Origin: Algicola sagamiensis DSM 14643
GTDB taxonomy: Bacteria; Pseudomonadota; Gammaproteobacteria; Enterobacterales; Alteromonadaceae
Reading direction: 5' to 3'
NCBI RefSeq assembly: GCF_000374485.1
Contig: NZ_KB894506.1
Location: 1 to 64,000, forward strand
DNA length: 64,000 nt
Below the pieces are notes generated by a model. The model saw nothing but the letters and a program-made list of their open reading frames with translations, made no database searches and was not told where the DNA came from. Positions 1 to 64,000 of this stretch are shown here, in pieces (the first letter of the stretch is position 1; every line of letters starts with the position of its first letter). A program made the translations under genes and the position numbers.

Positions 1-186
1 CGGTAAGTGCCCATTGCGAACGACTGCTGGTTTGCCATCCACTTGAAGCGTTTCGTATTGTGCCAATAACTCGGCCACTTCAGCTTCAATGGCTTTCGCG
101 AGGAGTGCTTGTGCCCCTTGTTTTAAAACGTCGTTCAGTGGATCTATTTCTGGTGATTTCAGTGGTGATACTTTATGATTTGCCAT
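1..186 (-). CDS. IS256-family (mutator-type) transposase, N-terminal part, cut by window edge
   Basis: Reading from an ATG at 184-186 on the minus strand gives 62 residues open to the window edge. They include the stretch LLAKAIEAEVAELLAQY followed by AVVRNGHLP, which is characteristic of the N-terminus of IS256/mutator transposases. The DDE catalytic domain would lie outside the window, so integrity cannot be judged. The element ends next to a decayed IS4-type gene. The terminal inverted repeat of the element should lie within about 187-275, but I cannot define it without the other end. Confidence 0.8.
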   Translation of the reverse strand, partial: MANHKVSPLKSPEIDPLNDVLKQGAQALLAKAIEAEVAELLAQYETLQVDGKPAVVRNGHLP

Positions 187-204
187 GTGGTGTTTCTCTT
201 TGTT

Positions 205-763
205 GACTATTGATTTGCGAGATCAATCAACAGATTAGCACCACATTCTTTTTCTCACCTCATACACCAGAAATCATCATAGCTCCATTTTCGAATGAAC
301 CCGTAAACAGTGCGGAAGACACTTTAAAAATTATCACCTACTACAAGAAACGTTGTCTTATTGAGGAATGTCACAAGGCTTGGAAAAGTCAAGGGACTCG
401 AGTTGAAGAGCTTTGAATACAGAGTAAAGACAACTTAGATAGATTAGCTAACATTTATGCTTTTTAGCCGTAAGGATCTTCCAGTTGAAGTTTGCCAATG
501 AGCAAGTTGAAGATATTAGCTGTGAGAAAATCTTATTCCCGAGCGCTTGGAAGTTACTTTAGGTGAAAAGAATAAAGACACCACCTCCAGAGAAAATTCT
601 GACTGCAAAATGGGCTTATGAACATCTCGCATGGCTTTGCGGTTGTAAAGAAAGCAAAAGAAATGGAAGAGCATCAGTTTAGACGCTCTGGGAAGGATGG
701 CTTAAATTACAAGCCATCATTGAAGGTTACGAACTAGGCCTGTCTATTGAACAGGGTTTGTGA
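205..763 (+). pseudogene. Decayed IS4-family transposase, C-terminal remnant
   Basis: Translation in shifting frames recovers the C-terminal half of an IS4/Tn5-type transposase. From about 276 it reads EPVNSAEDTLKIITYYKKR followed by IEECHKAWKSQGTRVEEL, the conserved YREK-like segment of this family. After a frame break it continues with LAVRIFQLKFANEQ, then KWAYEHLAWLCGCKESKRNGR, and ends WLKLQAIIEGYELGLSIEQGL with a TGA at 761-763. The N-terminal two thirds are missing and there are several frameshifts, so it cannot be functional. The 5' boundary is approximate because the adjoining IS256-type element probably interrupts it. Confidence 0.75.
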
Positions 764-794
764 TCAAGAGACAGCCAGCTATGCAGGTGGTTTT

Positions 795-1304
795 TTACCT
801 CAACCACCACAATTTCGGGAGTGAAAATACTCCCGCAACCCCGCCAATAACACCACCGACGACCATACCTTTTCGACCAAAGCCTTGACCAAACGCGGCA
901 CCGATCAGCGCCCATGCTTCGACTTCTTCCAATTGACGGCTGACAGGATTTCCTTTGAGAATATCGTGCGCGGTATGTTCACAATTGCGGTAAAATAACT
1001 GATAGTCTTTTGGGTTTGCTAAAAGTTGCGCTGCATTTTCTTTGATTTGTGATTCAGGTAAGCCAGAGGGTTTGGCAAGGACGTCTTTTCCTTCCCGAAA
1101 AGCTTCAAAATTACAAATATGTTCCCCTTTTCCAGGAACATTGTGGATCACTTGATCATTGCCGAGGTAAACACCGACATGCATCACTGGCCCTTTTCTC
1201 CGATAGAGAATATCACCTGTATGCAGTGAATTGGGGTCAGTGACATAAAAAGGCTGGAACTGTTTTGCCTTCATATGAATTGGTTCATAGCTCACATTCA
1301 TCAT
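795..1304 (-). CDS. LRAT/H-REV107-like thiol acyltransferase with hydrophobic tail
   Basis: This 169-residue protein has the circularly permuted NlpC/P60 fold signature of the LRAT family. HVGVYLG carries His42, VIH carries His54, and NCEH carries the nucleophile Cys108. Animal members are acyltransferases or phospholipases acting on phospholipids through a Cys acyl intermediate. The last ~40 residues are glycine-rich and hydrophobic (AAFGQGF, then GGVIGGVAGVF), resembling the membrane- or lipid-droplet-anchoring tail of H-REV107/PLAAT proteins. It is the last gene of a minus-strand operon, 8 bases after the WS/DGAT gene. A role in phospholipid or storage-lipid acyl transfer is inferred; peptidase or amidase activity is the alternative. 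Confidence 0.75.
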   Translation of the reverse strand: MMNVSYEPIHMKAKQFQPFYVTDPNSLHTGDILYRRKGPVMHVGVYLGNDQVIHNVPGKGEHICNFEAFREGKDVLAKPSGLPESQIKENAAQLLANPKDYQLFYRNCEHTAHDILKGNPVSRQLEEVEAWALIGAAFGQGFGRKGMVVGGVIGGVAGVFSLPKLWWLR

Positions 1305-1312
1305 CTTTTGCC

Positions 1313-2794
1313 TCAGGCTGCGGATTTTTCTTTCGAATCGTCCTGATGAACGATATTGGATGGATCATCAACAACAGATTTTCCATCCGGTGGTGGTACT
1401 TCACCAATATCATCTGTTGTGACACGATGATCATCAACACTTCTTTCTAATAAATCAAAAGCTTCATGAAGATATGCCTTCATCGGCGCTAACGATTTAA
1501 TATCCCGATTACAACATACCATTCCGACATTGACACGACCGTTATAGGTCAACATTGTGACATTGATCCCACCACCGGGAGGAATGGTAGAAATTGGGTA
1601 TGTCGCGACAACTGCGGACTCTTGAAAGTATAGTTGTTGCTTAGGACCGGGCATATTCGATATGAGAATATTACCAAGCGGATTGATGTAATCCGACAAT
1701 CGCAGCGCTTCGAATAATATTGCATAGGATTGTAAAATTAAGGTGTAGTAACTAAAGGCGGATGGGGTGACTTTTTTTGCAGCATCTTTGACAATTTTGT
1801 GGGACTGAATGATTTGACGTAGACGTAGATAAGGGTCTTTCTTGGCATAAGCCAGCTCAACCAATGCAATGCCAATTTTGTTGCCCGTTGTTTTTTCACC
1901 AGGCTTGCGTAAGTTGATTGGCATTTGTGCAATAAATGGCTTGTCGAATGTGTGCCCATAATCATTTAACAGTCGATGCAACGCAATATCAAGTGTGGTG
2001 AGCAGTAACTCGTTTACGGTTGCTCTGAGCTTCTTGGATAAATGCTGTACACGGTCCAACGGCAAATCGGTTGTGACGAGTGTTCTTCCTTTCTTAACCT
2101 GTCCTGTCAATACGGTTTTTTTACCCGAAAACGGAAGCGGCATGTAGTGCCGGTTCAATCGAATTAACTTTAGAAACAGTCGGCAGAACATCCAGAAAAT
2201 ATCCATAAATGAATGGATAAAAATCCAACTTTTATGGAGAAAGCGAGTCCACTGGTTGAGATATTTTTTCGGTCGCTCAGGGTGCTCTATTGACCAAACT
2301 GGCGTTGGTAACGCCTGATTTGGTTGGCTGGAAAAAGTCGTTTGAAACCACTGTAACAGTGATGCACCATCGCCATACATGTGGTGAATTTTAATATAAA
2401 TCGCCCACTGGTTCCCTTCATGGCTTTGAATGAGATGATATTGCCAAAGTGGTTTATCTTTATCCAGTCGTACTTCATGTAATCTTGCGACATATTGATG
2501 GAGTTCTGTAGAATTAGATACATCATGGATTTGATGAAAATGAAGGTGATAATCCATATCGAGTTTATCGACATCCTCAAAATGCGTTGGAAATCCAAGA
2601 TAGGTTTTAATTTTGCAGGAAAAAGGGGATGTCGGTGTCGAAAATGTTTTGAGGTGCCGATACAGTTGATACACATACTCTTGGGAGATATGTTCCGGTA
2701 AACTTAATATTTGTATACCGCCGACATGTTTTGGATTTTGATCGGTTTCTGTGATCCAAAACGCTCTGTCAATCAATGTGATAGCCTTAGTCAT
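1313..2794 (-). CDS. Wax ester synthase / diacylglycerol acyltransferase (WS/DGAT)
   Basis: This is a 493-residue protein of the bacterial WS/DGAT family, which makes wax esters or triacylglycerols from acyl-CoA. The condensation-type active-site motif HHMYGDG (consensus HHxxxDG) is at about residues 137-143, and the N-terminus has the typical MTKAITLIDRAFW. The C-terminal domain has the expected NILISNMPGP (consensus SNVPGP). I chose ATG 2794 over an upstream TTG at 2812 because GAAGG lies 8 bases before it. It sits 29 bases downstream of the TetR gene and 8 bases upstream of the LRAT-like gene, so the three are probably co-transcribed. Substrate preference cannot be told from sequence. Confidence 0.92.
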   Translation of the reverse strand: MTKAITLIDRAFWITETDQNPKHVGGIQILSLPEHISQEYVYQLYRHLKTFSTPTSPFSCKIKTYLGFPTHFEDVDKLDMDYHLHFHQIHDVSNSTELHQYVARLHEVRLDKDKPLWQYHLIQSHEGNQWAIYIKIHHMYGDGASLLQWFQTTFSSQPNQALPTPVWSIEHPERPKKYLNQWTRFLHKSWIFIHSFMDIFWMFCRLFLKLIRLNRHYMPLPFSGKKTVLTGQVKKGRTLVTTDLPLDRVQHLSKKLRATVNELLLTTLDIALHRLLNDYGHTFDKPFIAQMPINLRKPGEKTTGNKIGIALVELAYAKKDPYLRLRQIIQSHKIVKDAAKKVTPSAFSYYTLILQSYAILFEALRLSDYINPLGNILISNMPGPKQQLYFQESAVVATYPISTIPPGGGINVTMLTYNGRVNVGMVCCNRDIKSLAPMKAYLHEAFDLLERSVDDHRVTTDDIGEVPPPDGKSVVDDPSNIVHQDDSKEKSAA

Positions 2795-2823
2795 TGCGAT
2801 CACCTTCGTCAATGTGTAGGTCT

Positions 2824-3453
2824 TTATTTTCCGTCAAACCCAAACTCCTCCTTTAACATTGACACTTCCTGCTCCGGTAAAGTCAGGTAAGGTGAGACGG
2901 CGTAGAATACAGATGCAAGACATTGATGAATCACATTGTCCTGATTGACATCTTCACCTTTTAATACGTAATAGTTTAAAGACTGCGTGAACAAGAGCAC
3001 GATGAGATCGATCAAATGCTGTTTATCGCATGCTGACAGTTTAAGTTGGCCCTGATCGACGTACATGTCAAGCAACTGAGCCGTTGCTTTTTCCATATCC
3101 CGAATAATAAATTTAAAGCCCTTTGAAATTGAAGGATATTTGTTAATGAGATCAGAGGGGGTCCGATAAAGAAATCGGAAATTGTGTTGTTGCTCGATAA
3201 CCAAATACAAGAAATAGAAAAAATCCTTCATTTCAATGGTGCTTTCTCCTGGACGGAACAGGATATGCTTGACTCGGCTATCGAAGGACTGAAACAGTGC
3301 TTTGACAATCTCTTCCTTTCCTTTGAAGTGGTAATACAGATTTCCTGGGCTGATGTCCATTTCATTTGCGATATCGACACTGGTGACATTTGCTTCACCA
3401 AATTCATTGAATAAGGCAAGGCTCGTGATGAGGATACGATCTGCTGTCTTCAT
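2824..3453 (-). CDS. TetR-family regulator, PhaD-like
   Basis: This is a 209-residue TetR protein. The N-terminal helix-turn-helix runs MKTADRILITSLALFNEFGE, and its recognition helix region ISPGNLYYHFKGKEEIV closely matches PhaD, the polyhydroxyalkanoate-locus regulator of Pseudomonas. The C-terminal part is the matching ligand-binding region. An upstream GTG at 3483 is possible, but family members start at MKT, so ATG 3453 is preferred. It is the first gene of the operon with WS/DGAT and the LRAT-like gene, divergent from parA. Two perfect inverted repeats in the shared promoter are its likely operators. The ligand is probably an acyl-CoA or fatty acid, by analogy with PhaD. Confidence 0.85.
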   Translation of the reverse strand: MKTADRILITSLALFNEFGEANVTSVDIANEMDISPGNLYYHFKGKEEIVKALFQSFDSRVKHILFRPGESTIEMKDFFYFLYLVIEQQHNFRFLYRTPSDLINKYPSISKGFKFIIRDMEKATAQLLDMYVDQGQLKLSACDKQHLIDLIVLLFTQSLNYYVLKGEDVNQDNVIHQCLASVFYAVSPYLTLPEQEVSMLKEEFGFDGK

Positions 3454-3542
3454 TGAACAATCCAATTTTTTACATCGCGGCACGCTTGCGGTGTTTGACC
3501 ACGCGGGGGTGAACCAACGACTAAGTTTAAGGGAGCGAGTGA

Positions 3543-3571
3543 CTCATATTTTTTTTCGTATGAAATATGAG
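3543..3571. promoter_or_regulatory. Perfect 9-bp inverted repeat, probable TetR operator
   Basis: CTCATATTT (3543-3551) and AAATATGAG (3563-3571) are exact reverse complements separated by 11 bases. The dyad lies between the divergent PhaD-like regulator and parA, where an autoregulatory TetR operator is expected. There is no T-run suited to a terminator, and no gene ends here. Confidence 0.6.
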
Positions 3572-3583
3572 AAATTGACTTTA

Positions 3584-3618
3584 TTTTCACCGAGTTTGGC
3601 GTAATCTATTGGTGAAAA
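3584..3618. promoter_or_regulatory. Second perfect inverted repeat in the tetR-parA promoter
   Basis: TTTTCACC (3584-3591) and GGTGAAAA (3611-3618) are exact reverse complements separated by 19 bases. It is 12 bases from the first dyad and closer to parA. It may be a second regulator site or a composite operator; the wide spacer makes this less certain than the first dyad. Confidence 0.4.
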
Positions 3619-3713
3619 GAAAGACACTACAACATACCAGACACTACACCACGAATATAACGAAAATATTTAGAATTTATCTTCTAACTTTTTGATATAA
3701 AAGGATGAATTTT

Positions 3714-4481
3714 GTGAAACGTGTGTTTTTTAATAAGAAAGGTGGCGTAGGTAAATCCAGCCTTGCAGTGAATTTAGCCGCCATCAGTGCACAACGTGGA
3801 TATAAAACACTGGTGATTGATTTAGATACGCAGTGTAACGCTACACAGTATTTATTGGATGGTAAAGAAGACGTTTCTCCAAATATTGCAGAATACTTTG
3901 AGCAAACCATCACTTTCCATATTCACCGGAAAAGCATTCGTGATTATGTCCATTCAACTTGTTTTGACAACTTGTTCATTATTCCTTCCTCTCCTGAGCT
4001 GACATTTCTGGAAACAAAGCTGGAAAGTCGCCACAAAATTTATAAATTGAGAGACTCTTTGGAGGAGATGGCATCCGTTTTTGATCGTATTTATATTGAT
4101 ACCGCGCCTGCTTTAAACTTCTACAGCCTCTCTGCCTTAATTGCCGCGGACTCCTGTGTGATCCCAATTGATTGTGATGACTTCTCTAGAAAAGCACTTT
4201 ACAACATCACGAATCATTTAGAAGAAATCAAAGAAGATCATAATACTGGACTTAAAATTGAAGGCATTGTCGCGAATCAGTTTATTAAACGCGCCCTTCT
4301 TCCAAAACGGATCATTGATGAATTAAAGGAAGAATCGTATCCGGTTTTTGAACAAACGATTTCGGCGTCTGTAAAGATGCGTGAGTCGCATCAGGAGAAA
4401 AAGCCACTAATTCATATGGCGCCAAAACATACGCTGACCGAAGAACTCAGCCAGCTGTTTGATGAATTAGAGCCTGCTTGA
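3714..4481 (+). CDS. ParA-family ATPase (orphan, no ParB)
   Basis: This is a 255-residue ParA/MinD-type P-loop ATPase. The deviant Walker A motif KGGVGKSS spans residues 9-16 with the signature first Lys; Walker A' is in LVIDLDTQCNATQYL and Walker B in IYIDTAP. Family members begin MKRV(V/F)FN, and AAGGA is correctly spaced for the GTG at 3714, so that start is preferred over ATG 3705. There is no ParB gene or obvious parS cluster nearby, so chromosome partition is unlikely. ParA ATPases without ParB commonly position cellular cargo on the nucleoid. It is divergent from the PhaD-like/WS-DGAT/LRAT operon, suggesting (inference) a role with lipid inclusions. Confidence 0.85.
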   Translation: MKRVFFNKKGGVGKSSLAVNLAAISAQRGYKTLVIDLDTQCNATQYLLDGKEDVSPNIAEYFEQTITFHIHRKSIRDYVHSTCFDNLFIIPSSPELTFLETKLESRHKIYKLRDSLEEMASVFDRIYIDTAPALNFYSLSALIAADSCVIPIDCDDFSRKALYNITNHLEEIKEDHNTGLKIEGIVANQFIKRALLPKRIIDELKEESYPVFEQTISASVKMRESHQEKKPLIHMAPKHTLTEELSQLFDELEPA

Positions 4482-4487
4482 ACTCAC

Positions 4488-5162
4488 TTAAGGGTGCAAA
4501 AGCTGATTCAGCTCATAAAGGGATTGGACTTGATAGTGTGGCGTTATCCCTTCTGGCACATCTTTTTGCTCAGGGTTTAGCCAACAAGTGTGGATCCCAG
4601 CGTTCATTCCACCAAGAATATCTGAATGTGGATTATCACCAACCATGAGGATATTCGATTTCGGTGGATGGTTCATCAGCTGAAAAGCATGTTCAAAAAT
4701 GCCTTTATCAGGTTTCGCAATGCCCACTTCCTCAGAGATGATAAGGTGATCAAACATGTTTTGAAGCCCTGCGCGAGCCAAACGGATCTCTTGCAATGCG
4801 GTAAAGCCATTCGTAATGATCCCAAGCTTCACATGGCCTTGGAGAGTATTGAGTAGTTCCTCTGCGCCTGGTAATAGATAACAGACATCAGCCATGGCAT
4901 CTAAAAAGTCCAGGTTCATTTTTTGGGTACTGATATTTAACTCTTCTGACCATAATTCAAATCGACGGTGCTTCAATTGTTGAGCTGTGATCTTACCATC
5001 CTGGTAGTTAACCCACAGGGGAAGATTGAGCTTCTGATATTCCAAAAATTCAACCTTCGTGAAATCAATTTGATAGTTTGCAAACATCCGCTTCAAACCT
5101 TCATAGGCATCGAAATGAAATAGGGTGTCGTCTGCATCAAAGAGGATCCAAGAATAATTCAT
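4488..5162 (-). CDS. yjjG: HAD-family pyrimidine nucleotidase, YjjG-like
   Basis: This 224-residue HAD hydrolase matches the length of E. coli YjjG (dUMP/dTMP 5'-nucleotidase, housecleaning of non-canonical pyrimidine nucleotides). Motif I is DADDTL at residues 9-14, with Asp9 as nucleophile. Motif II lies in LGIITNGF, the motif III Lys in GIAKPDKGIF, and motif IV in MVGDNPHSDILGG. The reading frame is open upstream to 5237, but MNYSWILFDADDTL is the family-typical start. It converges on parA with a 6-base gap. Substrate is inferred from family only. Confidence 0.85.
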   Translation of the reverse strand: MNYSWILFDADDTLFHFDAYEGLKRMFANYQIDFTKVEFLEYQKLNLPLWVNYQDGKITAQQLKHRRFELWSEELNISTQKMNLDFLDAMADVCYLLPGAEELLNTLQGHVKLGIITNGFTALQEIRLARAGLQNMFDHLIISEEVGIAKPDKGIFEHAFQLMNHPPKSNILMVGDNPHSDILGGMNAGIHTCWLNPEQKDVPEGITPHYQVQSLYELNQLLHP

Positions 5163-5411
5163 CAGCGTTACTCCAAACTGTGGGGAAAAAGACATGACAT
5201 CCGCGATGGGGATGCGTATTTCAGGCTTGAGTGACAAACAATATTGCGATAAAGGCCACTCAAGTAATTGAGCGGAATATTATAACGAACTTATCGAACT
5301 GCCGAAAGCTTGATCGCTATGATATTGGCTTGAATATCCAGACTATTGACCGATGTACCCAAGATAAATACGAATATATTCTTTTTCATTTTTATGAGTG
5401 GAATATTGAAA

Positions 5412-6161
5412 ATGAATACCCAAAGAACATCCCTTATTTTCTTACCTGGTTTATTTGCTGGTGGTTGGATTTGGGAGGGTGTTGTTAGATTGTTTGATAA
5501 AAACGAAGTTGAAATATTTACCTTTGAACATGCGATCCCCAAAGCATTCAAAGGAAATTTTCAAATAGCAAAGCTGCGTCTGGATGAATTGATAGCATCC
5601 TCTACTTCCAAACCTTACCTGATCGGTAATTCAATGGGAGCTCTGATTAGTTTGCACTATGCAAACGTTTGCCCAGAAAAAATTTCAGGAGTCATTTTAA
5701 GTGGCTCACCAGGGCTGAACGAAATGGACGTCGGTATTGCGCTTAATGAGCTTCGTACAGGAAAGGTAGAATTTGCTTCACGGCTGGCAAATCGAGTATT
5801 TTACGATAAATCACTTGTCCCTGAACGCGGCATCAGTGAGATAGCGGCACTATTTTCTGATAAGCAAATATTTGGTCATCTTGTACGCTGGCTTTCATTT
5901 AGCCGTCGTTACGATATTTTTGGAGCCTGTGCATCATTGGTGACTCCCGTTCATGGTATATGGGGAGATCATGATTTGATCACGCCAGTGCAAGGCTGGC
6001 AAGTGCTTGCAGAACAGTTAAGTACTCTGTCAATTGATGTGATCCCACAATGTGGGCATAGCCCTATGCTTGAAAATCCAGAAGCGTTTTATCTGTCTTT
6101 AACACATGCAATTCATAAGATGCAGGATATAAATGCTGAGAGGGTTACTCATTATGCATAA
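5412..6161 (+). CDS. Alpha/beta-hydrolase fold esterase-like protein
   Basis: This 249-residue protein has the alpha/beta-hydrolase layout: oxyanion region LIFLPGLFAGG, nucleophile elbow GNSMG with Ser74, an acidic residue in WGDHD, and the catalytic His in CGHSPMLENPEAF. Size and layout resemble BioH-like carboxylesterases, but the elbow is not the BioH type and no biotin genes are near, so I do not call it bioH. The start at 5412 removes a poor N-terminal extension. It overlaps the next gene by 8 bases, so the two are translationally coupled. Confidence 0.75.
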   Translation: MNTQRTSLIFLPGLFAGGWIWEGVVRLFDKNEVEIFTFEHAIPKAFKGNFQIAKLRLDELIASSTSKPYLIGNSMGALISLHYANVCPEKISGVILSGSPGLNEMDVGIALNELRTGKVEFASRLANRVFYDKSLVPERGISEIAALFSDKQIFGHLVRWLSFSRRYDIFGACASLVTPVHGIWGDHDLITPVQGWQVLAEQLSTLSIDVIPQCGHSPMLENPEAFYLSLTHAIHKMQDINAERVTHYA

Positions 6162-6570
6162 TGATATACATCGAACGATAGTCCGAAGATCAAAATATTT
6201 CTTGTTTTCTATCACGGTGTTTTTTGCACTGAGTTCGATTTTTCATTTTGTTTGGGCTGAGCAAGCAACTCAAGTTTTATCAGATAATCGTGTGATCAGA
6301 ACTGTTGGATTGCTATTAGTGGTGTTCGGGGGATGGGGAATGTATTGTTCACATCGATTGTGCAGAATGGTTGGCTTTCTTTTTATGTTTTCAGGTATTG
6401 GGAGATTATTTTTTCCTTTCGAATTTATCCAAATCAATACCTGGACGGATAAACAAACACACGGATATCTTCTCGCCCTCGGCGCTTGCATGAGCCTGTG
6501 TACTTTTTTATGGGTCGCTTATACCAATCAAAAACGGTTATCCGTCAGCGCATCTTCAGAGATAAATTAA
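6154..6570 (+). CDS. Small four-helix membrane protein, unknown function
   Basis: This 138-residue protein shows about four hydrophobic segments, for example YFLFSITVFFALSSIFHFVW near the N-terminus and TVGLLLVVFGGWGMYC in the middle. I do not recognise the family beyond a general resemblance to small DUF-type membrane proteins. It starts inside the end of the preceding hydrolase gene (ATG 6154, stop of the hydrolase at 6161). Its 3' end overlaps the convergent DUF445 gene by 15 bases. Confidence 0.65.
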   Translation: MHNDIHRTIVRRSKYFLFSITVFFALSSIFHFVWAEQATQVLSDNRVIRTVGLLLVVFGGWGMYCSHRLCRMVGFLFMFSGIGRLFFPFEFIQINTWTDKQTHGYLLALGACMSLCTFLWVAYTNQKRLSVSASSEIN

Positions 6571-7764
6571 CTGTAATTGCATAAATCCGGCACACATGCC
6601 AAGGATGGCTCCAACAACAATCAATTTCCACTCATCCTGTTTGTATGCTGGCCTCAAAACACCTTCGAATTCTTCGGGTTCTAAAGCCTGCATTTTTTGA
6701 CGAAGATCATTCCCAATATTGAGCGCATCGTTGGCATAGTCATAAGCGTATAGCAGATATTTTTCTGCATGCTCAAAAAGCATCTTGCAGGCATTATCCT
6801 TGATCGTGTAATAGTTTTCTGAGCCTATGGTGAGTACAACATAAGGTTGCGTGACATTTAAGTAACGATCAATCGCTTCGTTGACATGTAACTCAATAAT
6901 TTCAAACAGCTGATCTGAGCCTTGACCACGAAGTAATGTATCGACAATGTTCTCTGCGTTGATCAGTTTTTTTTCTATGATATCGGAATAGATTGTACTG
7001 ACCTCATTTTGCCGTTTTAAGAACATGCCTTGGATGGTTATTGGACCAAGCTTTTTCGGACGCTTGGGTTCGAATATGATCTGGATTGCAATCCAGTTTG
7101 TTGCATAGCCTACAATCAAGCCCCCTAAGGGAAGCAACCACCATGCCTGATAAAAATACCAAAGCACCATGGTTGGAATACCAAACAAAAACCCGAAATA
7201 AAAGCCACTACGTTCAATAAATGGGAATTCTTTTTCGCCAGACTTGATGAAGATCTCGTTCACAAGTCCTGGGTTTTTTGTGAGTTGCTCAATGACCAGC
7301 TCTTTAATATTGAGGATCTCGACAACATTATCCTGAAAGTCCTGCACCATCTTATTGACGACATCAGGTACATCCATTTCGACACGATGATACACCGCTT
7401 TTTTCCCCTGAATCGGCATCATCGCCCAAAGTTGTGGGGCGGAGTCTTTCATGACGGTATTAATGATGCCTTTGAGAACTTGGTTGAGCCGGCGCTCGAT
7501 ATTTTCGGTGAGTTGTTTTGCATCTATGCGTTTGGCGATGTCTTCTACAGACAGTAATCGGTTGAGAATCAAATCGGTTTCGATTTCTGCCATCTCTCTC
7601 GCTTTTGCTGGAATGAGCCCTTGCCAGCCAAAAATGGGTTTGATCCCGACAAAACGAACGGGGTAAAACATCATTTTGACCGCAAGATAATTGGTAAGCC
7701 AGCCAACAAATGCGCTGATAATCGGAATAAGCATTAATATGAGGTGTTCTAAAATCCAGTCCAT
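6556..7764 (-). CDS. DUF445-family membrane protein
   Basis: This is a 402-residue protein of the DUF445 family (YheB/YtpJ-like). It has an N-terminal membrane segment followed by the family hallmark WLTNYLAVKMMFYP and GLIPAKAREMA. A second copy of the pattern, YATNWIAIQIIFEPKRP then FLKRQNEVS, follows mid-protein, and there is a C-terminal hydrophobic helix at residues ~382-402. The internal repeat suggests a membrane-anchored tandem domain facing the cytoplasm. Function of the family is unknown to me. It is convergent with, and overlaps by 15 bases, the small membrane protein gene. Confidence 0.85.
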   Translation of the reverse strand: MDWILEHLILMLIPIISAFVGWLTNYLAVKMMFYPVRFVGIKPIFGWQGLIPAKAREMAEIETDLILNRLLSVEDIAKRIDAKQLTENIERRLNQVLKGIINTVMKDSAPQLWAMMPIQGKKAVYHRVEMDVPDVVNKMVQDFQDNVVEILNIKELVIEQLTKNPGLVNEIFIKSGEKEFPFIERSGFYFGFLFGIPTMVLWYFYQAWWLLPLGGLIVGYATNWIAIQIIFEPKRPKKLGPITIQGMFLKRQNEVSTIYSDIIEKKLINAENIVDTLLRGQGSDQLFEIIELHVNEAIDRYLNVTQPYVVLTIGSENYYTIKDNACKMLFEHAEKYLLYAYDYANDALNIGNDLRQKMQALEPEEFEGVLRPAYKQDEWKLIVVGAILGMCAGFMQLQLIYL

Positions 7765-8197
7765 ACTCTTCTATACAATCTTTTTGGGGTGACTGCAGGA
7801 ACACTGCTTCACGAAATGAAAAGCGATGTGCTGTCACAAACTTGCATATGACGGATCTGCTCAAGCGACTACAGAGAGGCGTCTTTTCAAACTCTGAACA
7901 TTGTATTGATTTTCAAACCAGTTGAATAGTGGGAATTTAATCTGAATCAGAAACGAACAACAAGCCCAAGTGTATCGATGAATAAAATAAAAAACATGAT
8001 AAGAAATCGCATAAATATACCAGATTAGAAAATCTAATTTAACTAGTTGGCCTAATTATGCTAAGAGATGTCTAATGTTATTAAAACGTCTGATCAGTGA
8101 TGTTTTTTGAGGAATGGGAAGACAAAATAAGCAAATATTGTTAGTATCGGCCAGCTATTCATAATTATTTCTAATGTAACTTGAGAAAGGAAAAAGA
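7765..8197. other. Intergenic region between divergent DUF445 and NSS genes
   Basis: This is an AT-rich spacer of 433 bases holding the two divergent promoters. I see no convincing RNA gene, repeat or conserved small reading frame. A purine-rich ribosome binding site (GAGAAAGGA) precedes the transporter start. Confidence 0.5.
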
Positions 8198-9619
8198 ATG
8201 AGTCTTGAACGGGGGCAATTCAGCTCAAAAATCGGCTTTATATTAGCCGCTGCTGGATCTGCAGTCGGGTTGGGGAACCTGGTTGCATTTCCTGTTGCAG
8301 CAACAAAAAACGGGGGCGGTGCATTTTTATTAATGTACGCAATATTCGTCGTGGCAATTTGTTTGCCGCTCATGATCGCTGAGTTATCACTCGGTCGTAA
8401 TACTTGCCGAAACCCATTTGGTGCTTTTAAAGAACTCTCAAATAACTCGCCGATTTGGAAGTTTTTCGGGATGTTTATGATGATCACACCATTCATGATT
8501 GGTGTTTTCTATACCGTTGTCACTGTTTGGATCGTTGGGTACCTTTTTGAGATTGTGACGGGTAACCTAGATGTTTTATCTCAAGCGGAGACTTTTGGGC
8601 AGTTCATCAATTCGCCTGATGTATTCCTCTATATGGCAATTGTTTTTGCAATGGTGAAATTGATCCTTGTTGGTGGTGTTAAAGACGGGATTGAACGTTT
8701 AGCGAAGTTCTTGATGCCTGCGCTATTTGTCTTGCTGATTGCATTGATGGTTTATGTTCTGACATTAGAAAATGCTTTCCTTGGTGTGAAGTATTATTTA
8801 ATTCCAGATATCTCAAAAATCACACTGCCTGTGATTAGTGGTGCACTGAGCCAAGCTTTCTTCTCACTCTCCCTCGGTATGGGTATTTTGATCACATATG
8901 GTTCATATTTGCGTAAGCAAGACGATATCTCTAAGTCCGCATTTTCTGTTGCTATGACGGACTCAGGTGTAGCTTTCCTTGCTGGTTTGATGATCTTGCC
9001 TGCGATTTTCTCTTTCAACCCTGAGACGGATACTTCACAGTTGACAAGCTCTTCGGTTGGAATGATTTTTGTTTTCTTACCAAAAATATTTTTAGCGTTA
9101 CAGGCTGATATTGGTTACTTTGGCGCTTCGCTGATTGCTGGTATTTTCTTTATACTTGTTTTGTTTGCTGCGATCACAAGCTTGGTTTCTATCATTGAAG
9201 TTCCTGTCGCTGGTTTTATCGATAATCGTGGCTATCCGCGTGATAAGGCGCTCTTGATTGTAGGTGAATTGATGGCTGCATTAACCGTCATTGCTGCACT
9301 TTCTTTTGGGATGTCACAGTTCTTTACAGAATTTGTGTCCTATGCAGGAAAGGTAAAATCATTCTTTGATATTCTGGAAAATGTATTCTACGACACAATC
9401 CTTCCAATTAATGGTCTTATTGTGTGTATTTTCGTGATGTATCGTTGGAAGCAGGCAAACTTCAACGCCGAAATGGAAACAGGTGGAGAAGGAATTGCTA
9501 GGACTTGGATGCAAAAGTACGTCAACATTTCATTGATGACCTTTATTCCTGTGATCCTTGCGCTTGTTGCGATCAGTACAATCGCTCTAAAATTCTTTGG
9601 TGTCAACTTACTGGCTTAA
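8198..9619 (+). CDS. Sodium-dependent transporter, NSS (SNF/LeuT-type) family
   Basis: This is a 473-residue inner-membrane protein with about 11-12 hydrophobic segments. The N-terminal NSS signature is present: AAAGSAVGLGNLVAFP, then NGGGAF, the unwound TM1 and TM2 region that binds sodium and substrate in LeuT-type transporters. The usual WRFP is LVAFP, a variant subgroup of bacterial members. The mid-protein GALSQAFFSLSLGMGI is the TM6 substrate/Na site. Amino acids are the usual substrates of the family; the specific one is not predictable. A strong terminator follows at 9641. Confidence 0.9.
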   Translation: MSLERGQFSSKIGFILAAAGSAVGLGNLVAFPVAATKNGGGAFLLMYAIFVVAICLPLMIAELSLGRNTCRNPFGAFKELSNNSPIWKFFGMFMMITPFMIGVFYTVVTVWIVGYLFEIVTGNLDVLSQAETFGQFINSPDVFLYMAIVFAMVKLILVGGVKDGIERLAKFLMPALFVLLIALMVYVLTLENAFLGVKYYLIPDISKITLPVISGALSQAFFSLSLGMGILITYGSYLRKQDDISKSAFSVAMTDSGVAFLAGLMILPAIFSFNPETDTSQLTSSSVGMIFVFLPKIFLALQADIGYFGASLIAGIFFILVLFAAITSLVSIIEVPVAGFIDNRGYPRDKALLIVGELMAALTVIAALSFGMSQFFTEFVSYAGKVKSFFDILENVFYDTILPINGLIVCIFVMYRWKQANFNAEMETGGEGIARTWMQKYVNISLMTFIPVILALVAISTIALKFFGVNLLA

Positions 9620-9640
9620 GCCTGACATGCTTTGATTTGG

Positions 9641-9667
9641 AAAGAGGCATTTTGCCTCTTTCTTCTC
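9641..9667 (+). terminator. Intrinsic terminator after NSS transporter
   Basis: AAAGAGGCA (9641-9649), loop TTT, and TGCCTCTTT (9653-9661) form a 9-bp hairpin followed by a pyrimidine/T-rich tract. Confidence 0.8.
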
Positions 9668-9776
9668 CCTATTTTCTTAATTGCCATAATTCGCCATATT
9701 TCCTCCGCATAAAGCCATAATTGAAATAATGTTTTCACGTATAATGCCGCCAAATTTTTTAACAAAGTAAAATAAG

Positions 9777-10604
9777 ATGTCTAGTTTTAAATCCACCTTT
9801 ATCAAATTAATTTTGTCCACTTTGACTATGGTGCTTGCTGTTGGCTGCACTTCTAAAGCAACAAAAAAAGAAGACCTCCAGTTACAGGCAATTTTTGCAA
9901 CTCACTTAGTGAAAGGGACGCTGATACTCAGCTCAGATAAAGGGACTCAATATCAATATCATATTGAGCGTAGCCAGAAACCATTTCTTCCCGCCTCTAC
10001 TTTTAAGATCCCGAATACATTGATAGCTTTGGATGAAGGTGTTGTTCAAAGTGCAGATGATGTTTTTCAATGGGATGGAAAGCAAAGAGAGCTACCTGTT
10101 TGGAATCAGAACCTAACTTTAAGACAAGCATTACCAGCTTCATGCGTATGGTGCTATCAACAAATTGCGAGTCAGGTTGGCCTCGAAAACTATAAAAAAC
10201 ATATGAAAAAAATGTCATATGGTAATCAACAGCTCGGTGATTTAACGACATTTTGGCTCCAAGGAGATATCCGTATTAGTGCCCACCAGCAGATTGAATT
10301 CTTAAAGCGCCTTTATCACGAAACACTGCCTTACAAAAAAGAGCACCAACAGCTGACAAAATCACTGATGCAACAGGATAAAAACCAGGACTATACACTC
10401 TATGCAAAAACGGGTCTCGTTGGTTTTGGTGAAGAAAGCCCTCAAAAAATAGGCTGGTTTGTTGGGTTTATTGAAACGCAGGAAGATGTGTGGTTTTTCG
10501 CCCTCAATATTGATGTGGAACAGAAAAAGCATATCGCGATGAGAAAGCGGATTGTTTTGGAGGCACTGATTAAGAAAGGGATCATTCCAGAAACATCAGT
10601 GTAA
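9777..10604 (+). CDS. Class D (OXA-type) beta-lactamase, predicted lipoprotein
   Basis: This 275-residue protein has all class D serine beta-lactamase motifs in order. STFK spans 74-77 (nucleophile Ser74; Lys77 is the carboxylated general base), SCV is at 122-124, YGN at 148-150 and KTG at 211-213, followed by the usual GWFVGFIE strand. The motifs are intact, so hydrolysis of a beta-lactam is likely; the spectrum cannot be told. The N-terminus is a lipoprotein signal with lipobox LAVGC, lipidated at Cys24. Thr25 follows it, so outer-membrane sorting is expected rather than a soluble periplasmic enzyme. It stands alone, with a terminator overlapping its stop codon and no mobile-element signs, so it is probably an intrinsic gene. 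Confidence 0.9.
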   Translation: MSSFKSTFIKLILSTLTMVLAVGCTSKATKKEDLQLQAIFATHLVKGTLILSSDKGTQYQYHIERSQKPFLPASTFKIPNTLIALDEGVVQSADDVFQWDGKQRELPVWNQNLTLRQALPASCVWCYQQIASQVGLENYKKHMKKMSYGNQQLGDLTTFWLQGDIRISAHQQIEFLKRLYHETLPYKKEHQQLTKSLMQQDKNQDYTLYAKTGLVGFGEESPQKIGWFVGFIETQEDVWFFALNIDVEQKKHIAMRKRIVLEALIKKGIIPETSV

Positions 10605-10628
10605 GGCGTTGCCTTACACTCTTTCTCA
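10598..10628 (+). terminator. Terminator overlapping the stop codon of the class D beta-lactamase
   Basis: AGTGTAAGGC (10598-10607), loop GTT, and GCCTTACACT (10611-10620) form a perfect 10-bp stem, then CTTTCTC. The TAA stop of the beta-lactamase lies inside the left arm. Confidence 0.7.
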
Positions 10629-10634
10629 TACACA

Positions 10635-10802
10635 TCAATTATCCATTTTATTGTTGATTGCTAATTTTTGTTGAAAATCACTTTTCACAATTTCTAAAGC
10701 ATCTAAAACGGTTTGAGGTGATAGATCGTGCTGCTCCAGCAGCATGATCAAATCGACCGCTAGTTGAATATGCTCAGGCGCATTATCGAGAGAGTCTGCC
10801 AT
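10635..10802 (-). CDS. rsmS: RsmS/YbaM-like small protein (DUF2496)
   Basis: This 55-residue reading frame starts at ATG 10802 and begins MADSLDNAPEHIQLAVDLI, matching the DUF2496 family (E. coli YbaM, renamed RsmS, a pleiotropic regulatory protein). Its position supports the call, because ybaM lies beside priC in E. coli. It starts 14 bases after the ComFB-like gene and is probably the last gene of the dinG-priC operon. The molecular mechanism of the family is not clear from sequence. Confidence 0.75.
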   Translation of the reverse strand: MADSLDNAPEHIQLAVDLIMLLEQHDLSPQTVLDALEIVKSDFQQKLAINNKMDN

Positions 10803-10816
10803 AAGATCCTAATTTA

Positions 10817-11086
10817 TTATCGAGCTGACTCGCTACTTTCTAATATTTCCATGGCACGATCAACAGCTTTTTTAACTTGAACTTCCATCTCAATTCGCTC
10901 ATGTTGTGGTAGGAAAAAGGCCATATCGACTTCATGGCGGATATATCGTGGTGGTAATGTATTGAGAGCGATGCAGCATAGATCAGAGAGGTAATCTTCT
11001 GATTTTTCATTCTCAAGTCCAAGTGCTGCAATCTGGTTGGCAACGAGGTGTTCGTAAAAATTATGGATTTCTATATCTAAATGCAT
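10817..11086 (-). CDS. ComFB-like (late competence protein ComFB) domain protein
   Basis: This 89-residue protein begins MHLDIEIHNFYEHLV and carries YLSDLCCIALNTLPPRY, the core of the ComFB domain. A strong AGGGGGA lies before ATG 11086, so the longer frame from 11116 is unlikely. ComFB domains occur in competence loci, and cyanobacterial homologues have been reported as cyclic di-nucleotide receptors. That is family knowledge, not visible here. It lies between priC and rsmS in the same orientation. Confidence 0.75.
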   Translation of the reverse strand: MHLDIEIHNFYEHLVANQIAALGLENEKSEDYLSDLCCIALNTLPPRYIRHEVDMAFFLPQHERIEMEVQVKKAVDRAMEILESSESAR

Positions 11087-11157
11087 GGCCAATCCCCCTA
11101 AGAAAATAAAAAGCATGCCTTATGTATAGAATAATTCAGCAGATATGATTTGCCATT

Positions 11158-11748
11158 TTAACGTCTTTCTGCATCTTGAATTCGGACTTCAAGTGAACAA
11201 ATTGCACGGCGGCACCGCCCTAGTCGGCCATGGAGGGCAAAAATCTCTTGTTGTAATTTTTGACCTTGTGTTTTGTCTGCATGCGAAAGCTTATTTTCTC
11301 TTTCTCTGATCATATCCATCAGGCGACGTTCATATTCATGGTGCTGTGTTAAGTCCGCATAGAGTTGGTGGGAGCGACCCATGACTGCTTGCGCAACTTT
11401 TCGATAAGGAGAGGATTTTTTCGAGCTTTTTGCTGACTTAACGAGATAAGAACGATTATCCAAAGCATTCTTGATTGCTGAAAATTGACTGACAACACGT
11501 TCGACTGTGGCTTCTATGAGATCATGGGAGTTTTTGTGGTTACACAACGATTGCAGTTTGCTCAGTGAATATTCAAGTTCTTCAATATAGGGAGAAAGAT
11601 ACGAGGATGTTGTTTGGAACTGTTCGTTTTGAATCAAGTCCGGCATATGCCACGCTTCTTTTTTATATTGCAGATCAGAGTTATGACAAGCCTTTGCAAG
11701 CGCCTGGATGTCATTGCTGAGTTGCTGTAACAATTTATCGGTTGTCAT
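11158..11748 (-). CDS. priC: Primosomal replication protein PriC
   Basis: This is a 196-residue, mostly helical basic protein of the PriC family (primosomal protein N''), which reloads DnaB at stalled forks. The N-terminus LLQQLSNDIQALAKAC and the C-terminal GRLGRCRRAICSLEVRIQ fit the family pattern and length (175 residues in E. coli). It starts 3 bases after the dinG stop, so the two genes are translationally linked. Its neighbour rsmS is also conserved beside priC in enterobacteria. Confidence 0.8.
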   Translation of the reverse strand: MTTDKLLQQLSNDIQALAKACHNSDLQYKKEAWHMPDLIQNEQFQTTSSYLSPYIEELEYSLSKLQSLCNHKNSHDLIEATVERVVSQFSAIKNALDNRSYLVKSAKSSKKSSPYRKVAQAVMGRSHQLYADLTQHHEYERRLMDMIRERENKLSHADKTQGQKLQQEIFALHGRLGRCRRAICSLEVRIQDAERR

Positions 11749-11751
11749 GAG

Positions 11752-13824
11752 TTAATATTCTATATGACGCTTAAAAGGGGGCAGCGCATTCAACATGGAC
11801 TTACCGTAGGCTTTACTAATCAATCGACGATCTAAGATGGTGATGATCCCATGATCGGACTCTTTTCTCAACAGTCGACCACAGGCTTGCGCGAGCTTCT
11901 TTGATGCCTCTGGTACTGTCAGGGTCAAAAATGGGTTGCCATCTTTTGATTTGATGAACTCTGCCTGAGCTTGCTCTACAGGAGACGTAGGTACTGCAAA
12001 AGGGATTTTTGTGATCACAAGGTTCGTGAGGTAGTGTCCTGGTAAATCCAACCCTTCAGAAAAGCTCTGAGTACCAAACAAAATACTTGGCTCATTGTTA
12101 TCACACTTTTGTTTGTGAAGCGTTAATAGTGCACTTCTTGATGCCTCACCTTGAACAAGTAAAGAGAAGTGATGCTGTTCTCGAAGTGCATCAGCAACGG
12201 CTTCCATCTGCCAATAGGATGCAAAGAGAACGAGTGATGCGCCTGTATGCTTGAGCAATTCAGGGAGTGTTTCGATAAGTGTGTCTGTAAATTGTTCCTG
12301 GGTCGGCTCAATGGTTAAGGCAGGTAGCCTCAATACGGCTTTTTCTTGATAGCTGAAAGGCGAGTCGACTTTCAAGTATTGTGTGCCATCATTCGCTTCC
12401 AGTCCGGCTTGATAACGGAAATGATCAAATTTATTTAAGGCGGTCATTGTTGCTGAACAGAGGACAGCACCTGCACATTGTGACCATAAACGATCTGCAA
12501 GGAAATATCCGACTTCTAATGGACTTGAAGACACGAGGAAATCTTTACCTTCATGAATGGTTTCTATCCATCTTGCATCAGGCGCTTTGGACTTTGGTAA
12601 TGGGCTTCCCATCATTTGCCATAATCGAGATAGGTTTTCTAGTCGTTTTAAAAAGAATCCAGACTCAGTGAGCAAAGGCTCTGCTTTTGTGTGCTTGACG
12701 TCACCTTCTTTGACTTCATTTAAGAGCGCATCATGGAGTTTCCGTTGAAGTTTGAATACCTTACCTGATGATGTCCCCAGATTTTCTGACTGACGTACCA
12801 GCCACTGGGGGAGGACACCATGCTCAAATCGATAAAGCTTTTCTTTGTGAAAGAACTGGTCTTGGTTTGTGTTGAGCCAATCATAGAGCTGCTTCAGCTC
12901 TTTTTTCAGTTCTTCGATGCGATCGTGGAGTTCAAATGTGACTCCAGCTGAGCGATTTGAGGTAAATATTGAACAAAATTTGTTACTGAGCTTTTGCAAC
13001 TTTTCTAGCCAATCCATAGCACCTTTGACGGTTGCATGGGCAGAAGAAAAGTCCCGAGTGACATCCGGTAAGTGGTGTGCTTCATCAATAACAAAGATAC
13101 AATCCTCTGTTGGTGGGAGGATCTTTCCACCACCTAACTCCAGATCGGCTAGGAGTAAACTATGGTTGATGACAAGCACATCAGCTGTTTCGACAAACTC
13201 TCTTGCACGATGGAAAGGGCAATCTTCATGTGCTGCCAATCCACGAACGCAAAAGTGTTTGTCGCTCTCAATCGCTGACCAGAGATGATCTTCTATTGGA
13301 TCCGGCCAGCTATCTCTGTCACCTGCCCAGCTGCCATTCAATAACTTCTTGTGCATCTCATGAAGCTTCGCTTCCTGGCCTTTCGTGACCTTTTGCGTGA
13401 GCAGCGCACTGAAAGATAATTGTTCCTGATGAACCAATGCATCCAGCTTTGATAAACAACAATACCTTTGCCGTCCTTTGAGCAGGCAATATTCGAACTC
13501 AAGTTTGCTGTGTTTTGAGAAAAATGGTAAATCTTTATGAATGAGCTGTTCTTGTAGTGCGACGGTTGCTGTGCTAATGATCACTTTTTTGTTGTGACGA
13601 AGCGCATAGGGAATCGAGCCAAGCAGGTAGGCCAGAGATTTCCCTGTACCTGTTCCTGCCTCAATGACAATCATACGCTGTTGTTTGTCGTAATCACCCG
13701 CGAGCGTCTTTGCAATTTCAGCGACAAGCTGATTTTGAGATGGACGTGGAGTGAATCCATCCAAGCTGTCAGAGATGTGTCGGTAAATCTTTCTAATTTG
13801 TTGTTTAAGTTGATCACTGAGCAT
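11752..13824 (-). CDS. dinG: ATP-dependent DNA helicase DinG
   Basis: This is a 690-residue XPD-like superfamily 2 helicase (E. coli DinG is 716). Walker A is in EAGTGTGKSLAYLLG, the DEAH box is in IDEAHHLPD, and the C-terminal motif VI is QACGRLLRKESD. Cysteines around residues 111-122 and 191-202 (CLLKGRQRYCC, then CVRGLAAHEDC) are the expected iron-sulfur cluster ligands. It unwinds DNA and R-loops and belongs to the damage response. A LexA-like box sits between it and divergent polB, and priC follows directly. Confidence 0.93.
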   Translation of the reverse strand: MLSDQLKQQIRKIYRHISDSLDGFTPRPSQNQLVAEIAKTLAGDYDKQQRMIVIEAGTGTGKSLAYLLGSIPYALRHNKKVIISTATVALQEQLIHKDLPFFSKHSKLEFEYCLLKGRQRYCCLSKLDALVHQEQLSFSALLTQKVTKGQEAKLHEMHKKLLNGSWAGDRDSWPDPIEDHLWSAIESDKHFCVRGLAAHEDCPFHRAREFVETADVLVINHSLLLADLELGGGKILPPTEDCIFVIDEAHHLPDVTRDFSSAHATVKGAMDWLEKLQKLSNKFCSIFTSNRSAGVTFELHDRIEELKKELKQLYDWLNTNQDQFFHKEKLYRFEHGVLPQWLVRQSENLGTSSGKVFKLQRKLHDALLNEVKEGDVKHTKAEPLLTESGFFLKRLENLSRLWQMMGSPLPKSKAPDARWIETIHEGKDFLVSSSPLEVGYFLADRLWSQCAGAVLCSATMTALNKFDHFRYQAGLEANDGTQYLKVDSPFSYQEKAVLRLPALTIEPTQEQFTDTLIETLPELLKHTGASLVLFASYWQMEAVADALREQHHFSLLVQGEASRSALLTLHKQKCDNNEPSILFGTQSFSEGLDLPGHYLTNLVITKIPFAVPTSPVEQAQAEFIKSKDGNPFLTLTVPEASKKLAQACGRLLRKESDHGIITILDRRLISKAYGKSMLNALPPFKRHIEY

Positions 13825-13849
13825 GACAAATGAAGTACAGCACCTTACT

Positions 13850-13865
13850 ATGTATGAAAATACAG
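13850..13865. promoter_or_regulatory. LexA-like SOS box between dinG and polB
   Basis: ATGT-ATGAAAAT-ACAG matches the gammaproteobacterial LexA consensus CTGT-N8-ACAG at seven of the eight fixed bases (A for C at the first). It lies in the 68-base spacer between the divergent starts of dinG (13824) and polB (13893). Both genes are LexA-regulated in E. coli, so one operator could control both. Confidence 0.65.
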
Positions 13866-13892
13866 TAGTGAATTGTAATTGCGAGTATCACC

Positions 13893-16226
13893 GTGGAGCA
13901 AGTATTTCCTGGATTTATTTTATCCAAACAAATGATAGATACAGATCATCAGATGACGCTCCAACTTTGGTTGAAAACGCCTCAGGGGCCAGTACTGGCA
14001 ACAAGTCCGGCAAATGTGACGTTTTTTGTCTCTGAATCGCAGATTGACAGCGCAAAAGCTTGCCTTCGGGGATTAAATATCAATGCGGCTATTCAGGAAC
14101 ACAATCCCTTTCAGACTTTTTACGCTTCTCATGATGCAATCCCAGTGACATTTTATCGACTTCAAGATTATTATCGTGCTCTGCGGGCATTCAATGCACA
14201 ACAGATCATGATGTTTGAACAAGATATCAAACCTGCTGAGCAATTCTTGATGGAGCGGTACATTACTGCTTCTTGCTGGGTAAAAGGAGAAAAAGCGGGC
14301 GACTCGTTCCAGCAATGCCAATTTCAATCTGGAGAATACTTGCCTCCGCTCAGTGTTTTATCATTGGACATTGAGACTAACTTTCAAAATGAAGTGATTT
14401 CTATTGGCTTTTACAATCAGGATAAAAGCCTTGTGATTCTCAGGTACGAGTCACAACCGCCAGGATTGGCTGACTATGTAGAGATTGTTCCAGACGAACA
14501 GACACTCCTCAAACAGGCGGTACAAACAATCCAGCAATGGGATCCAGATGTAATTATCGGTTGGAGTGTCATCGACTTCGATTTAAACCTGTTGCATCAA
14601 CGATGTGAGTTTCATCAGATTCCATTTTTGATTGGTAGAGGTAAATCACCTTGCACGACATTCCCTGTTCGTGACGCAGCATCAAATAAAAAACGTATGA
14701 ATGAGTCCAGTTGTCCAGGTCGGCTTTTGCTGGATGGGATCAATTGTCTTAAGAATGCACAGTATCAATTTGAATCTTATTCATTGGATGCGGTTTCTGA
14801 GTTGATCCTACATGATAAAAAGCTTGTCTCAGGCCAACAAAAACATCATCAATTAATGAAGCTATACCATGAGCAGCCAGGCTACTTCACAACTTATAAC
14901 TTGAAAGATTGTGTACTTGTCTGGCAAATTTTTCAGCAACTCAAACTCGTTGAATTTGAACAAGTTCGGAGTCAATTGACTGGTTTAGCACCAGGACGTG
15001 GTGGGGGTTCAGTCGCTGCTTTTACGCATCTTTATCTACCACGTCTACATCAAAAGCGCTATTGTGCGCCTTCATTGGGGGAAACCGATCATCGGGAAGC
15101 GAGTCCTGGCGGTTATGTGATGACCTCAAAACCTGGCTTTTATGAAAAAGTATGGGTTTTTGACTTTAAGAGCCTATATCCGAGCATTATTCGAACATTT
15201 TTGATTGATCCATATGGTCTCATGGAAGGTGGAACTGCGACTGATGATGTACCAGGGTTTAATGGGGCATTATTTTCACGAAATAACCCGATTCTACCAA
15301 CTTTAATTGAACAGCTTTGGTCTGCTCGTGAACAAGCGAAAAAAGAAAAAAATGAGGCTTTATCGCAAGCCGTGAAAATTATCATGAATAGTTTCTATGG
15401 GGTATTAGGTTCTCATGGATGTCGCTTTTTCGATGCGCGACTAGCAAGTTCAATTACAAAACGCGGGCATTGGCTTCTGCAACAAACTTCCAATTGGCTT
15501 GAAGAAATGGGATATACCGTCATTTATGGTGATACGGACTCTGTATTTATTGAAGTAAAGGATAAGGACTGTGACTATCAGCAAAGGGGCAAAGTGCTTG
15601 CAAGTGAGCTCAATAAGAAATGGCTGAAATTGTTAAAAACAGAGTTTCAATTAGAAAGTGCATTGGAACTTGAGTTTGAGCGCTTTTATCAGCCTTTTTT
15701 CATGCCAACAATCCGTGGTCAGGACATCGGCTCAAAAAAGCGATACGTTGGTCGAGACTTTGTGTCGCAGAAAAATATATTTAAAGGGATGGAGTCCGTC
15801 CGCTCAGATTGGACGGGGTTGGCAAAAGAAGTACAGCAGCATATATATCAAATGTGGTTTGATGGAGAAGATATCCAGCCATACATCATGAATATTGTTG
15901 AGCAAGTCAAACAAGGGAAACTCGATCACCTCTTAGTCTACAGTAAACGTTTACGTAAGCCTTTAGACTCATATGTCAAAAATACTCCGCCTCATGTAAG
16001 CGCCGCCAGAAAATTAAAAGATTTAAGTGGGAAAGAGATCTCCAAAGGTTCACGGATTTCTTACATGATAACAACACAAGGTCCAGAGCCAATTGATGGA
16101 CTGACTGCACCGATTGATTACGAGCACTATATTGAAAAACAAATATTACCTGTAATCGCTCCAATTCTGGATGAAATGTCTATTGACCCATTACAAATGC
16201 TTCAACCCCAAATTTCTCTGCTATAG
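13893..16226 (+). CDS. polB: DNA polymerase II (family B)
   Basis: This is a 777-residue family B polymerase, close to the 783 of E. coli Pol II. The exonuclease domain has LSLDIET and IGWSVIDFDL. The polymerase domain has DFKSLYPSI (motif A), KIIMNSFYGVLGS (motif B) and YGDTDSVFIE (motif C). All catalytic aspartates are present. The start is a GTG at 13893 beginning MEQVFPGFILSKQ. It restarts replication past lesions and is SOS-induced in E. coli; the LexA-like box 28 bases upstream fits that. It is divergent from dinG. Confidence 0.93.
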   Translation: MEQVFPGFILSKQMIDTDHQMTLQLWLKTPQGPVLATSPANVTFFVSESQIDSAKACLRGLNINAAIQEHNPFQTFYASHDAIPVTFYRLQDYYRALRAFNAQQIMMFEQDIKPAEQFLMERYITASCWVKGEKAGDSFQQCQFQSGEYLPPLSVLSLDIETNFQNEVISIGFYNQDKSLVILRYESQPPGLADYVEIVPDEQTLLKQAVQTIQQWDPDVIIGWSVIDFDLNLLHQRCEFHQIPFLIGRGKSPCTTFPVRDAASNKKRMNESSCPGRLLLDGINCLKNAQYQFESYSLDAVSELILHDKKLVSGQQKHHQLMKLYHEQPGYFTTYNLKDCVLVWQIFQQLKLVEFEQVRSQLTGLAPGRGGGSVAAFTHLYLPRLHQKRYCAPSLGETDHREASPGGYVMTSKPGFYEKVWVFDFKSLYPSIIRTFLIDPYGLMEGGTATDDVPGFNGALFSRNNPILPTLIEQLWSAREQAKKEKNEALSQAVKIIMNSFYGVLGSHGCRFFDARLASSITKRGHWLLQQTSNWLEEMGYTVIYGDTDSVFIEVKDKDCDYQQRGKVLASELNKKWLKLLKTEFQLESALELEFERFYQPFFMPTIRGQDIGSKKRYVGRDFVSQKNIFKGMESVRSDWTGLAKEVQQHIYQMWFDGEDIQPYIMNIVEQVKQGKLDHLLVYSKRLRKPLDSYVKNTPPHVSAARKLKDLSGKEISKGSRISYMITTQGPEPIDGLTAPIDYEHYIEKQILPVIAPILDEMSIDPLQMLQPQISLL

Positions 16227-16554
16227 CAATGAACAGTGTATAAACATTCAGTACCTGTCATCGTTTTTTAGTTCTTTTTTGTTATGTGAGATTAGTCGTT
16301 AATAAAATGGTTTAATTAGAGCTTTTTTGTTTTTTGTTTTCAAAAAATGTTTATTTAATAAGTAAATTGCGCTCTGTGCTGCTGATTTGATAACCAGTTT
16401 GTTGACCATTTTTGTGATATGAAGTTATTATGAAATAACTGCGCTAATAATACTTGTGGGGATACATAATATCCCATTGCTAACGAGAACTTATTTAACT
16501 GTGAGTTCAAAGCACAAAAGAGTCACATGAAGTGGTCCAGGGAGAAAACTAAAA
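16227..16554. other. AT-rich intergenic region before TonB receptor
   Basis: Poly-T/A-rich spacer of 328 bases carrying the promoter of the receptor gene. A purine-rich stretch (CAGGGAGAAAA) lies before the start codon. No reading frame, repeat or RNA gene was recognised. Confidence 0.5.
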
Positions 16555-19344
16555 ATGATTAGAACAAAAAATGCGGTTAATGCCGTGCGCTTGGCATTAA
16601 CCTTCGGTGCTGCATCGACAGCAGCACTAACACCTGTAACACACGCCGCGGAAGAAGATGTAGAGCGGATAGAAGTTACAGGGTCCCGTATCAAACAAAC
16701 TGACATCGAAGGGGCAAACCCTGTCACGGTGATTGGTCAGGATCTCATCAAATCTTCAGGAATTACGGATATTGGTGACCTGATCCAAAGCTTACCTGCA
16801 ATGTCAGGCTCCCCAATTGGTACAACAACCAATAATGGTGGTAACGGTGGTGTATTCGTCAGTCTTCGTGGAATGGATGAAAAAAGAACACTTATCCTGA
16901 TTGATGGAAAGCGTGTTGTCACGAACGACTTCCAGACCATTCCTGCGGCGATGATCAAGCGTGTTGAAATTCTAAAAGACGGTGCTTCTGCGATTTATGG
17001 CGCAGATGCAGTGGCTGGGGTTGTGAATATTATTACCCGAAAAGACTTTGAAGGCGTTGAACTAACTTATCAGCACAACAATGCACTTGAAGCTGATGAA
17101 GGCGGCAATCAACACACTTACTCAGCAGTGTTTGGCCGAGCTTGGGATAATGGGTATACCAACTTTGGTGCCGAGTATGTTGAACAAGAAGAAGTCTTTA
17201 ACCGGGATCTCCCCTGGAAAATACTTCAAGCGCCTTTCTGGATGAAAGATTATGCGAAATATCGTCAATTTGGCTTTGTTGAAGGTGTATCTGTCACTCG
17301 TGGAGGAAGTTCCCGAATTCCAAATGGCAATTTCGTCGTTGAGGGAATGGATGGAAGTCAAACGTTGGATGATGATGGCAATATCATTCCTCTTGCCAGT
17401 GATAATCGATATAATTATCAACCCGTCAATTACATGCAAACCCCTTATGAAAAGCTAAATCTATGGGTAAATTCCGGGTTTGATATTAACGATGAAATCC
17501 GTTTTAAAACAATGATTCGCCATAGTAACCGTAAATCAGAGCAGCTATTAGCACCAACTCCATTCACCACTCCATCCGATCCTGGTTATAAGATTACAAT
17601 CACAAACCCTGATGGGACGACTTCAGTCGTCGATGGTATCTCTAAAGATAATTTCTATAACCCATTCCGTGTAAATGGCAAGCGAGCAAATGTTCTGAGT
17701 GTTAATCGGCGGATTGTTGAGGATGAAAGACGATATATTCAAAACAGCTCTATGACCCAAGCAGTTGCTACCCTGGAAGGTGAAATCAACGACTCTTGGT
17801 CTTGGGAGTTTTTCTATAACAAAGCGTATCGAACTGAACATTCAAAAGACTTCGGGCAATTCTCTGGAGAGCGCTTGGCAAATGCTATGGGGCCATCTTT
17901 CCAGGATGATAAAGGAAATATCCTTTGTGGTACGCCAGATAAGGTGATTAAAGGTTGTGTGCCAATTAACATGTTTGGTGCAGGGAATATCAGTCAGGAA
18001 ATGCTGAAGTATGTCAAGGCAACGCTTGTCGATGTCTATGAAGATGAAATGGACCATTTCTCAGGGACAATTATGGGAGAGCTGCATGATATTATGCCAG
18101 CAGGTTCGATTGGAGTTGCTTTTGGTTATGAATATCGTAAGGAAGAACGTGCGGTCTATTATGACTCAGGTAAGCAACATGGAACTGTTACGGGTACCAA
18201 AGCGACGAATGGTGTTGGTGGGTATAAAGTTAACTCATTAATGACTGAAATTGCTATACCGTTACTCGATCAAGATGATATGCGTTTTGATGCAAACCTC
18301 GGGTTGAGATACGATGACTTTAATACATTTGGCAGTAATGTCTCCCACCAGCTAGGACTGAAGTTCCAGCCAATGGATGGTTTATTACTCAGAGCAACAC
18401 TTGGTGAAGTATTTAGAGCACCAAATGTTGATGAGCTAGTTGGTACCGTTGTCAGTAATCCAACAGCAACCGATCCTTGTAACGCAAGTGAAATCCAAAA
18501 AGATTCGACAATTCGAAAAGATATTTGTATCGCACAAGGTGTCCCCTTTGATCATGAACAAGCGAACCGACAGCTAACAGAAACATGGGCTGGAAATATT
18601 AACCTTGATCCTGAAGAAGGCGACACACTGACCATCGGTGCAGCTTGGTCTCCAGACTTCTTAGAAGGGCTATCAGTGACGTTAGACTATTGGCAAATTG
18701 AACTTGAAAAAGCAATTGCTAGACGTCAAGCGCCAGCCATTCTTGATAAATGCTATAAAGAAGGTGACCAAAGCTTTTGTGACCTGATAAAGAGAGACCC
18801 ATTTGGTGAAGTGATTGATATTGATAACAAAATGGATAATTTGGGTGAAATCAATGTCAAAGGTGTTGATTTAGAGTTGAAATACGCCTTCGAGACTTCA
18901 GTCGGTGAATGGAAAACATCACTATCTTGGACTCATTTGCTTAAACGTGAGCAGCGTAATGAACCTGGTAGTAAAATTGTTGAGGTCACGGGAGGGTACT
19001 ACAACTCCTATGGTGATGAGTCTTATATTCAGGATAAAGCGATTCTTGGCTTTGGCTGGTTCTATGAAGATTTAACGATTAACTACAAAATAGAATACCT
19101 GAGTGGGTTAGATGCGGTTGATGGAGAGCCAGAAGATAAAGACTTCTTTACGATCGGCTCATTTGTTTATCATGATATCTCAGCTGATTATAGTTTCCAG
19201 ACAGGGACGACGGCTTCATTTGGTTTAACGAACCTATTTAACAAGGAGCCACCATATAATCCATTGAATACAAATGATACCGACTCTTCAGCATATCGTG
19301 TTCTCGGTCGTTCTATGTTCTTCCGTGTAACACAAAAGTTCTAA
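16555..19344 (+). CDS. TonB-dependent outer-membrane receptor
   Basis: This is a 929-residue outer-membrane receptor. A signal peptide of about 31 residues ends THA. The TonB box region follows (VERIEVTGSRIKQTDIEG), then a plug domain (NPVTVIGQDLIKSSG, then VFVSLRGMDEKRTLILIDG and GASAIYGADAVAGVVNIIT). The C-terminal beta-barrel ends GRSMFFRVTQKF with the terminal Phe typical of outer-membrane proteins. Its length and its VTGSRIK start resemble the large marine receptors for peptides, sugars or other polymers rather than siderophore receptors. The ligand is unknown. A strong terminator follows. Confidence 0.92.
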   Translation: MIRTKNAVNAVRLALTFGAASTAALTPVTHAAEEDVERIEVTGSRIKQTDIEGANPVTVIGQDLIKSSGITDIGDLIQSLPAMSGSPIGTTTNNGGNGGVFVSLRGMDEKRTLILIDGKRVVTNDFQTIPAAMIKRVEILKDGASAIYGADAVAGVVNIITRKDFEGVELTYQHNNALEADEGGNQHTYSAVFGRAWDNGYTNFGAEYVEQEEVFNRDLPWKILQAPFWMKDYAKYRQFGFVEGVSVTRGGSSRIPNGNFVVEGMDGSQTLDDDGNIIPLASDNRYNYQPVNYMQTPYEKLNLWVNSGFDINDEIRFKTMIRHSNRKSEQLLAPTPFTTPSDPGYKITITNPDGTTSVVDGISKDNFYNPFRVNGKRANVLSVNRRIVEDERRYIQNSSMTQAVATLEGEINDSWSWEFFYNKAYRTEHSKDFGQFSGERLANAMGPSFQDDKGNILCGTPDKVIKGCVPINMFGAGNISQEMLKYVKATLVDVYEDEMDHFSGTIMGELHDIMPAGSIGVAFGYEYRKEERAVYYDSGKQHGTVTGTKATNGVGGYKVNSLMTEIAIPLLDQDDMRFDANLGLRYDDFNTFGSNVSHQLGLKFQPMDGLLLRATLGEVFRAPNVDELVGTVVSNPTATDPCNASEIQKDSTIRKDICIAQGVPFDHEQANRQLTETWAGNINLDPEEGDTLTIGAAWSPDFLEGLSVTLDYWQIELEKAIARRQAPAILDKCYKEGDQSFCDLIKRDPFGEVIDIDNKMDNLGEINVKGVDLELKYAFETSVGEWKTSLSWTHLLKREQRNEPGSKIVEVTGGYYNSYGDESYIQDKAILGFGWFYEDLTINYKIEYLSGLDAVDGEPEDKDFFTIGSFVYHDISADYSFQTGTTASFGLTNLFNKEPPYNPLNTNDTDSSAYRVLGRSMFFRVTQKF

Positions 19345-19385
19345 CAGCTTATCGAAATCAATGAGAATATTGAAAAACAAATCAA

Positions 19386-19419
19386 ATACCAGTCAGTATT
19401 GCTGACTGGTATTTTTTTA
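19386..19419 (+). terminator. Intrinsic terminator after TonB receptor
   Basis: ATACCAGTCAG (19386-19396), loop TATTG, and CTGACTGGTAT (19402-19412) form an 11-bp perfect stem running into a T-run. Confidence 0.9.
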
Positions 19420-20215
19420 GTCATTGAGAATATTTTTATTGGCTAATATTTTTCAGTGTTGAATTAGACTTGTTCGATCATTCGATTTAAATCACTTACC
19501 CACGAAAAAACCATAAATTTTAACTATTCCCCCAAATTTTATTTAATATTCTTTTTTGAATTTCTGATTTGGTCATGAAACTTTCACTCAAAATGTAAGA
19601 TCGTGATTGATGTGAAGGGAAGGCAGAGAGTCTTCCGTGTTTGATAAATGGCGTCGGAAAACAGCAGCCACTTATGTGTTCATTATCGATTGAGTGTTAT
19701 CTGATGTTGCGATGGCCAGATTCTGACAGATAAAAAATCACGATAAGAAGCAAGCTGTCAACTTTATCTAACCTGCAAGCTCTCAGTTATATTCATTCTT
19801 AAAGGGTATAAACAGAAAAAAGAACTGTAAATTTATATGGACGTTTACCATACTTTTTTGTATATAAAACAATCGACTATTTTATATTTTTACTGTTTTC
19901 TTACGGACTTTTTTTCTTTATTGTCTATATTTCGTGCTGTGGGCTAATTGATGGCAAATCAGGTGGGAACTTTCCTTTACCATTCATCTTAGATAAAAAA
20001 TATTATTTAGGAACATATGGTTATCTCTTCTTCTCCCAAAAGGCCTGTTGCTTCTGAGCGCTCTTCATGAATCATACTGCGCTTACATCTATTGCACTGC
20101 TCAAATACAGCTTTTGAAGAGCATTGTTTCTTCATTCAATAAAAATCCCAGCAAAAAAGACTTTTTATCCTTTGTGAGAAAGAGCCAAAAGGCCATGCTT
20201 CCGGAAGCAGGAAGA
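19420..20215. other. Long intergenic region upstream of protease gene
   Basis: About 800 bases without a convincing gene. It contains a small hairpin GGAAG-N9-CTTCC near 19620 and several AT-rich promoter-like stretches around 19830-19950. A 73-codon frame at 20048-20269 starts with TTG and shows no family features. I looked for a cyclic-di-GMP (GEMM) riboswitch because such RNAs precede chitin-binding genes in Vibrio, but the conserved core is absent. Confidence 0.4.
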
Positions 20216-20218
20216 TCA

Positions 20219-20255
20219 CATTGGGTAATTGCCCCGGAGCTTGCTCCAACCAATA
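20219..20255 (+). promoter_or_regulatory. Hairpin leader next to the protease ribosome binding site
   Basis: ATTGG near 20221 pairs with CCAAT near 20250 and encloses the perfect GGAGC-TT-GCTCC hairpin at about 20237-20248. The structure ends shortly before the AAGGAAAA ribosome binding site and ATG 20271. Just upstream, GCTTCCGGAAGC (about 20199-20210) is another perfect palindrome. The position suggests control of translation or mRNA stability; this is inference from pairing only. Confidence 0.35.
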
Positions 20256-20270
20256 ACAAGGAAAAATAAA

Positions 20271-21548
20271 ATGAAAACAACAAAACAAGCACTATTTACT
20301 CGTGATGCCGTTTTGTGGCAGGCATTACCTGTTGCGATCACATCAGTGATGTTGTCTAGCTTTATTCCATTTACTGAAGCAATGGAAGATGACTATCAGG
20401 CGGAAATCGTAGGTGGGAAAGAAGCCATACCCTACTCCAGACCTTATCAAGTCGCATTATTGATGAATGGTCGTCAAGGATGCGGCGGCACTTTAATCAG
20501 TCCGAATTGGGTGTTAACAGCGGCGCACTGTTTGGATAATGCCTACCCAAGTGCCATGTCTGTGCGTGTTGGAGCACATAGCCTGAGTCGAAATGATGGC
20601 CAGACGATTCAGGTCAGTCAGATCATTGTGCATGAGAACTGGTATGGCGCGAATAATATTCGTTCGGGTTATGATATTGGTTTGTTGAAGCTCTCGTCTC
20701 CTGCCAGCAGCCAATATCAACCAGCAAAACTGCCAACTGCGACGATTGAGCAGCAATACGCAGGTATTGGTGATGCTGTGACTGTATCTGGATGGGGATT
20801 GACGTACCATAGAGGTCAACAAAGTGACGTTCTGCGAGAAGTGAATTTACCTGTGATTTCGAATAGTAGCTGTAGCCAAAGGTTGAACTTCAATATTCCT
20901 AGCTCTGTCATTTGCGGTGGTGGAGAAGGTGGTGTATCCGCTTGTAATGGGGATAGTGGTGGACCTTATGCCGCCAATATAAATGGCACATACTATAACT
21001 TTGGTATTGTGAGCTGGGGCATTAACTGTCAGGGAGCTACGGCATTTACGCGAGTCAGTAGCTACGTCGATTGGATTAAGCAAAAAACAGGGATTGGTGA
21101 TGGTGGCGGAAATCCTGGGAGTGGGCCAGTGGCTGACTTTAGTTATTCAGTCTCTGGCATGACAATTTCATTCAATAACGAATCTCGTGATGACGGTGGT
21201 ATTGTTCGAAGTGAATGGGATTTCGGTGACGGGAATCGTTCTTCTGAAGGTTCACCACAGCACACGTATCGCCAAAATGGTTCTTATACGGTGTCGCTAA
21301 AGGTGACTGGAGATGATGGAAAAGTTGGAACATCATCAAAAACAGTTGAAGTGGGTGACTCTGGTACACCGGGCTGTGGCAATTTACCGACGTGGGATTT
21401 CAGGACGTATTACTATGCTGGTGATCGCATCATATGGATGGGGTATCAATTTGAAGCAATGGAATTTTCGTTTTCAGCAGATCCACTGATATATAGTAAT
21501 GTCTGGAGAAACCTTGGGTCGTGTGGTAACAGAGGATGGAAACAATAA
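20271..21548 (+). CDS. Secreted chymotrypsin-fold serine protease with PKD and carbohydrate-binding modules
   Basis: This 425-residue protein has an N-terminal export segment, then a S1 peptidase domain starting IVGG at residue 46. The catalytic triad is His86 (TAAHC), Asp135 (YDIGLL) and Ser229 (NGDSGGP). The position equivalent to trypsin Asp189 is Ser223, so chymotrypsin- or elastase-like specificity is more likely than trypsin-like. A PKD domain follows (about 292-372, with SEWDFGDG). A final Trp-rich module of ~45 residues begins WDFRTYYYAGDRIIWMGYQFEA, fitting CBM5/12 chitin-binding domains. ATG 20271 is preferred because AAGGAAAA precedes it. Probably exported by type II secretion to degrade proteins on chitinous or polysaccharide surfaces. 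Confidence 0.9.
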   Translation: MKTTKQALFTRDAVLWQALPVAITSVMLSSFIPFTEAMEDDYQAEIVGGKEAIPYSRPYQVALLMNGRQGCGGTLISPNWVLTAAHCLDNAYPSAMSVRVGAHSLSRNDGQTIQVSQIIVHENWYGANNIRSGYDIGLLKLSSPASSQYQPAKLPTATIEQQYAGIGDAVTVSGWGLTYHRGQQSDVLREVNLPVISNSSCSQRLNFNIPSSVICGGGEGGVSACNGDSGGPYAANINGTYYNFGIVSWGINCQGATAFTRVSSYVDWIKQKTGIGDGGGNPGSGPVADFSYSVSGMTISFNNESRDDGGIVRSEWDFGDGNRSSEGSPQHTYRQNGSYTVSLKVTGDDGKVGTSSKTVEVGDSGTPGCGNLPTWDFRTYYYAGDRIIWMGYQFEAMEFSFSADPLIYSNVWRNLGSCGNRGWKQ

Positions 21549-21565
21549 TAATATCAAGGAAATAT

Positions 21566-21583
21566 GCGGGGCAAATGCCCCGC
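21566..21583. terminator. GC-rich hairpin between convergent protease and MCP genes
   Basis: GCGGGGC-AAAT-GCCCCGC is a perfect 7-bp GC stem in the 61-base convergent spacer. No clear T-run follows on either strand, so termination is possible but not certain. Confidence 0.45.
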
Positions 21584-21609
21584 GTTGTGACTATTCGGCC
21601 TGAATTAAA

Positions 21610-23607
21610 CTAGCTGACTTTAAATTGATTCACGACTTCATGCTGTGCTTCAGCTTGGGTCGAAATTCCTTGTGCAGATCGATAAGCATCTTGTGCTTGT
21701 TGTGATACAGCGCTGGCCATATCGGAGACTTGCGTCAAGTCTATGGCGATACTTTGTGCGACGGTTGTTTGTTCTTCAGCTGCGGCTGCAATCTGCGTGC
21801 TCATCGAAGAAATTTCTTCGATATCTTCGACAATTACCTGAATTGCGCTATCGATTACTTTTGAATTACTCGCACAGTTTTCGGTTCGCTCACGACTCAC
21901 CCGCATATATTCAACCGCTTTTTTAGCGCCAGTTTGTAGTGTAGTCAGTAGCGCCTGGATCTCATTTGTGGAGTCATGAGTTTTGTTAGCTAAAGCACGA
22001 ACCTCATCCGCAACAACCGCAAACCCTCGTCCATGAACCCCTGCTCGGGCGGCTTCAATTGCTGCGTTTAATGCAAGCAGATTTGTTTGTTCTGCAATAC
22101 CTTGGATCACTTCTAAAATTCGTCCAACGCGCTCCGAGTCTTGATATAGGGTTTCAATCACTGCTGCAGTATTTTGGACGTTTGATTCGAGGTTGCCAAT
22201 TTCTTGCACATTCTTTTCGATCAGTGATTTGCTCTCGCCAATGTGAGTATTGATTTCATCAACCCGATGCTGGGCACTGACCGCATTATTCGCTACTTCC
22301 TGAATGGCCGCTTCCATTTCTGTGACAGCACTTGACATTGACGTCGTATGATCACATTGACGTTGAATATCTTCATTCGTTTGGTGACTCATATCCTGGC
22401 CTGATTGGGCTGCTTTGCTGACATCTTCAGCGAGAGAAATGATATGAATAAGCGTATCTCGAAGGCGATGAACTAATTGGTTGACCGATCTCGCTAGCAT
22501 CGCAAATTCATCTTTTCCTTTGATGGATAGCTCTTTGGTGAGGTTGCCTTGTTCAATTTCTTTGAGGACAGTGTTAATGTCTTGAAGTGGTCTGACAATC
22601 CCTGACTTCACACGTAATCCAATGATCGCAGCTGCAAATAATGAAATCAGGATAGCAACACCAATCGTTTGGATTGTCATGAAAACAGTGTCATGGGCAT
22701 GTTGGTTGGCTTGCTTACTGAGCTTACTAATTTGCAATCGCAATACCGAGAACTTTTCCAGAACGTCGTTCAACTCTTCGGATATTTGACTCAAGCGAGC
22801 TTGATTTTCTTCTGCGAGCTGAATTTTCTGGACATAACTGGGTACGAGTCCATTTGGTTGATTGATTTCAGTTTCCAGAATCTGAATGTAAGGCTCTACA
22901 GATGCATAAGCATTTGCATTCATCCGCTTCATTTTTCCAAGTTTGTCCACAAGTTGGAATAGCAATTCTTGGCTTTTTTCTTGGGTGTCTTTCACGATAT
23001 CCAAGTTATTTTGCTTCAGCATATCATCAACGGACAGGATCAATGCTTCACCATTTTGTCGAATAAACTTAGCTTCCCATTCTAACTTAATGTTGTCTGT
23101 ATCATCGGCAATACTGTTTAGATCGTCAGCGAAAAACTCCCAATCTTCAGAGAGCTTTACAGAACGTTGGACAGCGATATCTTTCACATCGACCCACTTG
23201 CGGCGTTGCGAGAGTGCCGTTTTTGACTGATAAAAAATACTTGTCGTTTTTTGTTCGATATCGGAAAGTTGTTTTGCGAGTTCAGGAAAAGCTTTTAGCG
23301 TTTGTCGAAGTGCTTTTATTTTTGCGAGGTAACGACTGTGCGTGCTTTGGTAGCTTTTTTGGATTTCCGGTAAGACATTGAGTCGAAGTTCGTTTTCATG
23401 TTGCATCAGAAATTTATTACTGTTGAGCAGTAATAATGCCGCTTCTGCGCTTTGGCTTTGCATGTGTTGGATATCTTCTGACATGAAATTCAAATCATCT
23501 TTGATTCGATCAAGCTGCAGATAGGATAAAATTCCTGTTGTGATGATCAGGAGCACTAAAATAAGAAAGCCAAAGAGTACTTTCTGTACAATTGTGAGTT
23601 GGGGCAT
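21610..23607 (-). CDS. Methyl-accepting chemotaxis protein
   Basis: This is a 665-residue transmembrane chemoreceptor. TM1 is at about residues 9-29, followed by a long, mainly helical periplasmic sensor of ~290 residues, TM2 near 310-335 ([18 protein letters not shown]), then HAMP ([20 protein letters not shown]). The signalling domain has the invariant hairpin tip [18 protein letters not shown] and [14 protein letters not shown]. It should couple ligand sensing to CheA/CheW. The helical sensor resembles four-helix or helical-bimodular type; the ligand is unknown. It converges with the protease gene. Confidence 0.93.
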
Positions 23608-23795
23608 CGTACTTACTTCTTTTCAGGGAGTGACACAAATGTGTGTTAATCTAATTGCCTTAACCGATACATTGGTATGAGTTAAAAACTAAAGGATGAG
23701 GAATTTACGCGAATTTCATTCAATTTTCTACGATTAATCGATGAAATATGATGAAAAAAACTACAAATAGTCAACAGTATTGAACAGGGTCAAGT

Positions 23796-23978
23796 ATGGT
23801 TGAGCTGATACTTAGTCTGGTGACAGGTATTGTCATTGGAATTGTTTTTTCTTTTTTTAAACTACCTTTACCAGCACCACCGGTTTTAGCGGGGGTCGCA
23901 GGCGTCGTTGGGATCTATCTTGGGGGGCAGATCTTTATTTTTTTGGCGCGGTATTTTAGTAGTGTTGGGGGGGGATAA
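23796..23978 (+). CDS. XapX-domain small membrane protein
   Basis: This 60-residue protein has two hydrophobic helices separated by a proline-rich turn (FFKLPLPAPPVLAGVAG), which is the XapX domain (DUF1427) pattern. It is a small inner-membrane protein of unknown function. It is divergent from the MCP and convergent with ettA. Confidence 0.75.
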   Translation: MVELILSLVTGIVIGIVFSFFKLPLPAPPVLAGVAGVVGIYLGGQIFIFLARYFSSVGGG

Positions 23979-24019
23979 ACTGGGAATACAATGTACTCCC
24001 AGATTGAATTTTAAAGATG

Positions 24020-24041
24020 CCATCACCTCCAGAGGTGATGG
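24020..24041. terminator. Hairpin between convergent XapX and ettA genes
   Basis: CCATCACCT (24020-24028), loop CCAG, and AGGTGATGG (24033-24041) form a perfect 9-bp stem 12 bases from the ettA stop. The flanking T-run is poor on both strands, so it may work in either or both directions. Confidence 0.5.
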
Positions 24042-24052
24042 TGGATAAATGA

Positions 24053-25717
24053 CTATGTACTGATTTTTTTGTACTTGATTCGATGTGGCTCGGCAGCGGC
24101 ACCGATTGTTTGCTTTAACCAGGCTTCGTACTCGGTGTAGTTTCCTTCAAAGAAGTTGACTTGGCCTTCATCACGGTAATCCAGAATATGCGTCGCGATT
24201 CTGTCAAGGAACCAGCGATCGTGCGAGATAACCAAAGCACAACCAGGGAACTCTAAGAGTGCATTTTCAAGCGCACGGAGTGTTTCAACGTCCAAATCAT
24301 TGGTTGGCTCATCCAGAAGGAGAAGGTTACCGCCAGCTCGAAGGAGCTTTGCAAGGTGAACCCGATTTCTTTCACCACCAGAAAGGTCCTTAATGAACTT
24401 TTGCTGATCGTTACCACGGAAGTTGAAGCGACCAACATAAGCACGGCTTTGTACTTCGAAGTTACCAATCTTGATGATATCCTGACCGTCAGAGATTTCT
24501 TGCCATACGGTGTTATTACCGTTCATTTCATCACGGAACTGATCGACTGTTGCTAACTGAACCGTTTCGCCTAGTTCTATAGAGCCACTATCAGGTGTTT
24601 CAGACCCAGAAATCATTCTGAAAAGAGTTGATTTACCTGCACCGTTTGCACCGATGATCCCGACAATTGCACCTTTGGGAACACTAAAGCTTAAGTCATC
24701 AATTAAAACACGATCGCCGTATGATTTCGTGATGTTCTTTACATCAAGTACTTTATCACCAAGACGTGTGCCAACTGGGATGTAAAGCTCATTGGTTTCG
24801 TTGCGTTTTTGGTAATCTTGGCTATTCAGCTCTTCAAACCGTGCCATACGAGCTTTACTTTTTGCCTGACGACCTTTGGCATTGCTACGAACCCACTCAA
24901 GCTCTTGTTTGATTGAGCGTTGGCGTGCTTTTTCTGACTTCTCTTCTTGCTCAAGACGTTGTTCTTTTTGCTCAAGCCAAGATGAGTAGTTTCCTTCCCA
25001 CGGAATGCCATAACCACGGTCCAGCTCTAAAATCCAGCCGGCTGCATTATCGAGGAAATAACGGTCGTGGGTAATAGCCACAACAGTACCTGTGTATTCA
25101 TGAAGGAATCGCTCTAACCATGCAACCGACTCAGCATCCAAATGGTTTGTTGGTTCGTCGAGCAGGAGCATGTCCGGCTTTTCAAGCAGTAAACGACAGA
25201 TGGCGACACGGCGGCGCTCACCACCCGATAAGACTTCAATCTTAGCATCCCACTCTGGTAGGCGAAGTGCATCGGCTGCGCGCTCAAGAATTTGTTCGAA
25301 ATTATGACCGTCTTTTGCTTGGATGATTGCTTCCAGTTCGCCTTGCTCTTTTGCAAGTGCATCAAAGTCTGCATTTTCATCAGCATAGGCTGCATACACA
25401 GCATCAAGGCGCTCTAAAGCTTGCTTGACATCAGCAAGGGCTTCTTCAACAACTTCGCGAACGGTCTTATCCAGGTCTAACTGTGGCTCCTGAGGTAAGT
25501 AGCCGATGTTAATACCTGGCTGTGGTCTTGCTTCACCATCAATTTCTTTATCGATACCAGCCATGATGCGCAGCAATGTTGATTTACCTGCGCCATTTAA
25601 GCCGAGGACACCAATTTTTGCGCCAGGGAAAAAGGAAAGAGAAATATCTTTGAGGATTGTTTTTTTAGGGGGAACAACTTTGCTCACCCGTGACATCGTA
25701 TAGATATATTGTGCCAT
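24053..25717 (-). CDS. ettA: Energy-dependent translational throttle protein EttA (ABC-F ATPase)
   Basis: This 554-residue protein has two ABC ATPase domains and no membrane segment, as in E. coli EttA (555). The first Walker A is GLNGAGKST with signature LSGGERRRVAI; the second is GANGAGKST with LSGGERNRVHL. The linker between them contains the charged PtIM-type coiled coil (EQKEQRLEQEEKSEKARQ). EttA binds the ribosomal E site and gates the first elongation step according to the ATP/ADP ratio. The start MAQYIYTMSRVSKVVPPKK is family-typical, so the longer upstream frame to 25801 is discarded. Confidence 0.93.
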   Translation of the reverse strand: MAQYIYTMSRVSKVVPPKKTILKDISLSFFPGAKIGVLGLNGAGKSTLLRIMAGIDKEIDGEARPQPGINIGYLPQEPQLDLDKTVREVVEEALADVKQALERLDAVYAAYADENADFDALAKEQGELEAIIQAKDGHNFEQILERAADALRLPEWDAKIEVLSGGERRRVAICRLLLEKPDMLLLDEPTNHLDAESVAWLERFLHEYTGTVVAITHDRYFLDNAAGWILELDRGYGIPWEGNYSSWLEQKEQRLEQEEKSEKARQRSIKQELEWVRSNAKGRQAKSKARMARFEELNSQDYQKRNETNELYIPVGTRLGDKVLDVKNITKSYGDRVLIDDLSFSVPKGAIVGIIGANGAGKSTLFRMISGSETPDSGSIELGETVQLATVDQFRDEMNGNNTVWQEISDGQDIIKIGNFEVQSRAYVGRFNFRGNDQQKFIKDLSGGERNRVHLAKLLRAGGNLLLLDEPTNDLDVETLRALENALLEFPGCALVISHDRWFLDRIATHILDYRDEGQVNFFEGNYTEYEAWLKQTIGAAAEPHRIKYKKIST

Positions 25718-26116
25718 GTGAAATTTTATAAAGAGATTTGTATTGAATGGGGGGTATTTTATCTGATGTTCATGTGAGTTGCATCGACATAAACGACTCA
25801 TTTATGAAAATTAAGTCAAAATATAGAATCACAGCACAGATAAATAATTGAATCTAGACTGAACTCTTCTCGACATCACTCTCTTCCATTCATTCATGCT
25901 CCTCGGCCCTTTGTATGAGGGCCAATTATTCACTGCCCAATTTCTATTCGTTTCAGGCTGTTTTCGAAAAAAAAATCGGAAACAATCGTCATTTTTTTAA
26001 GGCAGCCCCAATAAAAAATGAGTAGAATAATCTCCAATCTACAGATATTCGTCCTGTTCAATATTGGATAGAAAATCAACCCACCCTACATCGTCAGAAA
26101 TGTCGAAGGAGTAATA
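25718..26116. other. Intergenic region between divergent ettA and glyA
   Basis: About 400 bases with both promoters. GGCCCT (25905-25910) and AGGGCC (25918-25923) form a 6-bp hairpin without a T-run. A good ribosome binding site (AAGGAG) precedes glyA. No glycine riboswitch or other known RNA was recognised. Confidence 0.45.
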
Positions 26117-27370
26117 ATGTTAGATCACTCTATGAGTCTCTCGGACTTCGATCCTGAAATCGCACAAGCAATTCAACACGAAGAAAAAAGACAAGAAGAA
26201 CATATTGAGCTGATTGCGTCAGAAAACTATGCAAGCCAACGTGTCCTGGATGTTCAAGGCTCTGTATTAAATAACAAATATGCAGAAGGCTATCCTGGGA
26301 AGCGTTATTACGGTGGTTGTGAGTATGTTGATGTGGCAGAACAACTCGCAATTGAGCGTGCAAAAGAGCTATTTGGTGCTGATTACGCGAATGTTCAGCC
26401 GCACTCGGGTTCTCAAGCAAACTCAGCAGCTTTTCAGGCTTTAGTTAGCCCAGGAGATACTGTTCTTGGTATGAGTCTGGCTCACGGTGGACACTTGACG
26501 CATGGTTCACACGTCAACTTTTCCGGTAAGCACTATAATGCGATTCAATATGGTTTGAATGAAGAAACAGGCCAGATTGATTACGAGCAAGTTGAAGCAT
26601 TAGCTGAAGAACATCAACCAAAAATGATCATTGCGGGCTTCTCTGCTTATTCTGGTATTGTTGACTGGAAACGTTTTCGTGAAATTGCGGATAAAGTAGG
26701 TGCTTACTTACTTGTAGATATGGCACATGTTGCAGGTTTAGTAGCAGCTGGTTTATATCCAAACCCTCTCCCATATGCAGATGTTGTCACGACAACAACT
26801 CACAAAACGCTTGCTGGCCCTCGCAGTGGTTTGATCTTGGCAAAGGCGAATGAGGAAATTGAGAAAAAGCTCAACTCGGCCGTTTTCCCAGGTGGTCAAG
26901 GTGGCCCACTTATGCATGTCATTGCAGCAAAAGCCGTTGCATTTAGAGAAGCGCTTCAGCCTGAGTTTAAACTTTATCAGCAGCAGGTTTTAGACAATGC
27001 CAAGTTGATGGTAAAGATTATGCAGGAGCGGGGCTACAATATTGTCTCAAATGGTACAGAAAACCACCTATTTCTTGTGGATCTGATTGATAAAGATATT
27101 ACAGGTAAAGAGGCAGATGCAGCGCTTGGCCGTGCAAATATCACAGTAAACAAGAACTCGGTTCCAAATGATCCACGTTCACCATTTGTCACCTCAGGTC
27201 TGCGTCTTGGTACACCAGCGATCACACGCCGCGGATTTAAAGAAGCGGAAACAACGGAACTCACACACTACATTTGCGATGTTCTGGATGATATTCAAAA
27301 TGAATCGTTAATCCAAGAAACAAAGGATAAAGTCAAAGCACTGTGTGCAAGATTCCCAGTGTACAAATAA
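26117..27370 (+). CDS. glyA: Serine hydroxymethyltransferase
   Basis: This 417-residue enzyme converts serine and tetrahydrofolate to glycine and 5,10-methylene-THF, using PLP. The Schiff-base lysine is Lys230 in the signature [14 protein letters not shown]. The N-terminal [12 protein letters not shown] and the substrate segment [15 protein letters not shown] are fully conserved. The length equals E. coli GlyA. AAGGAG lies 6 bases before the ATG at 26117. A perfect terminator follows, separating it from nrdR. Confidence 0.97.
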
Positions 27371-27387
27371 CAAAGATCAATACTGAC

Positions 27388-27411
27388 TGGCCGCTTCCGC
27401 GGCCATTTTTT
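27388..27411 (+). terminator. Intrinsic terminator after glyA
   Basis: TGGCCGC (27388-27394), loop TTCC, and GCGGCCA (27399-27405) form a GC-rich 7-bp stem followed by TTTTTT. Confidence 0.92.
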
Positions 27412-27440
27412 CAGGAAGTAAGTAATATACGAGGACGGTT

Positions 27441-27902
27441 ATGTATTGTCCATTTTGCCAAGCTCAGGATACCAAAGTAATTGACTCGCGTTTAGGCGCA
27501 GGGGGAACACAAGTCCGCCGACGTCGGGCATGTTCTGTTTGTCATGAACGCTTTAATACTTTTGAACAGGTTGAGTTGGTGATGCCCCGTGTGATTAAGC
27601 AAGATGGTTCGAGACAGGCATTTGATGAACAAAAAATCCAGCGAGGTCTTTCAAGAGCTTTGGAGAAGCGTCCTGTCAGTACCGAGCAAATTGAGCAATT
27701 GATCCAAGAGGTAAAGAGTAAGCTTAGAGCGCAAGGAGAAAGAGAAGTACCCAGTCAGACAATTGGAAATATGATCATGGCGTTGTTGTTGCCTATTGAT
27801 AAAGTGGCTTATGTACGATTTGCATCTGTCTATCGTAGCTTTGATGATATTCGAGAATTTGGTGAAGAAATTGCAAAACTGGGCGACAGCGGCGCAGTTT
27901 GA
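27441..27902 (+). CDS. nrdR: Transcriptional repressor NrdR
   Basis: This 153-residue protein has an N-terminal zinc ribbon (Cys pairs in MYCPFC and CSVCHERF) and an ATP-cone domain ([20 protein letters not shown]). It senses ATP/dATP and represses ribonucleotide reductase genes. It is first in the conserved nrdR-ribD-ribE-ribBA-ribH-nusB order, 18 bases before ribD. Confidence 0.95.
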
Positions 27903-27920
27903 TAATTGAGGTCAAATCTA

Positions 27921-29051
27921 ATGAAGTTTTCTGCCATCGATCATCAAATGATGGTAAAAGCCATACAACTGGCAAGGCTTGGTCGTTTTACGACAAGCCC
28001 AAATCCTAATGTTGGGTGTGTGATTGTTCAGTCCGAGCACGTTGTGGGCGCCGGATGGCACCAACAAGCAGGCTCACCGCATGCTGAAGTTCATGCACTG
28101 AAGGATGCTGGCGAACGAACAATTGGTGCAACGGTCTATGTCACATTAGAGCCCTGTTCTCATTTTGGACGAACTCCCCCTTGTGCAAATGCTCTGATCG
28201 ATGCGGGTGTTGATCGTGTTGTTGTTGCAATGCAGGATCCAAATCCTGATGTGCATGGAAAAGGTATTGAACGGTTACGCAAAGCGGGGATTCAAGTTGA
28301 TGTTGGTTTATTGGAAGAAGAAGCTCGCTTACTTAATCAGCCTTTCTTATTTCGTATGGCGCAACAGAGGCCGATGGTCACCGTAAAATTGGCAACCAGC
28401 CTAGATGGTAAAGTAGCGCTTTCGAACGGTAAAAGCCAATGGATCACCGGTTTAGACGCGCGCAAAGATGTGCAAGTTCACCGGGCGATGGCTTGCGGAA
28501 TTCTCTCGACGGCACAAACTGTGATTGCAGATGACGCCATGCTCACTGTCCGAAGCGAAGCACTCCCAACTGGTTTATATCCACAAGCGCTTGATGTTCG
28601 CCAGCCTGTCAGAGTGATTATTGATACGCAGCACCGTCTTACACCCGACCTCCGCTTATTTCAAACCGAATCACCAATTCTCATTGTTCGAACAAGACTT
28701 GAAAATCAAATCGACTGGCCACACTTTGTGGAAGAAGTACTCATTGAAGAAAAAGATGGGCACGTTGATCTTCAAGCGTTAATGAAAACACTCTCAGCAA
28801 GGCAATTGAATCACCTTTGGGTTGAATCAGGGGCTGCTCTGGCAGGCGCTTTATTCGCATCCAAACTCGTTGACCAGTTTATTTTATATCAGGCCCCAGT
28901 GATTTTGGGAGATCATGCTCAAGATATGATACAGCTACCGGAGCTGACAGATTTAGCGACGTGTTTACGTTTTTCTGTTCAAACACGGCAGATGGTTGGA
29001 CAAGACTTAAAGATAGAGGCAGAACCAATTTATGTTCACAGGGATCATTGA
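27921..29051 (+). CDS. ribD: Bifunctional riboflavin deaminase/reductase RibD
   Basis: This 376-residue enzyme catalyses the second and third steps of riboflavin synthesis. The N-terminal deaminase has its zinc site in SPHAEVHAL and LEPCSHFGRTPPCANAL. The C-terminal reductase begins near MVTVKLATSLDGKVAL. ATG 27921 is preceded by GAGGT at proper spacing. The 3' end overlaps ribE by 20 bases. Confidence 0.95.
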   Translation: MKFSAIDHQMMVKAIQLARLGRFTTSPNPNVGCVIVQSEHVVGAGWHQQAGSPHAEVHALKDAGERTIGATVYVTLEPCSHFGRTPPCANALIDAGVDRVVVAMQDPNPDVHGKGIERLRKAGIQVDVGLLEEEARLLNQPFLFRMAQQRPMVTVKLATSLDGKVALSNGKSQWITGLDARKDVQVHRAMACGILSTAQTVIADDAMLTVRSEALPTGLYPQALDVRQPVRVIIDTQHRLTPDLRLFQTESPILIVRTRLENQIDWPHFVEEVLIEEKDGHVDLQALMKTLSARQLNHLWVESGAALAGALFASKLVDQFILYQAPVILGDHAQDMIQLPELTDLATCLRFSVQTRQMVGQDLKIEAEPIYVHRDH

Positions 29052-29688
29052 AGCAATTGGCCATATCGAGTCAATTCAAATGGGCGCTGATGATGCGCGG
29101 ATCAGAGTGCGTGCTGGAAAAATGAGCATGTCGGATGTCAAGTTAGGGGATAGCATTGCAACCAATGGCGTTTGTTTAACGGTTGTTGAGATGGATGCAC
29201 ACCACTTTACTGCGGATGTATCGAATGAAACACTCCGACTGACGAATTTTGGCATTTATAAAGCGGGCCAAAAAGTAAACCTTGAAAAAGCCCTCATGCC
29301 AACATCCCGTTTAGGGGGTCATATTGTCAGTGGTCATGTTGATGGTGTTGCAAAAGTATCTGCCATCAATAAACTCTCCAGAGCCATAGATTATTGGCTG
29401 GAACTTCCAAAAGAGCTGGTCCGTTATGTTGCCTATAAAGGTTCAATTACTGTCGATGGGACAAGCCTGACCATCAATGCTGTTGAAGAAAACAGAGTTA
29501 AATTAACGTTGGTGCCGCACTCTTTGGAAGAAACCATGATTTCAGATTATCAGGTGGGTACATCTGTTCATATTGAAGTGGATGTGCTTGCCAGATACCT
29601 CGAGCGACTGTTGTTATCCACACAAAAAGATGAGAATAACCCTTCCGGTCTCACGCTAGAGTCTTTGACTAAAGCTGGATTTGCCTAA
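29032..29688 (+). CDS. ribE: Riboflavin synthase, alpha chain
   Basis: This 218-residue protein has two similar lumazine-binding barrels. The canonical start [10 protein letters not shown] is present. The internal repeat shows in NGVCLTV and DGTSLTIN, each with its conserved pattern, and [11 protein letters not shown] marks the junction. It makes riboflavin from two 6,7-dimethyl-8-ribityllumazines. It overlaps ribD by 20 bases and lies 13 bases before ribBA. Confidence 0.95.
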
Positions 29689-29701
29689 AGAGAAATAGAT
29701 T

Positions 29702-30811
29702 ATGAATTTGAATACGCCAGAAGAAATCATTGAAGATATTCGCCAAGGCAAAATGGTGATCCTGATGGATGATGAAGATCGTGAAAATGAAGGTGATCTC
29801 ATCATGGCTGCAGAGTTAACGACGCCGGAAAAAATCAATTTTATGGCAACGTATGGCCGGGGGTTAATTTGTTTAACCATGACGCAAGCACGCAGTCGCC
29901 AGTTAAATTTACCACTCATGGTCGATAGTAATAACTCACAGTTTTCAACCAATTTTACTGTATCAATTGAGGCCGCAGAAGGTGTAACGACTGGGATTTC
30001 AGCAGCTGATCGTGCAAAAACGGTGCTTGCTGCTGTAGCAAAAGACGCAAGACCTGCTGATATTGTTCAACCGGGGCATATCTTTCCAATTGTTGCCAAA
30101 GAAGGTGGTGTACTAACACGTGCGGGACACACAGAAGCTGGCTGTGATTTGGCTCGGCTAGCTGGCCTTGAGCCGACAAGTGTGATTGTTGAGATCCTCA
30201 ATGATGATGGCACAATGGCGAGACGTCCAGATTTGGAAGTTTTTGCTCAAAAGCATGGCATTAAAATTGGCACGATTGCGGATTTGATCGAATACCGCAA
30301 TATGAATGAAACAACGATTGAACGGATTGCGCACTGTCACCTCCCGACGGAGTATGGAGAATTCAATCTAACAACATTTAAAGATACGATCGACGGACAA
30401 GTGCATTTTGCACTGACCAAAGGGGAGATTGATCCGGAAAAACCAACCCTTGTTCGTGTCCACCTACAAAACACATTTAGCGATATCCTCATGTCAGAAC
30501 GCGATGTCGATCGCAGTTATTCACTACCGCGTGCAATGCAGCGCATTGCAAATGAAGGTGGCGTCTTGGTCATTCTTGCGAAACAGGAATCATCTGACGA
30601 ACTAATTCAGAAAGTCACCGACTTTTCTGCACAAGATGCTGGTGAAATGAAACCAAGAGCAAAATGGTCTGGAACGTCACGAAATGTTGGGGTTGGTTCT
30701 CAAATACTGGCTGACCTTGGTGTCAGAAAAATGCGTCTTTTAAGTACACCGAAAAAATATCATGCGCTATCAGGCTTTGGGCTTGAACTTGTCGAATATG
30801 TTAGTGAATAA
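29702..30811 (+). CDS. ribBA: 3,4-dihydroxy-2-butanone-4-phosphate synthase with degenerate GTP cyclohydrolase II domain (RibBX-like)
   Basis: This is a 369-residue fusion. The N-terminal RibB domain is complete: [18 protein letters not shown] (acidic metal site), [14 protein letters not shown] and [10 protein letters not shown]. The C-terminal part aligns by eye with GTP cyclohydrolase II, but the zinc motif (normally GxCxxD...RCDC) is replaced by [17 protein letters not shown] and the R-x-x-GRGIG element is missing. It should therefore make dihydroxybutanone phosphate only, and a separate ribA is expected elsewhere. The gene is often annotated ribBA. It is co-oriented with ribE and ribH. 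Confidence 0.92.
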
Positions 30812-30960
30812 CTGAAGGGCGTTTCGATTTTAGAGACGTTTTTGAGTTGTCGATTCTGCATGAAAAATAAACATACTTATCCGTAAAGTAAAAACAGCGG
30901 CGTTTTTGAAAATTTGTGATAGAATGCCGCGCTATTTCCATTTTAGGGTGCTGCAACAAA

Positions 30961-31425
30961 ATGAATGTGATCGAAGGAAATTTCCAAGCAGAAAATAAAA
31001 AGTTTGCTATCGTCGTCTCTCGCTTCAATAGCTTTATTGTTGAGAGCTTGTTAGATGGTGCTGTTGATGCCCTGAAGCGTCATGGTAGTGTGCAAGATGA
31101 CAACATCACAGTCATCCGTGTTCCAGGTGCCTATGAGCTTCCTCTTGCAGCCCAAAAAGTCGCAAAAAAAGGCGATTTTGACGCTATTATTGCTATTGGC
31201 GCAGTGATCCGTGGTGGAACACCACATTTTGACTTCGTTGCAGGTGAGTGTAATAAAGGCCTTGCGCAAGTAGCGCTTGAGCATGATACCCCAGTTGCAT
31301 TTGGTGTGATCACAACAGATACAATTGAACAAGCTGTTGAGCGCGCAGGGACAAAAGCTGGCAATAAAGGTGCAGAAGCTGCACTGAGCGCATTAGAAAT
31401 GGTTAATGTTTTAGAGCTTATTTGA
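30961..31425 (+). CDS. ribH: 6,7-dimethyl-8-ribityllumazine synthase
   Basis: This 154-residue enzyme condenses the RibB and RibD products to lumazine. Conserved elements are [41 protein letters not shown] and [19 protein letters not shown] 30961 gives the standard start. A 149-base gap to ribBA may hold an internal promoter, though I could not define one. Confidence 0.95.
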
Positions 31426-31438
31426 TTTCGGAGGTGTA

Positions 31439-31855
31439 ATGAAACCAGCGGCTCGTCGTAAAGCCCGTAGTTTGGCGGTTCAGGCAATTTATTCTTGGCA
31501 AGTAACGGGACATCAAATTGCTGATGTTGAACATCAATATCTGTTAGAACAAGACGTCAGTAAAATTGATGTCAGTTACTTTCAGGACTTGGTGCGTGGT
31601 GTTGCTGTCAATACGAAGCAAATTGATGAAATTTTATCTCCGTTTGTTGCACGTCCGTTTGATGAAATCGATTTAATTGAGAAGGCAGTGTTACGTTTAG
31701 GAACTTATGAACTAAAATTCCGTGATGACGTTCCATCGAAAGTTTCAATTAATGAAGCGATTGAACTCGCGAAGTCATTTGCGGCTGATGATAGCCACCG
31801 CTTCGTCAATGGTGTACTGGACAAAGTTGTGAAAGTCGTCAGAGAACAATCCTAA
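31439..31855 (+). CDS. nusB: Transcription antitermination protein NusB
   Basis: This 138-residue all-helical protein begins [21 protein letters not shown] and ends with [13 protein letters not shown]-type and FVNGVLDKV motifs of NusB. With NusE it binds boxA RNA in rRNA antitermination. GAGGTG sits just before the start, 13 bases after ribH. Confidence 0.95.
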
Positions 31856-31869
31856 GTTCAGTAGGTACT

Positions 31870-32835
31870 ATGAAAGAATTCGAGCTCATCGAACGGTATT
31901 TAAAATATAGAGGCAACCAAAGAAAGGATGTTGCGATAGGAATCGGTGATGACGCCGCAGTGGTGGATATTCCTGAAGGAATGCAGCTGGTTGTCACAAC
32001 CGATACGCTTGTCAGCGGCGTTCATTTTTTTCCTGACTGCGATCCGCGAGCATTGGGGCATAAAGCAGTTGCAGTCAATCTGTCAGATTTATCTGCAATG
32101 GGTGCTGAGCCAGGTTGGTTGTCTGTTGCATTGACTTTGCCAAGTATTGATGAGCAATGGATTCAAGACTTTTCGCAAGGCCTGTTTGAAATCTCTGAAT
32201 ATTATAATGCGCAAGTTATTGGCGGAGATACGACGCAAGGCCCACTGAGTGTCACTGTCAGTGCGAAAGGGCTCGTACCGAAAGACAAAGCGTTATTACG
32301 TTCCAATGCAAAACCTGGAGATTGGGTTTTTGTCTCCGGTTATATTGGAGATGCTGGATTGGCACTCGGATATCGAAATCAACAATTTGATATTCCGATG
32401 AAGCACCAAAACTACATTCTTTCCCGATTAGACTACCCAACACCACGTGTTGCAGCAGGCCAAGCAATTCGCAACTTTGCTTCTTCTGCAATTGACTTAT
32501 CTGATGGGCTAATTTCTGATATCCAGCACATTTTGCGAGCATCTGAAGTTGGTGCTCAAATTGATGTTGGAAAATTACCACTCTCGACAGCATTGCTCGA
32601 TTCTGTATCAATCGAAGATGCCTATCGATTGGCTTTGGGTTCTGGTGATGACTATGAACTCTTATTTACAGTCCCAGAAGATAAAAGAGGGGCGATGGAA
32701 GTCAGTCTGACACAATACGGTGTTGATGCTACATGTATCGGACAAATCAGAGGTGGCTCTTCGCTTGAGCTTGTGAAAGATGATGTGCCATATATTGCGA
32801 ATCTAACGGGATTTGAGCACTTCTCCCGTTCGTAG
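31870..32835 (+). CDS. thiL: Thiamine-monophosphate kinase
   Basis: This 321-residue PurM-like kinase phosphorylates TMP to TPP. The N-terminal GIGDDAAVVDIPEG (Mg/ATP), VTTDTLVSGVHF, and GGDTTQGPLSVTVSAKG are family hallmarks. It follows nusB by 14 bases, the order found across gammaproteobacteria. Confidence 0.95.
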   Translation: MKEFELIERYLKYRGNQRKDVAIGIGDDAAVVDIPEGMQLVVTTDTLVSGVHFFPDCDPRALGHKAVAVNLSDLSAMGAEPGWLSVALTLPSIDEQWIQDFSQGLFEISEYYNAQVIGGDTTQGPLSVTVSAKGLVPKDKALLRSNAKPGDWVFVSGYIGDAGLALGYRNQQFDIPMKHQNYILSRLDYPTPRVAAGQAIRNFASSAIDLSDGLISDIQHILRASEVGAQIDVGKLPLSTALLDSVSIEDAYRLALGSGDDYELLFTVPEDKRGAMEVSLTQYGVDATCIGQIRGGSSLELVKDDVPYIANLTGFEHFSRS

Positions 32836-32879
32836 CGGGCTAAAATGCGTCATGCCAGCAATAGGCTTTATGGATTATT

Positions 32880-33362
32880 ATGTTAGAAGCGAAATCACGT
32901 TTTCAATTGAGTAACCCTGTTCACTTCCTTGCATTAGGATTTGGATCTGGACTTGCACCCAAGGCACCAGGAACTTTTGGAACATTAGCGGCGATTCCTA
33001 TTTTTCTTTTTCTCTCCTTCCTGACTCTCCCACTATACTTGGGAGTGGTATTTTTGTTTGCAATAGCCGGGATTTACATCTGTGGAAAAGCTGCAAATGA
33101 TGCGAGCTGTCATGATCATCCTGCTATTGTATGGGATGAAGTCGTTGGTTTTCTTATCACGATGATAGCTGTGCCGCCGTCTGTAGCGACAGTATGTGTT
33201 GGATTTATCGCCTTTCGTGTTTTTGACATTGTGAAACCTTGGCCAATTTCGTATTTTGATAAGCAGGTTCACGGTGGTTTGGGGATCATGTTAGACGATG
33301 TTATTGCAGGAATTTTTGCTGCAATCACAGTTCATCTTTTGATGCTGAGTTCTTGGCTGTGA
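32880..33362 (+). CDS. pgpA: Phosphatidylglycerophosphatase A
   Basis: This 160-residue inner-membrane protein dephosphorylates phosphatidylglycerophosphate. It has the conserved GSGLAPKAPGTFGTLAAIP, HDHPAIVWDEVVGF and FRVFDIVKPWPI motifs and several membrane helices. It closes the conserved rib-nusB-thiL-pgpA series, 44 bases after thiL. Confidence 0.93.
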   Translation: MLEAKSRFQLSNPVHFLALGFGSGLAPKAPGTFGTLAAIPIFLFLSFLTLPLYLGVVFLFAIAGIYICGKAANDASCHDHPAIVWDEVVGFLITMIAVPPSVATVCVGFIAFRVFDIVKPWPISYFDKQVHGGLGIMLDDVIAGIFAAITVHLLMLSSWL

Positions 33363-33394
33363 TAGACTGACTGTAGGTAATAAGATACAGCTTT

Positions 33395-36300
33395 ATGATT
33401 ATGCGATGCATCGCAACAATGGCCCGGTGGTTCGTATGTGCTGCAATACTAACAATCACTGTGCAAGTTCATGGTTCTGTCCATGATTACGACCTCAAAC
33501 ATTGGACTTCCCAAGATGGCTTGTCTTCACAAGCTGTACGTGCTCTCGTTCAAGATAAAAATGGCTACTTATGGGTTGGTACCCTGTCCGGTTTAAACCG
33601 TTTTGATGGCAAGAAGTTCACAATCTTCAATACACGAAATCAGAAGAACCTCGCAAGCAATGCAATCAACCGACTGTATCTGGATAGTTCCGGCAGGATC
33701 TGGATCGGAACAAGAAGTGGGTTGTCACTCCTCAACCCTGAAACACTGACCTTTGAAAAAGTAAACATTTTTGGTGAAGTCACGGATGTGATCGAAATGT
33801 CCCCAGGTCGCTTTCTAGTTGCTGCAAATGGTTTATTTTCCGTTCAAGATAAAAAAATCACACGCCTAACTTCCGTCACAACTCCCGTCAGTCAATTAGA
33901 AAAAACCGAAGATGGGATTTGGGCAGCCAGCTCAACAGAACTCTTCTTTATTAAACAAGACAACAAAACACCAGAAGTGAAAAAATATCCACTGTTCGAA
34001 GATGCCTTTCGAACCGTCGTGAATGACTTGTACTGGAACAATAAGGAACAAACCCTTTATATTGCGACAGAGTCTGGGTTGTATGAATTTACTCGTGAAA
34101 AAGGAAACCAGGAGAGCGGTGATATCCCTGGGGAAAGAAGAGCCGTTTATCGGATCCATAAAGATAGAAGTGGTGCGCTTTGGGTATCATCTGATGGTAT
34201 TCTTGCTTATCGTAATCCATTGAATGAATGGGAAAATATTAACGATGAGCATCTTGATCATAAACCTTGGTTTTTAGATATTCTTGAAGCAAAAGATGGT
34301 GCGATTTGGCTGGCGAGTAGTGGCGAAGGACTTTACCGGGCAGAAGAGGGAAATGTCGCTCGGATCATGCCACAGGATGTACTGGAAAAAAAGTCAGTAG
34401 TGTTGCAACAGATGCGCAAGGCAAGCTTTGGTTGGCTGCTGGATATCAGTTGGGTTTCTTAAGCGACGTGAAAGGTTTCTCGAAAATTAAACCCATGCCA
34501 TATAAGGTCAATCGGGTCAATCACTTTACTTTTTTGGAAGATAAAAGAATTGTAGCAGCCACGAATGTTGGTATTTTTGTCTATGAGGTTGATCAGTGGA
34601 AGCGTCTGCCTGGGACTGAGCGTCTTAATCAGATGCCAATTAATTTTATTGTGGTTTCTTACGATCAAGAGCTTTGGTTTGGTACTCTTCAGGGGATGTT
34701 CCGCTGGAAAGATGGAAAATTGAGAACATTCCCATTTGATCGCTACTTCGAATCAAAAAACATGACGTTCTATGTTCCTGATGGTGATAATGGCTGGGTT
34801 GGAACAACCCGAGGTGCTTATTATTATGCACAAGCGCAGGCACAGCGTTTAGGGCCTTTGTTACCGCTTTATACCGCTCATATTACTTGGATCTTGCCGC
34901 TTAATGAACAGGAACTGATCATTGCGACACTCGATGATGGTATTTTCTTTCGCAACGAAAAAGAACACTGGATCCAAAAAGATTACTCGGATGGATTACC
35001 ACTCGGTGCAATTGCAAGTTTGCATTTAGATAGCGATAGAGAGCAGCTTTGGGTAAGTTCAAATAAAGGCATCTACCGTTTATCACTCGCACAATTGAGA
35101 AATGAAAATGCAGATAATGTTGCAGTTGAAAATATTATTACACCCTTTGACCACCAGCTTGGTTCTCCACAAGGAAACTGTTGTGAAGGTTTTGGCTTAG
35201 GGAAAGTTATTGCGTCCAAAGGGATGGTGTATTATCCAAGCTCACAAGGTGTAATGGCTGTCCCAAATGGCGAAGAAGTGGTTGAAGATGTTGAAGCCCG
35301 GCTACAACCAATTATCGAAACCGTTGTATTGGGTAATACCAAAGTCACTCCAGGTAGAAAGAATATAATACAGTCGGTTGTGGATGCCAGAGATATTCAG
35401 CTGAGTTTTACTGCTGTGAATTATACGAACGAAGAATTGGAATTTCGGTATAAATTAAAAGGGCTAGATAACGACTGGCGTCTGGCAGAAGAAGATATTC
35501 GTAAGGCAATGTTTACCCACTTACCTGCGGGCATGTACACCTTTCTTGTTCAAGCCAAACGGCCTTATGAGTTTTGGGATAATAGCCCTGCTTCGGAAGA
35601 AGATGAACTGATCACAGCAAAAGTTAAAATTCGCATTCCAAGAAAATTTACAGAGTCGATTATCTATCGTGCATTGCTAGGGCTTTTGGTGGTTTTTGCG
35701 GTCTATCTCATCATTGCGCTGTATCGACGCAGTCATGTCCTCAGGCAACGAGCGTTAGAAAAATTAGTACAACAACGTACACAGGAATTGGAACATACCA
35801 ACCGAATGCTCAATGAAGCCAATGGGAAACTCAAACAACAAAGCCACAGTGATGAACTCACGGGCCTTCGAAGTCGGCGTTATCTTTTCGAGCAAGTACC
35901 AAAGGATGTGGAACATTTCCAGCGTAATATTGAATTGATGGAATCACAAGGTAAAACCATTGCTTTGATTTACATGGATTTGGATGATTTTCGCCGTATC
36001 AATGAAGAGTTTGGTCATGTGATTGGGGATAGTGTGATCCAACAATTCTCTTCCTATTTAACGACTAAAGTCCGTGGCTCTGACTATGTCGTACGAATCA
36101 GTGGGGAAGAGTTTTTAATTGTTCTGCGGGATATCAAAGTGGAGCATGTTCATGATTTTGTTGCTGGACTTTTCCGTGGGATCCAGTCGACTCGTTTTGA
36201 AATCCCTGAAGATCGTGTGATGGATCTCACATGTTCTATGGGGATTGGTTTGTATCCGATGCCACTACTTGGTGGTCGATTGATCAACTGGGAAGTCTCT

Positions 36301-36519
36301 CTCAATTTGGCCGAAATCGCCATGTACCATGCAAAAAGCAGTGGTGGAAACTCTTGGGCATTGTTGCGATTTGATGAGCAAGTTGATGCATTCGAATTTG
36401 AGGACACACAAAATATAGAAACAGAAGTCGAAAACTTGCTGTCTGCATCTTTGGCTTGGTTTGATTTGAGAAACTTGAGCATGGAAGAGTATCAAAATGT
36501 TGAAACGGAAGAAGAGTAG
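33395..36519 (+). CDS. Two-component-regulator-propeller GGDEF protein, split by a -1 frameshift
   Basis: Two frames encode one protein. Frame 1 (33395-34462) gives a signal peptide and the first half of a periplasmic propeller (WTSQDGLSSQAVRAL, then YLWVGTLSGLNRFDG). The other frame (to 36519) continues the repeats, then a Y_Y_Y-like domain, a TM helix at ~756-777, a coiled coil and a GGDEF domain. If read through at the A7G tract (34387-34393), the product is 1041 residues, a normal length for this architecture. The GGDEF signature is SGEEF (903-907) with YMDLDDF as metal site, so diguanylate cyclase activity is possible but not certain. The break may be programmed frameshifting, transcript slippage, a mutation or a sequencing error. 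Confidence 0.85.
34374..34393 (+). promoter_or_regulatory. Candidate programmed -1 frameshift site (AGGA plus A AAA AAG)
   Basis: In the zero frame the codons are GAA AAA AAG, which form the canonical bacterial -1 slippery heptamer A AAA AAG at 34387-34393. A one-base back-slip leads straight into GTC AGT AGT GTT GCA, the frame carrying the rest of the protein. A Shine-Dalgarno-like AGGA (34374-34377) is 9 bases upstream, much like the stimulator spacing in E. coli dnaX. I found only a weak downstream stem. Confidence 0.5.
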
Positions 36520-36599
36520 AGGAACATTTCTATAGAATTGAAATACCCGGTCTACCCCTCTTATTTTCAATCAAGGCGAGGAAGTCTGAAATAAAATAG

Positions 36600-37322
36600 C
36601 TAACCTGAATAAATACGATCAAAGGCATCTTCTAGGTTGTAATGTGCTTTTTCTCTGCAAACATCCCCATGTGCAGAAATCAAATGTTTAAATTCTAAGT
36701 GGAGGAGGCGATCAAAGTCTTCTTCCAATGACCCATCTTCAGGTGTCATGCCTTTGAGCCACATTGGACCGATTAATGTTGATTTTCTAAATCCTGCTAA
36801 CTTCATGATGATCTTGGCAAAAATAGAGCATCCATCCCAATTGTCATAATGCTGAACGCTGTCACAAGTAATAAGTAATCCACCATGATGTTGATATAAA
36901 ATGGCAGCTTCTGGATGCTTCGCATTTTCGAAAACAAAGAGTGACATATCTGGAAATGGCATTGGTGTGCTTTCATCCATTAATACATCTGGTGATGGAT
37001 TGGGATATTTATTGCTGGAACTTTGACACCAAAACTTTGCTTTAAATTGCTCGACATAATATGCATCATCGACTCCGTGAAAATAGCCGAGTCGAAATAC
37101 ATGAGTAATTTTACCTAATTCTAAAAGTTGGGCTTCACCTTCTGTATTGAGGCGGATCGGGTTGATAAGGAGCAATTGATCCTCATGGCGTAAGATAGTC
37201 ATGACTCGACTGATACATACCCATTTATGAATACTCATTGAACCACGAACAATGAAAACATCTGGAAAAATTTCTTCGATATCTTTGTGAGGCTGGGGTT
37301 CGGGGTATGTAGCGGTACTCAT
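36600..37322 (-). CDS. Metallo-beta-lactamase-fold-like protein lacking the usual HxHxDH motif
   Basis: This 240-residue protein shows scattered MBL-fold landmarks: LLLINPIRL (strand before the metal motif), FHGVDD (82-86) where HxHxDH would be, LITCDSVQHY (Asp154/His158) and LISAHGD (His218) near the end. The canonical zinc motif is degenerate, so it may bind metal differently or be inactive. It is on the opposite strand to its signalling neighbours, and its promoter region faces the histidine kinase gene. Function unknown. Confidence 0.55.
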   Translation of the reverse strand: MSTATYPEPQPHKDIEEIFPDVFIVRGSMSIHKWVCISRVMTILRHEDQLLLINPIRLNTEGEAQLLELGKITHVFRLGYFHGVDDAYYVEQFKAKFWCQSSSNKYPNPSPDVLMDESTPMPFPDMSLFVFENAKHPEAAILYQHHGGLLITCDSVQHYDNWDGCSIFAKIIMKLAGFRKSTLIGPMWLKGMTPEDGSLEEDFDRLLHLEFKHLISAHGDVCREKAHYNLEDAFDRIYSG

Positions 37323-37496
37323 CGTTTTTTCCTTTATCGAGATAATTCACATGAGATTGTCTCTCAAGAAGAGACACTATCAGTGTATACCAATCTAGTG
37401 ACGGCTCAATAATTCTGCCAGAACAGGAAACATGAGAAGAGTTTTACTATCTTTATCAGATAAAAAGACGAATGGGCAAGGTAAGTAAGCCAGTCT

Positions 37497-39392
37497 ATGT
37501 TTCTTACAAGCCGTCTTGGACGGCGGATCATACTTATCGTGATTTTATTCAGCTCGGTTGTTACCTTGGTCACAACCGGGTTGGTATTGCGGGAAGACTA
37601 TGAGCGGGATACAGGGAAAGTTGAACAACATATCGAAGATATCAAGCTCACAATCGGGAATGCGATTGCACAAGCACTGTGGAATTTCGAACTTGATCAA
37701 GTAAAAAGTCTATTTGGTGGGATCCTTCGGTATGATGAAATTAAAAAAATAGAATTAATCGATAAAGGAAACATGGTACTTCAAGAAGGAGAAGTTGAAG
37801 GCAATAGTAAAATGAAAATTGTTGAATTGCCTATGGAGTATGAGGGGAGTGAAGTCGGTATCGTTAAAATGTATATCAGTTATGAATATATTTACGAAAC
37901 CCTATGGAGTAAAGCGGTTTATATTCTAGTCGCACAATTTATTCGTTCCCTGATTGTCTCTTTATTTATTCTATTGATCATTCATCTCATCGTCACCCGT
38001 CACCTTCTTAAACTTTCATATCAAGCCAGAGAGTTTCAAAGTGAGTCATCGGATACTCGGTTTGAGATTGAAAGAAAAAAGAGTAATTTCAAAGATGAGT
38101 TAGATGACTTAGTGGATGCTTTGAACGCAATGCGAGGTTCCTTAAAAGAGGAAATAGAAGAGCGAATTAATGTTCAGCAAGCATTACTGACCGAGAAGCA
38201 AACATTGCAAGTGACAATCCAAACTGCCAAGGTTGGCATGTTCGAGTTGGCAGATGAGAGAGTGAATATTATTTGTAATGACTTCTTTCGCGATCATCTA
38301 GGGATTTATGAAAGTGAATTCAAACTGCCAGAATTAACTGCCAAATTACAAAACCGAGAAACAAACATGTCTTTTCTTGATGCCATTTCTGAGCTTCAAG
38401 CTGGCAACTGTGAGGAGTTTTCGGGGGTCATTGAACGAGGAGGAAATGGACAGGTTCGTTATTTTCAGGTTTATGTGATTGCGGATATTCAGGAGTCTGG
38501 CTCCAGAGTGCTCGGCGGAACAACCGAAATTACGGAGCTTATCCGGGCCAATGAAAGTATGCAGGACTTAAACGTTCAGTTGGAAGATGTATTAAAAGAA
38601 AGAAGCGAACGTATGATGGAGGTCGAGCACATGGTTGTGGTTGGACAGCTTGTTGAAGGGGCGTCGAATCGTTTGAGTGATGCTGTCAATGAACTCAAAA
38701 GAAATCAAGGTCGAATGGCCAAGAGTGTCCGAGATACGTTGGGACACTATCAAAAGTTAAAGCATATCTTTGATGATGATAAAGCAGCGCAGTCTCATCT
38801 GAATAGTTGGATCCAGGATCATAATTTACCAACATTGGAAGATGAATCACTTGAATTCGTGGGTGAAAGTGAATCAACTTTGCTGCAGGTTAGTGCAATT
38901 GTGGATGACCTGAAAACGTTTTCGCATCATAAGTCTGATGTGTGGCGGGTGGTCAGTATTAATGATTTACTCATTCAGTCCGTTCACTTAGTGAAGTCGA
39001 ATATGAGTAAACAGTGTGAACTGATTACCAATTTTGAAACCATCCCTGATAGTTATTGCTGTGTCGGACAGTTACAAAGGGCATTCGTCAACATTCTTCT
39101 CAATGCAGTCGATGTGCTGAAAAGCGGCGAGATCATTAAAATTACCACAGAGATTAAAGATACAATGATTGAGATCCGGTTCGAAGATCAAGGGCCAGGT
39201 ATTCCTCAGAATCAGCTGAATAAAATATTTGAACCATTTTATACAACAAAAGAATCTGGTAAAGGTTCAGGCCTTGGGCTTTCTATCGTCAGGACAATTA
39301 TTGCAGCACATCGAGGCAGAGTTTGGGCCGAGTCCGAAGGCATAGGTTGTGGAACGACGATTATTATTCACCTGCCAACAGATACTTCTTAA
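37497..39392 (+). CDS. Membrane sensor histidine kinase without phospho-acceptor histidine
   Basis: This is a 631-residue protein. TM1 is near 10-30, then a ~110-residue periplasmic sensor, TM2 near 145-168 (FIRSLIVSLFILLIIHLIV), a HAMP-like/coiled-coil linker, a PAS-like segment (about 235-350), a dimerisation helix and a C-terminal HATPase. The ATPase has the N box (NILLNAVD), G1 (DQGPGIP) and G2 (GKGSGLGLSI). The H box reads GQLVEGASNR from Gly383, placing Asn391 where GQLxxGxxHE kinases have His. It cannot autophosphorylate in the normal way, so it may act as a pseudo-kinase or partner. The start codon is ATG 37497. Confidence 0.85.
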   Translation: MFLTSRLGRRIILIVILFSSVVTLVTTGLVLREDYERDTGKVEQHIEDIKLTIGNAIAQALWNFELDQVKSLFGGILRYDEIKKIELIDKGNMVLQEGEVEGNSKMKIVELPMEYEGSEVGIVKMYISYEYIYETLWSKAVYILVAQFIRSLIVSLFILLIIHLIVTRHLLKLSYQAREFQSESSDTRFEIERKKSNFKDELDDLVDALNAMRGSLKEEIEERINVQQALLTEKQTLQVTIQTAKVGMFELADERVNIICNDFFRDHLGIYESEFKLPELTAKLQNRETNMSFLDAISELQAGNCEEFSGVIERGGNGQVRYFQVYVIADIQESGSRVLGGTTEITELIRANESMQDLNVQLEDVLKERSERMMEVEHMVVVGQLVEGASNRLSDAVNELKRNQGRMAKSVRDTLGHYQKLKHIFDDDKAAQSHLNSWIQDHNLPTLEDESLEFVGESESTLLQVSAIVDDLKTFSHHKSDVWRVVSINDLLIQSVHLVKSNMSKQCELITNFETIPDSYCCVGQLQRAFVNILLNAVDVLKSGEIIKITTEIKDTMIEIRFEDQGPGIPQNQLNKIFEPFYTTKESGKGSGLGLSIVRTIIAAHRGRVWAESEGIGCGTTIIIHLPTDTS

Positions 39393-39541
39393 TCAGATAC
39401 TTTGTAACAGGCATTAGACAGCATAAAGTTTTTAGGACAGTCACAAAGTTTTTCAATTCAGGACAGCCAATGAAAATGGCAAAACTGGAGGCTTTTAACT
39501 AGTCTGAAAGCAGAGAAACCTATGAAATCAATACGAAACTA

Positions 39542-41437
39542 GTGAACCTTTTTCTTCGGATATTCTACTGCTGTATATTATTGCTTGGTGCCTACTGTGG
39601 TGCTGAGGATAGTTTGAGTGATGGACTGACTCGAGAGGTTATAGAAGAGTCATTGCAAACGACAGGCAAGAGCTTGAAAAAAGAAGTTGAAATTCTCAAG
39701 TCCTATGCGCCTCAGATTCATTCACTTTCTATTGATGATCAAATCTGGTTATATCATCGCTTGAGTCGCCGATATTACCAACTATCTCTATTTAAACTTG
39801 CATTAGAATCATCTCGAAAAGCAATGATGATTTTGGAAGAATCAGGCCTGAAAGATTCTGATCAATACTTGTCTGTCCTTATTGAAAACGCATTTGCACA
39901 TTATGCCGTTTATCAAGATAGTCGAGAATGTGCGTTACTACAGGAAGCATATAAACTCGCACAGCATCACAATCAAAAAGTCCATTTGGCAAGAAGCCTG
40001 TATGGGTTAGCGCGTTGTCGTTTGAATGAGGATGATTATGCTCATGCAGTCCGAGATCTTGAGCAGGCTTATACCATGATAGAAAAACTAGATCATCCTG
40101 AAATTAAAGCGGAAGTGTTAGCCGAAATATCGCTATTGTTCTACAAGCTGCATGCATATCGGGAAAGTTTGCGGTATGAAGAGGAAGCATTACAAATTTA
40201 TCAACAGCACCAGGTGCAGGACCGTGAACTGATTAGCCGATACAACCTGATCAAAACTTACATTCAACTCCATGAGATCGTCCTTGCGAAAAAACACTGG
40301 CGCATTTTAAAAGAGAAAGCAGACCTTTCTGAAGATAAAACTTGGCCATTCTTTATTGAACTTCTCGCACAACTGATTGCCCGTGAGGCGCATAACCCAG
40401 AAAAGGTTCTCAGGCATGTAAAACAAGCTGAGGCTAACCTTGCAGAAGTAGAAGAGCGACGACAGGTTGCGATTCATTACCTCAATCATCTATATGCGTG
40501 TGTGATGTTGGAAATTCAAGATTGTACAGAATCATTAATTAGTGGCCCAATTGTTCAACATGCAAATAAGCTGAGCATGTATCCGGCTTATCATAAAGTG
40601 ATGGCTCGCTATTATGAGAGAAAGCAAAAGTGGCATTTGGTGATCCAACACCTGAGAGACTTGAACTTGATTTATGAGACAAGGTTGGATGAAAGTACAA
40701 CCCAAAGTGCCATTGCGATGGCAATGGCGTTTCATGCAAAGTTGCAGAAGCTGACAAAAACACCGGAAGTCGAACGACCACTACCAATGATTTCACCTCA
40801 ACCGGCTCAAGATGCAGAAAAGGTTGAAGCAAAATTACAGGCGATATATTCCATTTTACTTGCGGTTATCTCGATACTTATTTTTGGATTGATCGTGATT
40901 TACTATGCGGTTCGCCATCACCCTCACGTTGCGATGCGTGATGAACTGACGCACGTTTGCAGTCGGCGGTACACAATGTCAGAAGGGAAAAAGCGATTTG
41001 AAAATGGACAGCCATTTTGTTTATTAGTCATTGACTTAGATGGTTTTAAGAACATAAACCAAACTCATGGGCATGATGTCGGCGACTTGGTCCTTAAACA
41101 TGTTGTGAAGCTGATGCAGCATGCACTGAGAGAGAAAGATTTGCTGGGGCGGGTTGGCAGCGAAGAGTTCGCAATTTTTTTAGAGGGCACAATGATCGAT
41201 GTGGCGGAGTCAATCTCTAACCGTTTATGCAGATTGATTCACAGCAGCCCATTCCATTATCAAGGAAAAGAAATTCAATTGTCAGCCAGTATTGGACTGA
41301 TTGACAAGCATACCTATCAGAAACGCTTCTCTGACATGCTTCATGAAGCAGAAATTGCTCTCCGTACCGCAAAAGAGAGAGGAGGGAATAAAGTGATGGT
41401 ATTCCAGCCTGAAATGAGTCAACTTGAAGAATGCTGA
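39542..41437 (+). CDS. TPR-GGDEF membrane protein
   Basis: This 631-residue protein starts at GTG 39542 with a signal or anchor sequence (FLRIFYCCILLLGAYCGA). Helical tetratricopeptide-like repeats follow, for example LYGLARCRLNEDDYAHAVRDL and VLAEISLLFYKLHAYRESLRY. A transmembrane helix lies near 438-462, then a GGDEF domain. The signature is GSEEF (539-543) instead of GGDEF/GGEEF; the metal site VIDLDGF is normal. Replacement of the second Gly may weaken GTP binding, so activity is uncertain. It is probably a periplasmic TPR sensor controlling c-di-GMP. Confidence 0.82.
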   Translation: MNLFLRIFYCCILLLGAYCGAEDSLSDGLTREVIEESLQTTGKSLKKEVEILKSYAPQIHSLSIDDQIWLYHRLSRRYYQLSLFKLALESSRKAMMILEESGLKDSDQYLSVLIENAFAHYAVYQDSRECALLQEAYKLAQHHNQKVHLARSLYGLARCRLNEDDYAHAVRDLEQAYTMIEKLDHPEIKAEVLAEISLLFYKLHAYRESLRYEEEALQIYQQHQVQDRELISRYNLIKTYIQLHEIVLAKKHWRILKEKADLSEDKTWPFFIELLAQLIAREAHNPEKVLRHVKQAEANLAEVEERRQVAIHYLNHLYACVMLEIQDCTESLISGPIVQHANKLSMYPAYHKVMARYYERKQKWHLVIQHLRDLNLIYETRLDESTTQSAIAMAMAFHAKLQKLTKTPEVERPLPMISPQPAQDAEKVEAKLQAIYSILLAVISILIFGLIVIYYAVRHHPHVAMRDELTHVCSRRYTMSEGKKRFENGQPFCLLVIDLDGFKNINQTHGHDVGDLVLKHVVKLMQHALREKDLLGRVGSEEFAIFLEGTMIDVAESISNRLCRLIHSSPFHYQGKEIQLSASIGLIDKHTYQKRFSDMLHEAEIALRTAKERGGNKVMVFQPEMSQLEEC

Positions 41438-41520
41438 CTCACCTCTTGAATAGAACGGACTGGTATATTGAAAAGATTCGATAATAATTAACTGTACATA
41501 ATAAAAGTGCTGATGGATCC

Positions 41521-42291
41521 ATGACCACCCCTGTGACAATTTCTCTTAAAGTACTTGTGAAACATATGATTTTGGGCATTTGTATTCTTTTTTCGTTTTA
41601 TAGTAATGCCGATCGTTATCAACTATGTGGTGTTGAGCGTCCACCTTTTGTTCAGCGTTCAGGACAGTCATTGACACAAGGTTTATCACTGGATATTTAT
41701 CGTGAGGCATTTTCACGTATGGGGCATTCATTTCAAGCGGTTGCAATACCTTGGGACAAGTGTCGTGCCGCAGTAATATCCGGTGAGATGGATGCAATGA
41801 TTGATGGACCACTTGATAGTGGAATTATTTCTTCCCGACAAGCAACGTCGGCTTATATCCTTGCAGTATATGTTCGAAAGGGTTTTACACAGCATCCGTT
41901 TACCTGGGACAGGCTTCGTGGCAAGAGGCTTGGTATTTTGAAAGACTACCCATACTCCCCACGGGTGAACGCTCAAACAGGTTTTCAAAGATATTATGCC
42001 TCATCTCACAGCGAGTTAATTCAAAAGTTACTCCAAGTCAGTGTCAATTTTGTTCTTATGGATATGCTTGCTGCACAGCGAGTTGCAACACAGCAATACG
42101 GAAAATTGAAAATGCTAAAACCTATCTCAGATGCAGGAAAGTTATATCTGGGATTTCATCAAAAGCACCAGAATCTTGTAAAACAATACGATCGTGTGAT
42201 TACGCAAATGGATAAAGATGGTTCATTGGACAGGTTATACCTCAATTATTTGGCATACAGTTATCGTGATGTCATGAGTTGGTTGAAATGA
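41521..42291 (+). CDS. Periplasmic solute-binding-like protein (SBP type 3)
   Basis: This 256-residue protein has an N-terminal signal (MILGICILFSFYSNA) and the layout of family-3 amino-acid-type binding proteins: ERPPFVQ, LSLDIYREAFSRMGHSF, AVISGEMDAMIDG and RGKRLGILKDYPYS. There are no transport permease or ATPase genes nearby. Its stop overlaps the start of the hybrid kinase (ATGA), so it may supply a ligand signal to that kinase (inference). Confidence 0.75.
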   Translation: MTTPVTISLKVLVKHMILGICILFSFYSNADRYQLCGVERPPFVQRSGQSLTQGLSLDIYREAFSRMGHSFQAVAIPWDKCRAAVISGEMDAMIDGPLDSGIISSRQATSAYILAVYVRKGFTQHPFTWDRLRGKRLGILKDYPYSPRVNAQTGFQRYYASSHSELIQKLLQVSVNFVLMDMLAAQRVATQQYGKLKMLKPISDAGKLYLGFHQKHQNLVKQYDRVITQMDKDGSLDRLYLNYLAYSYRDVMSWLK

Positions 42292-45110
42292 GGACACTGC
42301 TTGACATGAAAAACATGGATACAGTGAAGTCGGTTAAAGCAATCATCATTACCGTTATTGCATACTTGTTGTTTGCACGCGCAGGAATCGCATTTTCGAT
42401 ACCTTTAGGTTTTGCAAGTGCAGTTTGGCCTGCTGCGGGTGTTGCATTCGCATGTGCATTGTTGTTTGGGCCAGTCGCAATCGTTGGTGTTTTCTTCGGA
42501 GTACTTTCGGTTCATTACTTTATGATCCCAATCACTCAAGATGTCCCAATACGTAATCTTGTGCCTGTTCTGATTGCGGTTGGTTCAACATTGCAAGTGA
42601 CACTTGGTTATTTTTGGACAAAAAAGATCTGTGATCTTGAGTCACTTTTTACACAGCGCTCGAATATCACAAAGCTCTTTCTCATGGTCATCCCCATCTG
42701 TTGTTTAATTAGTGCAACCGTTGGCATTTCCTCTCAATATGCTGCGCATAATATTTCAGCAGAAACTTATCCAATTGCTTGGTTTACATGGTGGATAGGC
42801 GATACCCTTGGGATGGCATTCTTTACACCGATTATTCTTGTTTTATTTTATTCAAAACTATCTTATCCATTCTCAAGTCGGTTAGTAATTGCGATTACAT
42901 CTTCAGTTGTCTTTATTCTAATCAGCATGGTGTTCTACTTATCTCGATTTCAACATGAGCAGGAGTTGACGGATTTATTTCAAAATAAAGTCAAACTGAT
43001 CGATAGGGAGATTAACTTTTTTGAGCTTAATGTTTCGGGACAACTGGAAAGTTTAAAAAACTATTATAAATCGAGCACATTTATTGATCGGGAAGAATTT
43101 TCAATCTTTTCGAGTGGTGTTGTTCAGCAAAGCTCTGGAACAATTGCACTTCAATGGTTACCAAAAGTGGCCCGAGATGATAGCGAATTATGGGTTGAAA
43201 AAGCGAAAAAGGATGGGTTGACGTCTTTTAATATTCGGGAAAAGTCACCCACGCTTGGTATTTTGACTGATGATGCATTACCTTGGATTTTTCCTGTGTT
43301 CTATGTAGAACCAATGGTAGGCAATCAAGAAGAGCTGGGACTGGATTTGATGTCTTTACAAAAACGGCAAGACGCCATGCTTGAAGCGATGGACTCAGGT
43401 AAAATTGTTTCGACTTCCCCAAATATTAAAGTGACCAATGAGTCTGGTTCATTCTCAGAATTGCATGTATTTCAACCCATTTATAAACCAACAAGCTTTG
43501 TCCCTGATATTGAAGCACGCCAAGAAAACCTGTTGGCATTGCAAGGTTTTTATGCAGGTGTCTATCAGCTGAGTGATCTATTTGAAAGCATCTTGAATAA
43601 ACAAGAACTAGCTGAAATAGGCGTTCAAATCCTTGATGTGACGCAAGGTGAGGCAATTACTTTAATGGATACGCTCAGTCAGGATGCAAGTTTTTATCAA
43701 TATCAGGGGAAATATACGTTCTTTGGTCGACAATGGCTGGTTAAAGTTATTGCAACGAAGACATTTGATTTTGGCCATCAGAATTGGAACAGCTGGTATA
43801 TTTTACTCGGTGGCTTATTGTTTGGCATGATTGTTCAAACATTTTTACTTTTTACCATTGGGTTTAATCAAAATCTGAAAGAAGAAATTGAAGCGAAAAC
43901 ACAAGCTTTGGTACAGGCGTCGGAGGAAGCGACGCTTGCAAATAAAGCGAAAAGTAACTTTCTTGCCAATATGAGCCATGAAATTAGAACCCCATTGAAT
44001 GCCATTATTGGATTTACTGATTTAGGTTTAAGCGTCACGGAAGATGAAACGGCGAGGGGGTATTTTGAGAATATACAACTTTCTTCACATTCATTGATGA
44101 GCTTAGTCAATGACATCCTTGATATTTCTAAAATTGAAGCAGAGAAACTGGAATTAGAGGAGATCTCGTTCTCCTTAATCGATGTTCTCTCGCGTGCGGA
44201 AGCTATTTTTACGGAACAGGCGTCGCAAAAAGGAATTGCTTTTACCATAGAACAAGAAATTGGTGTGCCGGAAAAAGTTGTCGGTGATCCACTGCGTTTA
44301 GAACAGGTATTACTGAACCTTTGTTCAAATGCGGTAAAATTTACACCAAAAGGGTTTGTAAATTTGAGTGTCTATCGTCGCCAACGTGACTTAGAAGATG
44401 TCCATCTTGAATTTGTTGTTACTGATACAGGGATTGGGATCCCTGAGGAAAAGCAAGAACAATTATTCAGTGCCTTTACGCAGGCAGATACATCCACGAC
44501 AAGAGAATTTGGTGGAACTGGATTAGGGCTAACAATCGCAAAGAAATTAGCACAACTCATGAGTGGTGATTTAAATTTGCAACACTCAAGCGCCAGTGGC
44601 TCTATCTTTTCTGCAACGGTTATTTTTCGCCCTCATTTGAAAGAACAGCCTGAGACCACCAAAGTCCTTAATGACCCACAAGAGGTTGATTTTACAGGAC
44701 ATCATATTTTAGTCGCTGAAGATAACCAAATTAATCAAATGCTGATGAATGAATTACTTAATCAGGTCAATGCAACAGCATCTTTTGTGGGTGATGGGAA
44801 GCAGGCAATTGAGTTTTTGAGAGAGAATGAAGATGTTGAGATCATTCTAATGGATGTACAGATGCCTGTTATGGATGGTTATGAAGCGACTCGACAAATC
44901 CGTTCAATTCCCGAATTTGATCATATTCCTATTGTTGCAGTATCTGCAAATGCGATGGCTAGTGATAAGGAAGAAGGGAGAGAAGCTGGTATGATTGATT
45001 ATTTAACAAAACCTGTAGAGCGAGAGCAGCTTTATGCATGCTTAAACCATCATTTGAAACAACACCAAGAAAAAAGAGCGCCAAGTGGCGCTCAAAAAGG
45101 TGTAACTTGA
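42288..45110 (+). CDS. Hybrid sensor histidine kinase (MASE1-CHASE-HisKA-HATPase-REC)
   Basis: This is a ~940-residue hybrid kinase. The N-terminal MASE1 domain has ~8 membrane segments (GFASAVWPAAGVAFACALLFG). A periplasmic CHASE-type domain follows (IALQWLPKVARDDSE, about 220-480), then HisKA with His564 in MSHEIRTPLNAIIG, HATPase (NLCSNAVKFTPKG, GTGLGLTIAKKL) and a receiver with Asp856 in ILMDVQMPVMDGYEA. All phosphorelay residues are present. ATG 42288 overlaps the stop of the binding-protein gene. An HPt partner is not in the window. The extreme 3' end carries a terminator for the opposite strand. Confidence 0.92.
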   Translation: MRTLLDMKNMDTVKSVKAIIITVIAYLLFARAGIAFSIPLGFASAVWPAAGVAFACALLFGPVAIVGVFFGVLSVHYFMIPITQDVPIRNLVPVLIAVGSTLQVTLGYFWTKKICDLESLFTQRSNITKLFLMVIPICCLISATVGISSQYAAHNISAETYPIAWFTWWIGDTLGMAFFTPIILVLFYSKLSYPFSSRLVIAITSSVVFILISMVFYLSRFQHEQELTDLFQNKVKLIDREINFFELNVSGQLESLKNYYKSSTFIDREEFSIFSSGVVQQSSGTIALQWLPKVARDDSELWVEKAKKDGLTSFNIREKSPTLGILTDDALPWIFPVFYVEPMVGNQEELGLDLMSLQKRQDAMLEAMDSGKIVSTSPNIKVTNESGSFSELHVFQPIYKPTSFVPDIEARQENLLALQGFYAGVYQLSDLFESILNKQELAEIGVQILDVTQGEAITLMDTLSQDASFYQYQGKYTFFGRQWLVKVIATKTFDFGHQNWNSWYILLGGLLFGMIVQTFLLFTIGFNQNLKEEIEAKTQALVQASEEATLANKAKSNFLANMSHEIRTPLNAIIGFTDLGLSVTEDETARGYFENIQLSSHSLMSLVNDILDISKIEAEKLELEEISFSLIDVLSRAEAIFTEQASQKGIAFTIEQEIGVPEKVVGDPLRLEQVLLNLCSNAVKFTPKGFVNLSVYRRQRDLEDVHLEFVVTDTGIGIPEEKQEQLFSAFTQADTSTTREFGGTGLGLTIAKKLAQLMSGDLNLQHSSASGSIFSATVIFRPHLKEQPETTKVLNDPQEVDFTGHHILVAEDNQINQMLMNELLNQVNATASFVGDGKQAIEFLRENEDVEIILMDVQMPVMDGYEATRQIRSIPEFDHIPIVAVSANAMASDKEEGREAGMIDYLTKPVEREQLYACLNHHLKQHQEKRAPSGAQKGVT
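45070..45093 (-). terminator. Minus-strand terminator for the RND operon, inside the kinase 3' end
   Basis: GAGCGCC (45076-45082), loop AAGT, and GGCGCTC (45087-45093) form a 7-bp GC-rich stem. On the minus strand it is followed by six T (45075-45070). It lies inside the last codons of the convergent hybrid kinase gene, 35 bases past the RND stop. Confidence 0.8.
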
Positions 45111-45127
45111 AGATAGAATGAAAGTGT

Positions 45128-48100
45128 TTAAGCAACTTGGTGGTCACGTTCTAGTTGCGTTTGTTCACCTTGTTGTTTTTGCCCTCGAAGGTCAAATATG
45201 ATACTTAAAATCACTGGCACAAGGATCATCGTGAACACAGTCGCAACCAGTAACCCTCCGACAACAACGGCACCTAACCCACGATAGAGTTCACTACCCG
45301 CACCAGGCATTAGCACAAGTGGCAACATACCACCAATCGACGTCAACGTACTCATCAAGATTGGGCGAACACGGGATTTCACCGACTGTACAATTGCGTC
45401 TTTTGGTGAGAGTTGTGTCATTGTTTCGCCTGTATCTGACTTTCCTTGCAGGAAGTTTAGGGTTTGGTGAACGATGAGAATCGCATTATTTACTACGACT
45501 CCCGCCAATATAACAAAACCAAGTATCGTCAGGACATCCAAGTTTTGGACAGGCACATAACGATCTATCACACTCGCCATATGGACACCAGAAAGCCCAA
45601 GGAATCCACCAAGTGTTGCTAATGGGACAGTCACCATGATCACAAGTGGGTAGAACCAGTTTTGGAATAGAATGACCATGACAAGATAAACGACAACAAA
45701 AGCGAGGAACATGGAGCTGGATACTAGGCCCATTGTTGATCCATCTCCAAGTAAGGCTTCTTTGACTTCATTGAGTTTACCTGCTGAGCCAGATAAGTTG
45801 ACATCAATAGATGGATCAATTGCTCCTGCTGATCGAAGGTCTTTGACCAGATTTTTTAAACCACCGATTGCGTCATCCAGTGGCATTCCTTCAGGAGGAG
45901 TAAACTGAAGTGTAATTGCACGTTGACGTGCGACATGGCGGATTTGCTCTGGTACGCGAATACGTTCCAAATCTGCAACATGAGAAAAGTCGATGATATT
46001 CCCCTCCGGTGTGGCAAGGGGGGAACGCATCATAGCATCCAACGGCTGTTCACCAAAGCTATCCTGGCTAATGATTTTAATATCTTTGAGTTCACCATCC
46101 ATTGCATAATCGCGGAAGAGTACGAGACCATCACCATTGATTGCTACAGCCATCCCCAAATCAGAGCGGTTAAGGTTTGCGCGTCTTAAATGATCATCAT
46201 TCGGTGTGACTTTCAACTCCGGTGTAGGTAATAGGAAGTTTGCTGGATTTGGCATGGTTGCGTATGGACCATATGTTTCCATCAATTTAAAGAACAGTGC
46301 GGATGCACCATTTGTCACCTGTGTTAAGTCATCTCCAGTTAGATCAATGCTAATCGCAGATCCAGTGTGTCCACCGGTTTGGAAAAGCGGAAACTGAAAT
46401 GCAAAACTGATGACGTCCGGCACATTCGCACCATTCGCTGCCAGATTGAGCAAGTCGACCGTGTCAATCGGTGCGCCTTCTTTGTCCGGAATACCCACAT
46501 GGAGCAACATGCCGTTCATTGCAACAACAAAATAGTGATCGATACCCGGCGCTTTTTGCTGTTGTCCATCAATCGTCAGCATTGGGCGGTTATCTTCTGT
46601 TGGTGCTGAGCTACCGCGCAATGTTGACTCTAAAGCGAACTTATCCCCCGTATATTCCCAAGCTGGACGGATTGTATCTTCTAATCGAATACTTAAGTCT
46701 CTGATTTTATCTGAGTTATACCCTGGAGGTGTAAACAGCATACCAAATACGCCCGATTTATTTCCTTTCGGTAAATAATCCATCGGTGGGATGAGCACGA
46801 TAATACCGATCATGGTGATAGCTAAAAATCCGCTGACGACAGCTAGGCGGCGCGGCCAGGTTTTGATCAGCTTTGAAACGAGTTGGCTGACGATATGTGG
46901 GATCCGATTAATCAGATTGTCTTTCTCAGATGGATTTCCTCTGGAAGGCAAACGGAGGAATCCAGCCGCTGCTGCTGGGATCACAAAGATAGATACCAAA
47001 AAGCTGATACCCACAGCTGCCATGATTGCAAGAGAAATGTCTTTGAATAACTGTCCCGTTGTATCCTGAATAAATAAAATTGGGAAGAATACTGCAATGG
47101 TTGTTAGTGTGGAGGCAAAGACAGCTCCACCAACTTCTTTTGTCCCATCAATGCTGGCCTGACGAGATGACTTCCCCATCTCCAGATGTCGGAATATATT
47201 TTCAATGACAACAATTGCGTTATCAATGACCATCCCAACGGCAAATGCCATTCCCGCTAGAGAAATAATATTGATTGAACGTCCCAACAGGACGAGGATC
47301 ACGACAGCGGCTATCACAGAAATCGGAATGGCAAGTGCGATAACACCAATCGTTCGAAATGATCGGAGGAAAAGAAGTAAGGTCAATGTTGCGAGTAAAC
47401 TACCGATCAGAATGTTGCTTTGAACGAGATCGATTGCATCATCCACATAGGTGGATTCATCCCAGGTTTGAACAAGCTCTAATGTGCCATTAAGACCGAG
47501 ACGTTTTGCTTCTTGCTCCAAAATCCCGCCAGGTGCATTCATGACTTTGATTTCTTCCTGAAGTGCTTGTGCAGCTTGCAGTAAATTGGCTCCGTGTTGC
47601 AGTTCAAAATTCAAAAACGGCATTAATATCCCACGAGCACGAGCCCAAGTGGTTAGCTCTTTATAACCTTCAGTGACATGGGCAACATCGCCGAGTAAAA
47701 CTGAACCAGCTTCATCACGGCGTAAAACAAGGTTTTTGAGTGAGTCAGGGCTATCAAAACGTCCTATCGCCTTCACGCGAATATCATTTTTCCCATCAAC
47801 AAGTTTTCCGCCAGAATAGTTCTGGTTATTTGACTCAATTGCAGCGACCAACATAGAGTAGGTGATCCCATAACTTGCCATCGCACTTGGATTTACTTGA
47901 ACCTGAAGCTCTTTTTCTCTTGCACCAAGAATTTGAACATTTGTGATCCCTTTTAGGCGTTCAAATCTTGGAATAAGACGCTTGTCGATAAAAGTATGGA
48001 GTGTTGTTGGGTCGAAATTTTGATCGGTCGAAGCAAGGCCGACCCAGGCAATTTTTTCTTGTGAATCAGGGTCAGAATCTTTGACCAGTGGCTGTGATAC

Positions 48101-48463
48101 ACCGTCCGGATAGGCGGGGACTTCATCCAATTTTTGTAAGACTTTTTGCATCGCCTCATTGATATCAGTCCCTGATTCAAACTCAAGTCGCAAACTACCA
48201 GCGCCGGCTCGGCTGGTACTGGTCATTGATGTGAGCCCAGTTAAATCACTCAGGACTTTTTCCTGCTCGGTGACGATGTCTGATTCGACCTGCATGGGGG
48301 AAGCATTTTCCCAGAAGGTATCGACGGCAATGACGACTGAATCAACAGTTGGTGTCATTTGGACAGGCACGCGGGAGAATGCCAAGATGCCAGACATCAC
48401 GGAGAGGACCACGGCAACCATGACCGTGATCGGTTGTTTCACCGCGTTTTCTATCATTCGCAT
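45128..48463 (-). CDS. RND-family efflux permease (AcrB/HAE-like)
   Basis: This 1111-residue inner-membrane pump has 12 expected TM helices in two repeats with large periplasmic loops. The proton-relay TM4 reads AVGMVIDNAIVVIENI: the first Asp of the AcrB DD pair is kept, the second is Asn. TM10 has GVVVNNAILIV, with Asn for AcrB Lys940. These variants are common in a branch of bacterial RND pumps. It needs the upstream membrane-fusion protein and an outer-membrane channel that is not in the window. It follows the fusion-protein gene by 24 bases. Confidence 0.93.
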   Translation of the reverse strand: MRMIENAVKQPITVMVAVVLSVMSGILAFSRVPVQMTPTVDSVVIAVDTFWENASPMQVESDIVTEQEKVLSDLTGLTSMTSTSRAGAGSLRLEFESGTDINEAMQKVLQKLDEVPAYPDGVSQPLVKDSDPDSQEKIAWVGLASTDQNFDPTTLHTFIDKRLIPRFERLKGITNVQILGAREKELQVQVNPSAMASYGITYSMLVAAIESNNQNYSGGKLVDGKNDIRVKAIGRFDSPDSLKNLVLRRDEAGSVLLGDVAHVTEGYKELTTWARARGILMPFLNFELQHGANLLQAAQALQEEIKVMNAPGGILEQEAKRLGLNGTLELVQTWDESTYVDDAIDLVQSNILIGSLLATLTLLLFLRSFRTIGVIALAIPISVIAAVVILVLLGRSINIISLAGMAFAVGMVIDNAIVVIENIFRHLEMGKSSRQASIDGTKEVGGAVFASTLTTIAVFFPILFIQDTTGQLFKDISLAIMAAVGISFLVSIFVIPAAAAGFLRLPSRGNPSEKDNLINRIPHIVSQLVSKLIKTWPRRLAVVSGFLAITMIGIIVLIPPMDYLPKGNKSGVFGMLFTPPGYNSDKIRDLSIRLEDTIRPAWEYTGDKFALESTLRGSSAPTEDNRPMLTIDGQQQKAPGIDHYFVVAMNGMLLHVGIPDKEGAPIDTVDLLNLAANGANVPDVISFAFQFPLFQTGGHTGSAISIDLTGDDLTQVTNGASALFFKLMETYGPYATMPNPANFLLPTPELKVTPNDDHLRRANLNRSDLGMAVAINGDGLVLFRDYAMDGELKDIKIISQDSFGEQPLDAMMRSPLATPEGNIIDFSHVADLERIRVPEQIRHVARQRAITLQFTPPEGMPLDDAIGGLKNLVKDLRSAGAIDPSIDVNLSGSAGKLNEVKEALLGDGSTMGLVSSSMFLAFVVVYLVMVILFQNWFYPLVIMVTVPLATLGGFLGLSGVHMASVIDRYVPVQNLDVLTILGFVILAGVVVNNAILIVHQTLNFLQGKSDTGETMTQLSPKDAIVQSVKSRVRPILMSTLTSIGGMLPLVLMPGAGSELYRGLGAVVVGGLLVATVFTMILVPVILSIIFDLRGQKQQGEQTQLERDHQVA

Positions 48464-48487
48464 ATCATACTCTCTTAGGGTAATTCT

Positions 48488-49606
48488 TTAGTGTTGATTC
48501 ACTTGTGCTATTTGCTCTGGCTGAGCTTCATCAGTGCGTTCTTTCGCAATCACAGGTGCACCTGGCATTAAACGCTCGTTTCCTTCAATCACAACACGGT
48601 CCCCTTGCTTTAGTGGTGCTTGAACCGCAACTCGATGATTGTGCTGGAATAGAACGTTGACCATAACAGGTGCTGTGACTGTCCCATTCGGACTGTCTAC
48701 AACTTGATATACCATCGCTGCGCCATTTCTACGGACCACTGCGTCTTTATCCAGAAGAATATGTTTTTGTTTTTTCGCTGTTGGCATCCAGGCAGAAAAA
48801 GACATGCCAGGCAGTAGCGCTTGCTCAGGATCACTGACCAAAGTGACTGCATAGAAAGTCCGTGAGCGGGCATCAACTTTTCCGACAGATTTGAACCCTT
48901 TACCAATATAAGTTTGACCATTACTGACGAGAGTAATGTCTGTTGCTTGATTTGAATGAGGCTGCACTAACCTTTCTGGCACTTCCATCCATGCTTCAAG
49001 CTTGCCTGAGGATACAAGCTCAAATGCTGGTGCGCCTTGATTAAGCCATGCACCGGGTTCTGCAATCCGTTGGGTGATCACACCATCATAAGGTGCTTTG
49101 AGAGTCATATCATTTAAACGAACCTTCAAAAGCTCGATTTGTTGTGCGGCCGATTGAACAACCGCTTCTTGAACTTGAACTTTAGTTTTTGCCTGGCGAA
49201 GTTGGATATCTGTAATCGCATTGCGTTTTGCTGATGCAGCAAATGCCACATGATCACGCTGTGCATTTTCAAGGGAAGCTTGTTGTTGAATGAGGCTGGA
49301 CTCTGCCTGTTTAAGCTGGATTATAAGGCGTTGTGCATCAAGCGTAAGTAACGACTGTCCTTTTTTGACGTGGTCGCCTTCATTGACGAGTACGTGCTGG
49401 ACTGCACCACTTTCTCTTACAGCGATTTTCGCTTGTGAGCGCGCTTTGAAGCTCCCAGAAACTTTTTGCTGGTTTTGAATGACATGCTCTGTTACTTGAT
49501 CAACGATGACGACTTGTTGTGCCAAAGTGTTATAAGACGTGAAAAGGCCCATCATCGTCGCTGCCAGATACATGAATTTGAATCTCGGTGTCATCTTGCG
49601 TGGCAT
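48488..49606 (-). CDS. RND efflux periplasmic adaptor (membrane fusion protein)
   Basis: This 372-residue protein starts with an export signal (FMYLAATMMGLFTSYNTLA). It has the HlyD/AcrA layout: a lipoyl half (VRESGAVQHVLVNEGDHVKKGQSLL), a coiled-coil hairpin of ~80 residues, the second lipoyl half (LKAPYDGVITQRIAEPGAW), then beta-barrel and membrane-proximal domains. It bridges the permease to an outer-membrane channel. It is the first gene of the two-gene efflux operon; a palindromic operator lies 66 bases upstream. Confidence 0.92.
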   Translation of the reverse strand: MPRKMTPRFKFMYLAATMMGLFTSYNTLAQQVVIVDQVTEHVIQNQQKVSGSFKARSQAKIAVRESGAVQHVLVNEGDHVKKGQSLLTLDAQRLIIQLKQAESSLIQQQASLENAQRDHVAFAASAKRNAITDIQLRQAKTKVQVQEAVVQSAAQQIELLKVRLNDMTLKAPYDGVITQRIAEPGAWLNQGAPAFELVSSGKLEAWMEVPERLVQPHSNQATDITLVSNGQTYIGKGFKSVGKVDARSRTFYAVTLVSDPEQALLPGMSFSAWMPTAKKQKHILLDKDAVVRRNGAAMVYQVVDSPNGTVTAPVMVNVLFQHNHRVAVQAPLKQGDRVVIEGNERLMPGAPVIAKERTDEAQPEQIAQVNQH

Positions 49607-49918
49607 ATTTCATCCTTTTTATCTGTTTCTTGCAGGTAGCTGAGCGATCTTATTCAGATACCTATGAGTATTAGACCAGTCGTCTAGTATTCTAGTTGAA
49701 TATCGTGGATATGATCAACGATTAAATCTTATTTCTTTTTTAATCCAAACTATTTTACGATAAATAATGCTATAAATCAGGTGGATGGCGTACGAAGTTA
49801 CTTCTAAGGAAAGTTAGACCATTTGTTTCATCGGAGAGGCCCCTTGAGGACTCAAGCTGAAGGGGCAGGGTCATTCGCGATTGAGGATGTAGACAACAAA
49901 TATACTGTGCCGAGCCAC
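49607..49918. other. Intergenic region upstream of RND operon
   Basis: Contains the operator at 49672-49686 and an imperfect hairpin, GCCCCTT (49839-49845) with AAGGGGC (49860-49866), near the 3' end of the repressor gene that could help termination. No gene seen. Confidence 0.5.
49672..49686. promoter_or_regulatory. Operator of the RND efflux operon (TAGAC-N5-GTCTA)
   Basis: TAGAC-CAGTC-GTCTA lies 66 bases upstream of the adaptor start. It differs at one central base from the palindrome in front of the TetR gene. TAGAC half-sites resemble the NemR box of E. coli as I recall it. Confidence 0.7.
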
Positions 49919-50521
49919 TTAAGCAATGCGAACGCCAAGAATCGTTGTCAGAATAAATTCGATGTAATCGTCGACAGGTTGGATAGATTGTTCAATTTGC
50001 ACACGGATTGCAACGCCTTGCCAACCATAGTTAATCATTGTGGCGAGAAAATCTGCATCTTGCTGATTGAGGATTTCATCTTCGGCTTGTGCTTCTCTGA
50101 TCACTTGTGCAAATTGTGCTGTAATTGTGTCATAGCCGCACTTGATGGCAGCACGAAGCGTAGGGCTGAGCTGTGACAACTCTAATGCCATTTTTGGCAA
50201 GACACAGTCACAGGCTAAATCACCTTCGATATAAAAACTCCGCTTCTCATTGAGTAGATTGCGCAGGCGTTGAATCGGTGAATATTGACGGTTCGTTAAA
50301 GATTCGCGGATAAAGTTGCTGTACTCATGAATCTCAGCTTCGATTAGCTGAACACCAAAATCTTCTTTTGATTTAAAGTAATGGTAAAATGATCCCTTCG
50401 GGACACCTGCTATATCCAGGATCTCTTTTAAACCACAAGCATGATAGCTTTTTTCTGAAATAGCCTTACAGCCAGCCTGTAATATCAGGTCTTTTGTATT
50501 TGATGGTTTCTTTTGATCCAT
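49919..50521 (-). CDS. TetR-family repressor, NemR-like, of the RND efflux operon
   Basis: This 200-residue TetR protein has the NemR/AcuR-type helix-turn-helix (GLKEILDIAGVPKGSFYHYFKSKEDFGV) and length (NemR is 199). A Cys pair in LACDCVLPKMALELSQLS lies where NemR carries its electrophile-sensing cysteine, so sensing of reactive or electrophilic compounds is plausible. It is transcribed in the same direction as the efflux genes but from its own promoter, and the same palindrome precedes both units. It probably represses itself and the pump. Confidence 0.88.
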   Translation of the reverse strand: MDQKKPSNTKDLILQAGCKAISEKSYHACGLKEILDIAGVPKGSFYHYFKSKEDFGVQLIEAEIHEYSNFIRESLTNRQYSPIQRLRNLLNEKRSFYIEGDLACDCVLPKMALELSQLSPTLRAAIKCGYDTITAQFAQVIREAQAEDEILNQQDADFLATMINYGWQGVAIRVQIEQSIQPVDDYIEFILTTILGVRIA

Positions 50522-50990
50522 TGTCAGACTCTCTATCGAAGCGACTCAAGTTTTCGTTAGGTCGGAAAACCGAGCTTGAACCGTTGAACCAATAATAGAC
50601 TAGTCGTCTATAATGTGCTGGAAGGATTCTAGCAGATATAAAGCGAGTCCTACAAGAGCCGTTCAAAACTGGATATTTCTCTCTTACACAAATTTTACGT
50701 GTCTTTTGTAATTAAAATGTATTACAATCGTTGCCTTTGTGTACTGCTTTATGTTGAAATTTTCAGCTGTTATTTTGACTTTTAATCGAAAAATCAAAAG
50801 TCGGGCTGTAATTCGGATTGAAAGGAAGCAGGTCAGCGAATTAAGGCTAAAATGTGTTATATGTTAAAAAACTTTTCAGTCTTGGTTCATAATGGCAATG
50901 TTGAATAAGGCACGTACTTGGTATTGTCAATCGTTGTGTAACTTGATGACACAGCTGTTTAAATACAAGGTAGCTTGAGGAGTATTTAGT
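50522..50990. other. Intergenic region between divergent repressor and PKD lipoprotein genes
   Basis: 469 bases containing the repressor operator at 50596-50610 and presumed promoters for both directions. The lipoprotein GTG is preceded by TTGAGGAGT, a strong ribosome binding site. No RNA gene or small frame was recognised. Confidence 0.5.
50596..50610. promoter_or_regulatory. Operator of the NemR-like repressor gene (TAGAC-N5-GTCTA)
   Basis: TAGAC-TAGTC-GTCTA lies 75 bases upstream of the repressor start. It matches the efflux operon palindrome in 14 of 15 positions, consistent with autoregulation. Confidence 0.7.
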
Positions 50991-51959
50991 GTGAGAACCT
51001 TGAAACATTGTCTTCTTGTTCTTGTTTCTTGTTGTTTCCTTTCTGGTTGTAGTGATTCTGATGATGCAGGGGAACAAGCGCAACAATCACCAACCGGTCC
51101 GCAAAAGCCAATTGCGAATGCTGGCGGTGATCTCGTTGTGAATGAGATGACAAAGGTTCGCTTGGATGGAAGCAAATCGAAAGACCCAGATGGCCAAATT
51201 GTTTCTTATCGCTGGAAACAAACGAGTGGTCAGATAGCTCAGTTTAATGATAAGACATTGCCTGCACCAATCATATCCACCCCTCGTTTAACAAAGGCTG
51301 TAACATTAAAGTTTAGTCTACTTGTTACGGATAACGATGGCCTAGTCCATGAAGATCATATCCAAGTGACGGTCAACCCTGTCAATGATTTGCCTGTTGC
51401 CAATGCTGGTGAGGATATTGACACGCGAAGTGAGCGGAGTGTGGTTCTCAAGGGGATGTTGTCAAAAGACAGAGATGGTTTTGTAAAAAGTTATGAATGG
51501 TCTCAGTCATCGGGGCCAACAGTCAAACTGTCTAGCTTGAATTCAGTGCAAACAACCTTTAAAGCTCCAGATGTGAAGCAGACCACAAAATTGGAGTTTT
51601 CATTAAAAGTTGTTGATGGTGAAGGTGGCGTCGGTGAAGATAAAGTTATCGTGAGTGTTCGTCCTAAAAATGTAGCTCCAGTTGTTGTCATTGATGAATA
51701 TTGGGAAGTGAAAGAGAAGAAGCGTTTACTTCTGGACGCAGCAGACTCATATGACAAGGATGGAAGGATCGTGGCTTATCAATGGAAGCAACTCGGCGGA
51801 ACACGTGTTCTTTTGAATAATGATCAATCAGAAGCGATGGATTTTATTGCGCCACACGTGAAAGGTCGACAAGAGCAGCTACGTTTTGAAGTGATCGCAA
51901 CAGATAACGAAAAGAAAGAAGGAAGAAAAGTAGTCACTGTTGTGGTCAAAAAACGGTAA
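50991..51959 (+). CDS. Lipoprotein with three PKD/Ig-like repeats
   Basis: This 322-residue protein starts at GTG 50991 with a lipoprotein signal, lipobox LSGC with Cys20 followed by Ser, so outer-membrane sorting is expected. Three repeats of ~90 residues follow, each with the PKD-type pattern: LDGSKSKDPDGQIVSYRWKQ, LKGMLSKDRDGFVKSYEWSQ and LDAADSYDKDGRIVAYQWKQ. No catalytic domain is present. Such proteins serve surface adhesion or assist polymer binding; its role here is unknown. It converges on the second TonB receptor across a shared terminator. Confidence 0.85.
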   Translation: MRTLKHCLLVLVSCCFLSGCSDSDDAGEQAQQSPTGPQKPIANAGGDLVVNEMTKVRLDGSKSKDPDGQIVSYRWKQTSGQIAQFNDKTLPAPIISTPRLTKAVTLKFSLLVTDNDGLVHEDHIQVTVNPVNDLPVANAGEDIDTRSERSVVLKGMLSKDRDGFVKSYEWSQSSGPTVKLSSLNSVQTTFKAPDVKQTTKLEFSLKVVDGEGGVGEDKVIVSVRPKNVAPVVVIDEYWEVKEKKRLLLDAADSYDKDGRIVAYQWKQLGGTRVLLNNDQSEAMDFIAPHVKGRQEQLRFEVIATDNEKKEGRKVVTVVVKKR

Positions 51960-52004
51960 CGATTTTTCTCACGCTACCCGCTGTGCTAAGCAAATATTAG
52001 GAAT

Positions 52005-52040
52005 AAAAAAGCGTTTCCCTATACAGGAAACGCTTTTTTT
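52005..52040. terminator. Bidirectional terminator between PKD lipoprotein and TonB receptor
   Basis: GCGTTTCC (52011-52018), loop of 7, and GGAAACGC (52026-52033) form a perfect stem flanked by AAAAAA on the left and TTTTTTT on the right, so it can end transcription from both convergent genes. Confidence 0.92.
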
Positions 52041-52076
52041 GGCTCTCTAACCAGGGCCATTGATGGTCATGACTGC

Positions 52077-54653
52077 TTAGAATTGATAGCGCAACTTTGC
52101 GTAAACAAATCGGCCATCTGTACCGTAGGCTGAGAAGCCAGAGTAAGGCATAAATTGGTTCGACGCTTCGTCACCTTTTTGACTTAAATCACCAGGTAAT
52201 CCCTCCACGTAACTATTGGTGTCTCTTGGGTAGATATCAAATAAGTTGTTTGCCCCGATCGAAGCAACAAAATTATCTGTTAGATGATAGGCAACATCCA
52301 GATCCGTGATCCATTTAGCATCTAAACGTTCATTTAAATCTGGATTGCTGTTGGCATCAACTACTTCACCATAACGGACAGTTCTCAGTGTGATTTGTAA
52401 GTCGTTCCAGTCCCAGACACTCGATAAGTTGATTTTGTCTTTTGGTGTTCCTTCTTCAAAGCGTGTGATCTCTCTTTGGCTGAATACGGTGTAAGAGAAA
52501 TCATCTCCGAAATTGTTTAGGACACTTGGGTTTGCTTTCACATGAGTCACTTCGGTTTTGTTTCTGTTATAGCCAGCACTCAATGCAAGACCACCCCAGC
52601 TTTCTAAGTCCATGTTATAAGTGACAACAAAGTCAAAGCCTTTGGTTTCTGTATCAATTGCATTCGTAAAGTAACGCACTTCACTGGCATTATGAACACC
52701 TGCTTTTTCAAGTGCAGCTTTCACTTCTGGACCTTTCAGTTGCTCTGATAAGACAATGCGGTCATCAATTTTGATTTGATAGAAATCGAGGGTTGCATTT
52801 AAATTATCAGTTGCTTGCCAAGTCAGACCAATAGTGGCGTTGACAGATGTTTCAGCCTCAAGATCTTCAGCACCTAAGGCTTTTGCGGCTGGGTGAGATA
52901 CCGGGAATGTTCCAACCTCACTTGGAACGCCATCACTGAATACTGTTGAAATTGCTGTGTAGGAGTTTTGTGCCAGAGATGGTGCTCTGAACCCAGTACT
53001 CAGAGCACCACGGATTGCAAAATCATCAGTGAAAGCATAGCGAGAAGCGACTTTCCCAGTTGTTTTGCTTCCAAAGTCAGAATAGTTTTCGAAACGTAGC
53101 GCTGTCACAATATTCCATGCGTCTGTCAGATCAGTATCTAATTCAACAAAGAAAGCATAGTTATGACGGCCTGCATCAACTGCACTTGCAGCACTCAAGC
53201 CTGGGAAGCCTTGTGAGCCACCAGGTAACCCTTTCTCAGGGTTATATGTCAAGTATGAACTTGGCTCACCGGGGATCACCTGATAACTTTCATCTCTGTA
53301 CTCTGTTCCGAGTGCAACAAATAGGCTATTAGGCAAAAAGTTCACATCAAAAAAGCGTGAAGCACCAGCATTGAAAATAGATTGACGGTAAGCAAGTTTT
53401 CCTGCGTTGAATGAAGTAGGGCTTTGGGCGCCCAAAGAAGCGTTCAATGAGTTTTTGACGCCGAAGTCAAACTGGTTTTTCCCAACACCAAAGCTGGTAT
53501 CCCAATCCCATTCGCCTGAGGTACCTTTTAAACCAATGGTATATGCATGGTCTTTGATATTAGAAGTGATCAACGGTAAGAACCCGTCAGGGTATATTTC
53601 GACGACGTTTTGTTTTCTGCTATCGCCAGCTTTGCGGTAGAAAGCTCCACTTTCCCCTTTCCTGACAGCATAGCTACCAAAGCTATACAGAGATAAATTT
53701 TCTGATAAAGAATAGCCAGCATTATAGAAAAAAGTATTATCTTTAACATCGGGCTTACCAAATCGGAAATGATAACGATCAATCGTTAATTCTCTTGGAT
53801 CGTTACTATCAGAGTACTGTCGTTCTTCGTCAAAGCCAGTACGGTTTGTTGCATTGCGGTTGCTATGCTCATACGCAAGATGAATAAAGCCATCTTCACC
53901 GATTGCAAAACCAATATCACCTGAAATATTTACCGTTTCACCGTCACGGCGAGTACGATTGCCGCTCGTATTAAATACAAGGTTATTGTTTTCATCAAAC
54001 TCGACAGACTCAAGCTGGTCAACGCCAGCCATTTCAGTGACATACTGACCATAAGTTGTTGTGAGGCTGCCACCTTCATCCGCGTCTTTTAATACAATAT
54101 TGATGACACCAGCAATCGCGTCTGAACCATATTGAGAAGCAGCGCCGTCTCGTAATACTTCAATTCGTTTAATCGCTGCCGCAGGGATCATATTCATATC
54201 TACAGCGCTTGAACCACGCCCCACGGAGCCTCCTAAGTTGAGTAGGGCGCCAGTGTGTCGGCGCTTGCCATTGATCAGTACCAGCGTATGATCTGGGGCT
54301 AACCCTCTGAGTACTGCTGGGCGAGCATGGTCGGTTCCATCAGTGATTGAAGGGTGTGGGAAGTTAAAAGAAGGCGTGATATTTGCCAAGATCTGGCTGG
54401 TTTCCAACTGGCCTGTGGAAGACATCGCATCAATATCAATGACATCAACAGGAACGGTACTGTCAGATACGGTTCTATCATTTCGGCGCGTGCCCGTCAC
54501 GATGATTTGTTCAATATCTTCATCCGCTTCAGCGGCATTTTCTGCTGCTTGAACCGTTGTTGTGAGACCACCAAATGCCAACGCTGTGACGATTGCACTG
54601 ATTTTAAAAGGGTGCTTGAGAAGTTGCTCAAGACGAGTATTTGTTTGATTCAT
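52077..54653 (-). CDS. TonB-dependent outer-membrane receptor
   Basis: This is an 858-residue receptor. The start at 54653 (MNQTNTRLEQLLKHPF) gives a signal peptide ending near VQAAENA; the upstream frame to 54746 is discarded. The TonB box is in IEQIIVTGTRRND. The plug has STVPVDVIDIDAMSS, HTLVLINGKRRHTGALLNLGG and AIKRIEVLRDGAASQYGSDAIAGV. The barrel ends FVYAKLRYQF. The plug sequence places it with large marine receptors of undetermined ligand. A shared terminator follows. Confidence 0.92.
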   Translation of the reverse strand: MNQTNTRLEQLLKHPFKISAIVTALAFGGLTTTVQAAENAAEADEDIEQIIVTGTRRNDRTVSDSTVPVDVIDIDAMSSTGQLETSQILANITPSFNFPHPSITDGTDHARPAVLRGLAPDHTLVLINGKRRHTGALLNLGGSVGRGSSAVDMNMIPAAAIKRIEVLRDGAASQYGSDAIAGVINIVLKDADEGGSLTTTYGQYVTEMAGVDQLESVEFDENNNLVFNTSGNRTRRDGETVNISGDIGFAIGEDGFIHLAYEHSNRNATNRTGFDEERQYSDSNDPRELTIDRYHFRFGKPDVKDNTFFYNAGYSLSENLSLYSFGSYAVRKGESGAFYRKAGDSRKQNVVEIYPDGFLPLITSNIKDHAYTIGLKGTSGEWDWDTSFGVGKNQFDFGVKNSLNASLGAQSPTSFNAGKLAYRQSIFNAGASRFFDVNFLPNSLFVALGTEYRDESYQVIPGEPSSYLTYNPEKGLPGGSQGFPGLSAASAVDAGRHNYAFFVELDTDLTDAWNIVTALRFENYSDFGSKTTGKVASRYAFTDDFAIRGALSTGFRAPSLAQNSYTAISTVFSDGVPSEVGTFPVSHPAAKALGAEDLEAETSVNATIGLTWQATDNLNATLDFYQIKIDDRIVLSEQLKGPEVKAALEKAGVHNASEVRYFTNAIDTETKGFDFVVTYNMDLESWGGLALSAGYNRNKTEVTHVKANPSVLNNFGDDFSYTVFSQREITRFEEGTPKDKINLSSVWDWNDLQITLRTVRYGEVVDANSNPDLNERLDAKWITDLDVAYHLTDNFVASIGANNLFDIYPRDTNSYVEGLPGDLSQKGDEASNQFMPYSGFSAYGTDGRFVYAKLRYQF

Positions 54654-55186
54654 AATGTTACCGCTAATTCTTGTATAAAAGCCATGCACTTTCACTTCAA
54701 CAATGTCCACTATCCTGGTGTCATTGAGAAGTATGAGATAGTGCATACATTAACGGACTTAATATCTAATCTCATAGTCTGAAATGGAATAAGGCATTCT
54801 TCTTAGATTTAACCCACTACAGCTATGAAAAGTGATGAGAAAAATTTCATAAAAAGTTGTAATTAACCTGATGTTTCCATTTTTTTTCTATATAATGCTG
54901 CTCGCGAGTGTTCACTATAACGACGAAACCGTCATCCAAATGATGTCTGATACAAGGTATTCATCGAATATTGCTTCGCTCTTCACCGGATAACGAAGTT
55001 CATTCGTTCATGACTGTCCTGAGTTCACAAGCTGCGTGCTGATGTATGCTGAATCGGTGTTGGTTATCGGTATGCTATCCAGGCGATAGATGTATAGAGA
55101 CTTCACAAAGTGAAATGCAAGCATTGTCCCACCGGGTCTATGTAGTTACGGAAGTAACGGAATTCAATAAGAAAAATGGAGAAAAT
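54654..55186. other. Intergenic region between divergent TonB receptor and DUF805 gene
   Basis: About 530 bases. A TATAAT at 54891-54896 looks like a -10 element facing the DUF805 gene but has no good -35. GTTAC-GGAA-GTAAC near 55145 is a small hairpin about 30 bases before the start. A frame from 55046 merges into the DUF805 gene but has no family features before 55187. No known RNA recognised. Confidence 0.45.
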
Positions 55187-55717
55187 ATGGAAACAACTAA
55201 CCTTTATCAATCCCCTCAATCTGAGCTGGATCAATCATCTACCGAAGGTGGTTTTATTGACTTTAAAGTCTGGTGCTTTAAAGGTAGACTCAATCGATTA
55301 AGATATTTTATCTATAGTGCTTCATCTGGTTTTATACCTTATCTTTTAGCTGGTATGATCTATTTGTTGTTTAAAGCAGTTGTAGGTGAAGAAATTGCAG
55401 CACCAATTGCTGGACTCTCGTTAATTGTATTCTTTATCATTACGTTAGTGTTTACAATTTCATTGTTAATTCGACGTTTGCACGATCTTGATAAATCTGG
55501 CTGGATGGGACTTCTTGGGATCATTCCGCTTATCAATATTATATTCTTTCTGTATGTACTGTTTGCTCGCGGTGATACTGGTGCAAATCGGTATGGTCTG
55601 CCAGTACAGCCAAGCCCTAGCTGGCATAAATTTGCCGTTTTCGTTGTATTAGGTCTTATCATCCTGTCACAAGTTGCTATTAGTATGATGATGTCATCTT
55701 TAGGCTACGGTTACTAA
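55187..55717 (+). CDS. DUF805-family inner-membrane protein
   Basis: This 176-residue protein has the DUF805 opening (FKGRLNRLRYFIYS), four hydrophobic segments and the loop LIRRLHDLDKSGWMGLLG with DRxG-like charged turn, then RGDTGANRYG. The conserved start is ATG 55187. The family is YhaH/YhaI-like, function unknown. A hairpin (55731-55757) follows. Confidence 0.85.
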   Translation: METTNLYQSPQSELDQSSTEGGFIDFKVWCFKGRLNRLRYFIYSASSGFIPYLLAGMIYLLFKAVVGEEIAAPIAGLSLIVFFIITLVFTISLLIRRLHDLDKSGWMGLLGIIPLINIIFFLYVLFARGDTGANRYGLPVQPSPSWHKFAVFVVLGLIILSQVAISMMMSSLGYGY

Positions 55718-55730
55718 TCAATACGCTTAC

Positions 55731-55764
55731 CTCTTGGCCTCTTCTGTTGGCCAAGAGACTATTT
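55731..55764 (+). terminator. Probable terminator after DUF805 gene
   Basis: CTCTTGGCC (55731-55739), loop of 9, and GGCCAAGAG (55749-55757) form a perfect 9-bp stem, followed by ACTATTTCCC. The T-run is weak. Confidence 0.6.
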
Positions 55765-55990
55765 CCCTTCCTATTTTGTGAGTGATATCGCTCGAGTCAC
55801 TTTAAATAACTCAGTTTGTATGTTGACTTGAGGTAACATACTGATAGCAATGAAATAATGAGAGGAGAAAACAACCCTATGTAGTGATGAAATCAGCAAG
55901 TTTAAAGAGCTTTTTGGGTATCAGTTGAGTTGGCCTCAGTATAGAGAAGCCAGCGATAATACTGGCTTAACGAATTCCAACCTAAAGTAC

Positions 55991-57328
55991 TTATAGCAAT
56001 CCTGCGCGTTTCACTTCCAGATAAGAATTGATCACACTACTTGTTAGATTTTTTGCGGAACAATGGACGCAAATGACACCTTCTTGCTGAAAATGCCTGA
56101 GTTGGCGTTGCGTAACAAGATCGATTTTTTCTGCAACACTGTGGATCAGCGAGTCTTCGAAATTGAGCACATCTTGTTTTTTAGCGGTTTCAATCGCGGT
56201 ATCTTCAATATTGATAATTGCGACCAGATGCTTTTGTTTTAATAGATGAATTGCCGGACGTAAGTCCTCAAAATCCTCATCCTTGAGTGTTGTGACTAAT
56301 AGAACCAGTGCGCGTTTGGGGTGTTTTTCCATAAACTCTTGCGCCGCTACAAGATAATCAGATGCATAGGTGTCTGCGTAAAGATCGTAAAAGTGGTTTA
56401 GGACACGCGTTACATTCTGACTGCCTTTAATGTGAGGTAACCAACGTAATTGTTGGTTAAAACTCATGGAACTGAATACATCACCATTCTTAAGAGTGAT
56501 ATAAGACAACATAATGAGTGCATTCAAAGCATGATCAAAATGAGATAAGTCATCGTCTTTAATTCGCATTCGTTTCCCGGCATCAAGTAGGATTGCGATA
56601 TTCTGGTTTTTTTCTTCCTGATACTCTCTGGATATCAGTTTGCGTGTGCGACTCGATGCTTTCCAATCAACTTGCCTTAGGCTATCCCCTTGCCGGTATT
56701 CTCTTAATTGATGAAACTCCATCCCTTCACCACGACGATTAAACTTCTTCAAACCACTCATCGTAATATCCACAGAACCCTTTAAGCCGGACAAGTCAGA
56801 AATACGCTTAAAGTCTGGGAAGACTTTGATTTCAGTCATATTGTCGATGAACCAATTTGTTTCCCATAAGCCGAGTGGAGAGGAGATTCGCATTTCTGAC
56901 CCTAGGATTTGCTCTTCACCCCGTCGGTGCGGCTGGATGAGATATTCGATCGTTGTTGCCTGGTTTGAACCAAGTTCGACAGATCGAGGCATACCTTGGG
57001 TTTGTGTTGTTTCCGAGCAGTGTTCATCCAACATCATTTGCAGTGGTTTTCTGCCACGATTCTGTAATGTGAGTTTGACTGGGTGCCACTCAGTTACGGA
57101 AAGGTTATGAACCACTTCACGCTGGATGTCTACGGGCAACATTCTAAGCGATAATCGCCAGTCCCAAAAAAGACATAAAACAAATACTAGAACGAGCGTC
57201 CACCAGCTCGTTTGAGTAATATCAGGTGCTTCAATTCCAAATATAAATCGAATGAAAAATGCGAGCACACTCAATCCGATGAGCGTATAGAGTGCACGCT
57301 TTGATGGCCGAAAACGAAGGCGCTTCAT
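55991..57328 (-). CDS. DUF58-domain protein
   Basis: This 445-residue protein has two N-terminal membrane helices (residues ~14-55), a beta-rich middle region and the DUF58 core: YRQGDSLRQVDWKASSRTRKLISREYQ followed by a von Willebrand A-like segment (NIAILLDAGKRM). DUF58 proteins occur next to MoxR ATPases, as here. The start overlaps the moxR stop by 4 bases (ATGA). It is the last gene of the operon; MoxR-dependent assembly or membrane-stress functions are proposed for such operons. Confidence 0.9.
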   Translation of the reverse strand: MKRLRFRPSKRALYTLIGLSVLAFFIRFIFGIEAPDITQTSWWTLVLVFVLCLFWDWRLSLRMLPVDIQREVVHNLSVTEWHPVKLTLQNRGRKPLQMMLDEHCSETTQTQGMPRSVELGSNQATTIEYLIQPHRRGEEQILGSEMRISSPLGLWETNWFIDNMTEIKVFPDFKRISDLSGLKGSVDITMSGLKKFNRRGEGMEFHQLREYRQGDSLRQVDWKASSRTRKLISREYQEEKNQNIAILLDAGKRMRIKDDDLSHFDHALNALIMLSYITLKNGDVFSSMSFNQQLRWLPHIKGSQNVTRVLNHFYDLYADTYASDYLVAAQEFMEKHPKRALVLLVTTLKDEDFEDLRPAIHLLKQKHLVAIINIEDTAIETAKKQDVLNFEDSLIHSVAEKIDLVTQRQLRHFQQEGVICVHCSAKNLTSSVINSYLEVKRAGLL

Positions 57329-58554
57329 TTTCGTGGTGCCGGTATTTGTTCGATCAAGTCAGAAAGGACATCATATGGTGTCAATCCTTCGATTTCTCGC
57401 TCAGCGGATAAGATCATCCGGTGACCAATCACAGCACCTGCAACTTGTTTGATGTGATCCGGGATCACATAAGATAGGCCATCCAATAGTGCTTTTGATT
57501 TAGCTGCCTGGATCAGGAAAATACTGCCACGAACTCCTGCACCATGAACAACACCTGGCCACTCACGTGTTTTACGGACGATGTTTATGGCATATTGGAG
57601 TACTTCATCGTCAATCGTGATTTTTGAAGCGAGTTTTTGTAATGTTGTAATTTGTTCAGGGTTTGCGACTTGTTCCAAATCATCGAGATTGAAGCCGCTG
57701 GCTTTATCATTTGTGTTCAATTTTGTCAGGTACACTTCATCGTTCAGCGAAGGATACTCGATGAAAATCTTCATCATGAATCGATCCAACTCTGCTTCTG
57801 GAAGTGGGTAGGTCCCTTCATTATCCAATGGGTTCTGTGTCGCTAAGACCATAAAGGGCTCACTGAGGTGAATACTTTGCCCATCAATTGTGATTTGGTG
57901 CTCCTGCATGACCTCCAAAAGGGCTGACTGCGTTTTTGCTGGTGCGCGGTTGATTTCGTCTGCAAGCAAAAGGTTGGTAAATGCTGGGCCTTTTCGGAGT
58001 TGGAATTCCCCTGTTTTCATATCATAAAGTGAATGTCCTGTAACATCGGCTGGCATCAAATCCGGTGTAAATTGCACCCGGCTGAACTCGCCTGCAAAAC
58101 AACGAGACAATGCACGAACTAGTAACGTTTTTCCTAATCCTGGGACGCCTTCCAGTAAGACATGACCACCGCCAATCAGGCAAATCAGTACCTGATCGAC
58201 AATGATGTCTTGACCAATCAATGCACTGCTAATTTGTGAACGAATGGACTGGATGACCTCGCTCGCCTGAGATACTTGTTGCTCAATTGGGGCTGAATCG
58301 TTCATAAGCTGGATCCTTAAATCTTTTAAACCTCGAACCAACCGAAGAAAGCTGTCGCCACTCCCTTGTATTGGTTGTGTCATTAAATTATTGATATTGT
58401 TTGCTGAACGCTCTGTTTTCTCAGCGATCAGCGAAATCTTTTGCGCTTGTGTCAATGAAGAAAAGCCATCAACGTTATTTTCCATATGTTGCACGATTTG
58501 TGCTTTAAGCTGTATGAGCAAGTTTTCTTTTTGCTCAGCAACAGAAACACTCAT
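57325..58554 (-). CDS. MoxR-family AAA+ ATPase
   Basis: This 409-residue AAA+ protein has a ~90-residue N-terminal extension before the core. The core shows Walker A GVPGLGKT, Walker B LLADEINRAP, sensor 1 in LATQNPLDNEGTYPLPEAELDRF, and the C-terminal lid. MoxR ATPases act as chaperone-like factors for VWA proteins. It overlaps both neighbours by 4 bases, so expression is tightly coupled with DUF58 and DUF4350 proteins. Confidence 0.93.
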   Translation of the reverse strand: MSVSVAEQKENLLIQLKAQIVQHMENNVDGFSSLTQAQKISLIAEKTERSANNINNLMTQPIQGSGDSFLRLVRGLKDLRIQLMNDSAPIEQQVSQASEVIQSIRSQISSALIGQDIIVDQVLICLIGGGHVLLEGVPGLGKTLLVRALSRCFAGEFSRVQFTPDLMPADVTGHSLYDMKTGEFQLRKGPAFTNLLLADEINRAPAKTQSALLEVMQEHQITIDGQSIHLSEPFMVLATQNPLDNEGTYPLPEAELDRFMMKIFIEYPSLNDEVYLTKLNTNDKASGFNLDDLEQVANPEQITTLQKLASKITIDDEVLQYAINIVRKTREWPGVVHGAGVRGSIFLIQAAKSKALLDGLSYVIPDHIKQVAGAVIGHRMILSAEREIEGLTPYDVLSDLIEQIPAPRK

Positions 58555-59750
58555 AATTGTCGTTTTAACTCCTGTAATCCGCGAACGATTTGTGCAAACT
58601 TCATTTCACTTCGATGATGGGAAGTTTGAAACAAGTCAGCGATTGCTGACTGGGGCAGTTTGGATATATCAGCCATTAAAGAAACCTGTTTTTGTGATTC
58701 CATTTGGCGAAAGTGAATATATCGCTTTTGCATCATCACCATGATTTCGTCCCGCAGGTTCTGGACGAGTTCTTTTTCTTGCTTATGTTTCCAGTAATAG
58801 TTACCTGATGTGAGCAGGTGTTCAGAAAATCGGCTCACTTCTAAATGCTCTCTAGTCTTCAGTGCGCCCATTCTGCTCATGAGATGCCAGAGAAAGAAAA
58901 CCAGAAAGAAGCAAGCCGTAAATGTTAGTGCAGGAGACCAAGTAAGTATCAATGTGAGCCAGTGTGGCTTATAAGGAGTATCATAAAGATAAACTATTGA
59001 TTGTGTTCCAATTAAATGCAGAAATAAATGCGCACTATGTGTATGCGAGTTTGTACCATCTTGATGAGACAAACTTGTATTTTCCCAGATATTGAGGCCA
59101 GTCAGTACCGAAACTGTTCCATCGCCATATTTAAATTGTCCGAATGTTGTTCCGTAAGCATTGCCAGCAGTATAGTTAAACTCGCCGGAAGTGAGAGAAA
59201 ACTGAGCATTTACGGGTAAGTGGATTCGGAAAAATTTCTCCTCATTGTAGTAAACGATCGTGTCTCTTTGACTGACTTCTTCTGGCCAGTTATCTTTTTC
59301 ATGGTCATCATCGGCATAGGGGTCAAAAGGTTGAACTTCCAGACTTAACTTATTGAGAAGTGCAGGGTATCGTCCTCGGGTATCCACTTCGCGAACGCTC
59401 GGTGCAATGATGAGGTTACCGCCTTTTGCTAGCCATTTTAAAATATCGCCTGTTCGCTGTTCATCGATTAACCAAATTCCCTGGCCGATGATTAAGGTAT
59501 TTGCTTGACTTAGTTGATCTTTAGCAAAAAATGTATCGAGATCATCGCTCGATTTTAGATGAGTCAACGTTCCACCATAGTGTTGAGTTAGCTTTTGTGC
59601 AGCTAAAAACTTATTTCGATAAGCTTCGATAGAAAAACCGGCGTCGACTTCTTTTTCCTGGACTTCAAAGTTTTGATAGACCCAAAAGCTTCCCCAGGAG
59701 CATAGCAAAATCAAAATAAAGGTGATGACGTATTTGAAATAATTACTCAT
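58551..59750 (-). CDS. DUF4350-domain membrane protein
   Basis: This 399-residue protein has an N-terminal membrane anchor (ITFILILLCSWGSFWVYQ), a ~230-residue extracytoplasmic domain with LIIGQGIWLIDEQRTGDILKWLAKGG (the DUF4350/GATase-like pattern), a second helix near 292-315 (WSPALTFTACFFLVFFLWHL) and a cytoplasmic helical tail. ATG 59750 is chosen because the upstream extension to 59840 reads into the preceding gene. It overlaps that gene by 8 bases. Confidence 0.8.
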   Translation of the reverse strand: MSNYFKYVITFILILLCSWGSFWVYQNFEVQEKEVDAGFSIEAYRNKFLAAQKLTQHYGGTLTHLKSSDDLDTFFAKDQLSQANTLIIGQGIWLIDEQRTGDILKWLAKGGNLIIAPSVREVDTRGRYPALLNKLSLEVQPFDPYADDDHEKDNWPEEVSQRDTIVYYNEEKFFRIHLPVNAQFSLTSGEFNYTAGNAYGTTFGQFKYGDGTVSVLTGLNIWENTSLSHQDGTNSHTHSAHLFLHLIGTQSIVYLYDTPYKPHWLTLILTWSPALTFTACFFLVFFLWHLMSRMGALKTREHLEVSRFSEHLLTSGNYYWKHKQEKELVQNLRDEIMVMMQKRYIHFRQMESQKQVSLMADISKLPQSAIADLFQTSHHRSEMKFAQIVRGLQELKRQL

Positions 59751-61311
59751 GTGGCGCAGATTCCTTTTGCTGGAGTGCCAACCAGAAACTCGAAGCAGAA
59801 CGGACTTCTTCAGGCTGAATTGCTTGATGTCCCCAAGCAAGTTGGATCCACAAGTGAATTAACTTCGCAAAAGCTTGATGAAGCTCAGTTGGGGCATGTT
59901 TTGCGACCTCAGCAATACACTCCCGCTCTGTCATTGATGCCTTAAAGGTCGCTAATTCTTGGTTTTGAATGTAAAGCAAAGATATACGCAATAAAAGTGA
60001 TAATGCCTGGCGAATTTCACCGCGCAACAACATCTCTTCCATAGCCTGTCGGGGGCTTTCTGGTAAGGGGTCATCGGTGATTTCTTTCACAAAATCAGGT
60101 GTGATTGAACGAACTTTTTTCGTCGGAGTCAACTGAGCAGCTACTTCTGCAAGTTGATCTCGATACTTGTGCGCGATAAACAAAATGAGGAAAATGAATC
60201 CCCCCCAAAGGCATACTTCAATGATCCATGCATAACTGGACTTCATGGTTAAGTCGAGGAGACTCTTGAGCCACTCCGGTGCATCGGAGTTACTTGTATT
60301 ACTTTTGTCGGATTTACCAATATAAGCAATCGTTTTGGTCGCTTTTTTATTGCTGAAAGGTTTGTTTTGATAAATTGTTTGGAGTGTTTCATCCAATTTC
60401 AATCTATCTTCTTCAACGCTCATGTCGTAATTGGTTTCAACCTGTTCCCGGTCTGATGCATGTGCAGGATCAGAGAATGGTCCAAACGTGAGTAACGCAA
60501 TCATTAGGACAGTCACAATTGATGATGATGGCTTCGATGCAATTTTGGACTTGGTTAAGTGGGAAGATTGCTCAGCACGTTGAGCGAGCTTCCGAAAGAT
60601 AAGCTCGATATCCCAGCCTTCTAGGATCGCACGCCGATTGAGGTAGGCAGCAAATCCTCCTGCGACGTAAAATGGTGCGACGAGAGAGATGACAAGGAGA
60701 TAACAGATGTTATACAAGATGGTTGCAATATCATCTGAATCCCCAAATGTTTCAAGATGAAAGATATCAATGATACTCGTCCCAATCGGAAGCATCCAAA
60801 TAAGAAATATGATGACGCCGAGCAACAAAAAACCTTCCAAATGAACGCATACAATCGTCCACCAAGAGCTATGATTATCTGCTCGACTATGAAGAACTCG
60901 GATCCGCTCTCTTCTTGCCTTTCCTCTCAATCCTTCAAGCTGTGCGACAGGGGTGTTATACGAACGCCAAAGTGAAAAGCGCAACCATGTAATACTGGAC
61001 AGCCATAGTGGTTTGATTTGACTTGGGATTGCAGTAAGTGTTTCTTTAAGCGTCGGTGCTGCACCAAATACAGCACGGCTTAAAATGAACAGCAATGGCC
61101 TTTCAAGCCAAGGTTTCAGAAGCCAGATGATACCCACTGCAATGGATGTGCTTTGGGTGATGATGGAGATGAACAGGAAAAGTATGCCACCAGGGATCAG
61201 CCAAGCAAGATATAATAACCACCACCAGCGAATGGCCATTCGACATCCCATATCGAAGGCTTGCCATGGGTTTTTGGGGCGAAGGGCAATTTGGACATTA
61301 TTGAGATCCAT
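59743..61311 (-). CDS. DUF4129-domain membrane protein
   Basis: This 522-residue protein has about six hydrophobic segments and a C-terminal DUF4129 domain with PRQAMEEMLLRGEIRQALSLL, LYIQNQELATFKASMTERECI and a final WIQLAWGHQAI. ATG 61311 is preferred (MDLNNVQIALRPKNPWQAFD); it overlaps the SpoIIM-like gene by 14 bases. DUF4129 is the standard partner of DUF4350 and MoxR in this operon type. Function unknown. Confidence 0.82.
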   Translation of the reverse strand: MDLNNVQIALRPKNPWQAFDMGCRMAIRWWWLLYLAWLIPGGILFLFISIITQSTSIAVGIIWLLKPWLERPLLFILSRAVFGAAPTLKETLTAIPSQIKPLWLSSITWLRFSLWRSYNTPVAQLEGLRGKARRERIRVLHSRADNHSSWWTIVCVHLEGFLLLGVIIFLIWMLPIGTSIIDIFHLETFGDSDDIATILYNICYLLVISLVAPFYVAGGFAAYLNRRAILEGWDIELIFRKLAQRAEQSSHLTKSKIASKPSSSIVTVLMIALLTFGPFSDPAHASDREQVETNYDMSVEEDRLKLDETLQTIYQNKPFSNKKATKTIAYIGKSDKSNTSNSDAPEWLKSLLDLTMKSSYAWIIEVCLWGGFIFLILFIAHKYRDQLAEVAAQLTPTKKVRSITPDFVKEITDDPLPESPRQAMEEMLLRGEIRQALSLLLRISLLYIQNQELATFKASMTERECIAEVAKHAPTELHQAFAKLIHLWIQLAWGHQAIQPEEVRSASSFWLALQQKESAPHE

Positions 61312-62269
61312 GACGCCCTCCAAAATAGAAGTAGCTATAGACACTCACCCAGCAAGCACTGCCAACAATATATTTGAGGTAATTTGGGACAGTCATACTG
61401 GATGACCAAAATGCTTCAATAAATGCAGCCAACACAAGGAAGAGAAAGGCCCCTAGAAGCAAAGGATAAACTTCTCGAGCAGCCAGCATAATTGCTTCTC
61501 CTCTGCGGTATGACCCTGGGTGAATGAGTCGAGCGCCGACTTTGATGCCAGCAGCGGCGGATAAGACAATTGCTGTTAGCTCTACAGAGCCGTGTGTGAT
61601 CACGAAGGTAAAGAATGTATCATTAAATCCCACATTCATAATATGTGCAGAAACAGCACCGAAGTAGAAACCATTAAAAATGAGATAGAACAACGCACCG
61701 ATACAGAAGACTAATCCACCAACAAAAGTTTGAAATGCAAGGCTAATATTATTTAGGATATAGAATCCAAACATATAAAAGTCGCTATCAGATGCACGTT
61801 CTTCATGGCGGCCAAAGTGTTCGGACTCGGGATTGTACATTGATTCAAGTCCATTCACCTGGCTCGCAGACATAATGTAATATATGAAGTCAGGGTCGAT
61901 CAGTGTTCCAACAAAAGCAAACAATGCAAACCCATAAAATAAGACGTGCGCCCAAACAACCCAGGATAAATTGTCACGTACCCCTTGAGGAAAGGTATAA
62001 CGAATAAAACGATAGAGAGAATACCAGAATCTGGTTTTCGGTTTGTATAGATGCTTTTGACCATCCAGAACCAATTGATTGAGTCTATCAATCAAATGTG
62101 GGGTATAGTTTCGGCTTTTCGCGATCGCTAAATCGTGGCAGATTTGACGATATAGATGTGGAAAGTCATAGTCTTTATGAAAATCACTCCCAAGAGAGAT
62201 GGATTGAATCGAGTTCTCAAAAACTTCCCATTGTTTTTCTCGAAGAAAGATAAACTGCTCTTGTTTCAT
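61298..62269 (-). CDS. SpoIIM-family (stage II sporulation protein M-like) membrane protein
   Basis: This 323-residue protein has a ~95-residue soluble N-terminus and about five membrane segments. Typical SpoIIM-family elements are NISLAFQTFVGGLVFCIGALF and FVITHGSVELTAIVLSAAAG. The family also occurs widely in non-sporulating bacteria within MoxR operons, so no sporulation role is implied. It lies 2 bases after the RDD gene. Confidence 0.88.
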   Translation of the reverse strand: MKQEQFIFLREKQWEVFENSIQSISLGSDFHKDYDFPHLYRQICHDLAIAKSRNYTPHLIDRLNQLVLDGQKHLYKPKTRFWYSLYRFIRYTFPQGVRDNLSWVVWAHVLFYGFALFAFVGTLIDPDFIYYIMSASQVNGLESMYNPESEHFGRHEERASDSDFYMFGFYILNNISLAFQTFVGGLVFCIGALFYLIFNGFYFGAVSAHIMNVGFNDTFFTFVITHGSVELTAIVLSAAAGIKVGARLIHPGSYRRGEAIMLAAREVYPLLLGAFLFLVLAAFIEAFWSSSMTVPNYLKYIVGSACWVSVYSYFYFGGRHGSQ

Positions 62270-62271
62270 GG

Positions 62272-62958
62272 TTATTCCTTTCCGACGAGCCTGTTTGCAA
62301 TTTGATATAGACGATGGACGGCGTGTTTGCCTTGACTATCAATGACGGGTGTCAGCATATTTGCGAGTTCTTCTTTTCTGTCATCAGAAAACTCATCTTT
62401 CCGATGTTGAAAAGCGATAATTGCTTCCTGCTCTTCACTGGTCAGTGGGATTTTTGAGCTATAGCCGCCTTTCACCTCACCATCGTCTGTGTCTACGAGC
62501 TTTTCGTCATATACGACTTGTGTACCCGCAACCCAATCACCAATTCGCTTAAAGCGTCGGTTTGTAACCATTGAGATAAATCCGGCAGTATAAAAACATG
62601 GTAGGAAATCAATCGTACGGAACAAGTTTCTTAAAAGAGAACCAGAGAAGGAGATTGGTAGTCCATTGTCGTAGACAACTTTCAGCCGAAATACTTTTTT
62701 ACCAGGTGTTGCGCCATTCGAAAAAACCTCGAATAGAACAGGGTAGAACCATTCGACAACAAACAAAGTAATCAGGATCAACCCTTGCCCCATCACACCA
62801 AATAATGAAAAGAGGGTAGATGCAGCAAAAATGATCCCAATGCGGATGAGAATATCAATTGTGAATGCCAAAGTTCTGGCTGCAATACCAGCAGGGTAGA
62901 TAGCCAGCGTGATCCCTTCTGGTGTTTCATGTTCGATTTGTGTATCAAGTATTTTCAT
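62272..62958 (-). CDS. RDD-family membrane protein
   Basis: This 228-residue protein has the RDD domain: IAARTLAFTIDILIR in helix 1 (the R and D residues of the family name), a second hydrophobic helix, and TPGKKVFRLKVV. It is the first gene of the six-gene operon RDD, SpoIIM, DUF4129, DUF4350, MoxR, DUF58. Suggested roles of RDD proteins include ion transport; not testable here. Confidence 0.9.
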   Translation of the reverse strand: MKILDTQIEHETPEGITLAIYPAGIAARTLAFTIDILIRIGIIFAASTLFSLFGVMGQGLILITLFVVEWFYPVLFEVFSNGATPGKKVFRLKVVYDNGLPISFSGSLLRNLFRTIDFLPCFYTAGFISMVTNRRFKRIGDWVAGTQVVYDEKLVDTDDGEVKGGYSSKIPLTSEEQEAIIAFQHRKDEFSDDRKEELANMLTPVIDSQGKHAVHRLYQIANRLVGKE

Positions 62959-63212
62959 GCTGATGTTCTTTTACGACAAGACCAGAACCACATCAATGAG
63001 AGGGTGGGTGATAGTCCTTTATAATTAAGCCTCACATTATCAACGAATTAATGACGATTAACAAGCTGCAACAAGACCAGAGCGATAGTTCAAAACAAAT
63101 TTCTCTGACAATGCTTACTTTTTTATGTTGATATTCTGTATGTCGTTGTTCAAAGGTTATTCCTATTTGTCATGGTTGATGAGAAATAAAATAGACCTTG
63201 AAGGCAACGGTA

Positions 63213-63512
63213 CTATTCATCATGGATCAAGGCTGCGGAATATTCCAACCATGACTCCATTAGTTGCTTGAGATGGAGTTGATAATCTGTATCTGTATTT
63301 CTTTCTGCTTGTTCCAGTCCATGATTTGAAATTTGGCTGATGATCACGGTCAAGTCCTCTTGAGATAAGGGGAGGGAAGTGACTAATTGTTCATGGTCAT
63401 CAAATTGTGCCAGTGTTTTTTGGTTTCTAATTATCAACGCGAGAGCAGGCTCTTGCTGGCGAAGAACTTGAAATGTCTCATCCATCATATTTCGTGTTAA
63501 TTTATATGTCAC
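63213..63512 (-). CDS. Small hypothetical protein
   Basis: This 99-residue, acidic and largely helical protein (MTYKLTRNMMDETFQVLRQQEPALALIIRN in outline) has no motif I recognise, no signal peptide and no membrane helix. Codon usage looks normal for the window. It stands alone between the RDD operon and the gene at 63876. Being a real gene is supported only by its length and composition. Confidence 0.5.
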   Translation of the reverse strand: MTYKLTRNMMDETFQVLRQQEPALALIIRNQKTLAQFDDHEQLVTSLPLSQEDLTVIISQISNHGLEQAERNTDTDYQLHLKQLMESWLEYSAALIHDE

Positions 63513-63797
63513 AACACTTCCCTATTTCCCATCATTTACCTAACCAAAAGTATAATACGATTTATTGAGTCATAAAGAATGACGTCCCCGTTTTTTAAAC
63601 TTTTTGCTTTTCGAATTTACCTTTCTAACGTGATGAAATTTATCAAGTAAATGCTGATTTTTTTGGTTCTATTTTAAAAACAGATGGAAAAAATAGGAAA
63701 AAAGGATTATATTTGAATTGCTGTCGTGTTGCTCACATGGAAACTGATCGACAAGGTCTTTGGATACAAGATGTATGAGAAGTGATCAGTTTGTCCG
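63513..63797. other. AT-rich intergenic region
   Basis: Holds the presumed promoter for the gene at 63876 and the start region of the minus-strand hypothetical gene. No small frame or repeat was recognised. Confidence 0.45.
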
Positions 63798-63860
63798 AGC
63801 GGAACCGCTAGCCTTTCGCTGAGAAAGTAAGGGAACCTGAGAATATTTGTTCATTGGTTC
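63798..63860 (+). promoter_or_regulatory. Possible structured RNA leader before the gene at 63876
   Basis: Three short pairings follow one another: AGCGG-AA-CCGCT (63798-63809), CTTTC-GCTGA-GAAAG (63813-63827), and GAACC (63833-63837) with GGTTC (63856-63860). The segments CTGAGA and GAACCTGA recall pieces of the TPP riboswitch core, but its remaining conserved parts are absent. It ends 15 bases before the start codon. Confidence 0.3.
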
Positions 63861-63875
63861 TAGATTGGAGCGTCT

Positions 63876-64000
63876 ATGAAGTTATATGACATGACGCCTC
63901 TTCAGCGGAAAGGACTTTCCTTGAGGTATGCTTACATCCCTAAAAACGTCACGGAACGTAATCAAATTGCCTATGAACACCCTTGCCTAGCTTGTGGTGA
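63876..64000 (+). CDS. Unrecognised gene, 5' part only, cut by window edge
   Basis: From ATG 63876, preceded by TTGGAG, 41 codons are open to the window end. The product begins MKLYDMTPLQRKGLSLRYAY and ends with CLACG. The family is not recognisable from this fragment; a Cys-x-x-Cys pair may be a metal site or redox motif. A possibly structured leader precedes it. Confidence 0.45.
   Translation, partial: MKLYDMTPLQRKGLSLRYAYIPKNVTERNQIAYEHPCLACG

Follow-up and report, generated by a model that had tools for sequence, protein, structure and literature searches.

A conserved neighborhood of an orphan ParA ATPase and a wax ester synthase/diacylglycerol acyltransferase operon in Algicola sagamiensis suggests a neutral-lipid storage module

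Results

The window, a stretch of 64,000 nucleotides from Algicola sagamiensis DSM 14643, carries the locus near its start. Three genes lie on the minus strand as one operon: a TetR-family regulator gene (positions 2824 to 3483), a downstream gene for a wax ester synthase/diacylglycerol acyltransferase (WS/DGAT; 1313 to 2812) and, as the operon's last gene, one for a predicted LRAT/PLAAT-fold protein of 169 amino acids (795 to 1304). A divergent intergenic region (3484 to 3704) separates tetR from the plus-strand gene of an orphan ParA ATPase of 258 amino acids (3705 to 4481). An ORF check of the window found all four frames present and intact, and Pfam matches, judged against the curated cut-offs, confirmed the three minus-strand genes and divergent ParA of the initial annotation. 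A convergent yjjG-type gene lies 6 bp past the end of parA, and an Rfam search of positions 1 to 10000 returned no match.

ParA matches AAA_31 at 132 bits (cut-off 27) and has the motifs KGGVGKS, DLDTQ and IDTAP; the Walker A, A' and B motifs are kept in all 16 ParA proteins aligned. Judged from its sequence, it is a deviant Walker A ATPase of the ParA/MinD type, for which ATP-dependent dimerization and nucleoid binding are predicted. No ParB domain was found in the neighboring proteins scanned, up to 9.6 kb, which together with the KGGVGKS motif bears out the earlier description of a ParA with an intact deviant Walker A and no ParB. The nearest PDB sequences are Soj and other ParA chains (8ray, E-value 1.1e-32; Soj 6iub, 3.2e-22), and the match with McdA (6noo, 9e-9) is weaker than these. 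One weak PADLOC match to ParA (26 bits), covering the Walker A stretch, was discarded as a sign of a defense gene.

The assignment of WS/DGAT was also correct: both Pfam domains score over their cut-offs (WS_DGAT_cat, PF03007, 120.6 bits versus 23.6; WS_DGAT_C, PF06974, 85.6 versus 20.7), and the protein contains HHMYGDG, its version of the HHxxxDG motif that all 55 aligned proteins have. Its PDB relatives are 6chj (E-value 3.4e-50) and 7nxg (5.9e-50). With 282.7 bits against TIGR02946, under the curated cut-off of 309.95, it is a divergent member of the superfamily that by score falls outside the subfamily named by that model, with a predicted acyltransferase activity. It is the sole PF03007 match in the window's genome. 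The ORF has 499 amino acids counted from a TTG; the true start is probably the ATG at 2794, which has an RBS-like GAAGGTGA upstream and gives 493 amino acids.

TetR matches PF13972 (C-terminal domain) and PF00440 over their cut-offs, and comparison with relatives makes an inner ATG near 3453 its likely start. The TetR–WS/DGAT pair is present in all 12 relatives with a WS/DGAT orthologue in a sample of 59 genomes; in one of them (G046) it appears as a joined frame of 708 codons, a fusion that we reject as an artifact because the two parts are joined across assembly Ns. Between tetR and parA, a perfect 9-bp inverted repeat (CTCATATTT-N11-AAATATGAG, 3543 to 3571) is a possible operator. The same search found no repeat of at least 8 bp at the other WS/DGAT-adjacent loci supplied, and an operator conserved between parA and tetR was dismissed, the repeat in the window having no counterpart in relatives. 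Promoter-like sites were not in excess (12 found, 11.4 expected from shuffles), and terminator-like sites numbered 11 where 3.9 were expected.

At 27 of the 41 named ParA loci, no more than 6 kb separates ParA from WS/DGAT. At five of the 27 (L077, L079, L085, L111 and L117) tetR is gone and ParA directly faces WS/DGAT; hence WS/DGAT, not TetR, is the constant partner of ParA there. The adjacency is kept at about 60% ParA identity, and in a quick tree of 82 rows the adjacent ParAs form one clade with 4 changes of adjacency, which shows that the adjacency arose about once and was then mostly kept, in divergent orientation. The conserved core is the TetR–WS/DGAT operon with a divergent, ParB-less ParA. 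The four-gene neighborhood of the initial annotation stands for ParA-(TetR)-WS/DGAT (27 of 41) and not as a general full set, LRAT being found at 1 of 41 loci. Of 55 WS/DGAT loci fetched, 26 have ParA. Besides WS/DGAT and TetR, no gene conserved beside ParA offers itself as a candidate for an McdB-like partner, and a search for an ATPase-activating partner for ParA found none. The acidic C-terminal tail of WS/DGAT was considered as a ParA adaptor, with 26 ParA-adjacent, 16 unlinked (counting G479, though it is probably adjacent) and 13 ParA-less loci compared, and was rejected: its charge does not differ significantly between adjacent and ParA-less loci (P = 0.13). Tail length differs weakly between these two groups (P = 0.02).

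Among 216 genomes of the same family, 40 have a ParA orthologue (the window's genome counted), 48 a WS/DGAT orthologue and 35 both; the two genes are adjacent and divergent in 19 of the 35, probably so in 1 and unlinked in 15. WS/DGAT occurs without ParA in 13 of 48 genomes of this sample, and ParA without that WS/DGAT orthologue in 5 of 40. By genus (49 genera), 18 have both, 2 ParA only, 1 WS/DGAT only and 28 neither; within genus g24 the two genes look uncoupled (2 genomes with both, 5 with WS/DGAT only, 3 with ParA only). In a sample of 276 genomes of the class, WS/DGAT is present in 9 of 26 genomes with ParA versus 6 of 250 others. With size controlled by keeping only genomes of 3.0 Mb or more, the figures were 7 of 20 versus 3 of 86 (5 of 93 in the worst case; P = 0.0003 to 0.0009, kinship ignored). 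The corresponding figures for PhaC were 11 of 26 versus 42 of 250 without the size control (P = 0.004) and 9 of 20 versus 23 of 86 with it (P = 0.17), kinship again ignored. After size control, the wider ParA family thus co-occurs with WS/DGAT and not significantly with polyhydroxyalkanoate (PHA) synthase.

Does this association mean that ParA serves the lipid inclusions? There is a considerable chance, if less than an even one, that ParA has another cargo (a chemoreceptor cluster, a replicon or another structure) and that the adjacency reflects one landing followed by inheritance and is uninformative on function. The single clade with few changes fits such a history, and since DUF445 is found at 47 of the 55 WS/DGAT loci, against 26 for ParA, the synteny may be plain inheritance. 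Orthologues of ParA occur with no WS/DGAT nearby in Methyloversatilis, Cellvibrionales and an Alcanivoracaceae MAG, and others are on Paraburkholderia megaplasmids and a P. veronii plasmid, two of whose neighborhoods were inspected and have no WS/DGAT annotation; 17 of the 26 class-sample genomes with ParA lack WS/DGAT (9 lack PhaC as well), and genus g24 points the same way. A sensor-like protein family, the largest non-ParA neighbor cluster in a set of 46 loci, recurs at 8 of 46 unlinked loci; in a set of 32 loci a short-chain dehydrogenase family and a large sensor-like family reach 4 of 32 each (all named by eye), and ORFs antisense to parA occur at 15 of 32. We take the sensor-like and short-chain dehydrogenase clusters as generic, and clustering of neighbors over both sets gave no specific shared neighbor that would hint at another cargo. 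Further points against such a cargo are that the adjacency persists at about 60% ParA identity and despite the loss of TetR, that both genes co-occur in 15 genomes where they are unlinked, and that the enrichment of WS/DGAT survives the size control. An acyl-CoA ligase gene near ParA at L062 and L143 only, in differing arrangements, was put down to chance. Because the adjacency arose about once and ParA also occurs without WS/DGAT, the neighborhood suggests function and does not prove it.

The LRAT-like protein scores 38 bits against PF04970 (cut-off 24.3). It has H42 and H54 followed by N107-C108-E109-H110, the NCEH site noted in the initial annotation; H42 and the four NCEH residues are invariant in 7 of 7 aligned LRAT-like proteins, and H54 is not. 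The glycine-rich hydrophobic tail, likewise noted there, spans residues 144 to 160 (6 Gly, hydropathy +1.25) and includes a helical segment. An AlphaFold model built from 7 sequences (mean pLDDT, 77.9) superseded a poor one from 3 sequences (pLDDT, 54), and its best structural matches are PLAAT3 and relatives (PLAAT3 4dot, Z 12.5, rmsd 2.5 over 94 aligned residues; Foldseek E-value, 2.2e-4). The model agrees with the PLAAT/H-REV107 likeness proposed earlier and supports human PLAAT/H-REV107 as the closest predicted fold; the window's protein probably acts on lipid.

The gene for this cysteine acyltransferase/phospholipase-like protein is rare, being the operon's third gene in the window and in one Algicola MAG. 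At L074, the only locus with LRAT among the 41 ParA loci and among the 27 ParA–WS/DGAT loci, a 51% identical LRAT-like gene occupies the same place beside WS/DGAT. A role as ParA adaptor, suggested in the initial annotation, is not sustained, as 26 of the 27 WS/DGAT-adjacent ParA loci have no LRAT match in the stretch examined. A six-frame search of the 276 class genomes with PF04970 gave matches at an E-value of at most 0.001 in 13, none beside the WS/DGAT places, negatives that weigh little because the search misses the window's own gene. The LRAT profile A3 gave matches at an E-value of 0.01 in 13 of 72 WS/DGAT-bearing genomes, strong only in the window's genome and G035 and otherwise weak, except for a moderate match in G043 away from WS/DGAT. 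In another family, all 11 of 11 genomes carry a divergent LRAT–PHA_gran_rgn–WS/DGAT cluster with PHA_gran_rgn in the middle; this second lineage upholds the earlier link between LRAT and storage lipid. A phage collection contained no match of the LRAT-like protein.

It is improbable that the LRAT-like protein is instead an NlpC/P60-type cell wall peptidase, or a gene of a mobile element or defense island, unrelated to storage lipid. Its best PDB sequence match is indeed MepS (E-value, 0.0016), it is barely over the cut-off of PF00877 NLPC_P60 (23.1 versus 23), a 37.7% identical relative shares its region of a Vibrio anguillarum plasmid with type I restriction genes, and IS256- and IS4-like remnants flank the gene. 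However, the core is of the permuted NlpC/P60 type, with C108 after H42/H54, inspection by eye shows no clear N-terminal signal peptide, PADLOC gave no hit, and the predicted fold is much nearer to PLAAT (Z 9.5 to 12.5) than to MepS-type peptidases, for which Z is about 4; the L074 copy and the 11 genomes of the other family also place such genes with WS/DGAT.

That the locus serves PHA granules and is controlled by a PhaD-type regulator is very improbable and largely refuted by the lack of a PhaC (PF07167) match in the window's genome, which, together with a set of 18 NCBIfam hits that includes no PhaD model, also leaves the earlier "PhaD-like" label of TetR unsupported, although in the other lineage PHA_gran_rgn has LRAT on one side and WS/DGAT on the other, and PHA synthase is common (53 of 276) and enriched with ParA until size is controlled.

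Discussion

We propose, with a confidence close to even but short of it, that the locus forms a module for neutral-lipid storage in which WS/DGAT makes inclusions, ParA positions them and a PLAAT-like enzyme is an optional part. The TetR–WS/DGAT operon is widespread in the Alteromonadaceae-like bacteria sampled, and an older orphan ParA has been placed beside it. WS/DGAT would make wax esters and/or triacylglycerol (TAG) that form inclusions, and TetR would control this synthesis, possibly together with parA, by way of the intergenic region between the operon and parA. The inclusions are probably positioned by ParA, whose ATP-bound dimers would coat the nucleoid and would move the inclusions or keep them spaced by an McdA-like diffusion ratchet, so that these would not coalesce and both daughter cells would inherit them. 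An inclusion-bound activating partner would be required, possibly WS/DGAT itself. The PLAAT-like enzyme may have acyl-lipids as its substrates, either on the surface of the inclusions or at the inner membrane, and would be an optional component, not an adaptor of ParA. A more general version, in which a dedicated ParA-type ATPase positions and partitions bacterial wax-ester/TAG inclusions, activated by WS/DGAT or another protein of the inclusion surface, and PLAAT-like enzymes act at the surface of bacterial droplets as their relatives do in animals, is conceivable and rather doubtful.

The distribution and inheritance of droplets in bacteria looks like an open question, because a 2025 review on how bacteria position their organelles (PMC13052382) does not use the terms "lipid droplet," "wax ester" or "triacylglycerol" in its main text, and the word "lipid" is absent from a 2023 study on bacteria with multiple ParA/MinD ATPases and on the cargos of these (PMC10241942). 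Among the matches listed in mostly non-subscription literature, titles and abstract openings describe neither a ParA–WS/DGAT link nor LRAT together with wax ester or bacterial acyltransferases. If lipid inclusions are a ParA cargo, McdA-type positioning would have a new variant, and ParA beside the inclusion-making enzyme provides a concrete candidate in cultured marine bacteria (Paraglaciecola, Aliiglaciecola and Glaciecola). The pairing, kept across related bacteria, may show how bacteria share out fat droplets. The clustering of PLAAT-fold and WS/DGAT genes in two lineages would also be relevant to the bacterial origins of the lipid-droplet enzymes found in animals.

With the solved WS/DGATs (6chj and 7nxg) the window protein shares both Pfam domains and HHxxxDG, but it is divergent and linked to ParA. 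PLAAT proteins carry a hydrophobic C-terminal segment, and the LRAT-like protein shares this as well as the predicted fold and the His/His/Cys layout; it differs in being bacterial, encoded in a WS/DGAT operon and only about 20% identical in the structural alignment. According to the parts of the sources drawn on here, PhaM, PhaF and PhaH provide nucleoid-based distribution of a carbon-storage granule (PMC13052382), as we propose for the window, but are DNA-binding granule proteins without ParA homology and serve PHB, not wax ester or TAG. In Rhodococcus, lipid droplets are bound to DNA by MLDS, and this droplet–nucleoid link, with its regulator gene (MLDSR) in the same operon, resembles the system proposed here; the actinobacterial protein is a tether and no ParA ATPase (PMC5504291, likewise in part). 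In the McdA/McdB system, McdA positions carboxysomes (PMC13052382, in the part drawn on). The putative cargo in the window differs, being a neutral-lipid inclusion, and no McdB-like partner was found; in both systems, a ParB-less ParA-type ATPase is encoded beside the genes of a cytoplasmic body, in our case at 27 of 41 loci, but within one clade.

Gene content of the locus

The initial annotation had placed four genes at this locus, and the ORF list together with Pfam and NCBIfam scans confirmed each of them: an LRAT-domain protein (795-1304), a WS/DGAT (1313-2812) and a TetR regulator (2824-3483), all on the minus strand, and a divergent ParA ATPase (3705-4481) on the plus strand. With the starts as listed, the gaps within the minus-strand trio are 8 and 11 bases; the likely start of the WS/DGAT is the ATG at 2794, which would give a TetR–WS/DGAT gap of about 29 bases. 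This WS/DGAT is the sole match to PF03007 in the genome, and PhaC_N has no match there. Read from its DNA, the locus consists of a neutral-lipid synthase operon, an adjoining intact orphan ParA and an optional, predicted PLAAT-fold protein.

The window is the beginning of a 78-kb contig. Its first 780 positions, adjoining the LRAT-like gene, contain what is left of two transposable elements: an IS256-like transposase (1-186, minus strand), at most 54.8% identical to copies on Vibrio plasmids, and an IS4-like element (about 304-774). On the other side lies the gene for a DUF445 membrane protein (6556-7764, minus strand), in relatives a very constant neighbor of the tetR–WS/DGAT operon.

Association of ParA with WS/DGAT

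A search of named genomes with nine query ParAs of the NKKGGVGKSS type, using patterns that favor that type, returned 45 loci, of which 41 were counted after four at 29 to 34% identity (L114, L115, L116, and L118) had been left out. A WS/DGAT gene lies divergent from ParA and less than 6 kb away in 27 of the 41, mostly in Paraglaciecola, Aliiglaciecola, Glaciecola, Algicola and similar genera, and also in MAGs labeled Oleispira and Thalassolituus and in a Colwellia. In five of these (L077, L079, L085, L111, and L117) the gap is too short for a TetR gene, and ParA directly faces WS/DGAT. An Algicola MAG (L074) has the complete set, ordered as in the window (identities of 51% for LRAT, 59% for WS/DGAT, 54% for TetR and 64% for ParA). 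The four-gene neighborhood of the initial annotation recurs elsewhere in its ParA–WS/DGAT part, and in full in that MAG. Another 13 named loci have no WS/DGAT within the stretch covered; three are labeled Bowmanella, Endozoicomonas and Lacimicrobium, and ten come from betaproteobacteria (Methyloversatilis and one other), Cellvibrionales and two MAGs, one from Alcanivoracaceae and one gammaproteobacterial but not placed further. One locus (L097), where a contig edge falls within the TetR gene, was counted in neither group. Because several named records duplicate genomes numbered in our other samples, these counts should not be read as independent of one another.

A further sample comprised 59 genomes, that of the window plus 58 relatives, with each genus represented once. 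ParA has an orthologue in 15 of the relatives (42 to 63% identity) and WS/DGAT in 12 (48 to 60%), all 12 of which also have ParA; the two genes are less than 2 kb apart in 7 of the 12. Matches to the LRAT-like protein were weak and confined to 5 of the 58 relatives. The TetR–WS/DGAT pair occurs in all 12 fetched relative neighborhoods, mostly with a DUF445 gene near. A joined TetR–WS/DGAT frame in one genome (G046) was rejected, the join being assembly Ns.

Among 216 genomes of the same family, the window's own included, 40 carry ParA and 48 a WS/DGAT orthologue (cutoff of at least 500 bits, next match at 362): both are present in 35, ParA only in 5, WS/DGAT only in 13 and neither in 163. The corresponding counts for the 49 genera are 18, 2, 1 and 28. 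Fisher's test, which ignores shared ancestry, gives a p of 3e−24 by genome and 3e−10 by genus. In 19 of the 35 genomes with both, ParA and WS/DGAT stand side by side in divergent orientation, and they are probably adjacent in one more (G479), because the upstream side of ParA there faces a contig end 0.4 kb off and tetR–WS/DGAT lies at the end of a small contig. The other 15 are unlinked, 10 with the genes on different contigs and other genes upstream of tetR, and 5 with more than 40 kb between them. However, one genus (g24) speaks against coupling, with both genes in two genomes, WS/DGAT alone in five and ParA alone in three. An in-frame stop was reported in some ParA orthologues (G210:C4:53489, G343:C15:326663, G511:C49:9907, and G120:C16:20599), which suggests decay, sequencing error or a match overrunning the gene end.

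In the class sample (n = 276), a clear score gap set ParA orthologues at 299 bits or more, and 26 genomes have one; two contig fragments (G322 and G243) were not scored as ParA positive and were kept among the other 250. WS/DGAT occurs in 15 genomes, 9 with ParA (p = 5e−7), and PhaC in 53, 11 with ParA (p = 0.004). In seven of those nine (all but the window's own genome and G001), WS/DGAT is on another contig or at least 59 kb from ParA. Because genome size could drive the association, the tests were repeated on genomes of at least 3.0 Mb (rounded sizes, G243 left out, 35 match-less genomes without a listed size): WS/DGAT was found in 7 of 20 ParA-positive versus 3 of 86 ParA-negative genomes (p = 0.0003), and PhaC in 9 of 20 versus 23 of 86 (p = 0.17). 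In the worst case, with storage-positive genomes of no listed size added, the ParA-negative counts become 5 of 93 for WS/DGAT (p = 0.0009) and 30 of 93 for PhaC (p = 0.31). The wider ParA family therefore leans towards a tie with WS/DGAT bearers, clearer than that with PHA makers.

History of the adjacency and the cargo of ParA

On a ParA tree of 82 rows, built by a quick method, all WS/DGAT-adjacent ParAs fall into one clade of 37 rows (SH-aLRT, 99), with 31 adjacent, 5 not and 1 undecided (L097); adjacency changes 4 times in total on the tree. The simplest reading is one move of an older orphan ParA into the tetR–DUF445 interval and a few later losses of adjacency. Genomes without the insertion mostly have the order WS–TetR–DUF445, and in a nonrandom set of 55 WS/DGAT loci DUF445 is present in 47, TetR in 50 and ParA in 26. 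Neighbors can be inherited together, which weakens the synteny argument.

That ParA has a cargo other than lipid inclusions is a serious alternative, which we rate only slightly less probable than the whole reading proposed below; a recheck of the counts left this balance as it was. WS/DGAT is missing from 17 of the 26 ParA genomes of the class, and 9 of the 26 lack both WS/DGAT and PhaC. Among the matches listed, ParA relatives at 53 to 55% identity are also plasmid-borne, on megaplasmids of Paraburkholderia and on a plasmid of Pseudomonas veronii; the two such neighborhoods inspected contain no WS/DGAT annotation, and ParA relatives elsewhere may have a replicon-related role. Around the remaining members of the ParA family no particular gene turns up repeatedly; the largest neighbor clusters there look generic (8 of 46 loci in one set, 4 of 32 in another).

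Other genes also recur around the operon. A TraB/GumN-like gene (287 to 329 amino acids; label based on a scan of the similar L055 protein) adjoins tetR in loci L157 to L161, L170 and L171, in the interval that is ParA's place elsewhere, and the same genomes have a small lipoprotein-like gene (103 to 133 amino acids) downstream of WS/DGAT. A DUF1439-like gene of about 240 amino acids (two scanned, one above the cutoff) is a recurring convergent neighbor downstream of WS/DGAT (L055, 12047-12775; L057, 5077-5790; other loci); none was seen beside WS/DGAT in the window.

The LRAT-like protein

The LRAT-like protein passes PF04970 and has H42, H54 and C108, the last within NCEH; in seven relatives H42 and NCEH are invariant and H54 is not. 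A structure model built from seven relatives has a mean pLDDT of 77.9, with most of residues 21 to 100 at about 90 or more. The best structural match of this predicted model is PLAAT3/H-REV107 (Foldseek E-value, 2.2e−4; VIA-align Z, 12.5; rmsd, 2.5; 94 residues), whereas a Bacillus cereus cysteine peptidase (3kw0) reaches a Z of 8.2 and MepS-type peptidases a Z of about 4. Chain E7 of the Euglena gracilis respiratory supercomplex (PDB 8iuf) matches with a Z of 11 over 144 residues, tail included. The C-terminal tail is predicted, with moderate confidence, to form two helices, of which the second is hydrophobic and rich in Gly.

In genus g36, which belongs to another family, an LRAT-like gene lies beside a PHA_gran_rgn (PF09650) gene and WS/DGAT in 11 of 11 genomes (L053, 508-4008, in G035, where an alpha/beta hydrolase follows WS/DGAT; also L226 to L235). 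Identity to the window proteins is 31% for the LRAT-like protein (alignment A3) and only 26% for WS/DGAT. Together, the window and g36 clusters thus link PLAAT-fold-type proteins to WS/DGAT in two lineages; of what is proposed for the LRAT-like protein, this linkage has the better support. Speaking against it, 70 of 72 searched WS/DGAT-bearing genomes have no strong LRAT match, and a 37.7% relative (L225, 4995-5456) sits in a stretch of Vibrio anguillarum plasmid p15 that also carries type I restriction genes. Excerpts of PMC3142127 describe hydrophobic S1 pockets in permuted NlpC/P60 enzymes and YiiX with a bound fatty acid.

Proposed function and comparison with known systems

We propose that ParA positions neutral-lipid inclusions, possibly by an McdA-like nucleoid ratchet (a mechanism found in excerpts of PMC13052382), and that some activating partner of ParA would act in this positioning. 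The TetR regulator may adjust expression on either side of the divergent promoter, and the PLAAT-like enzyme would act on lipid. Taken as a whole, this reading is tentative, with a chance of being right that approaches but does not reach even.

No description of a ParA–WS/DGAT or LRAT–WS/DGAT locus was found among the matches listed in the literature searched. The terms "lipid droplet," "wax ester" and "triacylglycerol" are absent from the main text, as excerpted, of a 2025 review (PMC13052382), as is "lipid" from excerpts of a 2023 study of multiple ParA/MinD ATPases (PMC10241942). ParA, partitioning, TetR and PhaD are absent from the excerpted main text of a paper on WS/DGAT genomic contexts (PMC10351704), whose gammaproteobacterial contexts are in supplementary figures. 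According to the same review excerpts, McdAB positions carboxysomes, and PhaM, PhaF and PhaH, which have no homology to ParA, act for PHB. Rhodococcus droplets, as described in excerpts of PMC5504291, bind DNA via MLDS.
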